This document shows positions 1-64,000 of a stretch of DNA of 64,000 nt, one piece after another. The stretch is from the IMG/VR virus record IMGVR_UViG_3300032782_000006, positions 1 to 64,000 of that record; one strand, written 5' to 3'. Both the position numbers and the translations under genes were made by a program. This DNA comes from a virus. Below the pieces are notes generated by a model that saw only the letters and a list, made by a program, of their open reading frames with translations, was not told the origin of the DNA and did not search any database. Numbering within the stretch: position 1 is the first letter of the stretch; each line of letters begins with the position of its first letter.

Positions 1-3000
1 AATCCCCGGCCAAGAGGTAACATTCCAGTAGCTCCTCTAAACGTTCCTCCAAACGATCCAAGACCACCGAACGAACCCATCCCGCCACCGAATGGATGAG
101 CTGTATGGAATGGAGACGCTATTCTACCACCAAAATGACCCCCACCACGTTCCCCATGATGCATTCCTGCAAGTAGTCCTGTGAGAGGGGAAAACTCAAA
201 TCCTCTTCCTCTCCCCCCCATTCCAACCATTCCCATTCCACCGAGGCCAAGCATTCCCAGCATGGAATAGAGACCAATTGGATCTAGCATTCCGCCAAGT
301 GAGCTTAATCCTAGTCCTCCAAACCCACCGTATCCCATTCCACCGCCGAGACCTCCGATTCCACCCATCCAGCCTCCTCCGCCGAATGGGCCGAATCCGC
401 CTAGTATACCATGGAATCCGAACCCGCTGACATCTCTTGCACCGCCTGGTTTGCCTAACAGATCTTTTAGATCTCCTCCTCCTTTTCCATGAGTTGCGGG
501 ACCTCGACCTGCTGCAGTTCTACCATCTCTTCCTTCTTTTTCACGTTCTGCCCGATCTCCTCTACCGTGACCTATTTCTCCTCTTCCTCTACCTCTTCCG
601 CCTTCTCTACCTCCTCTCTCTTCTCTGCCGTGCCAATGTTCTCTTCCCCTATCATGATCTCTTCCCCATCTTCCTCTTCCATGACCCCAGCCCCATCTCC
701 CCCTGCCGAATCCAAACATTCCAAATCCGCCTAGACCCATCAACCCCATTCCCCCACCGAGCAACATCTGGGCTAAGCTAACGATTCCCATCCCACCAAG
801 CAAACTCAATCCCATGAGTCCGCCCATCATACCTCCCATTCCTAGGAGTCCGAGCGGTCCCATCATTCCGCCAAATCCGAATCCTCCTCGTCCCCATCCA
901 AAGCCCATTCCATGTCTAAACATGTCATGACCTTCATGTCTCCCATGTTCTCTTCCACCTTCGTGTTCTCCCCCCCTTCCGTGACCTCTCCTACCTCCAT
1001 GATGATGTCTTCCCCATCTCCCCCATCTTCCCCATCCTCCAAGCCCCATCATCAAAGCTAAGAGACCTCCCATACCGCCAAACATCCCCATGCCGCCAAG
1101 ACCCATCATTCCGAGTCCGCCAAGTCCCATCATCCCAAATCCGAGACCTCCCATCAATCCAAGAGGTCCCAGCAATCCTCCCATCATGCCGAATGGACTA
1201 AACATTCCCCATCCTCTACCGTGATGATGATGTCCAAATCCATGCCTGCCATGAAGTCCACCCATACCCATTAGTAATCCGAGAGGCCCCAACATCCCTC
1301 CCATCATACCTAATCCGCCTAAACCACCGAGCAACCCTCCGAGACCCATCATCCCGCCTAAGAATCCTGGGAATCCCCATCTCCCGTGACCGAATCCGTG
1401 ACCTCCTCTCCCATGACCTTCGTGCCCGCGGCCATGTTCTCCATGTTCCCCGCCACCGCCTTCTCTTCCATGATGCCCACGGCGACCTCCATGATGTCTC
1501 CCGTGGTGATGTCTACCCCATCCAAACCCGAATCCACCGAGACCCATAAGTAATGGGAGCAGTCCCATCATACCCATTCCGAGGCCTCCCATCATGCCAA
1601 GAGGCCCTAATAGTCCTCCCATTAATCCTAATGGACCTAGCATACCTCCTAAGAATCCTGGGAATCCAAAACCGTGGTGATGATGATGATGTCCTCTATG
1701 TCCTCCTTCTCCGCCTCTACCATGTTCTCCTCTTTCTCTCCCCCCTCCTCTGCCGTGATGGCCGCCTCTACCGTGGTGATGCCTACCGAAATGATGCCAC
1801 CATCTCCCAAATCCTCCTAGACCCATGAGTAACGGTAGCAGACCCATCATACCCATTCCGAGGCCTCCCATCATGCCAAGAGGTCCTAATAGTCCTCCCA
1901 TCAATCCGAGTGGTCCCATCATACCCATTAATCCTAATGGGCCAAACATTCCTCCCATAAAGCCAGGGAATCCCCATCTCCCATGTCCGAATCCATGTTC
2001 GCCTCTCCCGTGACCTTCGTGTCCACGTCCACCGCGACCATGTTCTCCACCTCTTCCATGTTCCCCTCCATGTTCCCCTCCGTGTTCTCCTCCACCACGA
2101 CCTCCCATTCTGCCATGTTCTCCGTGGAATTCGCGACCAAATCTACCGTGTTCGCGTCCTCCTCGGTGTCTTCCTCCATGACGTTCATGACCTCCAAAAA
2201 TATCAGAGAATAATCTATGTAACCCTGGGATCCCTCCGAACATCCCAAGTCCACCTAACCCTCCAAGACCCAGTATGCCTAATAATCCAAGACCTCCAAG
2301 GCCTAAAGATCCCATCATTCCAAGAGGACCAAATCCTAGGCCAAGTACACCACCCCATCCACCTCTTCCATGTTCTCCTCGTTCCCCTCTTCCATGCCCT
2401 CCTCTCATACCTCCGCGATGTTCTCCTCCGCGTCCTCCCCCTTCTCCCCTGCCGTGATCTCCTCTTCCATGAGTAGCTCGGCCACCTTCATGACCCCCTC
2501 TACCTCCTCTTCCATGCCCTTCATGTCCATGGTGGTGACCATGATGGTGTCTTCCCCATCCGAATCTACCTAGGCCTAGGAGTAATGGTAATAATCCCAT
2601 CATACCTATGCCGCCCATCCCTAATAGGCCAAGAGGTCCAAGGAGACCGCCCATCATTCCGAAAGGCCCAAATAATCCTGGGAATCCAAAAACGTGATGA
2701 TGATGATGATGTCTCCCTCCCATACCTCCGTGATGTCCACCGTGTCCTTCATGACCTCCACGTCCTTCTCTTCCGCCGTGTCCTTCATGACCTCCGCCGT
2801 GACCTTCGTGTCCTCCTCTTCCCCCTCGGCCTCTTCCACCATGCATATGATGATGATGATGGAACTCACGCCCGAATCCGCCAAACAATCCTGGGAATCC
2901 GAATAATCCTCCCATGCCTCCAAGACCTAGGAGTCCAAGAGGTCCCATCATGCCAAGACCTCCCATCAACCCTAGTTCTTCAAGACCTAGAAGTCCAGGG

Positions 3001-6000
3001 AATCCTCCCCATCCGTGACCAAAGTGGTGTCTTCCTCCGTGTCCGCCACCGTGTCCTCCTCTTCCATGTCCTTCATGACCTCCTCTCCCGTGACCACCGT
3101 GTCCGCCTCTTCCGTGTCCTCCGTGATGATGTCTACCGAATAAATGACCTAATCTTCCTCGGCCAAATCCGAGTAACCCTAATCCAGGGAACCCTAACCC
3201 AAACCCACCTAGGCCTAACAACATTCCAAGTAGACCTAATCCTCCAAACTCTCCAAATTCTCCTCTTCCATGATGGTGTCTTCTATGATGTCTACCATGC
3301 CCTCTTCCATGTCCTTCGTGTCCTCCCCCATGACCTCTTCCGTGCCCACTTTCTCCACCTTCTCTTCCGTGTCCACTACCGCCGCCTCCTTCCCCTCCTT
3401 GTCCTTGCCCTCCACCTTCTCCGCCAGGTCCTCCTTGACCTCCTCCTGGCCCTCCTTCTCCACCAGGTCCACCTTGGCCGCCACCGGGACCTCCCATTTC
3501 TCCCCCTGGACCTCCACCCATACCGCCGCCTTCTCCGCCAGGCATTCCTCCACCCATACCTCCCATATCCCCTCCAGGTGCACCGCCTCCCATACCTCCG
3601 CCTCCATCTCCACCGGGCATACCTCCGCCCATACCACCCATATCTCCGCCAGGAGCTCCTCCCATTCCTCCTGACATGTCTCCACCGCCGCCCATACCTC
3701 CGGCTCCGCCCCCTCCAATTCCTTGATCCATCCCGCCGCCCATACCACCTTGTCCGCCTCCTTGTCCACCTTCTCCTCCTTGGCCTCCTCCACCGTGTCC
3801 TCCTTCCATTCCACCATGACCGCCTCTCCCATGCCCTCTATGTCCTCTGTGGCCGCCTCTCCCGTGTCCTCTGTGGTGTCTTCTATGATGAGGGAACCAG
3901 GGCAAAAACTCGTCATCAAGATCTCCGAATAAACCGAGTGGACCTAGTAAACCTCCCATCATTCCGAATGAACCTAGTCCTCCGTGTCCCCAACCTCTAC
4001 CGAATCCGAATGGGCCCCAATGTCCTCTACCACCAAATCCACCTCTACCCCTTCCTCCAAATCCTCCTCTTCCGTGTCCTCCTCTCCCGTGGCCTCCACC
4101 GTGCCTTCCTCTTCCCCATCCAAATCCACCGTGCCCGAATCCTCTTCCCCATCTGCCAAATCCTCCAAATCCGCGACCCCATCCTCCGAGACCCCAGAGT
4201 CCTCCCCCTCCCATCATCATAAGAAGTCCTAATAATCCTAGACCTCCTATGCCTCCTCCTGGTCCGCCTACATCGTCTCCATCATCGTCATCATCATCGT
4301 CATCGTCCCCCCCTCGACCATGTTTCCGACCTTTTTTGCCGTGTTTGCCACCTTTACCATGACCTCCTTGTCCTCCTCCTCCACCTTCTCCGCCAGGTCC
4401 TCCTTGACCTCCTCCTGGCCCTCCTTCTCCACCAGGTCCACCTTGGTCGCCACCGGGACCTCCCATTTCTCCCCCTGGTCCTCCTCCTCCAGGGCCACCC
4501 ATGTCTCCTCCTCCACCCATACCGCCCATATCTCCGCCTCCATCTCCACCAGGCATACCTCCGCCCATATCTCCACCTGGAGTTCCCCCCATATCTCCTC
4601 CACCGCCCATATCGCCCATATCTCCACCGGCTCCGCCTCCCATACCTGGATCCATGCCTCCGCCCATGCCTTGATCCATTCCACCACCCATTCCTCCTTG
4701 ATCCTGACCTCCGCCGCCGCCTCCCTGACCGCCTTGGCCTTGACCTTGATCCTGACCTCCGCTACCTCCTTGCCCGCCTCCACTTTTACCGCCTTGGCCT
4801 CCACCGTGTTTATGATGTTTCTTATGTTTTTTGTGGTGATGATGATGTTTTCTGTGGTGCCTGAATGGATCCCATTCGTCATCTAGATCTTCAAACATCC
4901 CCAACGGTCCTAGAAGACCTCCCATCATACCGAATGGCCCAAATCCGCCAAATCTACCTCTCTCAAACCCTCTTCCAAATCCGAATGGTCCCCATCCGCC
5001 TCTTCCACCTCTACCTCTACCACCAAATCTACCTCCAAATCCACCTCTGCCGTGCCCTCCTCTGCCGAATCCCCCTCTTCCTCCAAAGCCACCTCTACCA
5101 AATCCGAATCCTCTTCCTCCAAATCCTCTACCCCATCTTCCTAACCCTCCAAATCCACGACCCCAACCGCCGAGACCCCACATTCCAGGTAAAAATCCGA
5201 ATCGACCTCTACCCCTCATCATCATGAGAAGGGCTAGGAGACCAAGACCGCCTAATCCTGGACCAGGTCCCTGATCGTCTTCGTCTCCGTCATCATCGTC
5301 GTCTCCTCTTTTACCGTGCTTCCCTCTCTTTTTCTTTTTACTGCCTTTTCCACCACTGCCACTCTGATCTCCGCCCCCTCCTCCTCTTCCAGATCCTCCA
5401 CCACCGCTACCGCTACCATCATCTCCGCTACCACTTCCATCTCCTCCTGATCCATCGTCTCCTGGACCGCCTTGGCCTCCCCCCATTCCAGCGCCCATAT
5501 CTCCTGGACCACCGCTCATATCTCCTCCGGAGCCATCGCCCCCCTTGTCTCCTCCTGATCCATCGGGAGGTGCATCTCCCCAACCGTTATCTAAATCATT
5601 AGATCCAGTCCAAGCAGTACCTTCTGCTCCAGATCCATCAGATCCTGCGTCTGGAGATCCCCCTCCGCTACCATCAGGATTTTCATAAGTATCTGGAGAA
5701 GATTGAGACTCTGGCGGTTGATCTTGTAATTGTCCTTGCTCGTTACGATATCCACCGTTGTATGCTTGATCTTCGGGAGTATCAGCAGTGTACCCGGCAG
5801 CCCCTTCTCCAGTATCTCCAGCATTGTTCCCTAACTCATCTTGACCATACTGTTGTTGCTGCAACTGTTGCTGTAACTTCTGTTTTTGTTGTTTTTGCTT
5901 TTGCTGTTTCTGTTGGCGTGGCTTCTTTTGCTTCCTCTGTTTTCTTTGTCCACCACCACGACTTCTACTGCCTCTACCTGCGCCACTACCTCCTTTCCCA

Positions 6001-9000
6001 CTTCCACTACTACCTCTTTTATGTCTTCCCTTCTTCCCCTTCTTCCCCTTCTTTCCTAGATTGCCAAACATGCCACCTAGGTTACATTTTCCGCTAGCCA
6101 TGAGGTTTCTAGCCATTAACATACCTAATGGACCCATCCTCATTAGCATCAAAATTTGGAATAGACACATCATCCCCCCTAGAGGACTACCAGATCCGAC
6201 TCCAGTCTTTTTAGAACCGGCTAATTTGCCACCTGACCCGTCATCTCCTCCACTGCCACCACTACCACCGGTGCCACCTCCGCGACCACGACCACTTCTT
6301 CCGCTACCACCGCCCCCGCCTCCAGATCCAGTATCTCCTCCATATCCATCGTCTTCATATCCAGACCCGTCATCACCATAACCACTGTATCCTGATCCAT
6401 CATCACCATAGTTAGATCCATAACCAGAGCCATCATCTCCGTATCCACCACTGCCGTAGCCAGATCCATCATCATAAGATCCGGTATCTTGAGACTCTAC
6501 GTTTTCATAAGACTGATCTGGTGGAGTAGATTGAGTTCCAGCTTCTTGATCTGAATTGTCTTCATCAGTTCCAGTTTGAGATGATCCAGAACCACCGCTA
6601 CCAGAACTTCTACCTCCACTTCCACCAGATTCTTCAGAGGAAGAAGCCGCATGTGATGCAGCACTCGCTTTGTCTTTATAAGACTGGCAAGCTTTATCAT
6701 TCGCAGCACAAGTCTTGTTACATGAAGATTCGCAACTGCTAGCACAAGATTTATCCGATTGAGAACATCTGTTGTTACATTTTTCAGCAGTACTTGCTTT
6801 TTTCTCGTAAGATTCTATGACTTTATTGTTTGCATCTACTACAGACTTCCCAGAATCAGACGCTTTTTTGTTAGCATCTTCTGTAGCTTTCCCAACTTTA
6901 TTCTCATTTTCAATAATTTTGCTAGTGGTAGACGAGTTTGACGATAAAATAGTCCCATTATGGGTTTTCACAGTTTCAGTAATCTTGTTGTAAGCGGTAT
7001 TGACTCCGTTACTTACCTCGTTCCACTGTTTTTGAGACGTTTTTGCAAACTGATCATGAGTTTTGTTGATTTCATCTAATTGTTTTTTAGCAGAATCAGA
7101 AACTGCACCCACTACTTGAGAAGACATCTGTTTTTTAGAATTAAGAATATGACCGTCCGTAGTTTTAACATCGGAGACCATCTTCTCATTTGAAACCTTG
7201 AATCCGTTTACTACTTCATCCCAAGTAGTTTTTGCTACTCGTTTTACATCTCCAAGCTCGTTTTTATAATTTTCAATTAAAGTTTTAGCATCAGATGGAA
7301 CCCCTTCAGTAGCACCTTTTGGAGCTTCCTGACCCCCAGTTCTAGATCCATATCCAAACTGGTATTGATCTCTAAAACCAGATGGTCCTTGTTGGTACCT
7401 ACCAGAATCATAGCCTGTAGAGTACCCAGACCCTATTCCAGTACCTCTATATCCACGTCCACCATACCCTACATTATCGAAATAGTTTCCATCTTGATCA
7501 ATTTCGTTGCCTTGATCATCGTAATATTTTCCGTCGGTTCCACGATATGGGGTTCCGTGATATCTTTGCCCTCTTCCTCCCCATCCATCACCTGCGCCTG
7601 TACTTCCCCAATCTCCCATTCTTCTTCGATGTTTTCTGGAACCACTGCCTCCAGCTGGCATCCATTTCCCAGTTTTGGAATAATGGCCTCCATAATCTTG
7701 ATCTTGAAGATCTTTTATATTCGTGATTTGACCATATTTATTATAATGAGGGTAGGGGTCATCAGATTTTCTGAAATTTGGATTGATACTTCCATCTGGA
7801 AGATACTGGTTTTCTGCAATCCATTCATTGTATTCCTGATTATCTCTATCTAGACCAGAATCTTTTTTACTTCCTTTATGATGAGAAGGAGGCAACCCAT
7901 GTTCTCTTAAATCTTGATCACCATATGGATCCCAAGGACTTTTTGTGGGAGAATAATGAGTCCATTTCCCTGTCTTTAGATTTTGGTGCCATCCTTTTTT
8001 ATCAGCCCCCATCTCTACAGGGCCATATGGAGTTTCATGATGCCCTTTTCCCTTAGAAGTAGGGACTTTGGCACCGTGTTGTCTATAATAATCTTCATTA
8101 ATTCCAGACGAATACTCAGACGAAACTTGTTTTGGAAGTTTATGTTCATTACCGTATTTATCACGGTAATACATCTCTCCATCAGCACCAACATAAGCAT
8201 GAGCAGCATGTTCCGCACTGGCTTGACCGGCGTGATGTCTCCCCCCTCCTCCTCCTCTTCCAGGATGTTCCTTCTCAAGTTGTGCTATTTGGTCGGGAGT
8301 CATCCCGATTTTGGATAATAAACTTTCATCATATCCAGATTTGGTAAATGGTGATTTCGGAATTGTAGCTCCATGCCAATCCCCAGTACCAGATTTTCCC
8401 ATTAACTCACGAGTATATGGATTATATGCATATTGTTTGCTATGCCCTCCGCCTTTATGCCCCTGATGTAAATTCTTTTTATTTTGTTCCGCGATCATGC
8501 GGTTGATTTCACTTGCTGGAACCCCTGCCTCCTGCAATTCTTTTACATTATAGCCAGTAGGATCATTGGGGTCATATTCAATATTTGCTCCAGTCCAACC
8601 GCCATCTTTTTTAGATTTGACTAGTTTATGTGCCCCTTTATCCCATCTATAATTAGCATGACCTTTTTCACCATCCCCTCCTTTCCATGCAGGTACTGTA
8701 CTCCAATCTATATCTTCAGTAGTTTGTGCCTCTCCTGGTTTTCGAGGTGGTGGGGCTTTAATCCCTTTTCCTCCACCGCCACTAGTTCCGCCTGCTGATA
8801 ATCCTGCAGTATGGATAGATGGTGATTCTCCAGATGGGGGTGTTACCCCTGTAGTTCCATATCCTGAGAGGTCTATTTTTGGGACTAAGCTAATATCTCC
8901 AACTGAAATCGGTGGGGAAGTAGTAGTCGGAGCTGGAGTAGTTGGAGCTGAGGTAGTTGTAGTTGTAGGTGTGGATCCAGGCGTTGGCGATACTGATCCA

Positions 9001-12000
9001 GTGTACCCTGATTTTTCTAGCTCTTGCATTTTTGCAAGATTCATAGCGTTTCTAATTTTTGGATCAGTTTTTTCAAGAGTAGCTGCAGAAGTGTTATCTA
9101 TACCAGAAGAAGAAACTGATTTGGGTTTAACATCATTTACAAAATTGCCTGAAGCTAACCCTTTAGAATAATTATCAGCCCATTCTACTTGTTTATCCAA
9201 CTGTTTATTCCGCTCTAAAGCAGCTTCATAATTCTTTTTTGCACCTTTTTGAGCATCGGTAAGTTCTGAATCTGGTTTAAGCGCAAATGAGTAGTCTGGA
9301 AGATTGTATTCTTTTTTATAATAATCTAAAGCATCTCCTCGACTTTTACCATATGTAGGACTGACTCCTTGAGCTTTTTTCACTATATCATCATGGGATT
9401 GATATTTACCTGGTGTGATGAGCCCCTTCCCATACAATTCATCCGAACTTAAAGCCTGAGCTCCGCCTCCAGACCCTCCTAACTTTTCTTTAAGGAACCC
9501 CGTGATTTTATCGAGTGCTCCTCCTCCGCCTCCACCACTGGTGGGAGCTGCAGTTGTTCCACCTGCTCCTGGTGTAGTAGCTCCCCCGCCTCCGCCTCCT
9601 CCTAATCCTGCGAGTGACTGTACTGAAGATTTGATTTCTCCTACTTTAGTATCTACTTGAGATTTGAGAGTCGATAACGCAGATGCAACTTTCCCAGGGA
9701 GACTGTTTAATGCTTCGATTAGTTTGTTGACGTAATCAATAATTTTGTTGATTTCTTCGCCTATCTTTTGTGCTAAACCATTAAAGAAATTTTTGACATT
9801 AGTAACAAATGTAGACGCTGCTTTTTGTGCTCCATCCCATGCTTCCCCAAATTTTTGAGCAACTTGAACTACACTCTCTTTTAAATGAGTCCAAACTTCG
9901 TCTAAATCATTTTTAGCAGTCTGGATTCCACCAACTAATGTAGTTTTAAACCCATTGACAATTTGTTCCCATAACGCTGTAACTTTATCTACAAGGTTTG
10001 TTTGGATAGATTCTCTAATCTCATTCCAAACTGTATTGAGAGTGTTCTTCGCATTTTGGATACCGGTTACCAGTTTAGTTTTAAATTCAGAAACTACAGT
10101 TTCCCATGCAGAAGACAACTTTGTTTTTAGAGTGTTAGCTTCAGTAACTAACGAATCCCATATCCCATGTAATTTTTCAGATGCCGCGTTCTTTAAGTTT
10201 GTGACAAACGTTTTAGCTGTGGAAACTACTTCATTAAATCTAGACTCTAATTTTGTTTTTAAGTTCCCTGCTTCAGTAACTATATAATCCCATAACCCTG
10301 TTACTTTCCCAACCGCTGCATCTTTCAGTCTAGACCCAAACTCTTTTACAGTATTTACAATCTCGTTAAATTTGGTAGTTAAACTTGTCTTTAAAGAATC
10401 AGCGTCTTTTGTCAACTGTTCTTTCAGTTTTTCAAAATAATCTATCTTTTGGTCTCCACCAGTAGACGCAGATGCTTTTGGCATCAAATCCGGCATAGAC
10501 GGGACCAATTTTTTAAGGGTATCTCCAAGTGAAATTCCAGAAATTTCTTTTTTAATAGATGCAAATGCGGTTCTCAACTTGTCCGGGATACCTTCAATAT
10601 ATTTGATCCCTTTATCTAACTCCCCAGGTAATTTTTCAAAATCTTTTTTAAGATCTGATAACGCAGTTTTGGTTTCTGGAGAATTCAATACTTTTTGTAA
10701 CCCTTCAAAAGCAGTTTTTAGTAACCCAAAATGTCCTGCAAGTGCTATAGCTCCTACAACAATAGCGCCGCCTGGACCTAAAAATACGGCTAATGCGCCT
10801 AGAGCTGTTGCAGCTAATCCTAGTTGAATAGCCCATTGTTGAGTTGGGTCATCTAATTTTTTGAAATAATCTGCCAACTTTTCTAGGTCTTTCATTAAAG
10901 GTTCAAGAGCAGGAACTACTTGTTTCCCAATAATGTCGGCTACTGAATGCATGTTGGCAAGAAACTTATCCATCCTGCCAGGATCGCTATCCATCACTTT
11001 GTTATATGCAGTATCTAAAGCCTGAGGATTTCCTTCTATTTTTTGTCGAAGTTGGGCAAGTCCTTGTTGACCTATACCTATTTTAGGATCTACCAAACCT
11101 ATAGCTGCACGTTCGTCAACTAAGCCGAACATGTCTTTATAATTAAAAGTTTTATCTTTATTTTCAGGTCTCCCCATCACATTTTGCATGTAACCGATGG
11201 CGCCTTCAAACCCTTGAGGATTCTCAGCTGGATCTACATATTTTGGATCCATTCCAAACCGTTTCATTTCATTCAAGGCAGGCTTAGGAGGTTCATGCAT
11301 TCTTGCATATATCCCTCGTACAAACCTCGCTCCTTGTTTTCCCCGTATACCTAACTTGGATTCCGCTGCGGTTACCGCTGCTTGAGTGCCTATTGGGATC
11401 CCTAATTGCCGTGCAACTAATGCTTGCTCGGCCATTGCATCTTCAGTCTCACTCGGAACTCCTGATCCTTCAATATTGGTAGCATATACCAAATTAAACA
11501 TTTTTTCAGAATTTTCCGCATTTACTGGTAAACCCAATGCCCCAAACATCCCTACATGTTTATTGATCAATTTACTTGCGTCTGGATGTTCTGGACTTGC
11601 TTTCACAAACTTATTTGCAGATTTTACCATCCCTGGAACTTCGCTTGGTGGTACATTTGCCATCAATGCACCGCCTTGCGTTTGGGCGGAATATTCTGGA
11701 GTCATCCCATAATTTGGGGCTTCGTATAAATTGATCCTTTCAAATTCTGCTTCTTGTTCTGGAGTGAGGTTTGCTGCTGCAGCACCTTGTTTTTCCACAC
11801 GTTTCATTTTTAACCAATCTTCAACTCCGACCCCTTCAACTATTCCTGCTGCAAGAGTCGGCATTAAAGCATGATGGGTAAGGTATCTCCCAAATTGTCT
11901 TGCTCCCCCACTCTCAAATAAAGAGCTAGCTCCTACATCTCCTTCCGTTTCAGCGATTGCTGCCTGAGATGGAGTAATCTCTTTACCCCTATATTGTGTT

Positions 12001-13853
12001 GTAGGAACTTTCGCGCCCTTTGTTGTTATATATCCTGCTGCTGCTCCTTCAGCATTGGCAAAAGAGGGACTTCCGGCCGAGGATTCAAGTTCGGATTCTG
12101 TTCCTCTACCCCCTGCTGCAGCCATTGGACTAGTTACATTGATCTCAGCCATTGCTGCATTAAACGCACTGGCATATGCTGCTCCAGCTTCCGCTCCTTT
12201 TGCAGATGCAATTTCAGTCCCAGATTCTAAACTAGTTTCTAAAGAAGCAGAAAACTCTGATCCAAAACCCATTGATTCTAGAAGACTAGTTTTAAAAGAT
12301 TGACCTATAGTTGTAAACCGAGCTCCGAGTTCGGCTTCTGCTCCTTCTAATCCAGAAGAAATCCCTGCCACCATTTCTTTACCGATATCGGCCATTGAGG
12401 CAGTTAAGGTAGTACCAATAGCCTCTCCAATACCAGTAAACTTTGCAACAATCTCAGATTCTGCGCTATCTAACCCAGCAGTAATCGATCCTATAATCTC
12501 TTTACCGACACCAGATAATCCTTCAGATAAACTAGTTCCAATTGCTGTTGCTATTCCACTAAACTTCCCTGCGATCTCAGATTCTGCACCCTCCAATCCA
12601 CTAGTGATAGCCCCTACCATTTCTGGGCCAACATGATACAAAGAATTAATTAACTCTGTACTTATTGCATCTCCTATAGTTTCAAACTTGGCTACAATCT
12701 CAGATTTGGCTCCTTCGACCCCTTCGGCGATTGTAAACGCCATCGTTTCACCGGTTTCAGCTAACGACGTTGTAAGTGATTCTTTGATTGCTGCTCCGAT
12801 CCCACTAAACTTTTCTACAATTTCTGTTTCAGCACCAGATAGTCCAGAGGTGACCTCTGCAACCATTTCAGTTCCAGTGTCCGATAATCCAGTTGTTAAC
12901 GCAGATTTTATTTCAGAATCTATTCCTTCAAACGCGGCTGCAATTTCGGTTTTAGCATCGGCAAGACCACTGGTAATCTCAGTTACCATTTCTTTTCCGA
13001 TATCGGATAACCCTGAAGTCAACTCAGTTTTGATTTCAGTATCTATACCTTCAAACGCGGCTGCAATTTCAGTTTTGGCTTCAGATAACCCAGATGTGAT
13101 CTCAGTTATCATCTCTTGACCAATATCAGCCAACCCTTCTTTTAACTGAGTAGTAATTTCAGCATCGGTTCCCTCAAATTGTGCAGCTATCTCAGTTTTG
13201 GCTTCAGATAATCCACTAGTGATTTCGGAAACCATCTCTTCTCCAACATCAGCTAATCCCTCTTTTAACTGAGTAGAGATTTCAGTTCCGACTCCTTCAA
13301 ATTCAGCAACGATTTCAGATTTAGCTTCGGTAAGACCGCCAGTAATTTCACTGACCATCTCTTCACCGGTCTCAGCTAACCCTTCTTTTAACTGAGTAGA
13401 AATTTCAGTTCCAACACCTTCAAACTCAGCAACAATTTCAGATTTAGCTTCGGTCAACCCTGAAGTGATCTCGCTGACCATTTCTTGACCAGCACCAGAT
13501 AACCCTTCCGTTAGCTGACTAGAAATTTCAGTTCCTATTCCTTCAAAAGTAGAAATGATTTCGGTTTTAACTCCCTGTAACTCAGTATCTAGAGTAGTCC
13601 CGATTTTTTCCCCCACACCAGAAAAAGATGAAGTAAGTTCTTCAGACGCTTCTTTCCCAAACTCTTCAAACTTTAATTTGGCAGAATCTAGAGCAGTTGT
13701 TAACGAAGTAGAGAAACTTTCCCCTACTTCTCTCATTTTGGTCTCGATACTCTCAAGAGATGCGTTAATTTTTTCAGTGTCTTCCGGTATCGTACTTTTT
13801 AGGCCTACGGTAGCGTATATACCGCCTACAAACTGCCCTTCTTCTCCTGCCAT
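1..13853 (-). CDS. Giant tape-measure protein, C-terminus cut by window edge
   Basis: One frame is open from ATG at 13853 to the left edge, at least 4,617 codons; I decoded several separated stretches and all stay in this frame. GGATGGT lies 7 nt before the start, and an in-frame ATG at 13865 is an alternative. Order: about ten 41-residue repeats (residues about 110-510, core EMVSEITSGLSEAKTEI); a tape-measure-like region with a hydrophobic segment near 1005-1050; helical repeats; low-complexity Gly/Ser/Asp stretches; a seven-cysteine cluster near 2358-2390; a Gln/Lys tract near 2640-2670; then from about 2870 alternating hydrophobic Gly/Met/Leu/Phe/Pro blocks and His/Arg/Gly/Glu blocks. Position directly after tail tube and chaperones supports a tape measure, which sets tail length and is ejected with DNA. 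The role of the C-terminal blocks is unknown. Confidence 0.85.
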   Translation of the reverse strand, partial: MAGEEGQFVGGIYATVGLKSTIPEDTEKINASLESIETKMREVGESFSTSLTTALDSAKLKFEEFGKEASEELTSSFSGVGEKIGTTLDTELQGVKTEIISTFEGIGTEISSQLTEGLSGAGQEMVSEITSGLTEAKSEIVAEFEGVGTEISTQLKEGLAETGEEMVSEITGGLTEAKSEIVAEFEGVGTEISTQLKEGLADVGEEMVSEITSGLSEAKTEIAAQFEGTDAEITTQLKEGLADIGQEMITEITSGLSEAKTEIAAAFEGIDTEIKTELTSGLSDIGKEMVTEITSGLADAKTEIAAAFEGIDSEIKSALTTGLSDTGTEMVAEVTSGLSGAETEIVEKFSGIGAAIKESLTTSLAETGETMAFTIAEGVEGAKSEIVAKFETIGDAISTELINSLYHVGPEMVGAITSGLEGAESEIAGKFSGIATAIGTSLSEGLSGVGKEIIGSITAGLDSAESEIVAKFTGIGEAIGTTLTASMADIGKEMVAGISSGLEGAEAELGARFTTIGQSFKTSLLESMGFGSEFSASLETSLESGTEIASAKGAEAGAAYASAFNAAMAEINVTSPMAAAGGRGTESELESSAGSPSFANAEGAAAGYITTKGAKVPTTQYRGKEITPSQAAIAETEGDVGASSLFESGGARQFGRYLTHHALMPTLAAGIVEGVGVEDWLKMKRVEKQGAAAANLTPEQEAEFERINLYEAPNYGMTPEYSAQTQGGALMANVPPSEVPGMVKSANKFVKASPEHPDASKLINKHVGMFGALGLPVNAENSEKMFNLVYATNIEGSGVPSETEDAMAEQALVARQLGIPIGTQAAVTAAESKLGIRGKQGARFVRGIYARMHEPPKPALNEMKRFGMDPKYVDPAENPQGFEGAIGYMQNVMGRPENKDKTFNYKDMFGLVDERAAIGLVDPKIGIGQQGLAQLRQKIEGNPQALDTAYNKVMDSDPGRMDKFLANMHSVADIIGKQVVPALEPLMKDLEKLADYFKKLDDPTQQWAIQLGLAATALGALAVFLGPGGAIVVGAIALAGHFGLLKTAFEGLQKVLNSPETKTALSDLKKDFEKLPGELDKGIKYIEGIPDKLRTAFASIKKEISGISLGDTLKKLVPSMPDLMPKASASTGGDQKIDYFEKLKEQLTKDADSLKTSLTTKFNEIVNTVKEFGSRLKDAAVGKVTGLWDYIVTEAGNLKTKLESRFNEVVSTAKTFVTNLKNAASEKLHGIWDSLVTEANTLKTKLSSAWETVVSEFKTKLVTGIQNAKNTLNTVWNEIRESIQTNLVDKVTALWEQIVNGFKTTLVGGIQTAKNDLDEVWTHLKESVVQVAQKFGEAWDGAQKAASTFVTNVKNFFNGLAQKIGEEINKIIDYVNKLIEALNSLPGKVASALSTLKSQVDTKVGEIKSSVQSLAGLGGGGGGGATTPGAGGTTAAPTSGGGGGGALDKITGFLKEKLGGSGGGAQALSSDELYGKGLITPGKYQSHDDIVKKAQGVSPTYGKSRGDALDYYKKEYNLPDYSFALKPDSELTDAQKGAKKNYEAALERNKQLDKQVEWADNYSKGLASGNFVNDVKPKSVSSSGIDNTSAATLEKTDPKIRNAMNLAKMQELEKSGYTGSVSPTPGSTPTTTTTSAPTTPAPTTTSPPISVGDISLVPKIDLSGYGTTGVTPPSGESPSIHTAGLSAGGTSGGGGKGIKAPPPRKPGEAQTTEDIDWSTVPAWKGGDGEKGHANYRWDKGAHKLVKSKKDGGWTGANIEYDPNDPTGYNVKELQEAGVPASEINRMIAEQNKKNLHQGHKGGGHSKQYAYNPYTRELMGKSGTGDWHGATIPKSPFTKSGYDESLLSKIGMTPDQIAQLEKEHPGRGGGGGRHHAGQASAEHAAHAYVGADGEMYYRDKYGNEHKLPKQVSSEYSSGINEDYYRQHGAKVPTSKGKGHHETPYGPVEMGADKKGWHQNLKTGKWTHYSPTKSPWDPYGDQDLREHGLPPSHHKGSKKDSGLDRDNQEYNEWIAENQYLPDGSINPNFRKSDDPYPHYNKYGQITNIKDLQDQDYGGHYSKTGKWMPAGGSGSRKHRRRMGDWGSTGAGDGWGGRGQRYHGTPYRGTDGKYYDDQGNEIDQDGNYFDNVGYGGRGYRGTGIGSGYSTGYDSGRYQQGPSGFRDQYQFGYGSRTGGQEAPKGATEGVPSDAKTLIENYKNELGDVKRVAKTTWDEVVNGFKVSNEKMVSDVKTTDGHILNSKKQMSSQVVGAVSDSAKKQLDEINKTHDQFAKTSQKQWNEVSNGVNTAYNKITETVKTHNGTILSSNSSTTSKIIENENKVGKATEDANKKASDSGKSVVDANNKVIESYEKKASTAEKCNNRCSQSDKSCASSCESSCNKTCAANDKACQSYKDKASAASHAASSSEESGGSGGRSSGSGGSGSSQTGTDEDNSDQEAGTQSTPPDQSYENVESQDTGSYDDGSGYGSGGYGDDGSGYGSNYGDDGSGYSGYGDDGSGYEDDGYGGDTGSGGGGGGSGRSGRGRGGGTGGSGGSGGDDGSGGKLAGSKKTGVGSGSPLGGMMCLFQILMLMRMGPLGMLMARNLMASGKCNLGGMFGNLGKKGKKGKKGRHKRGSSGSGKGGSGAGRGSRSRGGGQRKQRKQKKPRQQKQQKQKQQKQKLQQQLQQQQYGQDELGNNAGDTGEGAAGYTADTPEDQAYNGGYRNEQGQLQDQPPESQSSPDTYENPDGSGGGSPDAGSDGSGAEGTAWTGSNDLDNGWGDAPPDGSGGDKGGDGSGGDMSGGPGDMGAGMGGGQGGPGDDGSGGDGSGSGDDGSGSGGGGSGRGGGGGDQSGSGGKGSKKKKRGKHGKRGDDDDDGDEDDQGPGPGLGGLGLLALLMMMRGRGRFGFLPGMWGLGGWGRGFGGLGRWGRGFGGRGFGFGRGGFGGRGGFGRGGHGRGGFGGRFGGRGRGGRGGWGPFGFGRGFERGRFGGFGPFGMMGGLLGPLGMFEDLDDEWDPFRHHRKHHHHHKKHKKHHKHGGGQGGKSGGGQGGSGGQDQGQGQGGQGGGGGGQDQGGMGGGMDQGMGGGMDPGMGGGAGGDMGDMGGGGDMGGTPGGDMGGGMPGGDGGGDMGGMGGGGDMGGPGGGGPGGEMGGPGGDQGGPGGEGGPGGGQGGPGGEGGGGGQGGHGKGGKHGKKGRKHGRGGDDDDDDDDDGDDVGGPGGGIGGLGLLGLLMMMGGGGLWGLGGWGRGFGGFGRWGRGFGHGGFGWGRGRHGGGHGRGGHGRGGFGGRGRGGFGGRGHWGPFGFGRGWGHGGLGSFGMMGGLLGPLGLFGDLDDEFLPWFPHHRRHHRGHGRGGHRGHRGHGRGGHGGMEGGHGGGGQGGEGGQGGGQGGMGGGMDQGIGGGGAGGMGGGGDMSGGMGGAPGGDMGGMGGGMPGGDGGGGMGGGAPGGDMGGMGGGMPGGEGGGMGGGPGGEMGGPGGGQGGPGGEGGPGGGQGGPGGEGGGQGQGGEGGGGSGHGREGGESGHGRGHGGGHEGHGRGHGRHHRRHHHGRGEFGEFGGLGLLGMLLGLGGFGLGFPGLGLLGFGRGRLGHLFGRHHHGGHGRGGHGGHGRGGHEGHGRGGHGGGHGGRHHFGHGWGGFPGLLGLEELGLMGGLGMMGPLGLLGLGGMGGLFGFPGLFGGFGREFHHHHHMHGGRGRGGRGGHEGHGGGHEGHGGREGRGGHEGHGGHHGGMGGRHHHHHHVFGFPGLFGPFGMMGGLLGPLGLLGMGGIGMMGLLPLLLGLGRFGWGRHHHGHHHGHEGHGRGGRGGHEGGRATHGRGDHGRGEGGGRGGEHRGGMRGGHGRGERGEHGRGGWGGVLGLGFGPLGMMGSLGLGGLGLLGILGLGGLGGLGMFGGIPGLHRLFSDIFGGHERHGGRHRGGREHGRFGREFHGEHGRMGGRGGGEHGGEHGGEHGRGGEHGRGGRGHEGHGRGEHGFGHGRWGFPGFMGGMFGPLGLMGMMGPLGLMGGLLGPLGMMGGLGMGMMGLLPLLMGLGGFGRWWHHFGRHHHGRGGHHGRGGGRERGEHGRGGEGGHRGHHHHHHGFGFPGFLGGMLGPLGLMGGLLGPLGMMGGLGMGMMGLLPLLMGLGGFGFGWGRHHHGRHHGGRRGHHGREGGGGEHGEHGRGHEGHGRGGHGFGHGRWGFPGFLGGMMGLGGLLGGLGGLGMMGGMLGPLGLLMGMGGLHGRHGFGHHHHGRGWGMFSPFGMMGGLLGPLGLMGGLGFGMMGLGGLGMMGLGGMGMFGGMGGLLALMMGLGGWGRWGRWGRHHHGGRRGHGRGGEHEGGREHGRHEGHDMFRHGMGFGWGRGGFGFGGMMGPLGLLGMGGMMGGLMGLSLLGGMGIVSLAQMLLGGGMGLMGLGGFGMFGFGRGRWGWGHGRGRWGRDHDRGREHWHGREERGGREGGRGRGRGEIGHGRGDRAEREKEGRDGRTAAGRGPATHGKGGGDLKDLLGKPGGARDVSGFGFHGILGGFGPFGGGGWMGGIGGLGGGMGYGGFGGLGLSSLGGMLDPIGLYSMLGMLGLGGMGMVGMGGRGRGFEFSPLTGLLAGMHHGERGGGHFGGRIASPFHTAHPFGGGMGSFGGLGSFGGTFRGATGMLPLGRG

Positions 13854-13868
13854 CGTTTTTACCATCCA

Positions 13869-14192
13869 TTATGGATTTGGTTGATTTTGATTTATATCTA
13901 CTACTTGCCCCCCTAATGCTTGATTTGCTGCCATCACTTCAGCCCATATTTGGTCAACTGTTCTTTTCTTTGGTTTTGGTATCATAGATTCCGGCAAGAA
14001 ATCTTCAATATCATACCCATGATCTGAATTCCGTTTTGTGACCCCATGGACATTACATATTAATGCAAGAAGTTGGGCTTGGCGATAAACCTTGACTTCT
14101 TCTCGTTTCATTGCTGCTGTTATCATGATCTCCGTTTCTGCCGGAGTATACTTCCAAAACTCGATAGGATCGATTTCGCAGAACCGAAACAT
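13869..14192 (-). CDS. Tail assembly chaperone, downstream (T-like) part
   Basis: The 107-residue reading contains the FCEIDPIEFWKYTP core and a following helix rich in Lys, Glu and Arg, as in the second component of siphovirus tail chaperones. Its ATG at 14192 has no ribosome-binding site. The same frame stays open upstream across the end of the preceding gene and reads sensibly (EDSDQIKKPQTVKELIENAQ). It is in the -1 frame relative to that gene. Lambda-like phages make this part as a -1 frameshift fusion, so a G-T fusion is the likely product. The slip site is not certain; AAG just before the upstream stop can re-pair as AAA. It would coat the tape measure during tail assembly. Confidence 0.65.
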   Translation of the reverse strand: MFRFCEIDPIEFWKYTPAETEIMITAAMKREEVKVYRQAQLLALICNVHGVTKRNSDHGYDIEDFLPESMIPKPKKRTVDQIWAEVMAANQALGGQVVDINQNQPNP

Positions 14193-14212
14193 GTTTCGCT
14201 GTGCGTTTTCGA

Positions 14213-14641
14213 TCAGTTCTTTGACGGTTTGCGGCTTCTTGATTTGGTCGGAGTCTTCACTATTTCCACTTCCTCCTCCTCCTCCTCCTCCTCCTCCATA
14301 TCCTGAACTTCCCCCGTATCATCCCCCTGATAGTCTTGAGGTGCCGAAATGATTCCAGAAGCAAGCAATGCTTTGCCAACAACATCTGATAATTCAGCTA
14401 TGGAATGTCCTTCTAGATACCCATCCATAATCTGGAACATATCTTGATCAGTCAGATTAGGGAATTTGTGAAGAAGTCCAGCCCACAAAATTTTTCTTAA
14501 GTGTTTAGGTCCAATCTCTGAAATTATTCTGTCGAAATCTGAGAAAGCTGGGGTATCCAATGCATCTGTCAAAGCCTCTAACCCACCCCATCCATACCGG
14601 AGTGTGTAGTCTCCATAAAACTTTACTTCTTTTGAAACCAT
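14213..14641 (-). CDS. Tail assembly chaperone, upstream (G-like) part
   Basis: The predicted protein has 142 residues. It starts at the ATG after the leader GGAGATTGTACCAC; a TTG inside that leader extends the frame by three codons but lies only 1 nt from GGAG. It lies between tail tube and tape measure, the standard place for this chaperone. A run of nine Glu codons precedes a basic tail (KTPTKSRSRKPSKN). The GAG repeat resembles an internal Shine-Dalgarno sequence, which can stimulate frameshifting into the next frame. The functional call rests mainly on gene order and on the paired -1 frame downstream. Confidence 0.6.
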   Translation of the reverse strand: MVSKEVKFYGDYTLRYGWGGLEALTDALDTPAFSDFDRIISEIGPKHLRKILWAGLLHKFPNLTDQDMFQIMDGYLEGHSIAELSDVVGKALLASGIISAPQDYQGDDTGEVQDMEEEEEEEEEVEIVKTPTKSRSRKPSKN

Positions 14642-14672
14642 GTGGTACAATCTCCATTTTTTAAGTCTTATA

Positions 14673-14778
14673 TTTGGTTTTCAGACACCAGTTTTTTCTA
14701 ATGTCTGTCAACCAAAGTATAAGTGCTTCTGTTATTTAATTACGATGTAGAGACATTATCCGTTTTTTTGCAGAAGCA
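14673..14778. terminator. Two stem-loops between tail tube and chaperone genes
   Basis: The first stem (14673-14716) pairs TTTGGTT with AACCAAA and CAGACA with TGTCTG around a T-rich loop. The second pairs GCTTCTG (14732) with CAGAAGC (14772-14778). Both are T-rich. They could end or attenuate the tail-tube transcript, or protect processed mRNA ends. Confidence 0.5.
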
Positions 14779-14807
14779 AGCGTTTTTCATAACTCAAACT
14801 ATAGCCA

Positions 14808-15659
14808 TCAGGTTAGGGAGTACATACTGAAATAATATATGGCGGGAGAATATGTCGCACATGATATCATTACAGCCAAGTTGACTACACTTGATGTAGC
14901 GAGTACTAAAGCAGTCTGTGGCAAAACTGGAGTGGATCCTGAGTTCAAGGTAGCTGTATAGGGGCTTGAAGATCCAGTAAATGCAACGGTCAACGAGTTA
15001 TTAACTACACCTGTCTGATTAGTAAATAAAGAACAGGTGACCGTAAGAGTACAGTTCGGTACAGTTGAGCTGGCAACTATAGAGGTAATAGGATGTGTTC
15101 CTCCTCCAGCCGCGAATGTAGCAACATACGTTCCACCGCTTGTAGTTCCAGTAGTTAGGGCTGGAATCGTAGTCGCAACTGGTGTGAACACAATTGGTGT
15201 TGCAGCCATTGGGACTACAAGGGTAGACAATGTTGGAGGTCCAGTGATTTTTACAACTGCAGTGAACTGAATCAAATCTTTTTTGACTTCAGTTGTAAAT
15301 GATTTCAACAGACCGTAGTAAGACCAGCTAGCACCGTTCGGGAATAGGATGGTATACAAGTTGATAGTCTGGTTGATAGATGCATTGTAAAGAGCCTGTT
15401 GACCTGGATCTGTGGCAACATAGTTCCCGGTCATTGTTGCATCTCTACCGTTTCTTCGACCAGGTTTCCATTCTTTATAGATACCGGAATCCTGGTTGGT
15501 AACATCGATTTCGGCAGTGTCCATCAAAGGAACTGGGACTCCAGTATCTTCAACTTCTGCAATATGTGTGCCGTCTATCGATATTAAAATGTTCTTTGCA
15601 ACAGTCGCCTGACTGCCTGCATAGGTGGATATTAACCCACCAAACTGATTTGTAGCCAT
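14808..15659 (-). CDS. Major tail (tube) protein with Ig-like C-terminal domain
   Basis: This 283-residue protein lies between the head-tail connector genes and the chaperones. Its first 145 residues look like a tail tube monomer, including ILISIDGTHIAEVEDTG and a GRRNGRDATMTGNY segment typical of the tube beta-barrel. The rest is rich in Thr, Ser, Ala and Val with alternating hydrophobics and looks like one added Ig-like surface domain, which is common on siphovirus tubes. The start ATG follows GGAGATTGTACTACA, a variant of the leader shared by several structural genes. The tube call is inferred from gene order and length. Confidence 0.7.
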   Translation of the reverse strand: MATNQFGGLISTYAGSQATVAKNILISIDGTHIAEVEDTGVPVPLMDTAEIDVTNQDSGIYKEWKPGRRNGRDATMTGNYVATDPGQQALYNASINQTINLYTILFPNGASWSYYGLLKSFTTEVKKDLIQFTAVVKITGPPTLSTLVVPMAATPIVFTPVATTIPALTTGTTSGGTYVATFAAGGGTHPITSIVASSTVPNCTLTVTCSLFTNQTGVVNNSLTVAFTGSSSPYTATLNSGSTPVLPQTALVLATSSVVNLAVMISCATYSPAIYYFSMYSLT

Positions 15660-15690
15660 TGTAGTACAATCTCCGTTTTATTTGTTTTTT

Positions 15691-15719
15691 AAACGTCTGG
15701 ATTACCGTTTTTAAGACGT
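15691..15719. terminator. Stem-loop upstream of the tail tube gene
   Basis: AACGTCT and AGACGTT are perfect inverted repeats around a 15-nt loop, in the 69-bp gap between the tail-tube leader and the preceding gene. T-runs flank both sides, so it may act as a terminator or processing site. Confidence 0.45.
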
Positions 15720-15728
15720 TATCGTTTT

Positions 15729-16118
15729 TTAATAAATACCGTAATCCCTAAACAGCAAGGTAAAATCACAGGTATATTGATACGTGCCTGCTGTAGTTCT
15801 TCCGATATATCTAGGGGGAGTATGCGCACGGATCCTACCAAAGTAAGTATCTCCGATAACCGTGTTATTGATCTCCCTAATTTTTAAATAAATTTCTAAC
15901 AGTTGTGAAAATCCGGTTTGTGCGTCTTGATTCCGCACGAATACCTGGACATCAGAGTGAATAAGCTCGTGTTCCATAGTCACGAGATTATGGAGTTCAG
16001 CGCCCCCATACGGATTTAGAGCGATTCCATTAGGAGAACTATCGTCAAGACCCATATAATAAATATCAGGGAACCCTATAGATTTGATTAGACTCCCAAA
16101 ATCGTCTAAATACGTCAT
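15729..16118 (-). CDS. Tail terminator-like protein
   Basis: The 129-residue protein contains an 'IHSDVQVFVRNQD' strand followed by a helix and an ending 'TYQYTCDFTLLFRDY' strand. This is the pattern of tail terminator or minor capsid proteins that cap the tube at the neck. It sits between a gp10-like protein and the tail tube, as expected. The ATG at 16118 is preceded by the GGAGATTGTACCAC leader. A second copy of that leader without a start codon lies at 16139-16158, so the leader is duplicated in tandem. Confidence 0.6.
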   Translation of the reverse strand: MTYLDDFGSLIKSIGFPDIYYMGLDDSSPNGIALNPYGGAELHNLVTMEHELIHSDVQVFVRNQDAQTGFSQLLEIYLKIREINNTVIGDTYFGRIRAHTPPRYIGRTTAGTYQYTCDFTLLFRDYGIY

Positions 16119-16183
16119 GTGGTACAATCTCCGTTTTTAGTGTGGTACAATCTCTATTTTTAGTGTAAGTGAGGACGGTATGT

Positions 16184-16537
16184 CTAAATGAATGTTTGCG
16201 CTACTTTCAATTTTTCTATAAACTGTGGTGCAAGTTCGGTCAGTGGAATTTGTAGATATTTCCAGGATGCAGATGCTGGATTGCTATGAGGTTTTGGTTG
16301 TTCATGAACCCAAATTGCATAATGAATCGAGTAGGATAACACCGCTTTATATTCGATTACTTCATCATGAGCAGATACGCTACCCGACTCTTTTAGTTTG
16401 CCAGTGAGGACTGGGACATACTTGTTTTGAGAAAGAGCCATTGTTTCTTTAGCATGTTCTAGTGTGGCAGCTTTTAACCTCTCTTCTAAAGCAAGTGCAA
16501 TCACTCCCAACCGTTCAACACATTCTGAAGCGGTCAT
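16184..16537 (-). CDS. HK97 gp10-like tail completion protein
   Basis: The 117-residue protein contains PVLTGKLKESGSV and a later SYSIHYAIWVHEQPKPH. This 'V..TG.L..S' plus 'Y..YVHE' pattern is typical of the HK97 gp10 family, which joins tail to head. Its start overlaps the stop of the head-closure gene by four bases, so the two are translationally coupled. Confidence 0.75.
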   Translation of the reverse strand: MTASECVERLGVIALALEERLKAATLEHAKETMALSQNKYVPVLTGKLKESGSVSAHDEVIEYKAVLSYSIHYAIWVHEQPKPHSNPASASWKYLQIPLTELAPQFIEKLKVAQTFI

Positions 16538-16875
16538 TTCATATCCTCTCTGGGTTTCTGTTTACCGAAGTAGACGTTGTAGTAATGGACTATATCGCGT
16601 CTATAATCATGAGCGCAAGATACAAACCGAATAAAATTTGTGTTTCCGTTAAACGTGATCCTATCGTCTGGTTGAGGTTCGTAATTGTTTGGCAAAAGTA
16701 CTCGAGCAGTATACTCCGTCTCTTCGTTAGGCCGGTTTCGGAAAGTCTTACTCGCATCATCTACAATAGCTGGGATTGTAACCGGAGCTTGATAGATAGG
16801 TCTATGATACTCATCTTTCCCAACACATTTTTCGAGAATCACTTTGTGAGTAAATAACATCCTCATTGAATTCAC
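16534..16875 (-). CDS. Head closure / head-tail adaptor protein
   Basis: The 113-residue protein has a beta-rich pattern with 'HKVILEK' near the N-terminus, 'TARVLLPNNYEPQPDDRI' in the middle and a closing 'VHYYNVYFGKQ'. This fits the small beta-barrel stopper or head-closure family. It is coupled by ATGA overlaps to genes on both sides, which form the usual connector, stopper, completion order. Confidence 0.65.
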   Translation of the reverse strand: MNSMRMLFTHKVILEKCVGKDEYHRPIYQAPVTIPAIVDDASKTFRNRPNEETEYTARVLLPNNYEPQPDDRITFNGNTNFIRFVSCAHDYRRDIVHYYNVYFGKQKPREDMK

Positions 16876-17378
16876 CAGCTATACAGTCTCCGTCTAATCA
16901 TTTGATCAGGTAACACCTGGTTCCAGATCTCGTGTTCTTCGGCTTTTTGAACGTTATGAGTTCCGAATTTTCGACTCATACCAAACTCTTCAGATCTGAT
17001 TCTATCCGCAGCCATAGAAGTCATCCTGGAATCGGATCTTTCCATTCCTCCCCAAAGTGGGACAAACACGGCACAATATTGTTTTGCCATATCATACCAT
17101 TGAGTTGACCCCGCCCCGTCTTTGAACTCCCATCTATGATCTTCAATTTGTTCAAATCTGATATTAGCTTCTTTGTTTACCAACTCAAATTTGTCTAGCG
17201 CAAGCAATATCCACAGATATTGAAGCCCATATCCCTGATACCCAGGGTTCATATTTGCAAGTTCGTCAGACGATATGTTTTTGAGAATCACAAGTTGTTC
17301 TGGGGTGATATCTCCGTCTGGTCCTACTTTATAAGAGGAAATTGATTCGATTATTTGAGCATCCGTCATATTGGTCAT
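16872..17378 (-). CDS. Head completion (connector) protein
   Basis: The predicted protein has 168 residues, taking ATG after GGGAG (8-nt spacing) rather than an upstream TTG. The N-terminal half is helical ('TDAQIIESISSY', 'LQYLWILLALDKFELVN') and the C-terminal half holds 'WYDMAKQYCAVFVPLWGG' and a basic tail. Position before the stopper gene suggests the adaptor that docks on the portal. The family match is by context, and the start overlaps the end of the preceding gene. Confidence 0.5.
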   Translation of the reverse strand: MTNMTDAQIIESISSYKVGPDGDITPEQLVILKNISSDELANMNPGYQGYGLQYLWILLALDKFELVNKEANIRFEQIEDHRWEFKDGAGSTQWYDMAKQYCAVFVPLWGGMERSDSRMTSMAADRIRSEEFGMSRKFGTHNVQKAEEHEIWNQVLPDQMIRRRLYSW

Positions 17379-17722
17379 GATAGAGACTCCCAAACCATAA
17401 CTTTCAGGTATCCTCCATCTGAAGGGAAGGTAGTCTGTGCAGAATCTTGCATGACTAAAAACTGACCACTAAACTGACCTGGCACACTAGTATGAGTGGG
17501 ATCAAACGGAATTGTTATTCCTCCATCTTTAGCTTTGACATCGTTACCATCTGGAGTAGTAGCGTCTTTGGTGCATGGAATCGAGTACAACACTCCGGCT
17601 GAATTGTTCATCACAAATGTAATATCCGCATCTGCTAAGTTAGCACCTACATCCTGAGCTTTTAGAATCACTGCTATATCATTTGTGTCCCCCTGATTTA
17701 AATTTATGTCATAAGTTGTCAT
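17375..17722 (-). CDS. BppU-like N-terminal domain protein
   Basis: The 115-residue protein begins 'YDINLNQGDTNDIAVILKA' and continues 'ADITFVMNN...GVLYSIPC...PGQFSGQFLVMQ...FPSDGGYLKVMV'. This matches the Ig-like N-terminal domain of phage baseplate upper proteins, which attach receptor-binding parts. It follows the giant adhesin gene by an ATGA overlap, so it may be the adaptor that anchors the adhesins to the virion. Confidence 0.6.
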   Translation of the reverse strand: MTTYDINLNQGDTNDIAVILKAQDVGANLADADITFVMNNSAGVLYSIPCTKDATTPDGNDVKAKDGGITIPFDPTHTSVPGQFSGQFLVMQDSAQTTFPSDGGYLKVMVWESLS

Positions 17723-20700
17723 AGGATTTCCACCGTCCGAGATGAATTATAAACTGTATAAGATCTTTGTAATTCTGATACATATACTGTTTTTTGAGTG
17801 GTATAAATAGAAAATGATCGATGTATTGTAGAAACTTCTACTGTTTTTGGAATTGAATAAATTAAAACTGTAAGAGGCTCAATATATTTTATATGTTTCC
17901 AAGTAAAACGAGCACTAGAAATACCAGATCCTAACCCTGATCCAGATATGTAACAAATTTCAGTGACGTAACTAGTTTCAGTTCCAACTCCAGATACTAC
18001 ACTATGGAAAGGAGTAGTAATCTCAGCATCTGAAACTGAAGATCCTTGACCGTCACAAATACTTGTTACAGAATCTAAAATTGATCCTAATCCAGAACTA
18101 GACCCGTACCCTTCAACTGAACTATATATAAAAGTAGAATTTGTGAGGATAGAAGTTTCTGATCCAGATCCTGAGTCTGTACTAGATACAAACTTGATCA
18201 AAGTTGGAGTTGCAGTAGCTGAACCAGATCCAGATTTGGAACTTGAGATATGATCAAATATAGATTCAGTTGCAGTTTCTGATCCAGACCCAGTCACCGT
18301 ACTTGAAATCGGCTTTAAAATAATCAGATCAGCAGTTTCAGAACCCTGACCAAGCGAGGAACTGTCGATATGATCAAATAAGGATATGGTTGCTGACGCA
18401 GATCCAGTACCTAATTCAGTACTGTAAACTTCTTCTCCAGCCGCAGAACTTGTACTAGAATACCCATACCCGTAAACTGTACTCACTAAATAATCAAAAA
18501 GGTAATCAGTTGCAGTTGAAGACCCTATACTTGACGAAACTGAACTGGTTAAAGATAAGAATAAAAGATTGTCCGCTGTTGATGAACCAGATCCTGTTAC
18601 AGAACTAGAAACCGTTACAAGTATGTAACTAAAACTTGTTACACTCCCAGTCCCAGATTCAGAACTGTCGAGGTAATCAATTAGATAGTCATCTGCTACA
18701 ACGCTCCCAGGGCCCCCTAGAGCCTCGCTGACAAGAGCTAGGATACCGAGCACATTACAGGTCGCATATCCTATCCCTGAGTCAATGGTGCTCGTGAGAG
18801 ATAGGTATAAAGTATTGTTAGAAGTGGATGACCCCGTCCCAGATTCAGAACTGGAAAGGATTTCAAAAATGTAATCATTTGCTGTTACATCTCCAGATCC
18901 AGAGGTCAAACTATCTAACTGATCAAATAAATATCCAGTTGAGTTTGAAGATCCAATCCCGTCATAAGAAGTGCTAGTAATTGGGAGAAGTATGGAATTG
19001 GAACAAGATTCACTTCCTACCCCATCTGAACAAGTACTGGACAAATACTCAAAAATGTAACAATTTACTGTTACAGATCCTGACCCAGATCCTGAACTAT
19101 CTATTGCTAAGTATAAAGTATTTGTAGCAGTTGACGATCCTGAGCCGGTAGAGGAACTTTCAAGATAATCAAACAGGTAATCATCAGCAGTTGCAGAACC
19201 GACTCCGACTTCATAACTATAAATTGCGTTTTGAGATTCACCACTTGTAGAAGAATACCCTGAACCAAACACATAACTTTCAAGGTAATCAAACAAGTAA
19301 TCATCAGATGTTACAGACCCTGCACCATCAGTACATGAACTTGAGACCGGAATCCCAAGGAAATTAGTAGCTGTGACACTCCCAGATCCAGACGACTCTG
19401 AAGAGATCGAGAGTTGTAAAGTATTATCAGCTGTAAAATCTCCAGAACCAGACGACGTACTCTCTAATATATCAAACAAATAATCGTATGCTGAAGATTC
19501 ACTCGAACTACTTACCAAACTTGTGATATATTCTAGAATATAAGCTATTGCTGAAGAGTCACCTGATCCAGATACTACACTTGAAACTAAACTGGATTGA
19601 GCAGTTCCAGACCCTGATACAGAACTATCTAAATAATCAAATAGATAATCATCGGCAGTACTGCTCCCAGAACCAGTTACTATACTTGAATATGGATTTA
19701 GAGATGAATCCCCATATCCAGATACCGAACTGTCAATTGCAATGTTCAGAGTATTATCTGCTAAAGAACTTCCAGATCCGTCACATATACTGTTGACAGG
19801 ATTTGCAGTTGAAGACCCCAATCCTGAGACCGAACTATCAATGATTACTAATAAAATAAGATTTACAGTTGAAGACCCTGAGCCGATTTCTGAACTGAAT
19901 ACCATATCGTCTGTAATTTCTGTTGTAGACGAAATTCCAGTTCCAGATACTGAACTGTCTATGTAATCGAAGATGTAATCATTTGCAGTTACATCTCCAA
20001 AACCATCAGTACAAGAACTGGATATTGCGAGATTCAATGAATTAGTTGCTGTAAATGACCCTGAGCCTGAGACTAAACTATCTATAAACTCAAATACATA
20101 ATTTGTACAAGTGGTATCTCCAGATCCAGATACTTGACTATCTATATTATCAAAAATGTAATCATTTGCTGTTACAGATCCTACGCTATCTGAACAGGTG
20201 CTTGATAAATCAACAGTAGTACTACCACTAGAAATTGTAAGATTTGCAGTGGAATCTCCAGCTCCGTCCGAACAAATACTCGATAATAATACAAAATTAA
20301 GAGTAGTATTACTAGCAGTAGAATCTCCTGTCCCATCTGAGCAAGTGCTGGAGATTGAGATTTGAAGAGTATTATTTGCAGTAGAATCTCCAGATCCAGA
20401 AACAAGACTTGATGATACAGGTCTAAACCGTATTGTAGAAATAAATCTACCGTCTACTCCTTGTGAATTACCATCATTTGAACAAAGTCGACCCTGGATT
20501 GTAATAGAACCTGCGGAAATAGATTGACCATAAGCAATGAATAGACCGCAATGACTACCTGGACTACAACTCTTTGAAATCACTACATCTGATGAATATA
20601 TATTAAATCCATAACCTATACCCACAGAAGTTGACATACTAGTTGTAGAAATAGTAGTCCCAAGTACTAATAACTCAGAAGTAGTTCCCGCTGATGAAAC

Positions 20701-23700
20701 ATTAATTGTAGCAGCAGTATCATTTACTAACGATGTACTCGAGGTAGTTACATGGCTGGACCCATCTGATAAAGAGTATAACGAAGTATAAGACGAATTC
20801 AAAAACAATATACCTAATACACTTCTACTAATAGTGACTGTTGACCCACTTGGAGATGAAAACGAACCCGCGAATTGTGTAGTAGAAGATACTGATTGAG
20901 CAACAGCACTACATCCAGACGACGCATAGGCAGATCCATAAGGAACAGAATATGTATATGCTTGGGGGGAGCTCCCGCCAATTGAAATTCCAGTATAGGT
21001 TCCTGATGATGATTCTGTTGCAGTATTTAGGTTAGTTGAAGCATATATGGCAAGTGCAATACAGGAAGATGGGGGAACAATATTAGTATTTGCATATTGG
21101 TCAAATACATATGATGAACTCGTCGTAGTTTGAGATGTTTGATTATCAAGATAATAGAAATTAGCCCCATCAAAAATGTAGATTAATAATGTCCGGTTGC
21201 TAATTGTCGTTGTTTGTCCATTAGTAATAGCTGCAATATATCCTGATATTGTGTGAGACCCTGCATCTAATGACCCTATCCAATATGATGTGTTACGATT
21301 TGCAGCAGTATTAGAAAATGAACTATTATTCATTAAACAATAATTTGTAGAGTCTACATTAATTGCAGATTGAAATCCACGATTATATCCAGTGTCACCA
21401 GGATTACTATTAGCAGTATAAATCGCTAAAATAGTTTGAGTTTGAGTAAGAGTAAATGTTTGAGTGGCAGGAGTATCAATTGCTAAAGTAGAACTAGTTG
21501 TAGTTTTAGTAGTAGTACTTTGGACTACATATTTATTACTAAATGTGAGTAATGACCCCTGTAATGATAATCCACATCCCGCTGTTGTAGTTCCCGCTCC
21601 ATCTGAGCAAGTACTTGAAATATCAAACGGCCCAGTTAAATAACCAATCGCAGTTGCGCTTCCCACTCCATCAGAACATGTACTTAACAATGGAACTGTA
21701 TTCGAATTGAACCAAATTGCCTGCATTATGCTGTTGTTTTTCGAAGCATTGCTGCCAGTATGGTTTGAGCATATTCTACCATTAATAGTATGAGATGCTG
21801 CGGGGACATAAGATGCGTATGCTACAAATTCTCCGCAGATATCGTCCCCCATATTTGAATATGCTACGTCTTGATTATCAAGATTGATACCATATTTAAT
21901 ACCATATGCAGTATTTGAAGGGGATTGATTATCATCAGAATATGTACCCGATAATACAAGCAATTGGCACATTGTGCCACTAACGGTTCTTGAAATTTGG
22001 ACTGAAGTATCATTTACAAAACTAGTACTCGTTGTTGCAAATGTAGTACTATTATCTACAGAGTCTACCGCACAATTATTAGGATCAAAAAACAATACGC
22101 CTAATACACTTCGGTTAATTGTAACTGTAGTCCCATTAGTAAACGCTTCTATTTGACCTTTATATGTTTTACTACCAGAAACTCCAGTTAAAGCATAACT
22201 CACACAGACCGAAGTGGGATAATTATTAGTAGATGGGGAATTACACGAATAAGCATGAGTAGGATAAGTAGTGCCACCCACATTTATCGATATAGCAATA
22301 CCCGTAGTGTCTTCAGTGGCATTATAATTATTAGATACTGCATATAATATTAATGCTGTACAACTTGCGGATGGCGCTTTCGTCACAGTTGCATGAGTAT
22401 CAGCAACCCAACTACTCCCATTTGAAGTTGATTGCGAAGTAGAATTATCAACATAAGAAACTTCATTCCCATCAAAAATAAGTATGACTAATGTACGATT
22501 ATGGATTGTAGCAGTGTTCGTAGTCCCTGTAATCGCTGCAAATTGACCTGAGATAGTATGTGATCCCGCAGCTAAAAGTCCACAATAATAACTAGTATTA
22601 CAATTTGCATAATTTGCTTGAGTAGGACTACACTTCATTATACAATAATTTGTAGAGTCTACGTTAATTGCAATCTGAGTTCCATATACGGCTTCAGTAT
22701 CTCCATGATCATTATTTGCGGAATATATAGCTAATACTGTTTGGGGTTTGGTTAAAGTAAAAGTTTGAGACGCATACGTATCTGTACCTAATGTGGTACT
22801 TGTGGAAGTAATAACTGTAGAATTTTGGATAACATATTGACTATTAAATGTCAGCAGAGATCCAGGTGATAAATTTGCAGTTATAGATCCCGCACCATCT
22901 GAACATGTACTAATAATAAATTCTGGCCCTAAGACAATCTCATTAGCAGTTGAGCCCCCTGTCCCATCTGAGCAAGTACTCGTCAAATAATTTGAAACGG
23001 ATACCGTAGAAGTTCCAGCCCCGTCTGAGCAAGTACTTGCTATGAATACCGCTGGAACCATCCAGAGAGCGCCTAATACACGCTCATCAATGTTATTTGC
23101 ATTGGCTGCTGTATTTTCGGCTTGCTGACCATAAATCGTATGATCTCCAGCCGTGATTGTAGCACCATACGATACAAATACGCTGCATCCGCCGGTTGTT
23201 GTTAATTTATCGCTACATCTTGAAACTGCTTGTGGAGATCCTGCACTATCTAAATTTATTCCATACCCAAATCCAGGTCCAGTAACTCCTGAATCGCTGG
23301 CTTTCTGGGTAGCGATTGCAAAGATCAGAGCTTCCGTTTGAGATGAGTTTGTAGTTTTGGATACTGTAGCATAAGTATCGTTTGCAAAAGTAGTACTTGA
23401 TGTGGTAGTAGTATGAGTAGTATCACTAGATAAGGAATAATCAGTGTATGTTGGATCTAGATATAATACACCGATAACGGATCGACTTATAGTTACATTA
23501 GCTGATGCAATCGATTTATAGTATCCTTGAGTAGTTGTACTGCCGGAAACCGACCCTACAATATAAAACGTTGTATTGGAATCAGGATAAGTGCTACCAT
23601 AAGGACATTGCAACGCTTCACATTGAGTGTATTGAGTGGCTCCTACTTGGATACATATGCCCTTACCACTAGTGGCTTCTGTTGAACTATATGTGTTTGT

Positions 23701-24222
23701 AGCTGCATATAATGCAAGAAGAGTGCAGCTTGCTGAAGGATTTCTAGTTACAGTTGCATGACTATCAGCGGTATACGATCCAGAAGCAGTTGATGCAGAA
23801 GTAGTATTATCTACAAAATCGTATTCAGTTCCATTGAATACATATATTTCCAATGTACGATTTGTGATTGTAATTGTAGTGCTACTCTGTAAACTTGCAA
23901 CATAACCTGAGATCGTGTGGCTACCATTACTGGGGACTCCAATCCAAAATGTAGAATTGCGGTTGGCACTTGTGCTTGAATTTGGGCTATTATTCATTAA
24001 CGAATAATTTGTAGAGTCTACATGGATTGCAATTTGAGTACCACGGACACCGTTACTATCACTACTAGTACAATTTGCAGTATAAATCGCAAGAACTACC
24101 TGAGATCCATTTACACTAAAGTCCTGCGTAGCTGGAGTATCAAGTGCTAAAGAAGTACTGGTTTTAGTTACAGTTGATGTGCTTTGTACTACATATTTTG
24201 CAGCTAAAGTAAGTAAGGTCAT
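17719..24222 (-). CDS. Giant Ser/Gly/Thr repeat adhesin (2,167 aa)
   Basis: The N-terminal half has three copies of a module of about 350-400 residues that starts 'KYVVQST...DTPATQ.F' and includes 'QTVLAIYTAN', 'INVDSTNYCIM' and 'GSHTISG'. The second half is a long array of roughly 20-24-residue repeats with the core 'SS.SGSGDSTA....L...'. Some repeats read STCSDGAGSxTA with a conserved Cys. The C-terminus (about 75 residues) loses the repeat. No signal peptide is seen, so export is unlikely and a virion fibre is more likely. Its neighbour at 24223 is a clear paralogue and the two genes abut. I infer a tail fibre or adhesin. Confidence 0.6.
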   Translation of the reverse strand: MTLLTLAAKYVVQSTSTVTKTSTSLALDTPATQDFSVNGSQVVLAIYTANCTSSDSNGVRGTQIAIHVDSTNYSLMNNSPNSSTSANRNSTFWIGVPSNGSHTISGYVASLQSSTTITITNRTLEIYVFNGTEYDFVDNTTSASTASGSYTADSHATVTRNPSASCTLLALYAATNTYSSTEATSGKGICIQVGATQYTQCEALQCPYGSTYPDSNTTFYIVGSVSGSTTTQGYYKSIASANVTISRSVIGVLYLDPTYTDYSLSSDTTHTTTTSSTTFANDTYATVSKTTNSSQTEALIFAIATQKASDSGVTGPGFGYGINLDSAGSPQAVSRCSDKLTTTGGCSVFVSYGATITAGDHTIYGQQAENTAANANNIDERVLGALWMVPAVFIASTCSDGAGTSTVSVSNYLTSTCSDGTGGSTANEIVLGPEFIISTCSDGAGSITANLSPGSLLTFNSQYVIQNSTVITSTSTTLGTDTYASQTFTLTKPQTVLAIYSANNDHGDTEAVYGTQIAINVDSTNYCIMKCSPTQANYANCNTSYYCGLLAAGSHTISGQFAAITGTTNTATIHNRTLVILIFDGNEVSYVDNSTSQSTSNGSSWVADTHATVTKAPSASCTALILYAVSNNYNATEDTTGIAISINVGGTTYPTHAYSCNSPSTNNYPTSVCVSYALTGVSGSKTYKGQIEAFTNGTTVTINRSVLGVLFFDPNNCAVDSVDNSTTFATTSTSFVNDTSVQISRTVSGTMCQLLVLSGTYSDDNQSPSNTAYGIKYGINLDNQDVAYSNMGDDICGEFVAYASYVPAASHTINGRICSNHTGSNASKNNSIMQAIWFNSNTVPLLSTCSDGVGSATAIGYLTGPFDISSTCSDGAGTTTAGCGLSLQGSLLTFSNKYVVQSTTTKTTTSSTLAIDTPATQTFTLTQTQTILAIYTANSNPGDTGYNRGFQSAINVDSTNYCLMNNSSFSNTAANRNTSYWIGSLDAGSHTISGYIAAITNGQTTTISNRTLLIYIFDGANFYYLDNQTSQTTTSSSYVFDQYANTNIVPPSSCIALAIYASTNLNTATESSSGTYTGISIGGSSPQAYTYSVPYGSAYASSGCSAVAQSVSSTTQFAGSFSSPSGSTVTISRSVLGILFLNSSYTSLYSLSDGSSHVTTSSTSLVNDTAATINVSSAGTTSELLVLGTTISTTSMSTSVGIGYGFNIYSSDVVISKSCSPGSHCGLFIAYGQSISAGSITIQGRLCSNDGNSQGVDGRFISTIRFRPVSSSLVSGSGDSTANNTLQISISSTCSDGTGDSTASNTTLNFVLLSSICSDGAGDSTANLTISSGSTTVDLSSTCSDSVGSVTANDYIFDNIDSQVSGSGDTTCTNYVFEFIDSLVSGSGSFTATNSLNLAISSSCTDGFGDVTANDYIFDYIDSSVSGTGISSTTEITDDMVFSSEIGSGSSTVNLILLVIIDSSVSGLGSSTANPVNSICDGSGSSLADNTLNIAIDSSVSGYGDSSLNPYSSIVTGSGSSTADDYLFDYLDSSVSGSGTAQSSLVSSVVSGSGDSSAIAYILEYITSLVSSSSESSAYDYLFDILESTSSGSGDFTADNTLQLSISSESSGSGSVTATNFLGIPVSSSCTDGAGSVTSDDYLFDYLESYVFGSGYSSTSGESQNAIYSYEVGVGSATADDYLFDYLESSSTGSGSSTATNTLYLAIDSSGSGSGSVTVNCYIFEYLSSTCSDGVGSESCSNSILLPITSTSYDGIGSSNSTGYLFDQLDSLTSGSGDVTANDYIFEILSSSESGTGSSTSNNTLYLSLTSTIDSGIGYATCNVLGILALVSEALGGPGSVVADDYLIDYLDSSESGTGSVTSFSYILVTVSSSVTGSGSSTADNLLFLSLTSSVSSSIGSSTATDYLFDYLVSTVYGYGYSSTSSAAGEEVYSTELGTGSASATISLFDHIDSSSLGQGSETADLIILKPISSTVTGSGSETATESIFDHISSSKSGSGSATATPTLIKFVSSTDSGSGSETSILTNSTFIYSSVEGYGSSSGLGSILDSVTSICDGQGSSVSDAEITTPFHSVVSGVGTETSYVTEICYISGSGLGSGISSARFTWKHIKYIEPLTVLIYSIPKTVEVSTIHRSFSIYTTQKTVYVSELQRSYTVYNSSRTVEIL

Positions 24223-27200
24223 TTAAGCGACCTCCACAACTGCATGAGAGTACCCTATACCATAACTTACACAAATTTCAGGATCTTCTACAAATCCATC
24301 GAGTGTAGTAGTACCTACACCATCAGAACAAGTGCTAGCAATAAATACCAATATTCTCCAGAACTCATCCACCATCCAATCAATAGCTTCAGATCCCCCA
24401 ACTCCATCTTGAGAAATGCTAGTTACTGCAATATTGAGGGACATGTCTGAGATATCAATTCCCACATCTCCAGGTTCAACGTCATCTATAGAAATAAGCA
24501 AATCAAGCTCAACAAAATAGGCAATTCCTTCATCAGAGATACATTCGCTATCAATCCAAAGGGATACATTACAAATTTCTGAATCTGCAAACCCAATTCC
24601 ATCATCACATATGCTTTCAAGGATTGTACCTGAAGATATATAACATTCCCAATATCCCTGGCCTCCAATATCCGAGTCAATCGGGAGTCCTAAAATATAA
24701 TCAATAGGATCCGAAACTCCGGTTCCAGATTCAGTATCATCTATCCAGACAAAAACATAAATATCGGAGGAATCAATACCAATCCCTGTATCACTAACGC
24801 TCCCAATTGGAAGGCCAATGTTTGCAAGAGAAACTATTACGACTCCAATTCCATCTTCACAATCACTTTCAATAGAGATCGTTTTTGAAATATAAGCTTC
24901 ATAATACCCCATTGCTCTTATTTCACAAATAAGCGGGAGCAATAAAATGTAATCAGTAGATCCAGAATCTCCATAACCAAGATCTATACACGTAATCGGA
25001 AGACCTAAAATACAAAATACTGGAGAACTAATACCTGCTCCGTCATCGCATAAACTAACCAGTTCATTAGATAGATAAACTATATTATTACTAATACTCC
25101 CTATACTATCTTGGCAAGTGCTTGTGATAGCGATATTGAACGAGATATAACATTCGTAATATCCTGCAGCATGAATTTCACATACTTCGTCGAGTAATAT
25201 GATTACGTTTGTGAGAGTAGAATCTCCGTTTCCAGATTCAATATCTGTAATTTGGAGTCCTAAATAAAAATTGGAATCTGAATAATCACCTTCGCCATCT
25301 TGGCATAAACTATCGACTGGAAGTCCAAGATATAGAAACGACTCATCTAAAGATCCTATACAGTCGTCACAGGAACTATATACTCGAAGAGTATCTGAAA
25401 TATAACATTCATAATACCCTACCCCATTTATAGAACTAAACAGTGCAGGATCAGACCGCATATTTGCAAGATCGATGTATCCAATCCCAAAATTTAAGAT
25501 ACTTTCAATAAACTGAATTATAGTATTTTCAGCGTTGGGAACATATCCGACTCCAGCTGCAGTACTCTCAAGCAATCCAGCATTGCTTAATACTGTAATA
25601 TACCCCCCAATTCCAGATACAGAACTTACCAAATCTATTTTTGGTTTTAGAATTGCAAGATCTATATATCCAGATCCCAAAACAGTACTAGATACATACT
25701 CTATCTCTGATATAACAACAAGACAATTTCCAGCTCCTACTGTATTGCATATTATGTTTAGGAACAAGGAAATATCGGATAATAGGAGAGATCCTACTCC
25801 AGAACTTGAACTTGATATGAATACATAACAAGAATAATTAGCAACTGCAGTCCCTATTCCATCTAAAAACGTACTATCTATAGAGATAGGAACTGAAAGA
25901 TATGCTGAAGAATCACTAAAACTAGAATCTGAATTGGAGATATACTCAAACAACGAAACATTAACTGTATAATCTCCATATCCGCGAACTATACTTGAAT
26001 TGTCTCCAGGGAAATGTAAATCTGCTATTTGAGAACCATTACTATCTTCACAATCCCCCTGAATAAAGAGATACATAGACAAATATGCAGAAGTATCTCC
26101 AATTCCAACATAGTTTACTGAGATAGTAACTAATTCTATGAGAAAACTAAAACTAATCCCAAACCCATTCACACCACTAAAAATAAACTCTAAATCCCAG
26201 ATTATAGACTCGTCTCCATTTCCAGACCCAGAACAAGTTGAATCTATATTTTGGAAGGTAACATTATCTGCGAGTTGAGATCCAATTCCATCTACCTCAC
26301 TTGAAAACTGATCTAAAAACATGCAAATAGAACTGGAATCTCCTGATCCCATTGTTGTAGACTCAATACTAGCTAGGATATAATCAAGAGCGGTAGATAT
26401 TGCCACCCCATAAACATAACTGTTTAGAGGGGTACTTGATATAAACCAGATTGCACCTAATGTTCTGGAATCAATAACACTAGATCCCCCGGTATTTTGG
26501 CAACATCCTCCATAAATAATATGAGCTCCGTTCGTAATCGTCTGACCATATGTATAAAATACAGATCCTGCGCCAGTCCCACTTAAAGGAATACTGTCTC
26601 TTGATACTCCGATAGTATTACCATCAATAATTAGTCCGTATCCAAACCCAGCGGCATTTGTAGTATCGTAATATTCTTGATTGGCTATAGCTAATGCCAA
26701 TACTTCTGTCACCGGAGATGAAGTCGTTCTAGAGATTGTAGCGTTTGGATCATGGACTACATTGGTAGATAATGGTTTGTAACTATTAGTGTTATATACA
26801 AAATCAGAGTAACAATAATTTGGATCTAAAAACAGTACTCCAAGCACACTTCTGCTAATTGTAATCGTAGATCCATACGTACCAACCAGACCAAAAAATT
26901 GTCCTGCATATCCAATATTTGCTGAAATCTCAAAAGTGCTTAGAGATATTGCATAATTAGCCGCATATGGGGACTGATATGCAGTATTTTGTCCAGACAA
27001 CCACGACCCATTATTAGGCACAATAGCTAGATCTATGAATGACCCATCTTCATAGTTAGTTACTCCATGATCACAAGATACTCCATAAAATGCTATAGCG
27101 GTACAAGGAGATGGAACTGACACAAATGCAGAGGTAGAGGTATCCTGATTAGCACCAAACGAATATGAAGTTGGAGTTAAATTTTCATTATAAATAAAAT

Positions 27201-27909
27201 TTGATCCTTCGAAAATATAGATTGCCAATGATCTATTTGAAACAGTTACAGTAGTCCCAACGTAATTTGCTGCAAATTGACCAGAGATGGTATGGGTTCC
27301 AGCTTCTATAATCCCAATATAAAAACAACAATTATTATTTGCAGCCGAGTTCGCAACTTGGCTAGAACTCATTATACAATGATTTTCACCGTCTATTTGA
27401 ATTGCATTTTGGAATCCATATATTGATCCACTATTGGAAGAAGAACTGTTCGCAATATAGATCCCCATTACCGTTTGACTTTCAGTAAGTTCAAAAGTGA
27501 CAGTTGCTGGAGTATCCAAAGATAGATCTGTACTCGAAGACGTAACAATTGTAGAATTTTGGATAACATATTTTTGTTTAAATGTAAGTGATGACCCTGA
27601 TAATAGATATCCAATATTAGCAGTTTGTGTTCCAACCCCATTTAAAGAATTACTTATCAAAAAATTTGAAACCCTAACTACATAATTACCAGTTCCGGAG
27701 GCAGTACTGGTTTTAAAAATTAATTTAGAAATATTAGCGGTTAGCGTTCCTGTTCCGGTAGACGTACAAAGTAAATAATTGGTAACAGTTACAATATATG
27801 TTCCTGTACCATCAGAACAAGTACTAATTATAGATTTAAATTTAGAAATGTAAGCGGTCTGAGATCCAGAACCTGTATTGGAAGTACTCCTTAGAGTTAA
27901 TGTCGTCAT
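24223..27909 (-). CDS. Giant repeat adhesin paralogue (1,228 aa)
   Basis: The protein opens with a few short 'STCSDGTGTYIVTVTNYL' repeats. One copy of the 350-400-residue module shared with the next gene follows ('KYVIQNSTIV...DTPATVTFELTESQTVMGIYIANS', later 'GTHTISGQFAA'). It ends in degenerate repeats that are more acidic and more hydrophobic than in the paralogue ('IESDCEDGIGVVIVSLANIGLPI'). The divergence of repeats compared with 17719-24222 suggests different targets. The ATG follows GGAGTTGATGTCAA. It is probably a second fibre component of the same appendage. Confidence 0.6.
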   Translation of the reverse strand: MTTLTLRSTSNTGSGSQTAYISKFKSIISTCSDGTGTYIVTVTNYLLCTSTGTGTLTANISKLIFKTSTASGTGNYVVRVSNFLISNSLNGVGTQTANIGYLLSGSSLTFKQKYVIQNSTIVTSSSTDLSLDTPATVTFELTESQTVMGIYIANSSSSNSGSIYGFQNAIQIDGENHCIMSSSQVANSAANNNCCFYIGIIEAGTHTISGQFAANYVGTTVTVSNRSLAIYIFEGSNFIYNENLTPTSYSFGANQDTSTSAFVSVPSPCTAIAFYGVSCDHGVTNYEDGSFIDLAIVPNNGSWLSGQNTAYQSPYAANYAISLSTFEISANIGYAGQFFGLVGTYGSTITISRSVLGVLFLDPNYCYSDFVYNTNSYKPLSTNVVHDPNATISRTTSSPVTEVLALAIANQEYYDTTNAAGFGYGLIIDGNTIGVSRDSIPLSGTGAGSVFYTYGQTITNGAHIIYGGCCQNTGGSSVIDSRTLGAIWFISSTPLNSYVYGVAISTALDYILASIESTTMGSGDSSSICMFLDQFSSEVDGIGSQLADNVTFQNIDSTCSGSGNGDESIIWDLEFIFSGVNGFGISFSFLIELVTISVNYVGIGDTSAYLSMYLFIQGDCEDSNGSQIADLHFPGDNSSIVRGYGDYTVNVSLFEYISNSDSSFSDSSAYLSVPISIDSTFLDGIGTAVANYSCYVFISSSSSGVGSLLLSDISLFLNIICNTVGAGNCLVVISEIEYVSSTVLGSGYIDLAILKPKIDLVSSVSGIGGYITVLSNAGLLESTAAGVGYVPNAENTIIQFIESILNFGIGYIDLANMRSDPALFSSINGVGYYECYISDTLRVYSSCDDCIGSLDESFLYLGLPVDSLCQDGEGDYSDSNFYLGLQITDIESGNGDSTLTNVIILLDEVCEIHAAGYYECYISFNIAITSTCQDSIGSISNNIVYLSNELVSLCDDGAGISSPVFCILGLPITCIDLGYGDSGSTDYILLLPLICEIRAMGYYEAYISKTISIESDCEDGIGVVIVSLANIGLPIGSVSDTGIGIDSSDIYVFVWIDDTESGTGVSDPIDYILGLPIDSDIGGQGYWECYISSGTILESICDDGIGFADSEICNVSLWIDSECISDEGIAYFVELDLLISIDDVEPGDVGIDISDMSLNIAVTSISQDGVGGSEAIDWMVDEFWRILVFIASTCSDGVGTTTLDGFVEDPEICVSYGIGYSHAVVEVA

Positions 27910-27926
27910 TTGACATCAACTCCAAA

Positions 27927-27978
27927 AGCACTAAAATAAAAAGTGCTGCTATAAAATAAGACAGTATAAAAATACTGT
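27927..27978. terminator. Two small stem-loops upstream of the adhesin operon
   Basis: AGCACT/AGTGCT (27927-27947) and ACAGTAT/ATACTGT (27961-27978) are perfect inverted repeats in the 159-bp gap between the 28069 gene and the first adhesin gene. They may separate the capsid transcript from the adhesin transcript. No other feature is seen in the gap. Confidence 0.45.
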
Positions 27979-28068
27979 AATTCGTTTTTTAAATTGGAGA
28001 GTTGCAGCACCATGAAAGTAGCCTCATGAAATTAAATTTCGATCATTGGCTGTACACTATTTTAGAGG

Positions 28069-28509
28069 TTACCACCCTGTAGCGTTTAATGTAAGAGCAG
28101 AGGTTGCAAATGTTGGAGCCTGGCCGCTAGCTACAGTCACACTGGAACTTAGAGTTCCGAACATGATTGCAGTTGCTGTTGATGCAGACGTTGACAAGAA
28201 CCAAACTGCCAATGTTCCGGCCCACGATCCGCCTGTGGCAGTCGGGAATGTGATTGCAGCAGCCGAGTTTGTAATCTGGCCGTTGGAAGAAGTTCCAAAT
28301 GTGCCGGTTCCACTTACATTTATAGCTACTCTGGCATATCCATTAGTGTTGATTGCCGGTTCATTTGTGACTACTCCAGTAGATTGGTTAACACTACCAG
28401 AGGTCGTCAAACCCATATACAATGTGCCAGGATTCGTAATTGATGAACCACCGGCTAAATAAACGTTAAGAATTGCTGATTGAATTGATTGTACAAGAAA
28501 CCCAGTCAT
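28069..28509 (-). CDS. Small virion surface / tail-fibre-like protein
   Basis: The 146-residue protein has 'GTLYMGLTTSG', 'EPAINTNGYARVAINVSG', 'ITFPTATGGSWAGTLAVWFLS' and an Ala/Thr-rich end. The order 'LYxGL', 'GYAR', 'FPxATxxW' is shared by a family of small phage tail or fibre proteins. The gene lies downstream of the capsid genes with AGGTG before its ATG. Whether it sits on head or tail cannot be decided from sequence. Confidence 0.55.
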   Translation of the reverse strand: MTGFLVQSIQSAILNVYLAGGSSITNPGTLYMGLTTSGSVNQSTGVVTNEPAINTNGYARVAINVSGTGTFGTSSNGQITNSAAAITFPTATGGSWAGTLAVWFLSTSASTATAIMFGTLSSSVTVASGQAPTFATSALTLNATGW

Positions 28510-28531
28510 AAATTACACCTATAAAATTATT

Positions 28532-28807
28532 TTACCATAATGCAAATATATTAGTTGCACCTGTTCCGCTTTTATAAACTTTTTTGAATCTTCCACGGAG
28601 TATTCCTATTGGAACTGATTTGAATACTATTCCTGTTCCAGAAGTTTCCATGTCGACTTTTACATCTCCACTTACGCCGATATATAATGCTGAAGCAATT
28701 GGAGTAAGGGTTACGTCTGCACTTGATAAATCGACTGCTGCAGCGTTAGAGGGGGATTCTATCCCCACTAAATCTACAATTCCCCTATACTCATTTGGGA
28801 TTTTCAT
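28532..28807 (-). CDS. Small spike/decoration-like protein
   Basis: The 91-residue protein reads 'ALYIGVSGDVKVDMETSGTG' then 'FKSVPIGILRGRFKKVYKSGT'. This 'YIGxxGDVxV....G....F..V..G' pattern is typical of a family of small phage spike-base or surface proteins. It lies between two other small capsid-cluster genes. Assignment is by pattern only. Confidence 0.5.
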   Translation of the reverse strand: MKIPNEYRGIVDLVGIESPSNAAAVDLSSADVTLTPIASALYIGVSGDVKVDMETSGTGIVFKSVPIGILRGRFKKVYKSGTGATNIFALW

Positions 28808-28817
28808 TATAACCCCT

Positions 28818-29396
28818 TCAATTTATTGTATACTTCAACAATACTCTTGCAGTTCCGGTACCTGTAGCACTTCCAGTGATAACAAGGTCGATAGCATCTC
28901 CTGCAGCTAGTGCAGCATGAGCTATTGTAGATTGAGTTGCACTGGATTTTGCAGCTTTTCCACCTGCAGGAACTGTATATGTAACTAGAGTGACAGGACT
29001 TGCAGCTTCGTTAGCTAATGCAATAACCGCATCACCGGTTCCTTTAGCATATGCAGCCGTGAAGTAAACTACCATTCCAGTGATTGTCATTGCCTGTGGA
29101 GCTACAAATTTAGCATAGTATGTAGCAGTTGTAGTAAGATCTACACCAGCAGTAGCTAATGCCGTTTCTGTCCCAATTCCTTGAGTAAGATCTGTATATC
29201 TAACAGTAGGACTACTCCCCCCCAATGTGGAAACTGCAGTTTCTAAATCTTCGATATCGGATTCCATCTCCGATAAATTAGCGGAATCGATAGTATTTAT
29301 TTCAGTTGATATTTTCACGAGTTCATCGTGAAGAACTTTCATATCAGTACCGACACCACAATTTAGAGTATGTAATGAGGGTGGTGTATACGTCAT
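28818..29396 (-). CDS. Head fibre-like protein with coiled coil and jelly-roll-like domain
   Basis: The 192-residue protein has a heptad-like stretch at about residues 20-57 ('LHDELVKISTEINTIDSANLSEMESDIEDLETAV'; Leu/Ile at a/d positions). A Thr/Ala/Val-rich beta domain then ends in 'GTGTARVLLKYTIN'. This trimeric-stalk-plus-head layout is common for fibres on phage capsids. It directly follows the major capsid gene in the transcript. Confidence 0.5.
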   Translation of the reverse strand: MTYTPPSLHTLNCGVGTDMKVLHDELVKISTEINTIDSANLSEMESDIEDLETAVSTLGGSSPTVRYTDLTQGIGTETALATAGVDLTTTATYYAKFVAPQAMTITGMVVYFTAAYAKGTGDAVIALANEAASPVTLVTYTVPAGGKAAKSSATQSTIAHAALAAGDAIDLVITGSATGTGTARVLLKYTIN

Positions 29397-29409
29397 TTAC
29401 ACCGCCTCC

Positions 29410-30399
29410 TTAAATTCCTGTACCATAAATCAGGTTATACGGTTTCTTTACAATCGTTACGCTTTCCATCCAGAAACACTGAACAATGTCAAGCGATTCT
29501 TCTTCCTGATACCAGCGATAATGAAATCCAAAGTTGTCAGTGACAGCTGGAACCATACCGCCATCAGGTCCGCGAGTCCAATAATTTATTGTAAATGTAG
29601 AATATTCAGGATCTAGACGATAGTGATACTCAACTCCAGGATGGTTCCGGTCCATTCCAATAATATCTCCCTGGTTTAACCCAGAGTCTATTGTGGGGAC
29701 TTTGTGAACGTCTCCTACTATTGGAATTGTCATGATATCGTCGTGAATTGTAGGCTGGCCTAACATTGCCTGTTTAGCAGCGTCTACGTGGACATCTTTG
29801 AGATAGTTCTGTAAGTTATACCAATCCGGTTTGAGAACCCACGCATCGGTCAAAGTACCTTCGTATCCATCCACGTCCATATCGTGAGCGAGCGCCATCA
29901 AATCTCTAATTGGATCTGCTGTACCGCCGGTGTTAGCCCATGTTTCATTTGGACTGAAATATGTTCCTGCCTGGTTAGCTCCATTTTTGATAGCAGTACA
30001 CATATCTTTGTTAGCCATATAAGCAAAAGCGTAAGCGGCGTACTCATAATTTTCCTGAATTTCAGTTTGTGCCAAGGGGACTGACTTTAAAAGTTCTTTT
30101 GGAATTCTTAAAGAAAATCCTTTCTCAGTGAGCACGGCTGAGTTCAGGGTTCTCCTGGTTCTGTCGAGCTCAGGCAGTCTGGTACCTGCCACACGCTGAG
30201 TCGGCAATTTTCGCTTTGGATCAGTAGCTTTGTTGTAAACATCTTTCAGGTAGGTGAATGCATCGCTATTCTCTTGAATCCTTGAGCAAAACCTGCCAAA
30301 TGAGGGGTTAAGCCAAGGTAATTGAGTATCAAGTATTTCATACGTTTGTTCAAGCGCGACCTCTATACGAAGCAGCGCGTCTATTGGTGCTGAGACCAT
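29410..30399 (-). CDS. Major capsid protein, probable HK97 fold
   Basis: The protein has 329 residues. Its place between the protease/decoration genes and small surface proteins, its length and composition fit the HK97-type major capsid protein. The N-terminus has 'IEVALEQTYEILDTQLPWLNPSFGRF', an N-arm-like region. The middle holds an E-loop-like basic stretch ('ATDPKRKLPTQRVAGTRL') and helices with 'ENYEYAAYAFAYMANKDMCTAIKNGA'. The C-terminus is beta-rich ('STFTINYWTRG...FGFHYRWYQEEESLDIVQCFWMESVTIV'). The call rests on order and overall pattern. Confidence 0.7.
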   Translation of the reverse strand: MVSAPIDALLRIEVALEQTYEILDTQLPWLNPSFGRFCSRIQENSDAFTYLKDVYNKATDPKRKLPTQRVAGTRLPELDRTRRTLNSAVLTEKGFSLRIPKELLKSVPLAQTEIQENYEYAAYAFAYMANKDMCTAIKNGANQAGTYFSPNETWANTGGTADPIRDLMALAHDMDVDGYEGTLTDAWVLKPDWYNLQNYLKDVHVDAAKQAMLGQPTIHDDIMTIPIVGDVHKVPTIDSGLNQGDIIGMDRNHPGVEYHYRLDPEYSTFTINYWTRGPDGGMVPAVTDNFGFHYRWYQEEESLDIVQCFWMESVTIVKKPYNLIYGTGI

Positions 30400-30417
30400 T
30401 GTTTTTCAACTCCGTTT

Positions 30418-31080
30418 TTAAGCCTGCGCTATCGTAGGGCCGGTGTAAACAACCATACATGTGTAAATATCGCCAGCTGTGCCAGCAGGGATATAGTGTA
30501 AAGGAATGACATTTGATGAACCTTGAAGGGCTCCGCCTGGGCTGGATAATGCAATTACAGCATAGACAGGTTCACCATACTGAGCAGTGAGACTGATATC
30601 AAGAATTAGGTATCCAACTTGTCCAGGTTTGACTTCTGTAGCGCCATCGCAAGAAACTTTGATAGCTTCGAATTTGATACCGAAGTTAAATTCAACTCCA
30701 GCACAACGTAAGAACCCACCTGCAATTCTTTTTGCAAGAGTGTCAGCGGCAGCAGTTGTTGCTGGCCTACATTGACCTTCTTGCTCAAAGGTTGTAACAC
30801 GACCAACGATGTTTGCAGCATCGCCATTAGAAGCAGTAGGAGCAGTGACTACGACGAGACCTTTACAGTCATCATATTTACAATCAGAAGTTGCTTTCAA
30901 TGCAACTGGCATCCCTTCAGTAATCTCTGCAGCTCTAGCCAACGAGATCCTGCGTCTTCCAGTTTCATCTTTAGCCCAACCAACAGTGATTGCGCCTTCA
31001 TCCAACAAGCAAGAATATCTGTTATCAAGAGCAGTGTAATACCCTGCATATTTTGAAGAATAGTCTACCGGAGTTACCAT
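30418..31080 (-). CDS. Capsid decoration-like protein
   Basis: The 220-residue protein lies between protease and major capsid genes, the usual place of the head decoration or stabilization protein. It is beta-rich, with 'AITEGMPVALKATSDCKYDDCKGLVVVTAPT', 'NIVGRVTTFEQEGQCRP' and 'VKPGQVGYLILDIS'. The phrase 'G..V......G.V.G.....' resembles families that bind the capsid surface. Four or more cysteines are unusual for such proteins. The start overlaps the preceding stop behind GGGGGTAGC. Confidence 0.55.
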   Translation of the reverse strand: MVTPVDYSSKYAGYYTALDNRYSCLLDEGAITVGWAKDETGRRRISLARAAEITEGMPVALKATSDCKYDDCKGLVVVTAPTASNGDAANIVGRVTTFEQEGQCRPATTAAADTLAKRIAGGFLRCAGVEFNFGIKFEAIKVSCDGATEVKPGQVGYLILDISLTAQYGEPVYAVIALSSPGGALQGSSNVIPLHYIPAGTAGDIYTCMVVYTGPTIAQA

Positions 31081-32100
31081 TTAAGCTACCCCCGATTTGT
31101 CGATTCTCACACGAGTCCCACGGAGTATTGTTTTTGCAGCCTCAATTTCAGCTCGAGGGTCACCCTCTTGGTTTGCAACATATGTGCTACCCTGAACTTT
31201 GGTTTCTACAACTGGTGGAATACGTCCCCATTCCTGGTTCATCTCCAAAGTCAGACTCAAGGATTTGTCAGGATCATTGAGATCGTCAAACCTAGACTCA
31301 AACTTCTTCCGAATTCCTTCAGGGTATGAATTAAAAATCGCCTGGTTAAGCTCCAGTTTTTTAGCTTTTTCAATCTCGTCAAGCTGGTTGTTGAGTTTTT
31401 CAATAGCTGACGTCTGGTTAACAATAAGCTCCTGCTGTTCAGCTATTATCTTCTTAGAATTATCTAATTCCTGATTCAGAGTCAGGATTACCTTCTCTTT
31501 TTCTACCAAAGCATCCTGATTTGTTTTGAGGAGAGCATTGGCATACTCTAAAGAAGTTGGTTCTGTGGTACTAATCTCAGTGGTTGACATAATAGTCTCC
31601 GTCGAGTCTTGATTGATAATTAACGCCGCTTGCTCTCCCTGTGGGATGTTGGAATCTCTTGGGTAGATAAGCAAGTGATCAAAGTCAAAAGAAGAAATGT
31701 GTGGAGTTGTGGGATCACGCCAATATGCATCTGAAATAAAAACTTTACCTTGTTTGATCAGGTCTTCAATTTCAGGATCGGTGATATTGATTTTAGCTCG
31801 AAGTTTAGGTCGCCCTATACTATCGATCCATGCATCACCCATCGTTCCCACTGATTTGATTTCCTGACTAAAAATGGATTCAGGATCTTTGCCTTTAAAA
31901 CCACCATCAGGATGCGTGATAGAAAATGGAATAGGTTTGCCTGGAATAGTTGACAGTCCTGCCTCTATCCCTGGGATATCATCGTCGTCCAAAACTTGAA
32001 GAACTACCTCATGTTCTGAAACAAACTCGCCAGTGTTTTGAATAAGTACTTCGCTCACGTTTTTGGATCCAATGTAACGTTTTTTAGAATAGCGATTCAT
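31081..32100 (-). CDS. Prohead protease fused to scaffolding domain
   Basis: In the 339-residue protein the first 170 residues hold 'PFSITHPDGGF', 'GDAWIDSIGRPKLRAKINI', 'QGKVFISDAYW' and 'HISSFDFDHLLIYPRDS'. This order of His, Ser and a 'DHLxxxP' strand is typical of phage head maturation proteases of the DUF2213 type. Residues about 190-270 form a coiled coil ('ALVEKEKVILTLNQELDNSKKII'), the scaffold that is later cleaved. It is the first gene of the capsid transcript, with a TATA box just upstream. Confidence 0.7.
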   Translation of the reverse strand: MNRYSKKRYIGSKNVSEVLIQNTGEFVSEHEVVLQVLDDDDIPGIEAGLSTIPGKPIPFSITHPDGGFKGKDPESIFSQEIKSVGTMGDAWIDSIGRPKLRAKINITDPEIEDLIKQGKVFISDAYWRDPTTPHISSFDFDHLLIYPRDSNIPQGEQAALIINQDSTETIMSTTEISTTEPTSLEYANALLKTNQDALVEKEKVILTLNQELDNSKKIIAEQQELIVNQTSAIEKLNNQLDEIEKAKKLELNQAIFNSYPEGIRKKFESRFDDLNDPDKSLSLTLEMNQEWGRIPPVVETKVQGSTYVANQEGDPRAEIEAAKTILRGTRVRIDKSGVA

Positions 32101-32131
32101 CTAAACAATTTTTGATAAGAAATGGTTTGCG

Positions 32132-32148
32132 CTTCTATATAAATATAT
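32132..32148 (-). promoter_or_regulatory. Promoter of the capsid-tail operon
   Basis: On the minus strand CCTATATATTTATATAG lies 30-50 nt before the ATG of the protease/scaffold gene. This is an archaeal TATA element at the start of a long run of co-directed structural genes. Confidence 0.6.
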
Positions 32149-32264
32149 AGGGTAAGTTCCTCAGAATTTTGAGGTGTACCAGCAAGAAAAGAGTGTCTTC
32201 TGTATCCAATCAACAATATAAAAAAGAGCAATTTTACAGAAAAAAAATTTAGGTGACTAAAAGG

Positions 32265-32395
32265 TAGGGGGTTTAAAATGAGATTGATACCCCCAGGGGA
32301 TATTAAAAAAGGATAGCCCTAAGGGTTTGATATTCAACTATTAAGGAGGGGGAATACCCGTAGGATATTGCTGACAATCAATATCCTATGGTATT
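32265..32395. other. Cluster of three inverted repeats in a 450-bp gene-free stretch
   Basis: The gap 32101-32557 contains GGGGG/CCCCC arms at 32267-32295 and a small GCCCTAAGGG fold. A long stem at 32353-32395 pairs AATACC with GGTATT and TAGGATATTG with CAATATCCTA (10 bp perfect, 8-nt loop). No coding frame is convincing. It sits between the capsid operon and the divergent regulator, so it may be a leader RNA, terminator or protein-binding region. Confidence 0.45.
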
Positions 32396-32558
32396 ACACA
32401 CAAACTTTTTTATTGGAGAACAACCTATTTCCGCAAGGTTACGCAGGCCAGAGCGCGGGCCGACTCAACTTTGGATAATGTAGAGGTACCACGCCCTACA
32501 ATATCCATAATACTCTCCAAACCGTTCACAATTTCTTTTCTCAAATTCCCATTATATG

Positions 32559-32631
32559 CTTATACTTGCTATAAGCAATAAGTAATACTCTTTTATAGTA
32601 TATATACCTTATTGCTTATACTCGATATAAG
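32559..32631 (+). promoter_or_regulatory. Twin palindromic operators and TATA box of the 32662 regulator
   Basis: CTTATACTTGCTATAAG (32559-32575) and CTTATACTCGATATAAG (32615-32631) are two matching 17-bp palindromes 56 bp apart. Within them TATAAGCAATAAG (32570-32582) and CTTATTGCTTATA (32608-32620) also form a perfect 13-bp inverted repeat. The TATA box ATTTATATA follows the second palindrome at once, and the regulator starts at 32662. A dimer bound there would block TBP/TFB, so autoregulation is likely. Confidence 0.7.
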
Positions 32632-32661
32632 ATTTATATATCATGAAGTAAGGTATATAGT

Positions 32662-32937
32662 ATGGAAAATGTGCCAGAGAAGAGGGTTAGGCAACGAACA
32701 GAAGATCGATCTAGATTCATAAAAGTGGATATCGATGATGAGATTATAGCTTCTTTAAAAAAATGTCAAAAGAACGCAGCTTGTACTGCTTTAGAAGTAT
32801 CAAAAGAATATGGATGCTCTCAATCTCATGCTAAAAGTACCCTACTCCGGTTAGCAAAAGAAGGGAGGATTCTAGGAATTAAAAAAGGGCAAGCTCATGC
32901 GTTTAAGCCGTTGCCAGAAGAAGACGGAGATTCTTAG
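32662..32937 (+). CDS. Winged-helix DNA-binding regulator
   Basis: The 91-residue protein has a basic N-terminus ('KRVRQRTEDRSR') followed by a winged helix: 'NAACTALEVSKEYGCSQSHAKSTLLRLAKEGRILGIKKGQAHAFKPL'. The 'S.S.AKSTLLRLAKEGRI' helix is the likely recognition helix. It stands alone on the plus strand, divergent from the capsid operon. Its own promoter overlaps twin palindromes, which suggests a dimeric, self-regulating repressor of late genes or of lysogeny. Confidence 0.7.
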   Translation: MENVPEKRVRQRTEDRSRFIKVDIDDEIIASLKKCQKNAACTALEVSKEYGCSQSHAKSTLLRLAKEGRILGIKKGQAHAFKPLPEEDGDS

Positions 32938-32972
32938 AACAAAACCAAATAATTGTAAAATAGAAATACAAG

Positions 32973-33118
32973 GATATCAGATTGTCCTGAATATTTAAAT
33001 AGTTCTTTGGGCTATTGGTGAGAGAGTCGGTGCAATAAACGACTTTACTCTATCAAAAAATGATATCCAATCCCAGGTTTAGTGAATTTGTAGTAGGGGG
33101 ATCTTTCTGGAGTTAGTT
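32973..33118 (+). other. Structured leader upstream of the 33119 peptide gene
   Basis: The 180-bp gap after the regulator contains an ATATTTAAATAG TATA-like site, then AATAG/CTATT and AGTCG/CGACT stem-loops. All of it is flanked by GGATATCA (32973) and TGATATCC (33061). The RNA before the small membrane gene would therefore fold. Function is unknown. Confidence 0.35.
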
Positions 33119-33244
33119 ATGACTATTTGTTATACTTATTTGGTAATAAGCATAGTAGCGTTTACAGGGTTGTTTATCCTCGCGTTCTCAATGATTAAAA
33201 AAATAGATTTGCAAATACAAAAATTGGAAGAAAAAATAAAGTGA
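33119..33244 (+). CDS. Small membrane peptide with amphipathic tail (41 aa)
   Basis: The sequence starts MTICYTYLVISIVAFTGLFI, one transmembrane helix, and ends in the heptad-like 'IKKIDLQIQKLEEKIK'. GGAG lies 6 nt before ATG. It is encoded opposite the small membrane gene at 33261-33428, and the two are convergent. Such one-helix plus coiled-coil proteins occur among lysis accessory factors and membrane anchors, but this assignment is only a guess. Confidence 0.6.
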   Translation: MTICYTYLVISIVAFTGLFILAFSMIKKIDLQIQKLEEKIK

Positions 33245-33260
33245 AGTGAAACTGGATAGT

Positions 33261-33428
33261 TCACTTCCGTACAAATCCTAACAGTTTTGCAACCGGGGAA
33301 GGGGTAATTAATCCTATTATTGCAGTAATAATAGGGAGGTAGGATGTATTATTTTGGACAGCTAAAAGAATAGCTACTGCGCCTACTATAACAATTACAG
33401 TAAGTTGAATTATAGTCTCATCTTGCAT
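33261..33428 (-). CDS. Small two-helix membrane protein, holin-like
   Basis: The 55-residue protein starts at the ATG after GAAGGA rather than at an upstream alternative start. It has two hydrophobic stretches: 'IIQLTVIVIVGAVAILLAV' and 'YLPIITAIIGLITP'. It ends in a short basic tail, 'KLLGFVRK'. Size, two helices and position at the end of the virion cluster fit a holin or small envelope protein. Neither is proven. Confidence 0.55.
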   Translation of the reverse strand: MQDETIIQLTVIVIVGAVAILLAVQNNTSYLPIITAIIGLITPSPVAKLLGFVRK

Positions 33429-33430
33429 AA

Positions 33431-33679
33431 TTATTCCTTCTTTAAACAATCTATAGCCTTAGCAAATTTTTCTTCAAAATCTCTATGGCAAAGATATAAA
33501 TCAAATGTGCCTTCTTTTACACGTTTTTTAGAATCTTTTGTATTTTTTAGTAAGGTATCTGCGGATTCTCGATGGTACCTATACCTATTTTCAAGAAATC
33601 CTAATGGTTCGGAATGTCGTAACTTGAACGCAGTAATAACTGATTCAGTTATGGAGATAGGATCTTCCGTTTTTTCCAT
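33431..33679 (-). CDS. Hypothetical basic helical protein (82 aa)
   Basis: The sequence reads 'MEKTEDPISITESVITAFKLRHSEPLGFLENR' and then a Lys/Arg-rich helical part ('KNTKDSKKRVKEGTFDLYLCHRDFEEKF'). ATG at 33679 is chosen because GGTGACC lies just upstream; a GTG three codons earlier is possible. It sits between the holin-like gene and the beta-helix gene. No family is recognised. Confidence 0.55.
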   Translation of the reverse strand: MEKTEDPISITESVITAFKLRHSEPLGFLENRYRYHRESADTLLKNTKDSKKRVKEGTFDLYLCHRDFEEKFAKAIDCLKKE

Positions 33680-33694
33680 AATGGTCACCCATAT

Positions 33695-35027
33695 TTATTC
33701 ACGATTATCCTCCAATTCGTCATTACCTATAGTATCCTGAGTACAACTTTCAAACATTGCTGAAAACTTTTTGATGATATCACAATAAGTCAGAGTTCCA
33801 TATCTTCCTAATTCATAAGATGAAAATTTTGCAGGAGAATCAGGTAATAAATGGTAATCTCCATTCCCAACATATTGAGGATTTGCAAAAATAGCAGAGG
33901 AATCATGAATAGTATCTGGATTATTGAGATGATTGTTATAAAAACAGTTTTCAGAGCATGTGAGTTCATATCGAGTACTAATAAGATTAACTATTCCTGC
34001 ACCGGAATAATGGCCTTTTGAATTCCCTTCTTTAGTATTAGAGATAATGTTTCTTTGAATTGAAGCTGATAATTTGGATAATGTAGAAGACTTAAGGTAT
34101 TCTCCAAAAAGAATACCATACCCTTTACAACTATCGATTGTGTTGTTAAGGATATCTACTGCGGTGAACCCATCACAAACAATCCCTCCAACTCCAGCAA
34201 TACCATTACTAGCCGGCATTATCCCACAGTTTGTGATCAAGTTGTTTTTGATCGAAACGTTTTTAGCGCAAGTGGTTTCTCCACCACCGATTAACCAGAT
34301 TCCAGGACCAAACACGTTTTGAAGAGTGTTTCCGTAAATCTGGATGTTAGAAGTATAAGCACCAGGATCAATGTTTTCTAGCTGGATGGCGGGGGCGTAT
34401 GCAAAATTTGTGCCAATGCATACATTACTAAAAATAGACACGTTGCTAGAATTCCGAACACGAATGGCATTATTGGATCGCATTTGGATATGGTTGTCAA
34501 ATATAGATACATAGTTACAATTGCGCAAATGAATCCAATCGTGACCACCCATAGCACCCGTGCATTCTGAAAATTCGAGATTATACGAATTGAGAAATCG
34601 GAAATAGTCCCCTTCATTATATCCACCTGCTAAGTCGTGGAATTTTGATTTTGAACAATTGGTTAACCCTATAAAATTATGAAACCCTTTCCCATGGTCC
34701 TCAGGAGTTAGGTTTTGATTATTGTAATTCCCGTCAAAGTGGATTCCGCTAATATCCAAATTAGAAATTGTTCTATCTTTTTGTCCAAGAATAGGGATCT
34801 GGATCCCGAATATTGATGGTGGTGCATCGTCCATCAGCGTCCATGTAACGTCTGCATCACATGATATTTTAGTTCCAGAATTGAGTTTGAGTAAAGAATT
34901 GATTAAGTAAGTACCCGAAGTACAATGTAACTCAGAATATTTACAATCAGTGCCAACCTGATCTAGAGATTTCTGAAGTTGATGGTTAGGTTTTATATTT
35001 AAAATAGCCGTTTTGGAAATCCCCCAT
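33695..35027 (-). CDS. Right-handed beta-helix (pectate-lyase-like) protein, frameshifted at its start
   Basis: From 34834 leftwards the frame shows repeated 'N.I..NN.I..S......I' coils ('GNTLQNVFGPGIWLIGGGETTCAKNVSIKNNLITNCGI'), typical of parallel beta-helix sugar-degrading or receptor-binding proteins. The same frame continues upstream without ATG, GTG or TTG and reads like the family's N-terminus ('ELHCTSGTYLINSLLKLNSGTKISCDADVTW'). ATG at 35025-35027 is in frame only if one G of a G5 run (35021-35025) is removed; then the protein begins M-G-I-S-K-T-A-I. So either the gene is broken or phase-variable, or the run is miscalled. It is likely a tailspike or surface depolymerase. Confidence 0.65.
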
Positions 35028-35086
35028 AAAAAAAAGGATATTAGTATGTGGGTAAGGACAGTATAAATATCTTTAGATTACTCTAA

Positions 35087-35539
35087 TTATAATTTGCAGC
35101 AGTTGCATGTCTTAAGCGAGCATTCGCAAGAGCATTCGATGTGTTTTGGTTTTGGAGTAGGTTTGTATTCTCCAGATTCTATACAGTATTTTGCTCCAGG
35201 ACTATACGGAAGTCTAGGAGTAGTATCCGCTAGTTTGTGATGGATTGGTGAATCCTTATTGGTTGTCACTGTCACGCTAATGGTCTGGCCCGCTACAACC
35301 GTGACACTAAGGTTTCCCACTACGTTTCCGTTGTAAACTACATTAATAGTGCAGGGTCCAGCTTTTATTGTAGCTGAAAATGAGCCGTCGTTTGATTGAG
35401 TATCATATACAATATTGTTGTCAGGGTCCATAATTTGTATCTCGCTGTTTGTGAGTGCCGTCATTCCATCGGCAAATAAAGCTGAGCCAGTAATCGTTCC
35501 ATTCACAGCGGGCAATGGCACATCCCAAGGAAGCACCAT
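35087..35539 (-). CDS. Ig-like domain protein with Cys-rich tail
   Basis: Residues 10-100 of 150 look like a carboxypeptidase-regulatory or CNA-B type beta-sandwich: 'GTITGSALFADGMTALTNSEIQIMD...GSFSATIKAGPCTINVVYNGNVVGNLSVTV.AGQTISVTV'. The last 40 residues contain 'YKPTPKPKHIECSCECSLKT' and 'CNCCKL', with eight cysteines in the final 20 or so. That tail could bind metal or crosslink. The gene shares one base with the stop of the upstream gene and precedes the beta-helix gene, so it may be its adaptor. Confidence 0.6.
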   Translation of the reverse strand: MVLPWDVPLPAVNGTITGSALFADGMTALTNSEIQIMDPDNNIVYDTQSNDGSFSATIKAGPCTINVVYNGNVVGNLSVTVVAGQTISVTVTTNKDSPIHHKLADTTPRLPYSPGAKYCIESGEYKPTPKPKHIECSCECSLKTCNCCKL

Positions 35540-35976
35540 TAAACCAGTGGAGGAATATGATCAGGATCGTCTTCAACTTCGATTATTTCTTCATAAGGAG
35601 TGTACGTTATCGGAGATTTTACTGAGATCCCATTTTCGTTAACTTCTTCATAGAGTAACATAAGTGACTCTTCGTCTATCACAAAACAGCGCTTTGTTGA
35701 ATCTTCCATAATCCAATTATTTGGAAGGAGAACGTGATGTTGACCATTAGATAATTTATAAGGCATCTCCACCGATACATCATCTTTAGACAATTGATTT
35801 AGCCAGAACCTGGTTTTATCTTCAGGAGAGTGAAACATAGTTAAGAACCCGTCTTCCATTCCTGGTTTGTATCTACGGGCTAGGTAAACTTCTTTAAACC
35901 GTACTTTCATCTCGTCTACTTTGATGTCGTCGCTTGGAGGCCTAAATGGATTGAGTTTTTGAACTCTTATTTGCAT
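35539..35976 (-). CDS. Hypothetical structural-cluster protein (145 aa)
   Basis: It starts at the ATG after GGAGATTGTACCAC; an upstream TTG would add MYH. The protein is mixed alpha/beta and acidic at the end ('YEEIIEVEDDPDHIPPLV'). It shares the leader with portal, tail terminator and chaperone genes, which suggests a virion or assembly role under the same control. No family is recognised. Confidence 0.6.
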   Translation of the reverse strand: MQIRVQKLNPFRPPSDDIKVDEMKVRFKEVYLARRYKPGMEDGFLTMFHSPEDKTRFWLNQLSKDDVSVEMPYKLSNGQHHVLLPNNWIMEDSTKRCFVIDEESLMLLYEEVNENGISVKSPITYTPYEEIIEVEDDPDHIPPLV

Positions 35977-36030
35977 GTGGTACAATCTCCAATATTTATA
36001 AAAAAAATAAAAAGGATGGGGATCTAGACA

Positions 36031-36330
36031 CTATTTTTTATTGTGTCTAATTTTCCTATCATCTTTTGTCAGAGTTTTTGGTAATTCCTCCGCTAATAGA
36101 TTTTTCCGGGAACGATCCATATCTTTACTTAGAGTTCCCTTGGGATAGATCAATTTAGTTCCATCTTTTTTATTTGCATTTAATATATTTTTACGGGCTT
36201 GTTTGTCAACGTTTTGCGTGTTTTTGATATTTTGGCTGTCGATATCAGACCTACGGACTATGGTTCTCCGTCCGATAGAGTCACCCCCTACGTGTGTTGT
36301 TACTGGAAATCTGGAAAATAATAATATCAA
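36031..36330 (-). CDS. Basic hypothetical protein (99 aa)
   Basis: It is Lys/Arg/Asn-rich ('GRRTIVRRSDIDSQNIKNTQ', 'DRSRKNLLAEELPKTLTKDD', 'RKIRHNKK'). It is coupled by an ATGA overlap to the basic gene upstream. The charge suggests DNA or RNA binding, for example internal head proteins, but no fold is evident. A GC-poor 45-bp gap follows. Confidence 0.5.
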   Translation of the reverse strand: MILLFSRFPVTTHVGGDSIGRRTIVRRSDIDSQNIKNTQNVDKQARKNILNANKKDGTKLIYPKGTLSKDMDRSRKNLLAEELPKTLTKDDRKIRHNKK

Positions 36331-36644
36331 TTTCGAATCAATCTGTTGTCTTTCAAAACGCCATTATCGCGTTCTGCATGACGACCTTTTTTTAAAGGAC
36401 TAATTACTTCAGGAGATATCTCCATATATTCCCGTTTACCTTTCCCAATAGTTTTATGTCCACCATCAGGTTTTTTAGTCCGGTCATTCTGAACAAGTTG
36501 TTGATCTCGCTCAGGATTACGACTTCGGATCATTTGAAGATCTTCAGGACGTAACCTATTTTGTTCGATAATCTCGTTCCGTAACTGTTTTCCTCTATTT
36601 TTGTGCGCGTCATCTCGTTTCGTTTTATCAGGTCCGATTGTAAT
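36327..36644 (-). CDS. Basic hypothetical protein with probable ATT start (105 aa)
   Basis: An ATG at 36533 has no good ribosome-binding site. The frame is open and clearly coding upstream ('GPDKTKRDDAHKNRGKQLRN' and on). The only start-like codon is ATT at 36642-36644, nine nt after GGAGGT. With that start the protein has 105 residues, very rich in Arg, Lys, Asp and Asn and without hydrophobic core. It is coupled to the next basic gene. A competing 43-codon ATG frame here has no ribosome-binding site and was rejected. Confidence 0.55.
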   Translation of the reverse strand: MTIGPDKTKRDDAHKNRGKQLRNEIIEQNRLRPEDLQMIRSRNPERDQQLVQNDRTKKPDGGHKTIGKGKREYMEISPEVISPLKKGRHAERDNGVLKDNRLIRN

Positions 36645-36727
36645 CTTGAGTCCACCTCCATGTTATTTATACCAAGTTATTATGTTGTTCCTTATATAGG
36701 TTGTTCTTAACTCTCATCATTTTTGAA

Positions 36728-36931
36728 CTAGTGATAGATCAACCACGCTACCAACAAAACGATCAAGATTCCATATGCAATTAGACAATGAATCTGAAAT
36801 TTGGTATTATCTGGACATTCACAATTACAAGAACCACAAACAACAGATAGATTGTTCTTTTTAGAGGTATCGGCATTTGGAACCATAGACTCTAAATTTA
36901 ATGGAGATGGTTCTATAGGGTCGTTAACCAT
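36728..36931 (-). CDS. Tail-anchored membrane protein with CxxCxCxxC motif
   Basis: The 67-residue protein starts at the ATG 4 nt after AGGTGCA. It has a polar N-terminus, then 'VVCGSCNCECPDN' (four cysteines in nine residues) and one C-terminal membrane helix, 'CLIAYGILIVLLVAWLIYH'. The Cys cluster may bind zinc or Fe-S. It belongs to a run of three mini-genes next to the portal. Confidence 0.6.
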   Translation of the reverse strand: MVNDPIEPSPLNLESMVPNADTSKKNNLSVVCGSCNCECPDNTKFQIHCLIAYGILIVLLVAWLIYH

Positions 36932-37064
36932 AAAATGCACCTGAACAGTTATAAAAAAATTGAGTTGGATTTGATTTTAAATCCTGTAAATAAATTGTAG
37001 AGTAATATCCTATAAGTCCTTCCTCAAAATATGGTATAAAATCCATGCACATTTCAACACCCAT
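36924..37064 (-). CDS. Small hypothetical protein (46 aa)
   Basis: The frame starts MGVEMCMDFIPYFEEGLIGY and runs 46 codons between its neighbours. Its ATG overlaps the upstream stop (TAATG), and its stop overlaps the start of the next gene. The tight packing supports translation by re-initiation. No function is recognised. Confidence 0.45.
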   Translation of the reverse strand: MGVEMCMDFIPYFEEGLIGYYSTIYLQDLKSNPTQFFYNCSGAFYG

Positions 37065-37156
37065 TATTTGTAGATTATATGACGAATAATGCAAACTGCA
37101 ACTAAAATAAGGAACAGCATTGTGAATAATGCTGTATCCAAATATTCATCAGTCAT
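37064..37156 (-). CDS. 30-residue single-helix membrane peptide
   Basis: It begins MTDEYLDTALFTMLFLILVA and continues with a short basic end. AAGGAAGG lies 6 nt before ATG. It is one transmembrane helix with an acidic outside end, coupled by TAATG to the next mini-gene. The gene follows the portal by 12 bp when read against the strand order. Its role is unknown. Confidence 0.5.
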   Translation of the reverse strand: MTDEYLDTALFTMLFLILVAVCIIRHIIYK

Positions 37157-37168
37157 TTGATGCCTTCC

Positions 37169-38590
37169 TTATTGGGTTTTATAATGCTGTTCTTCATTCG
37201 TAACTTCATCAGGAGTCATTGATTTCTGTCGAGTATATTCTGTAGGGTCTTGGGGTTTTTGAGTAGAATCGTCTTTGGGAAGTTCAGTACTAGATTGTTT
37301 TAGCCATTCCCATTCTGCTCTCATCTCTTCAAGTTCTTCGGGAGTTTTTGGAGGGAGTCCCAGCAACATTCTGTACTCGTTGATATCAATAACTTCGATT
37401 TCCGCTGCGCCTTGAGCGCGTAACTGATCAAGCACTCCGTTCTTGAATTTACGAGGTGGAAATTCTATAGAGATGGAATAGTCAAGGTATCCGTTGTATT
37501 CAAGTACTTTTTGAAGTAAGGGAGTGAACTGTTCGACGATGTGTCCTTGCATTCCGCTAATGAACGAATCCAATAACTCTGCCTTGGCTTCGTCCGAACC
37601 ACCCAGCAATGCTCCATCGGTAGCAATGAAATCTGCTGGGGAGAAATAACTGGAAAAGAAGTTGTTGATTCTAATGATTGTGTTAATCGCCATATCATTA
37701 ACAGTCGCCCCTACTTCTACTACTTTGAAATTTGAAGGAATTACAAAATTGTTATTTTTAGACCAGTTTGAAACTATACTTTTAGCAAGCTCGATATCCC
37801 CGGGTCTTGGATTTTCTACCTGGATGAAAATTGAAGGAGCCCCTACTCGATTTACAGATTGCATTTGAGCAGTCCAAGCAAACTCAGATCGTTGAAACCA
37901 AGGAACTAGATTAAAGAATAGAGGAAGGCCAACAACATCATAATCGTGACTAGGTGGTCTAAAGTGAGTAACAGATCCAAGTTCGAAGGGTTGTCCAAGA
38001 TAGTTTGTTTGATAATAGTGAATTGACATATCTTCCACACGGAATACAATCCCAGGAAGAAGAAGACCGAGAACGTCCTGTGGAGCATAAATCACCGAAA
38101 TATTTTTCCAAGGTACCGCCCGGAAAGAGGCTGCCGGTAAGTCCCTAATCATTTTTAGTTCCCAAAATCCGTCATCTGCTTGATCAATAACGTAATTGAT
38201 AACGTACGCATCAAAACAAAAACAGTCTAGGGCTCGATGCATCTGTTTATAAAGAGCAACTTCTTTAGTTTCACACATTTTTGTGAGACGTAAAGCAAGA
38301 TCTTCATCTTTGTTACCATCTTTATCTGTAACTTTGATCACAGGAGGTTTGGGAGGTAACACCAGATTGATCAATTTTAGTGCCAAACTTGTAGCTTCGG
38401 CGTTATTCCGAAGCTTCATCATTGTAACAATCGTAGTATCTTTATTTTCCCATTGGACAGACTGGTTTGGGAATATATAGACATATCCTTGTTCATAAGT
38501 AGGTGCAGCGGCCTTTTTTTTTCCCGATCCAGGAGGTCTACCTCGCCGCCTGGGGAGCATTTGTGCCATTGCATTAGTTTTATTGATCAT
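37169..38590 (-). CDS. Portal protein with AT-hook-like N-terminus
   Basis: The 473-residue protein has the layout of siphovirus portals: 'ALKLINLVLPPKPP', 'YVINYVIDQADDGFWELKMI', 'VEDMSIHYYQTN...FELGSVTHFRPPSHD', and a helical C-terminus with 'EYRMLLGLPPKTPEELEEM'. The portal forms the ring through which DNA enters and leaves the head. Residues 13-25 read RRRGRPPGSGKKK, an AT-hook-like DNA-binding motif not expected on portals. The ATG follows the GGAGATTGTACCAC leader plus two bases. Confidence 0.75.
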   Translation of the reverse strand: MINKTNAMAQMLPRRRGRPPGSGKKKAAAPTYEQGYVYIFPNQSVQWENKDTTIVTMMKLRNNAEATSLALKLINLVLPPKPPVIKVTDKDGNKDEDLALRLTKMCETKEVALYKQMHRALDCFCFDAYVINYVIDQADDGFWELKMIRDLPAASFRAVPWKNISVIYAPQDVLGLLLPGIVFRVEDMSIHYYQTNYLGQPFELGSVTHFRPPSHDYDVVGLPLFFNLVPWFQRSEFAWTAQMQSVNRVGAPSIFIQVENPRPGDIELAKSIVSNWSKNNNFVIPSNFKVVEVGATVNDMAINTIIRINNFFSSYFSPADFIATDGALLGGSDEAKAELLDSFISGMQGHIVEQFTPLLQKVLEYNGYLDYSISIEFPPRKFKNGVLDQLRAQGAAEIEVIDINEYRMLLGLPPKTPEELEEMRAEWEWLKQSSTELPKDDSTQKPQDPTEYTRQKSMTPDEVTNEEQHYKTQ

Positions 38591-38956
38591 TTGTGGTACA
38601 ATCTCCGTTTTTTTACGTTGTAATAAGTGGTATTTACGGTTATTTAACCATATTTCAAAATCACTAAATAGAGGATTTATTTTGAATTTATTTGGGGATT
38701 TTCCGCATTTTTAGAGTTTTTTTAAGGATTTTCGGGCATTATTTGGCTATTTTTTGCCATTTTTAATCCATAATTTAATTAAAAGAAGGCATTATCAGGC
38801 GTCTTTTTCCATAAAATTGGATTATTTCCAGCATTTATTTAGATGAAACCTCTATATTTACCACTGTTTAAAGTTATGAAATCAGTTAAATCAAAGTTTA
38901 TATGAGGACAGATACACTCTATTTTATAGATTTACAGCAAGTAGGGGGAGTATTCC
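38591..38956. promoter_or_regulatory. Divergent intergenic region with plus-strand promoter
   Basis: This 366-bp AT-rich gap holds imperfect repeats around GGATTTTC and GCATT at 38690-38850. A plus-strand TATA box AGTTTATATGA at 38897-38907 serves the metallophosphoesterase. For the portal only the leader near 38590 is clear; no strong minus-strand TATA box is seen. Confidence 0.5.
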
Positions 38957-39604
38957 ATAAAAATTTATTGCGCAAGTGACTTACATATAGGGTTACCTCA
39001 CGCAAACTATCCGAAGATTCTAAACTTTTTTAAGAAAGCTCAGGAAGATGCCGATGAGGTAATACTGTGCGGCGACATATTTGATTTGTGGGTTTGTGAA
39101 GAAAGGGAGATTTTGACTAAAGAACCTATGAGAAGTTGTTATCACGAACTTGTAGAACTAGCATACAAGGTTCCAACTACCTTGATATGGGGAAATCATG
39201 ACTTTAATCTGAAACATGAACTAATAATCCCTGATGTAATACCAGTAAGTGACAGGTTTACAAAAGACAATATCCATTACTGTCACGGATGGAGATTTGA
39301 TGCGCAACAACGTTTTGCGTATCCATTATACCATTGTATTACAGAACTGTGCCCGAAATTGTATCATAAATATTATAGATTTAAAAACGATATCAATTGT
39401 GACCCTAACGAAGATTCGGAATGTTGGTTAAAAATATTGAACGAAGCTAGAAAACTAGTTGACAAAAAAAAGTTTAGATTATTAGTGATGGGGCATACTC
39501 ATACCCCTCACATTGATGATAAAGTTGCAAACTGTGGAGATATGGTGGAACATTCATCATATGTGATTATAGAAGATGGTGTTCCTAGATTAATGGAAGA
39601 TTAA
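38957..39604 (+). CDS. Calcineurin-like metallophosphoesterase with probable ATA start
   Basis: All metal-binding motifs are present: SDLHIG (Asp8, His10), CGDIFD (Asp40), GNHD (Asn80, His81) and GHTHTPH near residue 180. The family starts 'M-K-I-Y-x-x-SDLH'; here the codons read ATA-K-I-Y-C-A-SDLH. ATA at 38957 lies 6 nt after GGGGGAG, and a TAG stop is just upstream, so no ATG, GTG or TTG can serve before the motif. A TTG at 39086 would delete two motifs. It resembles LpxH/YfcE-type phosphoesterases. It is the only plus-strand gene here and has its own terminator, so it may be a host-derived accessory gene. Confidence 0.8.
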   Translation: MKIYCASDLHIGLPHANYPKILNFFKKAQEDADEVILCGDIFDLWVCEEREILTKEPMRSCYHELVELAYKVPTTLIWGNHDFNLKHELIIPDVIPVSDRFTKDNIHYCHGWRFDAQQRFAYPLYHCITELCPKLYHKYYRFKNDINCDPNEDSECWLKILNEARKLVDKKKFRLLVMGHTHTPHIDDKVANCGDMVEHSSYVIIEDGVPRLMED

Positions 39605-39616
39605 AAACAGACGTGA

Positions 39617-39653
39617 TGCACCTCTAGGAGAAATCTAGAAACCTCGAGGTGCA
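39617..39653 (+). terminator. Terminator stem-loop after the metallophosphoesterase
   Basis: TGCACCTC and GAGGTGCA pair 12 bp after the stop, and AGG/CCT extend the stem past one mismatch. The stem is GC-rich with a 13-nt loop. Confidence 0.6.
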
Positions 39654-39828
39654 AAACTGTAGACTATATAATGAGGTGAGTAATTAATACTAAATCATCA
39701 ATCTATAAATAATTTTTGATTTAGTCGCCCTTGGGAGTATATAAACCCTGACCTTAAAATTGTGAACAAGAAAAGGAGGGGGAAGTATTTAAAATTTGTT
39801 CTAGTGTGGGACTGTTTTTTATGAAGTT

Positions 39829-39863
39829 AATAGTCGGTAAAATGAAAGAGATTACCGACTATT
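39829..39863. terminator. Bidirectional stem-loop at the end of the 39862 gene
   Basis: AATAGTCGGTAA and TTACCGACTATT are a perfect 12-bp inverted repeat with an 11-nt loop. It overlaps the stop of the minus-strand mini-gene and faces the plus-strand unit, so it likely separates convergent transcripts. The 39654-39828 stretch before it holds no supported gene. Confidence 0.6.
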
Positions 39864-40011
39864 AGAATCCAAATTGTTGACATAAGACCGAGCCTATGAG
39901 CATACATACCAAAGCAAAGAGTGGTAACATTACAATATCTTCAGAAAATATTTCAAAATGAGCCATGAGGAAAAAAAGAACTGTACCTATACAATAAATA
40001 TCAATCATCAT
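39862..40011 (-). CDS. Small membrane protein (49 aa)
   Basis: The frame begins MMIDIYCIGTVLFFLMAHFE and ends 'FALVCMLIGSVLCQQFGF', giving two hydrophobic segments around 'EIFSEDIVML'. GGAG is placed 9 nt before ATG. Size and two helices resemble small phage membrane proteins. It follows the secreted Gly/Pro-rich protein gene in the same direction. Confidence 0.55.
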   Translation of the reverse strand: MMIDIYCIGTVLFFLMAHFEIFSEDIVMLPLFALVCMLIGSVLCQQFGF

Positions 40012-40056
40012 AAACAAAACTCCACACTAAAAAAGAAATGACAGAAAGTTCTGTCT

Positions 40057-40422
40057 TTAATAAACAGGAACAAACTGTCCAAACTGGTTAGGGCACATGT
40101 AAACGCCATTTACGTATTGGCAACTATACCCCATAGGAGCGTTAATAGGAGCATATGGATAATATCCACCGTTACCTATCCAGCCAGGACCATATCCTCC
40201 AGGACCAAACCTGCCAGGACCCCAGCCGCCAGGGCCAAAATGGCCAGGACCAATGTGAGGGCCAAATCCGCCGCCGCCAGGACCAATGTGAGGGCCAATA
40301 TGTGGACCTGGACCTGGAGCTTTCTCTTTTGCATGATGTTTATGAGAAGCAGCATTTACCGCTACTGCAGTCAATGAGACTACAAATAATATAGCTATCA
40401 AAATAGCAAGTATTTTTTTCAT
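40057..40422 (-). CDS. Secreted Gly/Pro/His-rich protein
   Basis: The first 25 residues form a clear signal peptide, KKILAILIAILFVVSLTAVA followed by NAAS. The mature part is built of 'GPHIGPGG', 'GPGGWGPGRFGPGGYGPG' repeats and ends with 'YSCQYVNGVYMCPNQFGQFV', with two cysteines. It should be exported and is probably a cell-surface or extracellular protein made during infection. Its long leader contains several stem-loops. Gly/His-rich composition recalls the tape-measure C-terminus, although the motifs differ. Confidence 0.7.
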   Translation of the reverse strand: MKKILAILIAILFVVSLTAVAVNAASHKHHAKEKAPGPGPHIGPHIGPGGGGFGPHIGPGHFGPGGWGPGRFGPGGYGPGWIGNGGYYPYAPINAPMGYSCQYVNGVYMCPNQFGQFVPVY

Positions 40423-40494
40423 AAAATATTCTCCGTTGTGAGTTGTATTTTTAAAAATATTTTTGAAAGATTTTGTAAACTTTCAACGTAAGAT

Positions 40495-40675
40495 TGGAAA
40501 AGGATATCCCCCCTAGAAGAGAAGCAACAAACTCTTCTTGGTGAAGATGTGGGGGATATCCTGTGGGGTAGAGGTAAAGGTGAAATCCCTCGCCCCTTGC
40601 ATATTTGATACGGGATATGCGAGCCGTCGCAGAGGTGGGAGAAATGTAGAACCACCACTTTTGTCTATCGTGAGA
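40495..40675 (-). ncRNA. Structured leader or small RNA upstream of the secreted protein
   Basis: A perfect 12-bp pair AGGATATCCCCC/GGGGGATATCCT (40501-40562) encloses AGAAGAG/CTCTTCT. GCATAT/ATATGC (40599-40620) and GGTGG/CCACC (40634-40656) follow. A minus-strand TATA box TTTATATAG near 40736-40748 would start an RNA of about 290 nt ahead of the gene at 40422. Possible roles are riboswitch-like leader, independent small RNA, or terminator of the upstream protease gene. No good reading frame fills it. Confidence 0.45.
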
Positions 40676-40752
40676 AGTCATTTACTTTTCAGGATTTATT
40701 CTAAGGAAAATCCAAACAAATATTTGATGTGAGTCTATATAAATATTTTGGA

Positions 40753-41535
40753 TTAGAACCCTGTTTCTTGTTGGACAACCCAGAAATCTGTAGAGAGTTT
40801 TGTGCTTGCTAAATACTGATATGGGAGTGTAAAGTAACCTTTCATACCCCAACCAGTACCCCAAGAGTTTCGTACAATAAATACTCCTTTAGAATCATCG
40901 TATCCTACACAGCAGACGGCATGACCACCGAGCAATTGTTCATGAGATTTTGGCATCGGGACGATACCAGTTTGTTCTACCTGAGTAGTTTCAAAACTAG
41001 AATAAACAGAGAAACCAAACACGAACGGGAGTCCAGATGCTAAACAGTTTTTCATACTGTTAAGATCGTTCTGGTTATGGAACGAAGAGATTCTATAATA
41101 ATTTGTTAATTTGTGGTTAACAGCATCAGAATAAGCATTGGATGGAGGTTTTGTAAATACTTTGGATTCATCATACGGCCAAAGAATCTCATTACAAACA
41201 CCCTGAGACATTAAACATTTAATACCGTCTCGAAGTGAAGCTCCCGAATCCGAGTTTGTAGAATGTTCAAGAGCGCGTTCATTGTAGTAAATAAATAGTC
41301 TACTAACAGTCTCATAATTTGGATCTTTGTCTTTAAGTTCCAAAAACTGAATTGCACCAGAAAGAGCATGAGCAGTACAACTTCCCAATTTTCCTTGATC
41401 TTCAATTGGGGAATCTGAAGGCCGGAGATCTACTGCCGGTGGCAATGGACCAGTAAATATTTTACAATAAGTGAAATCTCTACTATCTAAGTTATCTCTT
41501 CGCCAGCCATACCTGCGTTCATTTTGACATGTCAT
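40753..41535 (-). CDS. Papain-like (C1A) cysteine peptidase
   Basis: The 260-residue protein has all active-site parts: Gln47 and Cys53 in 'EDQGKLGSCTAHAL', His in 'GGHAVCCVGYDD' and Asn in 'VRNSWGTGWGMKGYF'. There is no signal peptide. It starts close to the catalytic domain ('AVDLRPSDSPIEDQG'), so no inhibitory propeptide is present. A TATA box lies at about 41593-41601 on the minus strand. The job could be processing of virion proteins, cell-wall lysis or host attack. Lone papain-like enzymes also occur in methanogen genomes. Confidence 0.85.
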   Translation of the reverse strand: MTCQNERRYGWRRDNLDSRDFTYCKIFTGPLPPAVDLRPSDSPIEDQGKLGSCTAHALSGAIQFLELKDKDPNYETVSRLFIYYNERALEHSTNSDSGASLRDGIKCLMSQGVCNEILWPYDESKVFTKPPSNAYSDAVNHKLTNYYRISSFHNQNDLNSMKNCLASGLPFVFGFSVYSSFETTQVEQTGIVPMPKSHEQLLGGHAVCCVGYDDSKGVFIVRNSWGTGWGMKGYFTLPYQYLASTKLSTDFWVVQQETGF

Positions 41536-41627
41536 TTAAAAATCACAGAGAAAGTGACGACTTAGACTTATTTATTACTTTCTCTAAATATTCATATAAA
41601 TTTAGGGATTTCTTTTGTAATTTATAT

Positions 41628-41843
41628 CTAATCACGTGTGGGTATTATGAGAGGCTCTAAGAGGCCGTCTAACAGGCGAGGGTATTCTCTCAGGAGTATA
41701 CCTATTACCTCGTCCCTATTATACGAATAGTGAGCCTCTAATGAGTCCAAACAAATATTCATCATGTACCGAGCTTCGTCGGGATCTCTATAATTCCGCA
41801 ATACAGGGAGTAATCGGTCTGCCACTTCTCTAGATTCAACCAT
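41628..41843 (-). CDS. Hypothetical acidic protein (71 aa)
   Basis: The sequence begins MVESREVADRLLPVLRNYRD and is mostly helical ('ARYMMNICLDSLEAHY', 'VIGILLREYPRLLDGLLEPL'). GGTGAT lies upstream of ATG. A long hairpin-rich gap precedes it. No family is recognised. Confidence 0.55.
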   Translation of the reverse strand: MVESREVADRLLPVLRNYRDPDEARYMMNICLDSLEAHYSYNRDEVIGILLREYPRLLDGLLEPLIIPTRD

Positions 41844-42034
41844 TATTTATCACCGACTATTTAGAATATGGCAAAGTATATATTAGTTTTGAAATTATAT
41901 GATTATATGAGAGGTATAACATTTTAAATATTCACTTTATAGTTGTAAAAAAAACAAATTAATAAAGATTATATAGTATAAAGATAATTACTGTATTGTA
42001 CCTCCTTGGATTTCGACGAAAGACTATACAGTTT

Positions 42035-42264
42035 AGGGAGAGTTTGGCTTTGCTCACTTCCACAAACTCTCTCTAAGAAACCTTTAAATCTTGTAAAGTC
42101 GTTTATGTCTATGCTGTAAATCCAAAAAATTTACCCTCCCTTAGACTAGTGCTCTCACGGGGGGTCACTAGTCCCAATTTTAAGATGAGATCAAAATAGT
42201 GGGTGTATTTTATCAATAATATTGGTCTGGAGTAGGAATGTTGCCCCTATTCCAGATCTGGAAT
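42035..42264. other. Hairpin-dense gene-free stretch
   Basis: The 670-bp gap 41844-42516 has no supported gene. It contains AGGGAGAGTTTG/CAAACTCTCTCT (42035-42074, one wobble), GACTAGTG/CACTAGTC (42144-42173) and the palindrome ATTCCAGATCTGGAAT (42249-42264). Further AT-rich repeats and two of the 41-bp palindromic elements follow. Such density fits an origin, recombination region or a set of structured RNAs. Confidence 0.4.
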
Positions 42265-42294
42265 TCAACTCTTTTTTAGAATAATTTTAGAATT

Positions 42295-42337
42295 CTCCTT
42301 AGGAAGGAGACATACATATCCATTTCCTAAGGAACTC
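42295..42337. repeat. Dispersed palindromic element, copy A
   Basis: CTCCTTAGGAA at one end and TTTCCTAAGGAAC at the other pair around a CATATCC core. It matches copies at 42470 and 52661. No gene starts directly beside it. Confidence 0.5.
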
Positions 42338-42469
42338 AAAAATCTTATTGTATACTCAATACAATATTAATTAGGTGTTTATTTATATGATTAGTCCCAT
42401 AACACAACAACATGGCTTTTATATAATAAAGTCAAAACTGACTTTTACTTTTAGATCTTGAAAAATCAA

Positions 42470-42510
42470 GTTCCTTGTGAAATGGATATATATGTCCACT
42501 TCCTAAGGAG
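42470..42510. repeat. Dispersed palindromic element, copy B
   Basis: GTTCCTTGTGAAATGGA, then TATATAT, then GTCCACTTCCTAAGGAG. It lies 6 bp after the stop of the minus-strand gene at 42517, like copy C after the gene at 52704. It could be a terminator or an operator with a TATA core. Confidence 0.5.
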
Positions 42511-42516
42511 AAAATG

Positions 42517-42879
42517 TTAGTATCTTCGTTTTCTAATGTTTTTTATCCTATGAGTTGGACTTTTAACAGTCTTTTTAGAAGAATCTTCGGAAAGATCGTC
42601 TATTCTTTCGGAAAGAATACGATATTGTTCTAATAATGAGAAATTGTTAGGGTCAAAATCTTTATAATTGAGACCAATAAACTGTTCGATGGTGTTTAAT
42701 CGTTCAGAAATGGTTTTTCCTTGTTTTGGATTGTAACAAGACGGGATAAAACCTATGTATTCTGAAGATTCTTCTCTTGAAGGGGGAGGACAATAGTGTT
42801 GGGAAGAGATTATTCGCATGATATAGTCTAAATCCATACTATCATCATCAGGAATCCTAATAAATCCACGTTTGACCAT
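42517..42879 (-). CDS. Hypothetical protein (120 aa)
   Basis: The protein starts 'MVKRGFIRIPDDDSMDLDYI' and ends with basic 'KTVKSPTHRIKNIRKRRY'. The middle has 'ISERLNTIEQFIGLNYKDFDP' and a helix. The start 'GFIRIPDDDSMDLDYIMRII' resembles that of the 58501 gene ('GFIAVPAKDNVGHVIRIIAA'), so the two may share an N-terminal element. AGGAAATG precedes ATG. It lies 17 bp after the larger gene upstream and is probably in its operon. Confidence 0.55.
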   Translation of the reverse strand: MVKRGFIRIPDDDSMDLDYIMRIISSQHYCPPPSREESSEYIGFIPSCYNPKQGKTISERLNTIEQFIGLNYKDFDPNNFSLLEQYRILSERIDDLSEDSSKKTVKSPTHRIKNIRKRRY

Positions 42880-42896
42880 GACATCATTTCCTAAAA

Positions 42897-44009
42897 TTAT
42901 TGTTGAGCATAATTTATGACTTTGCTATTTGCATATTCTTCACATAACATTTGATACGCTACGTAATGAATCAGGTTTTCTTCGTCACAAAACTTTTCAA
43001 TGTCTTTAAGTAATTGAGGAGCTTGGGATATAAATGCTGAGGTTTGACGAACCATGTTCACAAAGATCCGCTCGTTTGCGGTAACTGTATCGTTTAGGTT
43101 ATCTATTCCATAAAAGAGGTCAAATAAAATGAACGGAGCTTTGAAATATATATATTCAGCGTGTTTTGTCATTTTTTGGAGGGAGGGGAATAGAGTTTCC
43201 GGTGCATGAGTGGTGATGTGAGATACAAACGTCGATTTTATATGAGAAACTGCGTCTGGAATCACGATTTCTAAGTTATAATCCGAGTTGAGTTTATCAA
43301 CAATACGGGAAGAGATTGTCGACAATATCGAATTTATAATATCCATTTGAGAAATTTCAGTGTTACCAGACGGAGATATCTGTTTTAAAAGCTCAATAAA
43401 AGCTGTGTATGAGATATCACATTCTACGGTTTGGTTGAGGGGTTTGGGGATGTAGATATAAGTGTCACCGTGTTTTTCAGTAATGAGTTTCATAAAAGAT
43501 TTGTACAGATCTTTACTGTGAGTGGTGAAGTTTATGGATTCCGAAAGACCAGGCCCGTTGACAAAATATTGGTATCCTCGACTAATAATGTCGGTATAGG
43601 GGTATCGGATATTGTAATCAAATGCCGCTTCCGATAAAAAGAGTTGCATCATGTATGCTGTGTGGAACAGTTTGAATTTAGGGTTTATAAAAGGGAGTCG
43701 GTTGATAGTGACTAGTTCTATCGCTTTTTTAAATTGGTTTAGTTTTAAAGACGGGACTTTGGTGTGAATGTTTGTAATTGTTTCAAAAGTGAAGATACCG
43801 TATTGGTCTGGCTCTGCATATTCTATTAGGTGGTCATTGCTCAAATCATTTAAAGAGTCGTAGATGTCTTTTGTAGGAGTGTCTGGGAATTTTGATATGA
43901 CGTGATCGACAATTTTAGAGTCGGCAGTCCAGTCTCGTTGAGTTAAGAGAAACTCGATGATAGAAAACTCTTCAGGGAACATTGAGGGGGAATCTATTGT
44001 CAATTCCAT
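42897..44009 (-). CDS. Hypothetical protein (370 aa), N-terminal helix-turn-helix-like part
   Basis: No family is recognised. Residues 15-75 ('SIIEFLLTQRDWTADSKIVD', 'DIYDSLNDLSNDHLIEYAEPDQYGIFTF') look like a winged helix. The remainder is helical with hydrophobic clusters ('LFHTAYMMQLFLSEAAFDYN', 'FKAPFILFDLFYGID'). It heads a two-gene operon with a TATA-like AAATATTTATC at 44030-44040. Codon use matches its neighbours. Confidence 0.6.
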   Translation of the reverse strand: MELTIDSPSMFPEEFSIIEFLLTQRDWTADSKIVDHVISKFPDTPTKDIYDSLNDLSNDHLIEYAEPDQYGIFTFETITNIHTKVPSLKLNQFKKAIELVTINRLPFINPKFKLFHTAYMMQLFLSEAAFDYNIRYPYTDIISRGYQYFVNGPGLSESINFTTHSKDLYKSFMKLITEKHGDTYIYIPKPLNQTVECDISYTAFIELLKQISPSGNTEISQMDIINSILSTISSRIVDKLNSDYNLEIVIPDAVSHIKSTFVSHITTHAPETLFPSLQKMTKHAEYIYFKAPFILFDLFYGIDNLNDTVTANERIFVNMVRQTSAFISQAPQLLKDIEKFCDEENLIHYVAYQMLCEEYANSKVINYAQQ

Positions 44010-44059
44010 AGAGAGTTAGAGGTATACAGTAGATAAATATTTATCCTTGAACATCCTAT

Positions 44060-44150
44060 ACTATTTGCTGCTGAATATCAGAGCTTCCACACACACTCTC
44101 CCCGATGTTGCCCCCCAACATCGGGATCCACTCCCTTTCTGCAGCATAGT
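44060..44150. ncRNA. Compact stem-loop RNA candidate in a divergent gap
   Basis: CCCGATGTTG (44101-44110) and CAACATCGGG (44116-44125) form a perfect 10-bp hairpin with a C5 loop. Outer arms ACTAT-TT-GCTGC (44060-44071) and GCAGCATAGT (44141-44150) close an 80-nt domain. It lies between divergent genes at 44009 and 44308, so it is not a simple terminator. No reading frame fits. Confidence 0.4.
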
Positions 44151-44267
44151 GTAAACTAGTATCGATTATATTTACTTCAAAGACATATTATTTGTTTTGT
44201 TCATTTAGTTATTACTCCAATTTATTTTTTTCAGGTGAATTTGCGGGACATTGTTTATTCAATAATT

Positions 44268-44295
44268 GTCCGAAAAGTATATATAATTTAAAGAC
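44268..44295 (+). promoter_or_regulatory. Regulon promoter copy driving the 44308 gene
   Basis: GTCCGAAAAG, then TATATATAATTT, then AAAGAC. This is a plus-strand member of the TCCG-TATA-CAGAC family; the gene starts 13 bp later. It is nearly identical to the minus-strand copy at 58283. Confidence 0.65.
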
Positions 44296-44307
44296 TTATT
44301 AGAGAAT

Positions 44308-44781
44308 ATGATATTAACTGAGCGAGGGCGACCAAGTAGATCAGTGTCGTGGGATAGACAAATACCGATAAGTCTATTTATAAATCCCAAGACTGATCAC
44401 ATATTTAAGGGGACTACTGACGAAAAGGGGAACTTGAATATTCATACTACTAAATGGTCTTTTCATAAATGTACTGTGATTGAGGGGGATTACAATCCAT
44501 ATCAAAATCAAATTACTGTGCCTGTAGATTGTACTGTTTGGACAGCGAGAGTTGGGAATAAGAGTATGATTTCATCTCTCAAAAAAGGGAATACTAAAAT
44601 GACAGTAATTGTTCATGAAAACAAAGTGGATTTTTATGAAAAATTCTTTAATAATTCACTGACGAGATTGGATGAAATTGTACTGCGTAAAAATCCAGCG
44701 GAGGCATGGAAGGCAATTGAAGCAGAGAAAGTGAGGAAGTTTATGAAAGAATTGAGAGAGACGTCTGAACAAACAAATTAA
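44308..44781 (+). CDS. Hypothetical protein (157 aa) with AT-hook-like start
   Basis: It begins 'MILTERGRPSRSVSWDRQIP', with RGRP as in AT-hooks. A beta-rich middle follows ('NIHTTKWSFHKCTVIEGDY', 'ITVPVDCTVWTARVGNKSMI'), and a Lys/Glu-rich helix ends the protein. It is driven by a regulon promoter and has almost no leader. No family is recognised. Confidence 0.6.
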   Translation: MILTERGRPSRSVSWDRQIPISLFINPKTDHIFKGTTDEKGNLNIHTTKWSFHKCTVIEGDYNPYQNQITVPVDCTVWTARVGNKSMISSLKKGNTKMTVIVHENKVDFYEKFFNNSLTRLDEIVLRKNPAEAWKAIEAEKVRKFMKELRETSEQTN

Positions 44782-44891
44782 ATATTTATATAGTTTGCAG
44801 ATATTCTATATAATTGAGATAGAGACTAAGTAAATATTAGATAGAAGTAGTATACTGAACTGTGAATAAAATTAAGTAGGAGTTAACAATT

Positions 44892-45242
44892 GTGAAGAAG
44901 ATAACGGATCGGTATATAAAAATTCTGAATCGGCAAGAACAAGATTTGTTGAAGTTGATGAAACGGGAAGATAAGGTGTTGAAGAAGTATAACGGAGATT
45001 TTGATTTTATATATGGGTATGAAGTTTATGGAGTGAGCGAAGACGGGAGGTTGATGATACGGCACCCAGATCAAGGGTATATGTTGATCGAAGAGAAAGT
45101 GTGGGTACGGATGATACTGTATGAGTATGCTGCGTATTTTAGAGATGAAGACGAGGCGAGAGAGATGTTGACGAGGATACCAGTGCTTAATAAATATGTG
45201 GATACCGAAATGGCATACCTATTTCCAGGAGAGTATGCATGA
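44892..45242 (+). CDS. Hypothetical protein (116 aa), paralogue of 55698 gene
   Basis: GTG start, with AGGAG 10 nt upstream. It contains 'YEVYGVSEDGRLMIRHPDQGYMLIEEKVWVRMI', which aligns with 'YQVYGFSSDNRLLLYNEDYGWFLGEAKSWVEII' of the 55698 gene. The shared core is Y-x-VYG-x-S-x-D-x-RL, D-x-G and WV-x-x-I. The N-terminus is a basic helix. Its stop overlaps the next start (ATGA). Confidence 0.65.
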   Translation: MKKITDRYIKILNRQEQDLLKLMKREDKVLKKYNGDFDFIYGYEVYGVSEDGRLMIRHPDQGYMLIEEKVWVRMILYEYAAYFRDEDEAREMLTRIPVLNKYVDTEMAYLFPGEYA

Positions 45243-45502
45243 AAAATTATATGACGGCTATTTATAGTGATTCTGAAATGACAAAAGAAGCGTGGTTGGA
45301 AAAAAGTGGAGATAAACTTAAACAAAAAGTGATGAGTAAACAAAAACAGTATGGGGCGGATGGAGCGCAACTTATACTCAAAATGCCGAGACAAGAACTG
45401 TTTTACCAGAAGATAAGAGAACCACAACCTGAACCCAACCCAGGAGAGATTGTGGGGCAGGGAACTGCAAAAGCTCAACTCACCCTAATTAGTGATCCGT
45501 AA
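45239..45502 (+). CDS. Hypothetical protein (87 aa)
   Basis: It is coupled to the previous gene by ATGA. The sequence has a helical first half ('EMTKEAWLEKSGDKLKQKVM') and ends with a Pro/Gln-rich tail ('REPQPEPNPGEIVGQGTAKA'). No family is recognised. Confidence 0.55.
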   Translation: MKNYMTAIYSDSEMTKEAWLEKSGDKLKQKVMSKQKQYGADGAQLILKMPRQELFYQKIREPQPEPNPGEIVGQGTAKAQLTLISDP

Positions 45503-45568
45503 AGTATAAATATTTTTCGGAATGTAATAGTTTGGAAAAAAATCGGAAGATGTTTATATATAGAGATC
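45496..45568 (+). promoter_or_regulatory. Two regulon-like promoter copies in tandem
   Basis: TCCGTAAAG, TATAAATA, TTTTTCGGA at 45496-45521 is a full inverted TCCG/CGGA pair. TCGGAAGATG then TTTATATATAG follows at 45543-45562. The second points to the plus strand, where no clear gene starts. Confidence 0.5.
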
Positions 45569-45574
45569 ATTGGG

Positions 45575-45743
45575 GAGTAGTGACAGGGAATCCCTGTTGG
45601 ATTTTGGATGAAAAGATATCTATACCGCCGTTGATGGGTTGTTGGCACAGCCCGTCGAGGGAAAACTCATCAAAGTATATTTAAGTCGGTCAGAAATTTT
45701 GGCAGGTGTAAAAGCCTGTCAAATACTGCTATATCTTTTTTTT
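45575..45743 (+). ncRNA. Small RNA candidate with terminator
   Basis: After the TATA box at 45552 the stretch holds ACAGGG/CCCTGT, TTGATGGG/CCCGTCGA (with wobbles) and a final TTGGCAGG/CCTGTCAA stem (45699-45722), followed by T8 at 45736-45743. That is the shape of a roughly 160-nt terminated RNA. A 44-codon frame from ATG near 45549 (starting MFIYRDHWGVVTGNP) overlaps the TATA box and is the alternative. Confidence 0.45.
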
Positions 45744-45755
45744 ATAAATAAATGT

Positions 45756-45782
45756 GTCCGGAAAGTTTATATATTTTACAGA
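45756..45782 (+). promoter_or_regulatory. Regulon promoter copy facing a gene-free region
   Basis: GTCCGGAAAG, TTTATATA, TTTTACAGA. It is a near-consensus member on the plus strand, but 45790-46344 downstream has no credible frame, so it may drive an untranslated RNA. Confidence 0.6.
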
Positions 45783-45789
45783 TATTAAA

Positions 45790-46344
45790 GAAATATCTTG
45801 TAGGTAGCCCGCGCCAGGAATTTTCGGAAACGTGATCTTTTGAAAAACCGCGCTGAGAGAAAAAATAAAAAATCTTTCTTTTTGAGAATCTGCCGCGATC
45901 TCTGAAAAAAAGATTTAGCTGCCCGAATCTGCGCGGATTTCAGCGGCTCCGAAATTTATTTCCAGCGCTGGGCTTTGACGCGGGAAATCTGAGAACCCGG
46001 CCGCGAGCGCGCTAGGAGAATCCCCCAAATCTCGAGGATCCAATTCCTAATTCCTATTTTGAAAATGCTAAATCTTGCCGCAACTTTTATTTTCTACTCG
46101 GCTTCTCGATTCCGGAGGCGGGTTCGGCGCGCTCAGAGACAATTCCTTTTTTTTGATTTTAAAAATTGCGGCAAAATACAGATTTTAAAAAAGTTGCCTT
46201 AAGATTCGGAAAAAGAGCAATCGTTGAAAATTAGGAAAAAGATTAGAAAAAAGTTAGATTATCGTCGGGGATGCCGGCGATGACCACGATGTCCGTGCCG
46301 AAATAATCTAAAGATATGCCAGAGATGAAGCAATCCCATTTAGA
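45790..46344. other. Gene-free stretch, locally GC-rich with inverted repeats
   Basis: GATATT/AATATC sits at the start. AAATCTTT... pairs with ...AAAGATTT across about 45 nt near 45870-45916. CG-rich parts (GGCCGCGAGCGCGC near 46000) alternate with AT-rich parts, unlike flanking DNA. No coding frame is supported. Confidence 0.4.
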
Positions 46345-46536
46345 TCATCTCCAGCGGTGATTAGGCCCGTATGAGGAATGATGCCAGCCCGAGAACGAAT
46401 GATAACCGGAATGATGATGATAACTCCCGAAATGATGCCCCCAATCTGCGAACATGAAATAATGAGAGATATCGATATGCATTACCGCGTCAAACACGCT
46501 CATCACAGAAAAAAGGAAAGAGTGGGGATCGATCAT
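46345..46536 (-). CDS. His-rich small protein (63 aa)
   Basis: The ATG at 46536 overlaps the stop of the upstream gene (ATGA) and is preceded by GGGAGAG. The sequence starts 'MIDPHSFLFSVMSVFDAVMH', a hydrophobic helix, and ends with 'WGHHFGSYHHHSGYHSFSGW'. Twelve or more His residues suggest metal binding. An upstream in-frame ATG at 46566 is possible but has no ribosome-binding site. Confidence 0.5.
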   Translation of the reverse strand: MIDPHSFLFSVMSVFDAVMHIDISHYFMFADWGHHFGSYHHHSGYHSFSGWHHSSYGPNHRWR

Positions 46537-46727
46537 ACGAAACTCTCCCAGGCGCCGTTTATGCATTGTCCGACTTGAATTAGTTCGCAGTGCGCGGTAT
46601 GATTTATCATATCAGGAACGCAAGTCCCGAGCGTGAAAACATTTTTCCCGAAAACGAGAAGCGGGGAATTTATACTGCAAGAGAGTATGTCCAACAATTG
46701 ATTCAAGTTTGCTATGTGTTCTATCAT
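46533..46727 (-). CDS. Hypothetical small protein (64 aa)
   Basis: The sequence begins MIEHIANLNQLLDILSCSIN. AAGGAGAAC lies before ATG, and a regulon promoter lies at 46795. The leader holds a short GCAGG/CCTGC hairpin also present, with compensating changes, before the gene at 49132. It is coupled to the His-rich gene. No family is recognised. Confidence 0.55.
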   Translation of the reverse strand: MIEHIANLNQLLDILSCSINSPLLVFGKNVFTLGTCVPDMINHTAHCELIQVGQCINGAWESFV

Positions 46728-46739
46728 TTTATTGTTCTC

Positions 46740-46794
46740 CTTATTTTCTTTTTGTCAGCGCAGGTTTCCTTATTCTTCCTGCAATACCTATAAT
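46740..46794 (-). promoter_or_regulatory. Leader hairpin of the 46727 gene
   Basis: In the RNA, GCAGG pairs with CCTGC around about 13 nt, then GCTGACA precedes the ribosome-binding site. The same layout with GCAAGG/CCTTGC occurs before the gene at 49132, a paired-base change that supports a real stem. Confidence 0.5.
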
Positions 46795-46822
46795 GTCCGT
46801 AAAATATATAAACTTTTCGGAT
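46795..46822 (-). promoter_or_regulatory. Regulon promoter copy (46727 gene)
   Basis: On the minus strand TCCGAAAAG, TTTATATA, TTTTACGGAC. Left TCCG and right CGGA form an inverted pair around the TATA box. Confidence 0.65.
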
Positions 46823-48130
46823 AAGCGAGCTTGAGGAGACAAAACGTTTGGAGAGAATCTGAAAAAAGATCTAAAAACAGAAATCTAAAAAAGAGAAGAC
46901 CGGAGCAGACGGTCTCGCATCCGCCTCTCTCGGTCTTACCCTGCTTGATAGCACATAGAGTGTGTATCTACTAATATATCCTTGACCGAGCCGTTACTAG
47001 GGTGTGAGAGAATAAAAACCTAGCGACTCGTCTACGCAAATTACCTTTGTCACTGTCGCAGATGTTACTAAATGGCGTTTACGGAATGGGTCCGCCCGTT
47101 TAAAAAACGATTTCACCGATTCATTTTTTCGTTGCCGCAACTCTGCGTTGCAGATCAGGCACCTAATCACAATCCGACCAAAGACGCTAATGCCCATGTA
47201 TAAGACATAAGCCCCCATCTTATAAAGACCCTAACTCTACAACATCTCAAACCGCGCACCCTTTGGCATCTGATTGCGGCGACTCGAACGGAACGCACTA
47301 ACCGGCTTCCGAGGGCGAGGAGGCGGGCAGGGAGGCCGGAGGCGAGAGAGACAGAGAGGATGCCAATGAGACATGCCCTACTGTCCTGCCCTACTATCCT
47401 ATCCTGTCTATCCTATCTCATATACCCTATGCGCACATAGCAATGAGTCAGGGCATATATCTCCCCTTTATAGGGCACATCATATTACATCTCAGCCCAG
47501 ATTCGGATAGGAGATATGATCTGTATAATTTATTTCGCGGCCCGATCAGATGCGGCAACTCAAAGACCGGCAATAGGAATCCGATTAACCAACCCTACAT
47601 ATCAGAGGGCATGCAATCTAAACGGATCCCCTATAGGATCCCCTATAGGATCCCCTCATCGCCCTAGAATGCCCTAACCAATCGAGTTAGAAAATAGTAT
47701 CTATTAATCGTCTCCCTTTTAGATAAATCACTATTTAAAAAATAATTAGGGGAACAATCTCACTATTTTTTAGGGTTTAATCGCGGCCAAAAAGTTAAAT
47801 AGTTGCCAATAATTCCCTAATTTTTTTGTAGTAGTATTCCTCCCTGAGAGCTATAGGCTTCTATAGGAGCCTATAAGAGCCTATAGGAGCATGACACAGC
47901 ATAGCATGGAGGGACTATGGCAGGGACAGGGACGCGGCATATGGCAGGACAGGGAGACGGGAGACAGGGCAGCTGAAAGCGCAGGGAGCACACGCGTTGA
48001 AAAAGTGGGAAACTCGAGGCGATAAAAAAGCTGGCGATTTGGAAAAGGAGGGATATCAAAAACAGAGTGGTTAAAAAAGAGTGGGAGTAACCCACTGAGT
48101 AAAGCGTCTAATACTGCAAGAACATAACCT
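46823..48130. other. Gene-poor, repeat-rich, GC-rich stretch
   Basis: No convincing gene is seen in 1.3 kb. It holds AGACCG/CGGTCT with a second CGGTCTT nearby (46890-46940), runs such as CTATCCTATCCTGT (47380-47420), three 12-bp tandem copies of GGATCCCCTATA (about 47623-47660) and GAGCCTATAG repeats (47850-47890). Short frames at 46997-47218 and 47881-48147 are weak. Composition differs from both flanks; it could be a packaging site, origin or acquired DNA. Confidence 0.45.
47623..47660. repeat. Short tandem repeat, 12-bp unit
   Basis: GGATCCCCTATA occurs three times in tandem, the last incomplete. It lies in the gene-poor GC-rich stretch. Confidence 0.7.
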
Positions 48131-48376
48131 TTAGCAGCATCTCTCAAATACTGGATCTTCGCATTCCCAGAGCTGTCCTGGGTAGAGTGGTGGCCTGTAT
48201 ATTCCAGTTTCCGTCACTGTCAAGTCGTATATATCGTTTATACCCTCAAACTCTTCTAACGCACCTGCGAGTGACCAACAATCTCCATCTTCATCCCTCA
48301 TCCAGACCGCACTTGCTGGTTTTGGTATTAGGCTATGCAATTTTAACAGCGCTTGTGTAATTGTCATTTCAGTCAT
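48131..48376 (-). CDS. Hypothetical acidic protein (81 aa)
   Basis: It starts MTEMTITQALLKLHSLIPKP and contains 'AVWMRDEDGDCWSLAGALEEFEGIND', which looks like a compact alpha/beta protein. GAGGAGAAC precedes ATG, and a regulon promoter lies 30 bp upstream. No family is recognised. Confidence 0.6.
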   Translation of the reverse strand: MTEMTITQALLKLHSLIPKPASAVWMRDEDGDCWSLAGALEEFEGINDIYDLTVTETGIYRPPLYPGQLWECEDPVFERCC

Positions 48377-48404
48377 TTGTCAGTTCTCCTCTAATACATA
48401 CTAT

Positions 48405-48432
48405 GTCTGTAAAATATATAAACTTTGCGGAT
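48405..48432 (-). promoter_or_regulatory. Regulon promoter copy (48376 gene)
   Basis: On the minus strand ATCCGCAAAG, TTTATATA, TTTTACAGAC. It lies 29 bp before the gene start. Confidence 0.65.
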
Positions 48433-48472
48433 AAAGGATGTGAGCGGTTTGGCTCACACAGGGAATATCTAT

Positions 48473-48658
48473 CTAATACTGTAAGAACAGGACTAAACCA
48501 TAGAGCAATAACGCTGTGAGCAATATCGCTGAAACTGAGAGGATAACAAAATCAAGGTTCGTGTCCTCTAGTTGGTGTGAGGGGGATGGAGAAGGGAGTA
48601 TATCCCGATGCTGCGCATGATAAGCAGCCATCCCTCGCCAGTCATTGTCGTCTTTCAT
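48473..48658 (-). CDS. Tail-anchored membrane protein (61 aa)
   Basis: The chosen ATG starts 'MKDDNDWRGMAAYHAQHRDI', 22 bp after the upstream stop but without a clear ribosome-binding site; the frame is open further upstream. The C-terminus is one membrane helix, 'FVILSVSAILLTALLLYGLV'. Third gene of an operon starting at 49132. Confidence 0.45.
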   Translation of the reverse strand: MKDDNDWRGMAAYHAQHRDILPSPSPSHQLEDTNLDFVILSVSAILLTALLLYGLVLFLQY

Positions 48659-48680
48659 CTGTTGCCAAACCGGATCTGTA

Positions 48681-48842
48681 TCATACAGCAGGATCAGCTC
48701 CAGTACGAGTATATAATCCATCAGGGCCATACAGAAGCAGGGCCGCGTCACTTATAGCTATCGTTTCAAACAGCTTCCACGCCTCCCACTCTTTATGAGC
48801 ATATAACTGTTCAGCCAGGCTCAGGTTAGTGATCCCAATCAT
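48681..48842 (-). CDS. Hypothetical small protein (53 aa)
   Basis: It begins MIGITNLSLAEQLYAHKEWE and continues as a helical, Ala/Leu-rich protein. GAGGGA lies 6 nt before ATG. It is 11 bp after the 49132 gene and overlaps an alternative frame of the next gene. Confidence 0.5.
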   Translation of the reverse strand: MIGITNLSLAEQLYAHKEWEAWKLFETIAISDAALLLYGPDGLYTRTGADPAV

Positions 48843-48853
48843 CTACAATCCCT

Positions 48854-49132
48854 CTACTGGAATCTCCTAATCACAGCCAGAACCTGTTGTTTCACCCAGT
48901 GGCTTGAACAAGAGATCATGGGGAGCATGGCAAACCATTTCTTGCTAGTTCCAAGAGCGGGATCTGCGTTATGGAAATCGCAGTAATGGAACAGTTCGTA
49001 TCCAGGAGCCATATGTGTAGCTGAGGTGTGGCATCCATCTAGGATCCAAGTCATACCGTGGTCGCTGAATGCGGTTCCGATTGGGTGTGCTGCGAGCGTT
49101 GCAAAATCTGTAATTGTGTTCAAATCGATCAT
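48854..49132 (-). CDS. Hypothetical protein (92 aa), His/Cys-containing
   Basis: The sequence has 'GMTWILDGCHTSATHMAPGY', 'LFHYCDFHNADP' and 'MLPMISCSSHWVKQQVLAVI'. The His and Cys residues are spaced as in some metal sites, but no family is recognised. AAGGAGAAC precedes ATG, and a hairpin leader and a regulon promoter lie upstream. First gene of a three-gene operon. Confidence 0.6.
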   Translation of the reverse strand: MIDLNTITDFATLAAHPIGTAFSDHGMTWILDGCHTSATHMAPGYELFHYCDFHNADPALGTSKKWFAMLPMISCSSHWVKQQVLAVIRRFQ

Positions 49133-49159
49133 TTTCTGTGTTCTCCTTATTTATCATTT

Positions 49160-49203
49160 TGTGTCAGCGCAAGGCATCTGTTTCACCTTGCAATAACTAC
49201 TAT
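49160..49203 (-). promoter_or_regulatory. Leader hairpin of the 49132 gene
   Basis: In the RNA GCAAGG pairs with CCTTGC around 11 nt, followed by GCTGACA. It is the counterpart of the GCAGG/CCTGC hairpin before the gene at 46727. Confidence 0.5.
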
Positions 49204-49231
49204 GTCTGCAAAATATATAAACTTTTCGGAT
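49204..49231 (-). promoter_or_regulatory. Regulon promoter copy (49132 gene)
   Basis: On the minus strand ATCCGAAAAG, TTTATATA, TTTTGCAGAC; the closest to the family consensus. Confidence 0.65.
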
Positions 49232-49273
49232 AAGCAAGAAAAGAAGAGTGATTTTTCAAATAACCTAATAAAA

Positions 49274-49299
49274 CCGATAAATATATAAACTTAGCAGAC
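49274..49299 (+). promoter_or_regulatory. Regulon promoter copy facing the pseudoknot RNA
   Basis: On the plus strand CCGATAAA, TATATAAA, CTTAGCAGACA. The asymmetric flanks (CCG before, GCAGACA after) put this copy on the plus strand, with the expected RNA start near 49305-49310, exactly at the first paired bases of the structured region. The TATA core itself reads about equally well on the minus strand. Confidence 0.5.
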
Positions 49300-49302
49300 A
49301 AT

Positions 49303-49442
49303 CTACCAAGTAGCTTGGGACAAAGCTAGTCCTAGCATCGTCTAGGCGTATCGAATGTTGACTAGAGGCTTGGTATTGACCTCTAGGAAATCGGATGCAT
49401 AATATAAGGGAGCTAGGGATTGAAAAATATCAATTTCTAGCT
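49303..49442 (+). ncRNA. Candidate structured RNA with pseudoknot
   Basis: Hairpins: TAGCTT/AAGCTA (49311-49328), CCTAG/CTAGG (49331-49346), CTAGAGG/CCTCTAG (49362-49386) and AGCTAG-GG-ATTGA with TCAAT-TT-CTAGCT (49411-49442). The loop of the third hairpin contains CTTGGTA (49369-49375), complementary over 7 bp to TACCAAG at 49304-49310, giving a pseudoknot. No reading frame is present. It lies between a minus-strand operon and the end of the large terminase gene. It may be a regulatory RNA, a packaging signal or a decoy for host factors. Confidence 0.55.
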
Positions 49443-49615
49443 AAAAATCTGAAAAATATAAAAAGATTGCGGAACTCTAAAAATGGCCGCGCTTGTATAA
49501 TAAAGCCTGTAATTTTTCAGTCTAAAAATAGTCAAGATTGGTATTTTTCGAGTAAATGACCTATAATCACACCACAAAAGTATCCAAAAATGAATTCAAG
49601 CATAAACTCCCTCTT

Positions 49616-51040
49616 TTATTTTGAAAATCCCATCATTCTCCAAATATTTTCTCCAAACGACGATGCTAGGGAGCTTCCTTCTGTAATAGAAGCATCAAAT
49701 CCTTCTTGTTTTATCAAATTGAGCTCAGTTATACCCCAAACTAAACTATCTAACCGATCAGGACTCTTTTCCGCCCCAGGAACCCATTCACATAACTGGT
49801 CTTCCAATTCACGGAACGTCCCTACATGATGAACACGACCTTGTTCATAAAGAGACGACACCGGCTCTGCCCGAATAACTTTTCCTCTAGATGCGTGAAC
49901 TGCCTTAAACGGAACTGATGCATCCAACATCCTAATCGTATGTTCGACCATATCGCCTCCATTATTGACCTCGCCAACTACCAGATTTGCCTGATGAAGA
50001 TGAAATGCAGAAATCACCGCTTTTCCCCATTGTTGCGGCGTATCATGAATCGTATAATCTCCTAGAACATATCCATGATTATTAGCATCTGCCGCGACTA
50101 CTATAATCCCAGTATCATCAGACCCCTCTTTAGAGGTAGTAGCCGGATCTACACCAACCACAACATAGGTATATTGTGCAGGCGGTTTGTAGACTCTATT
50201 ATCGTCAATAATGTCTCGTTTCCAAAGCGCTTCAGGATTATCTGAAAGAAAATCGCCTTCTAGCTCTTGTCTCCCCAACCTAGTCCCTTTATATTTATTA
50301 ATAATTGTCGAAATAAAGACAGGTGAAAGGTTGCAATAATTTTCTTGAGTATTGCCGCGAGTCACCACGGTACATTTTCTTCCCTTATCGTCCATCCTTT
50401 TTTCTAATTCTATAAGAAATTTAGTCGGTCTGGGAGTAGAAGATACTATACAAAGAGGATTTTTGCCTAATCTGAGACCCATCATTAGATTATCAAACGT
50501 CTCCTCTGGCCGCAACCATTTTGCGATTTCGTCACACCATAAAAAATCAGATTGGGGACCTCGCGCCTTATCCGGTTCGGATCCATAATAAAAATGAGAC
50601 ACTACTTTATTTGGCCAAATCAGCTTTTTTAAAGACGGGATAAACGTTGGATAAAAATCTTTAGGGCAACACGCTAGGATACCGGATTCCCCATCGATCA
50701 TTAGATCGCGCACATCTTCGGCGGTAGCTCCGACTAGATTAGGGTATTTATATCCGCCATAACGTACAGCCCAAACGAACGTTTCCGCTGAGGTTTTGGT
50801 TTTACCCCATCCTCGCCCAGCTCGGATATTCCAGATGAAACAGCCGTCCTTTCCCCATTCGTCTGGTGGAAGCTGGTTATCTCTAGCCCAGAACAACCAA
50901 TCTTTTTTAAAAAATTCTAGTTGAGAATCAGGAATAGATTTTAGAAACTGTTCCTGCTCATTTTTCGGTAGGCTGCGAAGATAATCCGCTGAGTATCGAT
51001 GATCTAATCTCTTCAGGACTGGTTGCGTCGACGTTGACAT
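49616..51040 (-). CDS. terL: Terminase large subunit
   Basis: The 474-residue protein has an ATPase domain with Walker A GRGWGKT (residues 75-81) and Walker B DFLWCDE (165-171), and a motor motif 'SSTPRPTKFL'. The nuclease domain has Asp in 'VVGVDPATTSKEGSDDTG', acid residues in 'VVGEVNNGGDMVEHTI' and 'DRLDSLVWGI'. It cuts and pumps viral DNA into the portal. It overlaps the small-subunit gene by 83 bp, so translation is coupled. A clear ribosome-binding site is not seen, and its start could be later. Confidence 0.95.
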   Translation of the reverse strand: MSTSTQPVLKRLDHRYSADYLRSLPKNEQEQFLKSIPDSQLEFFKKDWLFWARDNQLPPDEWGKDGCFIWNIRAGRGWGKTKTSAETFVWAVRYGGYKYPNLVGATAEDVRDLMIDGESGILACCPKDFYPTFIPSLKKLIWPNKVVSHFYYGSEPDKARGPQSDFLWCDEIAKWLRPEETFDNLMMGLRLGKNPLCIVSSTPRPTKFLIELEKRMDDKGRKCTVVTRGNTQENYCNLSPVFISTIINKYKGTRLGRQELEGDFLSDNPEALWKRDIIDDNRVYKPPAQYTYVVVGVDPATTSKEGSDDTGIIVVAADANNHGYVLGDYTIHDTPQQWGKAVISAFHLHQANLVVGEVNNGGDMVEHTIRMLDASVPFKAVHASRGKVIRAEPVSSLYEQGRVHHVGTFRELEDQLCEWVPGAEKSPDRLDSLVWGITELNLIKQEGFDASITEGSSLASSFGENIWRMMGFSK

Positions 51041-51419
51041 TTACATTCTCGTTTTGGTTTTTATTATCTGACGTTATATGTTGTCTTTCGCCAAAGTCGT
51101 CTGGATATCGACGAGATAACATCCAAGTATCGTAATACGGACTATTATTTTTCAAAACCTTCTCTCGTATTCTTTGAAGGCATCCGCGAGCGCAATCAGC
51201 CTCCGCTTTTTTTATTCGATCATGAAAATCAGTATAAATAGTATCTTCGCCGATATCTTTTTCATGAGCCCCTTGTTTCATCCATTCGTTAAATGTTTGA
51301 AACGCAATTCCTGCAGCCTGACATGCTAGACGATACGGCATTCCTAAATCGATATTTTCAACTAAAATCTGAGTTCGTTCTTCGGTTAATTTTAGAGGTC
51401 TCCCTCTTCCTCGTGACAT
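50958..51419 (-). CDS. terS: Terminase small subunit
   Basis: The 153-residue protein has an N-terminal helix-turn-helix ('LVENIDLGMPYRLACQAAGIAFQTFNEWMKQ'), then a helix pair ending 'YYDTWMLSRRYPDDFGERQH', and an Asn/Val-rich tail. It recognises the packaging site for the large subunit. Residues 3-8 read RGRGRP, an AT-hook-like start also seen on the portal and on the 44308 protein. A minus-strand TATA TATATTTTTATAG lies at 51430-51455. Confidence 0.8.
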   Translation of the reverse strand: MSRGRGRPLKLTEERTQILVENIDLGMPYRLACQAAGIAFQTFNEWMKQGAHEKDIGEDTIYTDFHDRIKKAEADCARGCLQRIREKVLKNNSPYYDTWMLSRRYPDDFGERQHITSDNKNQNENVNVNVDATSPEEIRSSILSGLSSQPTEK

Positions 51420-51484
51420 TTAATGGCACTCCTATATCTATAAAAATATAGAGAGTATTTAAATACCACTCTACAAAAATCTTT

Positions 51485-51721
51485 CTATGTATTTCTACGA
51501 TTATTGAGATAGTTCAACCCTTCTGGGGTCAATTTTACATATGCCACGTTCCCTCTTTTATCAAAAATCACCAGATTTTGTTCTGCTAAATTTTCAAGAA
51601 CTTCTCTTGTCCTATCCTCTGAAATTTTTAACTTACTTGACACTGTTTTTAAAGTGGCTCTCGCCCTAAAATGAATAGCAGTTAACGTTCTAAACGGAAA
51701 ATCGTTAGGTTTTGCATTCAT
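51485..51721 (-). CDS. Winged-helix protein (78 aa)
   Basis: The protein has 'TLTAIHFRARATLKTVSSKLKISEDRTREVLENLAEQNLVIFDKRGNVAYVKLTPEGLNYL', a full winged helix with the recognition helix near 'EDRTREVLENL'. It lies just upstream of the small terminase gene and may regulate the terminase unit. ATG abuts the stop of the preceding gene. Confidence 0.7.
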   Translation of the reverse strand: MNAKPNDFPFRTLTAIHFRARATLKTVSSKLKISEDRTREVLENLAEQNLVIFDKRGNVAYVKLTPEGLNYLNNRRNT

Positions 51722-51960
51722 TAATTTTTGTCTCCGTCTACAAGTAATAGAATATTAGTGAGTAGCGTAATTTCCCCTCGAATTTGTTCCTCAATTTGAA
51801 CCGTAATCGGCAATTCCACTAACGGATTAGTTGGATTTAAAACCGCGTTACGGATAGATAGTGCCTCTAATAAGCTTTTTCGGATATATTGAAGACGATT
51901 CTCGGGAGTCAACGAGTTTAAATCCTCGTTTAACAAACTCGTGTCCGCACAATGCATCAT
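51721..51960 (-). CDS. Hypothetical protein (79 aa)
   Basis: The helical sequence has 'NRLQYIRKSLLEALSIRNAV' and 'IQEQIRGEITLLTNILLLVD'-like helices. The first 113 bp overlap the end of the 51848 gene; a TTG at 51912 behind GAGG would shorten the overlap. It is coupled to the winged-helix gene (stop and ATG share one base). No family is recognised. Confidence 0.5.
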   Translation of the reverse strand: MMHCADTSLLNEDLNSLTPENRLQYIRKSLLEALSIRNAVLNPTNPLVELPITVQIEEQIRGEITLLTNILLLVDGDKN

Positions 51961-52372
51961 ACCATTTCCATTCGGATTGAAATTTTAGAGTCATATCTTC
52001 AAGTTTTTCATCTGGTGTTCCATCTGGAAACACCGTCAAAAACCAACTTCGAAAATCTTTTAGATCGTCGAGAAACGTTTCTGAAAAATTGATATAAAAA
52101 TCGTGTTTATTTTTTCTCAAAGATTTGTTGGGATGTTTTGCATGATACCGTCGTCTATCAGCTCGATACTCATCGTTTAACTCTAGATGTTTTTCAAGAT
52201 CGTTGAAAAAATTGGGATCAGGATTGAGTTTATATTCTATCGTGGGATCAAGATACTTTTCAGGAGTACCGTACCATTCCGATATTTCGTCAACGGTAGG
52301 AGTAAAATCCAGTAATGAGAAACAATACCATTGTATCTCATTCCAACTGATAGTCTGACGAGTCGAGTTCAT
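51848..52372 (-). CDS. Hypothetical protein (174 aa)
   Basis: Start taken at 'MNSTRQTISWNEIQWYCFSL'; the frame is open to 52420. It is acidic and Trp/Phe-rich, with 'EYRADRRRYHAKHPNKSLRK' and 'FPDGTPDEKLEDMTLKFQSEW'. Position upstream of the terminase genes suggests a role in packaging control, but no family is recognised. Confidence 0.55.
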   Translation of the reverse strand: MNSTRQTISWNEIQWYCFSLLDFTPTVDEISEWYGTPEKYLDPTIEYKLNPDPNFFNDLEKHLELNDEYRADRRRYHAKHPNKSLRKNKHDFYINFSETFLDDLKDFRSWFLTVFPDGTPDEKLEDMTLKFQSEWKWYDALCGHEFVKRGFKLVDSRESSSIYPKKLIRGTIYP

Positions 52373-52541
52373 GATCCGGCTTCTCATCATGATCACAATC
52401 CTTCTCATAAACAAAATCATCTAATTTTAGATGGGAGTAATCAGTAATAATTGGTAAATGTCTCCAATATAGAGACATACATGGAGACGTGTGAGAAATA
52501 GTTTTTGGAATTACATATTTTGTAACTGGAGGATACGTCAT
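52338..52541 (-). CDS. Hypothetical protein (67 aa)
   Basis: It begins MTYPPVTKYVIPKTISHTSP and ends with an acidic His/Asp-rich tail. There is no clear ribosome-binding site, so it may be leaderless. It overlaps the 51848 gene by 35 bp. Lower certainty than its neighbours. Confidence 0.4.
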   Translation of the reverse strand: MTYPPVTKYVIPKTISHTSPCMSLYWRHLPIITDYSHLKLDDFVYEKDCDHDEKPDHELDSSDYQLE

Positions 52542-52603
52542 TTTGAAATTAAGCAAAGAGTGATGAGGTTTATGATCATTAATCCGCTTTTTTGCTATAG
52601 ACG

Positions 52604-52650
52604 TGCCCTCCTAGAGCCCCTGGTGGGGAGGGATACCTGGGTAGGCCATG
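52604..52650. terminator. GC-rich stem-loop between two minus-strand units
   Basis: CCCTCC and GGGAGGG pair around an inner CCCC-TGGT-GGGG. It is the only GC-rich spot in the 160-bp gap and probably a terminator. Confidence 0.45.
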
Positions 52651-52660
52651 CAAAGTATGA

Positions 52661-52705
52661 GTTCCTTGTGAAATCTATATATATATCCATTTCATTAGGA
52701 AACTC
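52661..52705. repeat. Dispersed palindromic element, copy C
   Basis: GTTCCTTGTGAAAT, then TATATATATA, then CCATTTCATTAGGAAAC. It matches copies A and B near 42.3-42.5 kb and abuts the stop of the gene at 52704, as copy B does at 42517. Confidence 0.5.
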
Positions 52706-53168
52706 AAATTAGGTTTTCTTGTCGGAACCATTCTGTAATTGTAGCTTCGGCTTTAGCTGTAGTTTCAAATTCAAAAACGTCTTTTATTTTTTTCCAATCA
52801 ATACAATGGTTTTTGTATTGAGTTATCAAAGATGATTTATTTTTTTCGAACTTTGTCATCCTAAACTCGTTTCTACTTTCTTCCTGTTTTTGTGCGAGAG
52901 TGATAACTTTGAGTTTGGATTGTTGTAATTCTTTAATATGTAATGCTTGCTTTTTTTCTTCTTCCAACCGGATTATATCTAACTGTTTTTCATAGATTAG
53001 ATGATCGTAAAATTCAGGGACGATTCTTTCGTCTAGTATTTTATTCATTGCTTCAGATAATAATGTTGAAAGACTAGGAAGGTCATGTGACTTCTCACAA
53101 ATTTCCCATAAGTCAAGCAGTGATTTCTGGAGTTTTACAGTCTTGGATATACGTTCTATTTCAGACAC
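52704..53168 (-). CDS. Probable ribbon-helix-helix protein with coiled coil (154 aa)
   Basis: GTG start behind AGGTGA. Residues 5-50 ('RISKTVKLQKSLLDLWEICE', 'DLPSLSTLLSEAMNKILDE') look like a ribbon-helix-helix DNA-binding domain. Residues 60-115 are a Lys/Glu/Gln coiled coil. The end is a small helical part. The gap before it is full of GGACGA repeats, its likely binding sites. Confidence 0.6.
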   Translation of the reverse strand: MSEIERISKTVKLQKSLLDLWEICEKSHDLPSLSTLLSEAMNKILDERIVPEFYDHLIYEKQLDIIRLEEEKKQALHIKELQQSKLKVITLAQKQEESRNEFRMTKFEKNKSSLITQYKNHCIDWKKIKDVFEFETTAKAEATITEWFRQENLI

Positions 53169-53194
53169 TCTTTCTCACCTGAAAGATTCATTTT

Positions 53195-53335
53195 ATTTGG
53201 ACGAGGACGACGTCTTCGTCCAAGTCCTCAGACGTAAAATAGTGTACACTATTACTACGCCGTCACTGCGTCGGTGGACGACGTTTTTGGATTGACCCTT
53301 TTTAGGGTTGGACGAAAAGTTCGTCCACGTCCATT
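53195..53335. repeat. GGACGA inverted-repeat cluster
   Basis: TTGGACGAGGACGACG meets CTTCGTCCAA as a 27-bp near-palindrome (24 of 27 symmetric). TGGACGAA/TTCGTCCA follows with a 3-nt spacer, and more GGACGA copies lie between. It fills the gap before the ribbon-helix-helix gene and could be an operator array or origin. Confidence 0.55.
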
Positions 53336-53387
53336 TTTTTTGCGGATGTTTAGTTATGATTCGATCAAGAGCAATTAAAAAAACGAA

Positions 53388-53633
53388 CTATTTATCCAGG
53401 AAACCTTTCGATAAAAGGTCAAAGAATCCGTAAATATCTTTGTTCTGTAATAAAAGTTCTAGCTCTTCGCGGAACTTGTTCTCCTTGACGAAAATGTCAC
53501 GATTGAAAATGATTTTATTAATCTCGTTTTGACACTCTAAAAGCGTCAAGCGCTTCTTGAGTTCCGCAACTTCTATTTGATTTGCGAGATCATAGTTAGT
53601 GCATTCTGCACAAACACATTTAGACAGACACAT
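53388..53633 (-). CDS. Hypothetical Cys-containing protein (81 aa)
   Basis: The N-terminus MCLSKCVCAECTNYDLANQI has four cysteines in ten residues, followed by a helical Leu/Glu/Lys part ('VAELKKRLTLLECQNEINKI'). The Cys group could bind a metal. It overlaps the end of the preceding 39-residue gene. Confidence 0.5.
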   Translation of the reverse strand: MCLSKCVCAECTNYDLANQIEVAELKKRLTLLECQNEINKIIFNRDIFVKENKFREELELLLQNKDIYGFFDLLSKGFLDK

Positions 53634-53739
53634 TCCTCCGGTAGTACCAGGGATCTAGAACGTCATGGAATTCTCTAAAGGTTTTTATTAGCCTAATCGA
53701 AAACTCTTCTTCTGACAAAATAGATGTATCTGCTATCAT
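53620..53739 (-). CDS. Small hypothetical protein (39 aa)
   Basis: It begins MIADTSILSEEEFSIRLIKT and continues 'FREFHDVLDPWYYRRNVSV'. It starts at the ATG after GAGATTGTACC, a variant of the structural-gene leader. It overlaps the next gene start. The leader supports translation. Confidence 0.5.
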   Translation of the reverse strand: MIADTSILSEEEFSIRLIKTFREFHDVLDPWYYRRNVSV

Positions 53740-53974
53740 GGTACAATCTCAGTACCTAATTGATATGTCCCTGACCATATTTAAAACTATTCAAACAGTC
53801 ATTATCCAGTGGGTATCCTTCCCTACCAGGGCTTTAGCCCACCACGTTTTCCATTTTGCCAGAATATTAAGAACAATATCACAAAGTATAAATTCTTGCA
53901 AAAATAACATAGTACTATTGGAGAAGTACCACATTATCGTCACAAAAATTTAAGCTTTGACGATTTTGCGCTCT
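53740..53974. other. Gap without gene
   Basis: About 235 bp between units. It holds a GTGGG/CCCAC pair near 53809-53840. No promoter or coding frame stands out; the plus-strand frame 53738-53953 lacks a ribosome-binding site. Confidence 0.4.
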
Positions 53975-54012
53975 AAGCCTAGAGATTGTTCCACCAATCT
54001 CTGGCTTTTCCA
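53975..54012 (-). terminator. Terminator after the 54034 gene
   Basis: AAGCC-T-AGAGATTG and CAATCTCT-GGCTT pair with one bulge around TTCCAC. It lies 20-60 bp after the stop of the minus-strand gene. Confidence 0.6.
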
Positions 54013-54033
54013 TTCACTGACAGTATTTCCTAA

Positions 54034-54492
54034 TTACCTATTTTCTGAATAATAACCCCATCCTTCGTCATGAGTATACAATTTAAATTGTTTATAATTA
54101 ATATTTGGAGAATCAGGTTCATCAATAGACGAATATACTCCTAAATTACTAATCCAAACCGCAGGCTTTTTACTATCCACAAATGGATAATCTGTTCCAA
54201 ACGATATCCAAACCATTTTTGGAGTTTGTTTTATCATTCTCTCCTCTTCACATTCAGGGATTAGGTTCCCAAACTTAGTCTTCATTTCAAAAAGAAATTT
54301 ATCAATTTTTGAATAAGTCTCATTCGATATATTGTCGTCCTCAAACGGATCATAAATTCGTTTTCCATTTTGGTATACTTCATATTCCAGGAACAGTCTA
54401 TCAATCGATATTGCATATCGAGTAACTAATTTTATACCATCATCTAACAATAAATTGTAATCAATATTGGGTATATTTTCTAAATTTATCAT
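54034..54492 (-). CDS. Hypothetical protein (152 aa)
   Basis: GGAGAAC precedes ATG. It is alpha/beta with 'RYAISIDRLFLEYEVYQNGK' and 'MVWISFGTDYPFVDSKKPAVW'. It is the last gene of a small-protein operon and is followed by a terminator. No family is recognised. Confidence 0.6.
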   Translation of the reverse strand: MINLENIPNIDYNLLLDDGIKLVTRYAISIDRLFLEYEVYQNGKRIYDPFEDDNISNETYSKIDKFLFEMKTKFGNLIPECEEERMIKQTPKMVWISFGTDYPFVDSKKPAVWISNLGVYSSIDEPDSPNINYKQFKLYTHDEGWGYYSENR

Positions 54493-54512
54493 AATTTAGT
54501 TCTCCATTTCCG

Positions 54513-54725
54513 TTACAAATCGGATTCTTTAGTTACATGATAACTAAAATCTACAAGCTCATCATATGCACGATTATATGTTGCATATACATTCTCAGAA
54601 CTTAACGGGGAATAACACTCATTCCTACAGTCTAAATACGTTTTTACCTCGTCAATTAGCTCTTGCAACTCTTGAATAAAATCTAAAACGTCTTTTTTAT
54701 CAAGCCCTTGATCCAAATATGACAT
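54513..54725 (-). CDS. Hypothetical helical protein (70 aa)
   Basis: It starts MSYLDQGLDKKDVLDFIQEL at ATG behind AAAGGAG. Two acidic helices follow. An upstream start would add 17 residues with a worse site. No family is recognised. Confidence 0.6.
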   Translation of the reverse strand: MSYLDQGLDKKDVLDFIQELQELIDEVKTYLDCRNECYSPLSSENVYATYNRAYDELVDFSYHVTKESDL

Positions 54726-54757
54726 TTTATATTCTCCTTTTTTAAAAAGTATCAATT

Positions 54758-54970
54758 TTATATGTTTTGAAAACAAAAATGTAAAAACCTGCGATCAGTA
54801 TCACAAACTTCATTATAAACTCGTTCTACATCAAACTCAAGATTTACATTTTTGAAAGCTTTAATATACAATTCAAAAAAATTGAACGCATCTTTCTCAT
54901 CATCCAGATTCCCTACAAATCCCAATATTTCATTCGCGATATCCACTTCATTTATTCCATTGTTTGTCAT
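54758..54970 (-). CDS. Hypothetical acidic protein (70 aa)
   Basis: It begins MTNNGINEVDIANEILGFVG and has three helices with Phe and Asp. GGAG lies 10 nt before ATG. It belongs to the 55323-54034 run of small genes. Confidence 0.6.
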   Translation of the reverse strand: MTNNGINEVDIANEILGFVGNLDDEKDAFNFFELYIKAFKNVNLEFDVERVYNEVCDTDRRFLHFCFQNI

Positions 54971-55011
54971 TTATGCTCAGCTCCGTTGTTCTAAAAATTA
55001 ATAATAGTAGT

Positions 55012-55323
55012 TTATTCATCGTCAGAATCAAGCTCTGTCTCAAAAACCTTCAATTCGGGATATTTATCTAGCAATTCCCAACTTTCCGAACGTGCAATCT
55101 GCGCAAATGCAAATTCGTCTGAAACTACTTCTCCATAATCACGATCCCCTTCCCATTGAGAAGTAAATATCAGCACAAACTTTTTTGATTTTTTAAGTTT
55201 AGTCAACCCTAGATGTTTTCCAGTTCCACCGTTCGTATAATTACGTCCATCCCAAATATCTAGGTTAGAATTTGATTTTACACGAGCAACCACATTACCA
55301 TCATTATCATAAACATTTACCAT
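55012..55323 (-). CDS. Hypothetical protein (103 aa)
   Basis: The sequence has 'MVNVYDNDGNVVARVKSNSN', 'GRNYTNGGTGKHLGLTKLKK' and 'KKFVLIFTSQWEGDRDYGEV'. It looks like a small beta domain seen in host-takeover proteins, but I cannot name it. A regulon promoter lies at 55398. First gene of its operon. Confidence 0.6.
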   Translation of the reverse strand: MVNVYDNDGNVVARVKSNSNLDIWDGRNYTNGGTGKHLGLTKLKKSKKFVLIFTSQWEGDRDYGEVVSDEFAFAQIARSESWELLDKYPELKVFETELDSDDE

Positions 55324-55397
55324 TTGTATCAGCCTCTTTGTCCAAAATTAATATTTTTGTGTTCTCCTTTAATCTTATTTCTTACAATACCTACTAT

Positions 55398-55425
55398 GTC
55401 TGCAAAATATATAAACTTTTCGGAA
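55398..55425 (-). promoter_or_regulatory. Regulon promoter copy (55323 operon)
   Basis: On the minus strand TTCCGAAAAG, TTTATATA, TTTTGCAGAC. AAAGGAGAAC in the leader repeats the site used by other regulon genes. Confidence 0.65.
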
Positions 55426-55697
55426 CAATATTTAATAAAGAATCCTTCCAAAATAAATTTTCAAAAAAATAAATCTTTAAGGAATTTTATGAACCTAAAA
55501 ACGATAAGTAGTAATCCGACAGGTTGATAACAACAACCCATCGGTGACACCGCTATCTCAAATTTCGCACAAAATCCGATGATACCAGATATAGTATTTT
55601 TCCAAACATACTACTCTTTTCTACATTATAAACATTTCCTATTTTATCTATGTAATAATTTGGATTTATTACATAGGTCACATCCGTACAATATTAA
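55426..55697. other. Gap without gene
   Basis: Holds GGTTG/CAACC and CGGTG/CACCG small stems at 55520-55550, possibly a terminator for the upstream operon. No gene is supported. Confidence 0.4.
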
Positions 55698-55997
55698 TCA
55701 TTCCCCAGTTACGTTCTTTACATATTCCAGCATCAATCTCATATTTTCATGCAACTGCTCTATAATTTCTACCCAAGATTTGGCCTCTCCTAAAAACCAT
55801 CCATAGTCTTCATTATATAGTAAAAGTCGATTATCTGAAGAAAACCCATAAACTTGATACTCCATAGGATAAACCATTCCAGGATTGTTATCCCCAAGTC
55901 CATATTTAGTCCGAGTTCGTAAAAAATTACCCCTATCTGTCTCTTCATTCAACTTTTCTACAAATTCTTCGTCAATTACATAATTAGTAACTACCAT
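55698..55997 (-). CDS. Hypothetical protein (99 aa), paralogue of 44892 gene
   Basis: ATG at 55997 is 7 nt after GGAG. The part 'YQVYGFSSDNRLLLYNEDYGWFLGEAKSWVEII' matches the 44892 protein. The rest is helical and acidic. Two copies in one virus suggest a duplicated regulatory or host-interaction domain. Confidence 0.65.
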   Translation of the reverse strand: MVVTNYVIDEEFVEKLNEETDRGNFLRTRTKYGLGDNNPGMVYPMEYQVYGFSSDNRLLLYNEDYGWFLGEAKSWVEIIEQLHENMRLMLEYVKNVTGE

Positions 55998-56012
55998 AAT
56001 CAAACTCCATGA

Positions 56013-56279
56013 TCAATATTCCCAAGACTCATGATATTTTCTACTAGCTGACCTTACTCCTAAAAATTCTTTAACAATTCCATCAGCTACAGTATGAGCC
56101 CAATCTATAAAGTTTTCTTGGGTTTTATACACTTTTTTATGTTGACCCTCTTCGATTTCATAGTTGAAATACATTCCGTCCTCGTCTTCATCAAATTCGT
56201 CAAGCGTATTTTCAATAAAAAAAGGAACGTACCCCAACTGCTCCAAATAATGTGACCGGATGGCTTCTTTAGTACTCAT
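56013..56279 (-). CDS. Hypothetical acidic protein (88 aa)
   Basis: It begins MSTKEAIRSHYLEQLGYVPF, then has a DEDEDG acidic stretch and 'AHTVADGIVKEFLG'. No strong ribosome-binding site is seen. Same operon direction as its neighbours. Confidence 0.55.
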   Translation of the reverse strand: MSTKEAIRSHYLEQLGYVPFFIENTLDEFDEDEDGMYFNYEIEEGQHKKVYKTQENFIDWAHTVADGIVKEFLGVRSASRKYHESWEY

Positions 56280-56344
56280 TTTGCATCATAAAATAGTATT
56301 ACCATCCAAATTATAAACTGATCTTGATCTTACTTAAAATTTAT

Positions 56345-56866
56345 TTAAAGTTTTTGAATACTATAACTTAGAGGATACGAATTATCTTCACCTTCTACTC
56401 TTTTTGAACTCCATTCCTCATTTTCTTCTTTAGCAATTCGTTTTCTCACTCTTCTAGCTTGATTTAAAAAAGTGTCATACTCTTTAGGATTCTCTTTTTG
56501 TTTAATCCTATATCCTATAATAGTAATCATTAACTCATTCAAGTTATGTTCCATATTTGATTTAGATTTTATATAATCATACATCTGCTCATAGATTTGA
56601 TCTCTAGTTAAACATTGATTATCTTTGGACTGGATTACTGTTGTTCCACTATACTCTTTTATTGCATCTTTTTTTTCACTCCGAACCATATTTTCTAGTC
56701 GGCTCAGAACTTTTTCAATTTTATCAAATTCATCTAGTATTTGTGGAATTTCTCCTAAATCTTTTCTCAATATAGTATCTATAAATATATCCTCTAATCG
56801 TTTCTTTGATTCTTTTAAAGTCTCTTTTGCATTTTCACATTTTTCTATTTTCTTATTTAGCTCCAA
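56345..56866 (-). CDS. Coiled-coil hypothetical protein (173 aa)
   Basis: TTG at 56866 lies 6 nt after GGAGGT; the upstream ATG has no such site. Residues 1-60 form a Lys/Glu coiled coil ('KKIEKCENAKETLKESKKRL'). The C-terminal half is helical and basic ('NQARRVRKRIAKEENEEWSS'). No family is recognised. Confidence 0.6.
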   Translation of the reverse strand: MELNKKIEKCENAKETLKESKKRLEDIFIDTILRKDLGEIPQILDEFDKIEKVLSRLENMVRSEKKDAIKEYSGTTVIQSKDNQCLTRDQIYEQMYDYIKSKSNMEHNLNELMITIIGYRIKQKENPKEYDTFLNQARRVRKRIAKEENEEWSSKRVEGEDNSYPLSYSIQKL

Positions 56867-56893
56867 ATCATTACCTCCTACACACATTCTCAT

Positions 56894-57121
56894 TCACGCT
56901 GTAATAAACGCGGTTCCTTCAGTTTGTTTTATATACTCTTTATATTCTCTGAATAATTGATGTTGAGTGATCAACTGTATAGGTTTATTTTGATCAGACC
57001 AGTGGACTGTTAAATCTCCATAAATATCTATTTTTACAGAATCTCTAACTTCTCCATCATTAATTCTATATTTTATACTTTTTATTAGAGTATCTCTCCA
57101 CTCTCCATACGTCATCGTCAT
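56894..57121 (-). CDS. Hypothetical protein (75 aa)
   Basis: It starts MTMTYGEWRDTLIKSIKYRI at ATG 6 nt after GAGG. A small alpha/beta pattern 'VKIDIYGDLTVHWSDQNKPI' follows. It lies 8 bp after the preceding gene. Confidence 0.6.
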   Translation of the reverse strand: MTMTYGEWRDTLIKSIKYRINDGEVRDSVKIDIYGDLTVHWSDQNKPIQLITQHQLFREYKEYIKQTEGTAFITA

Positions 57122-57129
57122 GTTTGACC

Positions 57130-57426
57130 TCACCAAATCGTGAACGTCCAACCGTCATATGCCTGTATCCATTCAAGTCCAGCATAATCTATAATGATTT
57201 TGATATCTTCTACAGTAGCAGTATATGGTTTTAATAACTTCACATTTTCTTGTCTAGATTCTGGACTTAATCTATTCAACCATTTCTCAAACGGTTGTTT
57301 CCATTGTGGCCTATAATCAAAATTTATAAAAGGATCATAAATCATTACAATTTTATTGTACAAGACAAAATCTTTGATTACCTCTTCTTTTTCTGCATCG
57401 GTAGGTTGTTTTCCCTTTACTTCCAT
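57130..57426 (-). CDS. Hypothetical protein (98 aa)
   Basis: It starts MEVKGKQPTDAEKEEVIKDF behind GGAGAA. It is helical with Trp and Tyr ('KWLNRLSPESRQENVKLLKP', 'WIQAYDGWTFTIW'). A regulon promoter lies at 57477. It heads a four-gene run. Confidence 0.6.
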   Translation of the reverse strand: MEVKGKQPTDAEKEEVIKDFVLYNKIVMIYDPFINFDYRPQWKQPFEKWLNRLSPESRQENVKLLKPYTATVEDIKIIIDYAGLEWIQAYDGWTFTIW

Positions 57427-57476
57427 TGCAAATTCTCCAAATTCCAACTTACCCGTTTTTTTCTAATTCTCTATAT

Positions 57477-57503
57477 GTCTGCAAATTATTAAACCTTTTC
57501 GGA
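57477..57503 (-). promoter_or_regulatory. Regulon promoter copy (57426 operon)
   Basis: On the minus strand TTCCGAAAAGG, TTTAATAA, TTTGCAGAC. The TATA core is weaker than in other copies. Confidence 0.6.
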
Positions 57504-57574
57504 ATAATTCTCTATAAAAAACTTTTAAAATACTTCGTATCTATCCTTTTTTGAATAATTTTCCCCTCCTATAC

Positions 57575-57778
57575 TTATTTATACCAATCTGAAGGTTTTA
57601 AATAATCGTCAATTATATCATGAATAGTTAAATATTCCTTTAAATTAGGCTTATCTTTATCTTTAAATATTATCAGTACATGATAAATCCCTTTTTCATC
57701 TTCATTATATTTATCAATTCCATCTATTATTTTTTGTAATAATGCTACTGTTTCTTTTTTAGTTACCAATTTATTCAT
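57575..57778 (-). CDS. Hypothetical protein (67 aa)
   Basis: It begins MNKLVTKKETVALLQKIIDG and has an alpha/beta pattern ('GIYHVLIIFKDKDKPNLKEYLTIHDIIDDYL'). GGAGGT precedes ATG and lies inside the end of the upstream gene, so the two are coupled. Confidence 0.6.
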   Translation of the reverse strand: MNKLVTKKETVALLQKIIDGIDKYNEDEKGIYHVLIIFKDKDKPNLKEYLTIHDIIDDYLKPSDWYK

Positions 57779-57935
57779 ACCTCCAATAATTCAATTCATC
57801 ATTTGTTGCTTCTAAATAATCTTCTCTAAATATTTCATAATCATCATCAATCTCATCTTTTCCAGTTTGTTCTAAATATGCTTTTTGACAATCATATTCT
57901 AGTTCATCATCTTCGTAACAACCATCCATAGTCAT
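57771..57935 (-). CDS. Small very acidic protein (54 aa)
   Basis: It begins MTMDGCYEDDELEYDCQKAY. About a third of the residues are Asp or Glu. GAGGTGAAC precedes ATG, and its end overlaps the next start. DNA mimicry or an anti-restriction or inhibitor role is conceivable but unproven. Confidence 0.6.
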   Translation of the reverse strand: MTMDGCYEDDELEYDCQKAYLEQTGKDEIDDDYEIFREDYLEATNDELNYWRYE

Positions 57936-57961
57936 AATCAAGTTCACCTCAATACATAATT

Positions 57962-57989
57962 GTCCGTAAAATATATAAACTTATCGGAA
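57962..57989 (-). promoter_or_regulatory. Regulon promoter copy (57935 gene)
   Basis: On the minus strand TTCCGATAAG, TTTATATA, TTTTACGGAC; the start codon follows 27 bp later. Confidence 0.65.
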
Positions 57990-58012
57990 CAACTTCTAAT
58001 AAAAAAAAGGGC

Positions 58013-58240
58013 TTATTTCCTAAGCCTCTCCCAAACTCCTTTTTTATCAGTCATTTTCCATTTTGCAATCATTACCTCAATATTATCCGAAATCATTTTC
58101 TTTTCTTCGGTAAGTTGGGCTATCTTTTGAGATAGTGCATTGTAATCATCAATTAACATATTCAGGTTCAAGTTTATCATTTGCAATTTCTCTTCCGGCG
58201 ATCTATGACATTCTATTATTTCGGCTTCTTTCACTGACAT
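58013..58240 (-). CDS. Coiled-coil protein (75 aa)
   Basis: ATG at 58240 lies 5 nt after GGAGTGA. Residues 10-60 form a coiled coil ('LQMINLNLNMLIDDYNALSQ', 'KIAQLTEEKKMISDNIEVMI'). A regulon promoter lies upstream. No family is recognised. Confidence 0.65.
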   Translation of the reverse strand: MSVKEAEIIECHRSPEEKLQMINLNLNMLIDDYNALSQKIAQLTEEKKMISDNIEVMIAKWKMTDKKGVWERLRK

Positions 58241-58282
58241 ATCATTCACTCCTTTCATTTACTATTTCATTAAACAGTAAAT

Positions 58283-58310
58283 GTCATTAAATTATATATA
58301 CTTTTCGGAA
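58283..58310 (-). promoter_or_regulatory. Regulon promoter copy (58240 gene)
   Basis: On the minus strand TTTCCGAAAAG, TATATATAATTT, AATGACA; almost identical to the plus-strand copy at 44268. Confidence 0.65.
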
Positions 58311-58357
58311 ATTATAGGGGGCAACAAATTTTAGAATTGATAATCAACAACAGACAG

Positions 58358-58394
58358 AATTAGTCGACAAATTATTAATTATTGTTGACTAATT
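58358..58394. promoter_or_regulatory. Inverted repeat in divergent gap
   Basis: AATTAGTCGACAA and TTGTTGACTAATT pair with one mismatch around 11 nt. It lies between two divergent promoters, so it may be an operator for both. Confidence 0.45.
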
Positions 58395-58500
58395 AAAAAA
58401 TCATAAATTTGCAGACGAGTCATATGTAAAATAGTGGATAGGTTTATATTTTACAAAGCTGTTCAAAAATTGGTATTTTTAAAAGAAACGGAGATAGAAA

Positions 58501-58698
58501 ATGGTTGGAAAAGGATTTATTGCCGTCCCTGCTAAAGATAATGTTGGACACGTGATTAGGATAATAGCTGCCACGTATAATTTAAAAATATATAAAGTAG
58601 TTGAAAATGCTATCCGAGACAAATACCCAGAATTTTGTGACAAATTGCTCACTGATGAACCAAAATCAGAAGAGGAAGAACCATTAGTTGAAGAATAA
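58501..58698 (+). CDS. Hypothetical small acidic-tailed protein (65 aa)
   Basis: It begins MVGKGFIAVPAKDNVGHVIR. 'NLKIYKVVENAIRDKYPEFC' resembles a ribbon-helix-helix helix pair. It ends in a Glu-rich tail. CGGAGATAG precedes ATG, and a TATA box TTTATATTTTAC lies at about 58440. Confidence 0.6.
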   Translation: MVGKGFIAVPAKDNVGHVIRIIAATYNLKIYKVVENAIRDKYPEFCDKLLTDEPKSEEEEPLVEE

Positions 58699-58715
58699 AT
58701 CAGTGTTAGGAGATT

Positions 58716-58749
58716 CCCTTAAGGAGAATATCACAAAACTCCCCAAGGG
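58716..58749. terminator. Bidirectional terminator between convergent genes
   Basis: CCCTT-AA-GGAG and CTCC-CC-AAGGG pair around 12 nt, between stops at 58698 and 58805. Confidence 0.6.
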
Positions 58750-58804
58750 TATGAATTTATTTAAATACAACTTACTAATTTACCGGATATTATTTAAACA
58801 TTTG

Positions 58805-59095
58805 TTAAACTTTACATCCATACGCTTTTTGAAAAATAGTGTCGCCACGTGCCATATTTAAATATAAATCAACTTTGTGTGAGAGTGCATAATATTTCAT
58901 CCTATACAATCCTGTACCTGTATGATAAATTACTTTATCTTTTTCTAATTGTTTCAAATATTTAATTATCGTCACTCTGTTCAATTTTGTTTCATGTACT
59001 ATATCTTTTGCACAGAGGATAGTTTGATATTTGTAAAAAACATCAATTATTCTCAGTCTATTATAGTCCCCAATAATATTGTCTATTAGAGTCAT
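58805..59095 (-). CDS. Winged-helix regulator (96 aa)
   Basis: 'AKDIVHETKLNRVTIIKYLKQLEKDKVIYHTGTGLYRMKYYAL' is a full winged helix with wing 'HTGTGLYRM'. AGGTGAAG precedes ATG. Position at the end of the ParB operon suggests a regulator of that module. Confidence 0.7.
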   Translation of the reverse strand: MTLIDNIIGDYNRLRIIDVFYKYQTILCAKDIVHETKLNRVTIIKYLKQLEKDKVIYHTGTGLYRMKYYALSHKVDLYLNMARGDTIFQKAYGCKV

Positions 59096-59116
59096 GTCTT
59101 CACCTAAAAAAAGAAT

Positions 59117-59242
59117 TTATAAATTATGTCCTGGAATATCGTCGTTCCAGCCGGAAGATAGACATTTCGGACATTTTGAAGGATAAAGCGGAACTTTAGG
59201 ATAAAAGTTTTCTCCGCATCTTTTGCAATGATAGCTCTTTAT
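59117..59242 (-). CDS. Zinc-ribbon protein with probable ATA start (41 aa)
   Basis: The frame reads 'KSYHCKRCGENFYPKVPLYP' and 'SKCPKCLSSGWNDDIPGHNL', a two-CxxC zinc ribbon. No ATG, GTG or TTG precedes the first Cys pair in this frame. ATA at 59240-59242 overlaps the upstream stop (AATAA) and lies 7 nt after GGGGGA. Alternatively a -1 shift at TGGGGGA would fuse it to the upstream zinc ribbon. It may bind nucleic acid. Confidence 0.5.
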   Translation of the reverse strand: MKSYHCKRCGENFYPKVPLYPSKCPKCLSSGWNDDIPGHNL

Positions 59243-59430
59243 TCGTCTCTCCCCCAGTCAATTACTTTTATATAATCAACTGCCATCTTATTAGAGCCGC
59301 ACATAGGACAATACACGTTTCCCAGATCCTTTTCTTTCCACTCCCAATCGCATTGTTCGCAAAACAATGTCAAATATTTAGTTAATTTTTGATCTCCTTT
59401 TTTTAAAGATGTAATGTTACTCAACCCCAC
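59239..59430 (-). CDS. Zinc-ribbon protein (63 aa)
   Basis: Cys pairs in 'TLFCEQCDWEW' and 'NVYCPMCGSNKM' form a zinc ribbon; the end is 'YIKVIDWGRDE'. It starts within the last codons of the ParB-like gene. Two zinc ribbons in a row (this and 59117) suggest a two-part nucleic-acid-binding unit. Confidence 0.65.
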   Translation of the reverse strand: MGLSNITSLKKGDQKLTKYLTLFCEQCDWEWKEKDLGNVYCPMCGSNKMAVDYIKVIDWGRDE

Positions 59431-60979
59431 AAGCTAATTTTAAAAATTGTTCATATAACGGATCAGAAGACTTGATTTTTACAGTATGAACTTTACCATC
59501 TTCTTTGATATCTACGGTAATTTCTTTATAAGTGAGTTTCCTGTATAGTTCCTCAAACGAAGTTCTACCATTCAAACAATCATCAATTTGTTCCGAACTT
59601 GCATGATCAGTTACATACTTCAGTTTTTTATATTGATCCTCAGTAATGTTCAATCCATTCTTAGAGACTTTAGGAATATCTTTTTTCTTTTCAGTGACCT
59701 CTGCTAACTTTTCTCTAAATTGAGTAATAAACTCATAAGACACATTCGCAATTTTAGCCAGTTCATAATTCACAAATTCTTCGCAACCTCGATGATATTC
59801 GGGCAACTTTGTCTTTTTGAGAATAGGTAATAGTTTTACAGCCAGTTCTGCTCTCTGGAGTTCGGTTAATTTTTTATGGCCAATCTCATTTTTAACTATC
59901 CAAATACATACATCTGCTCTGCTCGGAAACTGTTTCTCTACAAAAGTAAACGATTTATTCTCTTTTTTACAAATCTGATAATGTTCGATCCCATCAATTA
60001 TGATTTCATTAACTGCTCCATTGATAGGATCAACTTCTTTCCAAATTGTAAAAATATAATCGCAACCTCTAGACTTTATATCATCCGCTAACTCTAACGT
60101 CTCTTGGTTAGATAAGGGTACCCTAAATCTATCAAAGACTTTATCTATTATAAAATTTTTGGGGACTAAAGTAACTAATTCGAGTTCTACTCCTTTTGGA
60201 GTTTCTTTAGGAGTTTCAACCTCAGTTTTAGATTCGTTCCTCCAATCCTCGATCAGTTCTTCCAATGGCATTTTTTTGCATTCGCATTTACAATTTTTCA
60301 AATCGACTTCTTCCCAATCCCCTTTGAGTTTTTGCTGTTTCAGTACATTATGGAGTGTAGTAATCGCAACTTCTCCCTGTCTAGCTTTATTTACAATATT
60401 CTCAGGGACAAATTCCAAAATCTTTTTTACACGAGTAAGAGTGATATCAGACAACCCTACAATTTTAGAGATCTCTTTGTAAGAATTGATTTTTATAAAC
60501 TCTCTCTTTATCTTGTCCATTGCCTCTAGCCAATCCGCTTTTGCAATTAGATAATCTTGAGACTTTTCTTTCCCGTCTTTCTCAAGTTTAGTCATTTTGG
60601 TTTTTGCCAGTCTTTGTTTAGTAATCCAATCCTGGGCTTTCTGCTGTTCTTTTACAGCTTGTTTATGAAAAATAGGGTACAATTTCAGCGCGAGTTCGCA
60701 GTTTTGGAATGGAGTTAACTCATGGGTTTCCATGTAATTTTTTACAATCCAAATCATTGCGTTATTTCTCGACTGGAACGTCTTTTCTTTAGTCGGAGGA
60801 ATTATTCCTAATCTGGTACAAATCTCAAATCGTTTATGACCATCAACTACAATTCCCTTCCAAACGATCAATGGGTTTTTAATTCCATTGGAGCGGATGT
60901 CTTGCTCTAACGCTTTCATCTCATCATAAGAAACAGAAGGAAGTAATGCTTTAAACTCTTCATCAATTTTTAAATCCAT
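59417..60979 (-). CDS. Duplicated ParB-like protein (520 aa)
   Basis: Two ParB N-terminal (nuclease-fold) domains occur in tandem. The first is at residues 1-95, with 'NPLIVWKGIVVDGHKRFEIC' and 'FQSRNNAMIWIVKNYMETHE'. The second is at about 270-390, with 'NEIIIDGIEHYQICKKENKS' and 'FPSRADVCIWIVKNEIGHKK'. Each is followed by a helix-turn-helix region ('YKEISKIVGLSDITLTRVKK' and 'LAKIANVSYEFITQFREKL'). ParB proteins partition DNA; related ones act as nucleases or regulators. A single chain with both halves of the usual dimer is unusual. It overlaps the ribbon-helix-helix gene by 17 bp. Confidence 0.75.
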   Translation of the reverse strand: MDLKIDEEFKALLPSVSYDEMKALEQDIRSNGIKNPLIVWKGIVVDGHKRFEICTRLGIIPPTKEKTFQSRNNAMIWIVKNYMETHELTPFQNCELALKLYPIFHKQAVKEQQKAQDWITKQRLAKTKMTKLEKDGKEKSQDYLIAKADWLEAMDKIKREFIKINSYKEISKIVGLSDITLTRVKKILEFVPENIVNKARQGEVAITTLHNVLKQQKLKGDWEEVDLKNCKCECKKMPLEELIEDWRNESKTEVETPKETPKGVELELVTLVPKNFIIDKVFDRFRVPLSNQETLELADDIKSRGCDYIFTIWKEVDPINGAVNEIIIDGIEHYQICKKENKSFTFVEKQFPSRADVCIWIVKNEIGHKKLTELQRAELAVKLLPILKKTKLPEYHRGCEEFVNYELAKIANVSYEFITQFREKLAEVTEKKKDIPKVSKNGLNITEDQYKKLKYVTDHASSEQIDDCLNGRTSFEELYRKLTYKEITVDIKEDGKVHTVKIKSSDPLYEQFLKLACGVE

Positions 60980-61094
60980 CTAGAGCCCTCCTGATAACAT
61001 CATAGAGAGGTTCTCGATCATATAATTTTAAACCTACAATTCGTGAATGAAGTTCTGAGGGTATCGTAATTATCTTCTTATCAATAATTGCCAT
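60963..61094 (-). CDS. Ribbon-helix-helix protein (43 aa)
   Basis: It begins MAIIDKKIITIPSELHSRIV and has 'EPLYDVIRRALDGF', a classic ribbon-helix-helix. GGAG lies 13 nt before ATG. It opens the ParB operon and probably represses it. The helix 'REPLYDVIRRA' resembles the C-terminal repeat of the 62766 protein. Confidence 0.65.
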   Translation of the reverse strand: MAIIDKKIITIPSELHSRIVGLKLYDREPLYDVIRRALDGFKN

Positions 61095-61164
61095 GGTACT
61101 AAATCTCTCCTAAATTATACAGAGATCCTGATTACTTTATGCTTTATAAACTTATAGTATATTA

Positions 61165-61821
61165 TTACAGTAATAACCATTCTTGCCAGTTCTTGACGGC
61201 ATATTGGAAAACTAGAGATTTCATCGCATTACAACTTTCTGCTCGAGACCCATTGAAACAAATATGGATCCCGCGAGACTGTAAACTCCATAATGCTTCC
61301 CTCTTTGCAGCTTCATAATTTTTTATATGTCGTCTTCTATTCTTGCCTACTGGAGGGATATATCTCAAAAATTCGATTTGGCTTCCCTCTACAAATACAT
61401 AAAATTGTTGAAGTGTAGGGTCTCGTCTAAACCGGTCAATTTCTCGGTTGAATCTTTTATGATTCATTATCAAAGTGTTGTGAAAATCTCCCACTTCTTT
61501 TCGCTCAACTGCAAAAGCTAATTTCCTAGGTTCTTGTAACCCTTTAAATTTTATTGCAAAATGATAATCTCCTACTTGCGGCAACCCACTAACTTTTTTG
61601 GTAGGCATAGGAAGAGTTTCAAGTTCCAGTTCTTTTTGAGTGTACGGTTTTTGTTCGTTACCTGCTACATAAACCACAAAATCCCCAAACATTTTCACCA
61701 AATGTCTAACTTTAGTATTAAGTTTAGCCAACATTGGATCATCATCAAGATCAGGATTTAGATACTGTTTGATAATGTAGATATCTTTAACTAAATCATC
61801 TTGTGTAAGTGATGATGGTAT
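61165..61821 (-). CDS. ERCC4-type nuclease with probable ATA start
   Basis: 'QVGDYHFAI' and 'AFAVERKEVGDFHNTL' form the ERCC4 (XPF/Mus81) nuclease signature. 'NREIDRFRR' and a helical C-terminus follow. The first ATG is at 61734, but the same frame is open and acidic upstream ('PSSLTQDDLVKDIYIIKQYL'). ATA at 61819-61821 lies 8 nt after GGAG, and the TATA box TTATATATTA near 61855-61865 places the RNA start just before it. With ATA the protein has 218 residues. It would cut branched DNA in replication, recombination or packaging. Confidence 0.7.
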   Translation of the reverse strand: MPSSLTQDDLVKDIYIIKQYLNPDLDDDPMLAKLNTKVRHLVKMFGDFVVYVAGNEQKPYTQKELELETLPMPTKKVSGLPQVGDYHFAIKFKGLQEPRKLAFAVERKEVGDFHNTLIMNHKRFNREIDRFRRDPTLQQFYVFVEGSQIEFLRYIPPVGKNRRRHIKNYEAAKREALWSLQSRGIHICFNGSRAESCNAMKSLVFQYAVKNWQEWLLL

Positions 61822-61911
61822 ATTATCATCTCCAAAATGTATATCAAGTTAGATAATATATAACTATGTTATAAATTTTGGGATAAATTGTAAAAAAAAG
61901 AAAGAGATAAT

Positions 61912-62145
61912 TTATAATGTGAGTATTAACATTCCCGCTGCAAAAAATATGATTTGGGATACAAATAATACTACAGTTTTTACCACTGGATTATTTGTGA
62001 TAAACAACCCACAAAATATAAAATCTCCAATCAGCATAATTATTAAAATTATCGGCACTTTCAAATCCGAGGGAATCGCTGATAATCTGTTCACACCTTT
62101 GCATTTTTTAAATGGTTGATTTTCGGTCTCATGTGGCAAAATCAC
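61912..62145 (-). CDS. Small two-helix membrane protein (77 aa)
   Basis: GTG start overlapping the end of the preceding gene; TTG three codons in is an alternative with better spacing. Hydrophobic segments 'VPIILIIMLIGDFIFCGLFI' and 'VVLFVSQIIFFAAGMLILTL' follow a polar N-terminus. It may be a membrane anchor, but there is no homology that I recognise. Confidence 0.55.
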   Translation of the reverse strand: MILPHETENQPFKKCKGVNRLSAIPSDLKVPIILIIMLIGDFIFCGLFITNNPVVKTVVLFVSQIIFFAAGMLILTL

Positions 62146-62759
62146 ATCTCCAACAATTTTAGTATCCCATCCTCATCTGATAATCTGAGATGTGCAGAGC
62201 CTACAAAATGGTGGTAATCCCCCCACTGATACCCTAGGGTTCGTGCCAACCAAACTTGAAAATCACAAAATCCCTTACAGTCCGTCATGAATGCAATAAA
62301 CATCTCATTACTTCGGAAAATTGTTGTGAGCTCAAGTACCTCGTCACGTATCAAAATATTTATACCAGTACAACATGGAATCTCTTTCTTGCTCCCCACA
62401 TTTTTAGGGTGGAACACTGGTAAATAAGCCCTTCTGGTATTAGGATTTTGCCTAAGTAGTCTAATTACTTTCGGAAGTGCGTCTTCTTCCCTTATTTGCC
62501 ATCCATATGAGTAATCGAACGCATCTGCTTTTTCTTTTGCTGTTTTCTCGGTGATCAATCCTTTTGCAAAATCTCTATCTAAAACTTCAGTAAGTCCTTT
62601 TTCAGCACTCTGCCGATTTTTCCCGGTCAAATGAAGTAAAAGGTTCTTTACCTCTAACGTTTTTTCTTCTCTTTGATCCTCGACCAATTCCCCATTTTTA
62701 TAAATATACTCTACAACTTTTCGTCTAATGTTTGCTATAGAGTTTCCATAAAATTCCAT
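62142..62759 (-). CDS. Thymidylate-synthase-fold enzyme, probable dCMP hydroxymethylase
   Basis: The 205-residue protein aligns without gaps to the thymidylate synthase core: Cys129 in 'IPCCTG' (nucleophile), Arg149-Ser150 (phosphate), Glu152, Asp160 and His190 in 'SAHL'. Cys to position 160 is 31 residues, as from Cys146 to Asn177 in E. coli ThyA. That Asn is Asp here, as in T4 dCMP hydroxymethylase (Cys148, Asp179). Asp at this place favours dCMP over dUMP. The pyrimidine-ring His after Cys is replaced by Cys130, and Tyr209 by Arg192. Length is short, as in archaeal members. GAGGAG precedes ATG. It may supply modified cytosine for viral DNA. Confidence 0.75.
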   Translation of the reverse strand: MEFYGNSIANIRRKVVEYIYKNGELVEDQREEKTLEVKNLLLHLTGKNRQSAEKGLTEVLDRDFAKGLITEKTAKEKADAFDYSYGWQIREEDALPKVIRLLRQNPNTRRAYLPVFHPKNVGSKKEIPCCTGINILIRDEVLELTTIFRSNEMFIAFMTDCKGFCDFQVWLARTLGYQWGDYHHFVGSAHLRLSDEDGILKLLEM

Positions 62760-62765
62760 GACTCC

Positions 62766-63350
62766 TCAATTTTCAAAATTACTAAATATTCTCCAGAGGA
62801 CGCAATATAAAGGTTCTTTCCACTCCAGTTTTAATTCAATTATTTTTTGGTAAACATCCATTGGGAGAATTATATTTTTTCTATGGCTAAAGTCCCCATT
62901 TTGTTGTATAATACTTTTAATTGAGGATGCATATAGCCGATATGGAATAGTAGGGATAGAGTCTGGAGAATAATCTTGAGATTCTGGAGTATGGTATAAA
63001 TCCCAATAATCTAACAGAGTAGCTAATTTATTATTCATCGAAAGTTCATGAGGAGCTAATCGACTAATTCTAAATCCAGTCCATTCTTTTAAAGAAACTA
63101 TATAGCTATCATATAATCTATATTTACTAGGTGGTAAAATATCAGTTTGTTGCAATATTTCGGTAAGTTCATCTTGTTTATTTTCACAAAACTCTAGTAA
63201 AATATGCAATTTTTCTTCAAAAGATATTTCGTCTGACGATATATTTTCTACTCTATCTACAATGTTAGATGTCAATCGTAAATCTATTTCAACCTCTCTA
63301 GAATTTCGTTTATACTCTGTCATATACTTCCATTTCTGTTTTAGATTCAT
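62766..63350 (-). CDS. Protein with possible triple ribbon-helix-helix repeats (194 aa)
   Basis: Three stretches share the strand-helix-helix pattern: 'EVEIDLRLTSNIVDRVENI' with 'EEKLHILLEF'; 'FRISRLAPHELSMNNKLATL' with 'LDYWDLY'; and 'NIILPMDVYQKIIELKLEWK' with 'EPLYCVLWRIF'. The last resembles the 43-residue regulator at 60963. ATG follows GGTGATTTG. A single chain with several DNA-binding repeats may act as repressor or DNA-organising protein. Confidence 0.6.
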   Translation of the reverse strand: MNLKQKWKYMTEYKRNSREVEIDLRLTSNIVDRVENISSDEISFEEKLHILLEFCENKQDELTEILQQTDILPPSKYRLYDSYIVSLKEWTGFRISRLAPHELSMNNKLATLLDYWDLYHTPESQDYSPDSIPTIPYRLYASSIKSIIQQNGDFSHRKNIILPMDVYQKIIELKLEWKEPLYCVLWRIFSNFEN

Positions 63351-63430
63351 CAAATCACCTTTTCTCCAATCCATTTACAAACCGTTAATAAAAACGCGAT
63401 GAATACTATTGATGTAAATATTAGATACAA
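63350..63430 (-). CDS. 26-residue membrane peptide
   Basis: The frame begins at TTG and reads MYLIFTSIVFIAFLLTVCKW, a single membrane helix. GGAGGAGGTGG lies 5 nt upstream, and the stop overlaps the next start (ATGA). The strong site is the main support. Confidence 0.45.
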   Translation of the reverse strand: MYLIFTSIVFIAFLLTVCKWIGEKVI

Positions 63431-63452
63431 CTCTTCCACCTCCTCCAAATAT

Positions 63453-63632
63453 TTAATAATCCCCTTTCTTGAAATAAATTTGACGATGTCCAGCATCCCA
63501 AAAATCAAGTACTTCGTTCACGACATCGTCATACGTAGACCCCATAGTTCCAATTTCTTTTAAACGTTTTTGAGTTGTCATATGTAGTTGTACAGTCGTA
63601 GGTTTTTTTTCAGCTATTGTTGTCTTCTCCAT
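63453..63632 (-). CDS. Ribbon-helix-helix regulator (59 aa)
   Basis: It contains 'PTTVQLHMTTQKRLKEIGTM' and 'TYDDVVNEVLDFW', a ribbon-helix-helix of the antitoxin type. TATA TTTATATA lies at 63655-63662 on the minus strand. First gene of the right-hand minus-strand operon. Confidence 0.65.
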   Translation of the reverse strand: MEKTTIAEKKPTTVQLHMTTQKRLKEIGTMGSTYDDVVNEVLDFWDAGHRQIYFKKGDY

Positions 63633-63806
63633 GAAATTATAGATGGAGTTCCTCTTATATAAAGGTTACATAATTTATAGAATTTACAGCAATTGTGAAT
63701 ATTGTAGCCAAAATATATTTTAAAAGAGTAAAAGTCTTAAAGGGTGGGAACGTAATCCTCATTTAACTATTTCTAAAAACAGTTATATAGTAAACGGTGA
63801 TCTAAT

Positions 63807-64000
63807 TTGGATGGAAAAGACGGAAAAAACCTTAAACAATGGTTTGAAGAGAATCAACTGAAGTTAGATAATGGAGAATATAAGGAAGAATCGGGGATTC
63901 TTACTTTTACAAATCCTGATGGAACTATTACAGAAGTAAGTAAAGAACAATGGCCATATACTAGGGTCATACCTTGTAAACAAGTTTTACAAACTCCATT
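63807..64000 (+). CDS. Partial hypothetical protein, cut by window edge
   Basis: TTG start 4 nt after GGTGATC. The frame reads 'DGKDGKNLKQWFEENQLKLD' then 'TFTNPDGTITEVSKEQWPYT' and runs off the window. TATA TTATATAG lies near 63783. A 16-codon ATG frame in another phase was rejected. No family can be named from 64 residues; divergent placement suggests a second early operon. Confidence 0.55.
   Translation, partial: MDGKDGKNLKQWFEENQLKLDNGEYKEESGILTFTNPDGTITEVSKEQWPYTRVIPCKQVLQTP

Follow-up and report, generated by a model that had tools for sequence, protein, structure and literature searches.

Background

The packaging RNA of phage phi29, which lies near a packaging gene, has about the length of the stretch described here (positions 49303–49442 of an archaeal virus sequence). 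Structured RNAs of archaeal viruses have been little explored, and in the literature on their structured and small RNAs nothing directly comparable with this stretch was found. The halovirus HF2, an archaeal tailed virus of ~77 kb, contains recurrent intergenic repeats with TATA and BRE elements before genes, some of which are active in both orientations; its TATA elements are located from position −26 (PMC8707807). Archaeal TATA boxes are able to fire both ways, and bidirectional BRE-TATA-BRE promoters of Pyrococcus furiosus directed divergent starts 49 bp apart in vitro (PMC6640164). In Methanolobus psychrophilus, BRE/TATA elements are positioned 19–22 nt ahead of the transcription start, and 195 non-coding start sites have been reported (PMC5378194).

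The locus analyzed here resembles HF2 in that repeated intergenic copies of an element with BRE and TATA immediately precede genes, with a single orientation. However, the sequences are, by eye, unrelated, and the predicted promoter described here is a palindrome around the TATA element with TCCG/CGGA arms. As in the BRE-TATA-BRE promoters of P. furiosus (PMC6640164), a symmetric TATA element could yield divergent transcripts, but in our virus a conserved start-site block is present in the minus direction only. Like the intergenic non-coding RNAs of methanogens (PMC5378194), the stretch is a structured RNA candidate located in a gap, in a Methanosarcinales-type system; it differs from those of M. 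psychrophilus in being viral, in the putative nature of its transcript, in its candidate pseudoknot, and in that no homologue was found.

The virus and the genes flanking the stretch

The window, i.e. the whole stretch of DNA that was analyzed, comprises bases 1–64,000 of the 77,567-bp IMG/VR record IMGVR_UViG_3300032782_000006 and has a GC content of 39%. Its virion and packaging genes, and the downstream neighbour of the stretch, are:

14808–15659: major tail protein
37169–38590: Mu-like portal protein (weak match, under the Pfam cut-off)
48854–49132, minus strand: 92-aa orphan gene with an AGGAG site and tandem promoter copies, downstream neighbour of the stretch
49616–51040, minus strand: terminase large subunit, terL (PF03237, 6e-20; PF17289, 1.3e-12), of the Terminase_6N/6C type
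50958–51419, minus strand: terminase small subunit, terS

The window also encodes a ParB-like protein, an ERCC4-type nuclease, and a thymidylate synthase-like protein. A Disaggr_assoc domain is present twice; among 14 control genomes, this domain matched Methanosarcina acetivorans only. Proteins with disaggregatase-related domains are encoded at 33695–34834 and at L084 11890–16914; they suggest an attack on, or binding to, the cell-surface matrix of Methanosarcina by the virus. Judging from its BRE/TATA-type promoters and gene content, the virus is presumably tailed, with a Methanosarcina-like archaeon as its host. A DNA methyltransferase of the N6_N4_Mtase family (4.8e-44) is encoded at L084 7222–7986.

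Relatives were sought at several levels. At the gathering level, Rfam models matched nothing in the window, and lax settings returned chance-level matches to unrelated families only. DNA similarity searches in phages and plasmids, and exact motif scans of IMG/VR with the hairpin and two promoter forms, gave no hits. Searches for kin viruses by way of the portal, ParB-like, 92-aa, and 339-aa proteins found none, and contig scans of genome collections with the portal and a disaggregatase-related protein revealed no relatives, it being understood that some collections may leave out records very near the window. Relatives of terL were confined to distant records, the best showing 53% identity. This closest IMG/VR terL (L002 1294–3240) has an apparent intein-like insert ahead of its final 60 residues, and a TnpB fragment opens the contig on which it is located. 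A TnpB omega RNA or IS605 remnant was considered as an identity of our stretch and rejected, PF07282 being unmatched in the virus record.

The stretch is situated between terL (upstream) and the gene at 48854–49132 (downstream), which are both on the minus strand; the product of the latter is without a family match. Two features of the interval overlap the stretch:

49395–49559, plus strand: 54-aa open reading frame starting in hairpin P3 (see below), coding unsupported
49423–49590, minus strand: candidate archaeal oligo-U termination region, with seven U5 runs past terL (two on the plus strand)

The preliminary description had called the stretch gene-free. No supported gene lies in it, but the claim has to be qualified by the overlapping 54-aa reading frame, whose codon score of −0.07 falls within the range of wrong frames (−0.18 ± 0.21) and for which a homologue search found none. 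Its start codon and an AGGA motif are in or beside paired segments. The presence of hairpin P4 and of a promoter copy inside the reading frame argues against coding.

Fold of the intergenic stretch

Folding recovered all four of the hairpins that had been described within the 140 bp, and the reported complementarity of the third hairpin loop, CTTGGTA, to TACCAAG at the 5′ edge proved to be an exact 7-nt match. The elements are:

49304–49310: TACCAAG, one strand of a possible pseudoknot helix, exact complement of 49369–49375
49311–49328: hairpin P1, 6 bp
49331–49346: hairpin P2, 5 bp (CCTAG/CTAGG)
49348–49398: hairpin P3, with outer stem 49348–49352/49394–49398
49362–49368/49380–49386: inner stem of P3, 7 bp, closing an 11-nt loop which contains CTTGGTA (49369–49375)
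49411–49442: hairpin P4, 13 bp (z −5.4 on the plus and −5.6 on the minus strand)

The fold of 49303–49442 is non-random. Its predicted energy is −45.8 kcal/mol on the plus strand (mean of 200 dinucleotide shuffles about −32, z −3.99) and −36.1 kcal/mol on the minus strand (mean about −24, z −3.90). With 500 dinucleotide shuffles the z-scores were −3.91 and −3.80, respectively, and none of the 500 shuffled sequences was as stable on either strand. These results support the view of the stretch as a structured intergenic element of an archaeal virus. The stability signal is largely due to P4; the core 49304–49400 alone, with the pseudoknot not counted, has a z-score of −1.9.

The match between TACCAAG and CTTGGTA directly abuts the inner stem of P3, and every hairpin is compatible with the knot. 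A comparable 6-bp hairpin with a 7-nt loop complement occurred in 28 of 3000 shuffled sequences (~1%), and about 20 loop-complement sites of this sort are present across the window. The knotted state was calculated at −55.4 kcal/mol before penalty, as compared to −46.5 kcal/mol for the nested state. The standard pseudoknot penalty is about 9.6 kcal/mol, after which the two states are about equally stable, so that the energy model neither demands nor forbids the knot. The P2 segment 49331–49342 also has a 12-nt exact inverted match to the 3′ end of terL (49659–49670), which is at chance level; pairing of the two segments within a minus transcript is conceivable.

Promoter family and its orientation

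A 30-nt element occurs in twelve copies within 44–58.5 kb of the window, with the consensus TCCGAAAAGTTTATATATTTTRCAGACAT, which in gene direction reads TCCGAAAAGTTTATATATTTTRCAGACATAGTAGGTATTG. The layout of the family consists of BRE and TATA between TCCG...CNGA arms, followed by a conserved block at the expected start site. Canonical minus copies are followed by an open reading frame with an SD-like motif 14–64 nt past the expected start, while the plus copy at 44269 leads into a near-leaderless open reading frame. As a regulon-like set of predicted promoters the family is sound on sequence grounds, and it is a firmer result than the structured stretch. The regulon promoter that the preliminary description placed beside the stretch belongs to this family, whose canonical copies lead into open reading frames. 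The copies around the stretch are:

49201–49230, minus strand: canonical copy for gene 48854–49132 (leave-one-out score 50.7)
49269–49298, minus strand: near-palindromic copy (PWM score 27.9 on the minus versus 7.1 on the plus strand)
49444–49473, minus strand: degenerate copy facing the stretch, within a U-run tract (PWM score 12.0)

The copies at 49269–49298 and 49201–49230 are arranged in tandem ahead of gene 48854–49132, and 61 nt past the expected start of the latter copy there is an open reading frame with AGGAG. For the degenerate copy, whose start-site block is not conserved, the chance expectation is 0.03 per 16 kb of shuffled sequence; as it overlaps the U tracts, it could be a by-product of them.

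The copy at 49269–49298 was scored against the nine best family copies, with shuffled sequences as null. On the minus strand, no shuffled sequence reached a score of 20, and the start-site block ranks in the top 0.04% (p 0.0004), whereas the block on the plus strand is exceeded by 61% of positions. On the minus strand both the core and the start-site block conform to the family, so that the main direction of this copy is minus, towards 48854–49132. Its outer half-sites CCGA and GCAGACA, on the other hand, face plus (block score 8.7 vs −1.3). The preliminary description, which placed this copy at 49274 and oriented it towards the stretch, was therefore right as to the outer half-sites, but not as to the BRE/TATA core and the start-site block. 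Its proposal that the RNA starts at the first paired base does not hold: with the spacings of HF2, Methanolobus, and P. furiosus, a plus start is predicted at about 49305–49312, in or just past TACCAAG, and would remove this pseudoknot strand wholly or partly.

Working strand and alternative explanations

The interpretation we tentatively favor, with less than even confidence, is that 49303–49442 separates two minus-strand genes as a structured, non-coding spacer, most likely made as a minus-strand RNA that serves as an end mark or protector, or as a leader. As terL and 48854–49132 are both minus, read-through from terL would yield minus RNA over the stretch, and so would transcription from the degenerate copy at 49444–49473. 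Such transcripts would run first into the U-rich tracts of the candidate termination region, then into the hairpins and the pseudoknot; the structure might protect the 3′ end of the late message or serve as its mark, or else it might be a folded leader. The stretch would thereby separate late transcription from the downstream promoter-family gene 48854–49132. What we infer, beyond the observations themselves, is a minus working strand, the formation of the pseudoknot, and an insulating or leader role. The core and the start-site block of 49269–49298 face minus, a further copy (49444–49473) faces minus into the stretch, and seven U5 runs follow terL on this strand. Moreover, both pseudoknot strands lie within any minus transcript, and, with a 4-nt loop across the deep groove and helices that adjoin without a gap, the knot on the minus strand has the classic layout of an H-type pseudoknot. 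Against the minus strand, two internal G-U pairs of P4 on the plus strand turn into A-C mismatches, and one G-U pair of outer P3 exists on the plus strand alone. The start predicted for 49444–49473 (about 49436) lies inside P4, so that the z signal of P4 would be lost (minus strand 49303–49436, z −1.7). The shuffle z-scores, nearly equal on plus and minus, favor neither strand. We therefore lean towards the minus strand, without confidence.

A plus-strand small RNA is somewhat unlikely. It would require the palindromic copy at 49269–49298 to fire both ways, giving a transcript from about 49309 that folds into P1–P4 and functions either as a regulatory RNA or as the leader of the 54-aa reading frame, the start codon of which is located in the P3 stem. 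The outer half-sites of the promoter and the G-U pairs of P4 and P3 are consistent with such an RNA, whose segment 49310–49442 still has a plus-strand z-score of −4.1 and which could terminate at the U5 runs at 49513 and 49544. An archaeon is known to have bidirectional BRE-TATA-BRE promoters (PMC6640164); as archaeal TATA boxes can fire both ways, the minus orientation weakens, rather than refutes, a plus-strand regulatory RNA. What tells against it is the low promoter score on this strand (7.1 vs 27.9) together with the missing plus start-site block, the loss of all or part of TACCAAG from a transcript starting at about 49305–49312, and, for the leader variant, a reading frame that is without coding support. 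The viral regulatory RNA of the preliminary description accordingly survives as a structured element in an archaeal virus, while the promoter core and start-site block point away from it and a plus start would truncate the knot strand. More ambitious, and distinctly unlikely, is the idea that the stretch represents a new class of compact pseudoknotted RNA of methanogen viruses, sharing the palindromic promoters of small viral genes and being either trans-acting or a regulatory leader.

Other explanations do without an RNA function of this kind. CTAG occurs seven times within the 140 bp, which is the densest cluster in the window (about 6e-5 such windows expected), and as CTAG is self-complementary, any two copies can pair, so that stems are built on them. 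The fold might thus be a functionless relic or by-product of clustered short palindromes, in a genome with several such gap clusters. This explanation, which we judge unlikely, agrees with the palindrome clusters that other gaps carry on different words, with the modest z-score of the core without P4, and with the ~20 similar loop-complement sites in the window, but it does not account well for stems longer than CTAG, of up to 13 bp, nor for a pseudoknot strand that abuts its stem exactly in a set of fully compatible helices. The same palindromic words, the ParB-like protein encoded in the window, and the palindromic promoter copies on both flanks might also indicate a DNA-level element, i.e. 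a binding array or cruciform for replication, partition, or gene control. The bases flanking each CTAG differ, however, without a common extended site, and a hand check of the CTAG spacing revealed no clear helical phasing, rendering this proposal improbable. An attachment site of an integrating virus was rejected, as no integrase was found: the tyrosine integrase family PF00589 is unmatched in the record. Nor was a tRNA found. The suggestion of a packaging signal or packaging RNA beside the terminase gene, made because the stretch adjoins terL, is not supported and appears highly improbable. Sites of the pac and cos type are normally located in or 5′ of terS, the 5′ side of which is here at about 51419, whereas the stretch is 3′ of terL. 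In this position, in its Terminase_6 enzyme, which is not of the pRNA-using phi29 type, and in lacking a match to the phage pRNA family of Rfam or to any other of its families, the locus differs from phi29.

The stretch may be a mere structured spacer between genes. Should it prove to be transcribed, with its pairs conserved in relatives, it would provide a testable example from a methanogen virus, and the promoter family may coordinate this RNA; otherwise it would serve as a warning that gaps rich in palindromes can fold well in genomes of this type and yet not be RNAs.

Other structured gaps

Within 44–57 kb, intergenic gaps on average fold better than coding windows (p 0.009). Gaps that fold as well as the stretch or better were found, in 44–60 kb, at 53870 (z −7.9 on the minus strand), 45610, and 53170; with at least three other intergenic gaps folding comparably, the stretch is not unique. 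No sequence common to the structured gaps was found beyond short words.

The gap at 53850–53990, between two minus genes, contains a very strong, long imperfect hairpin (53830–54030, minus strand, z −6.9) without a significant Rfam match. In the intergenic segment 53169–53387, a cluster of inverted repeats is built on GGACGA/TCGTCC words (53130–53330, plus strand, z −4.7). At 45496–45750, a plus-facing copy of the promoter family is followed by a structured stretch (45500–45760, z −5.6) which ends in a hairpin and a run of eight T; a 44-aa open reading frame within it is without coding support. This segment is a cleaner small-RNA candidate than 49303–49442. A second plus-facing promoter copy belongs to 45757–46330, where the first 260 nt beyond the copy are free of open reading frames of at least 30 aa. 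Two small paralogue-like proteins with the pattern YGxSxDxRLxxxxxDxGxxLxE are encoded at 44892–45242 and 55698–56003, within the promoter-family region. Short palindromes (CTATAGGATCCC, CTATAGGAGC) are arranged in tandem at 47620–47890, where the genome is poor in genes.
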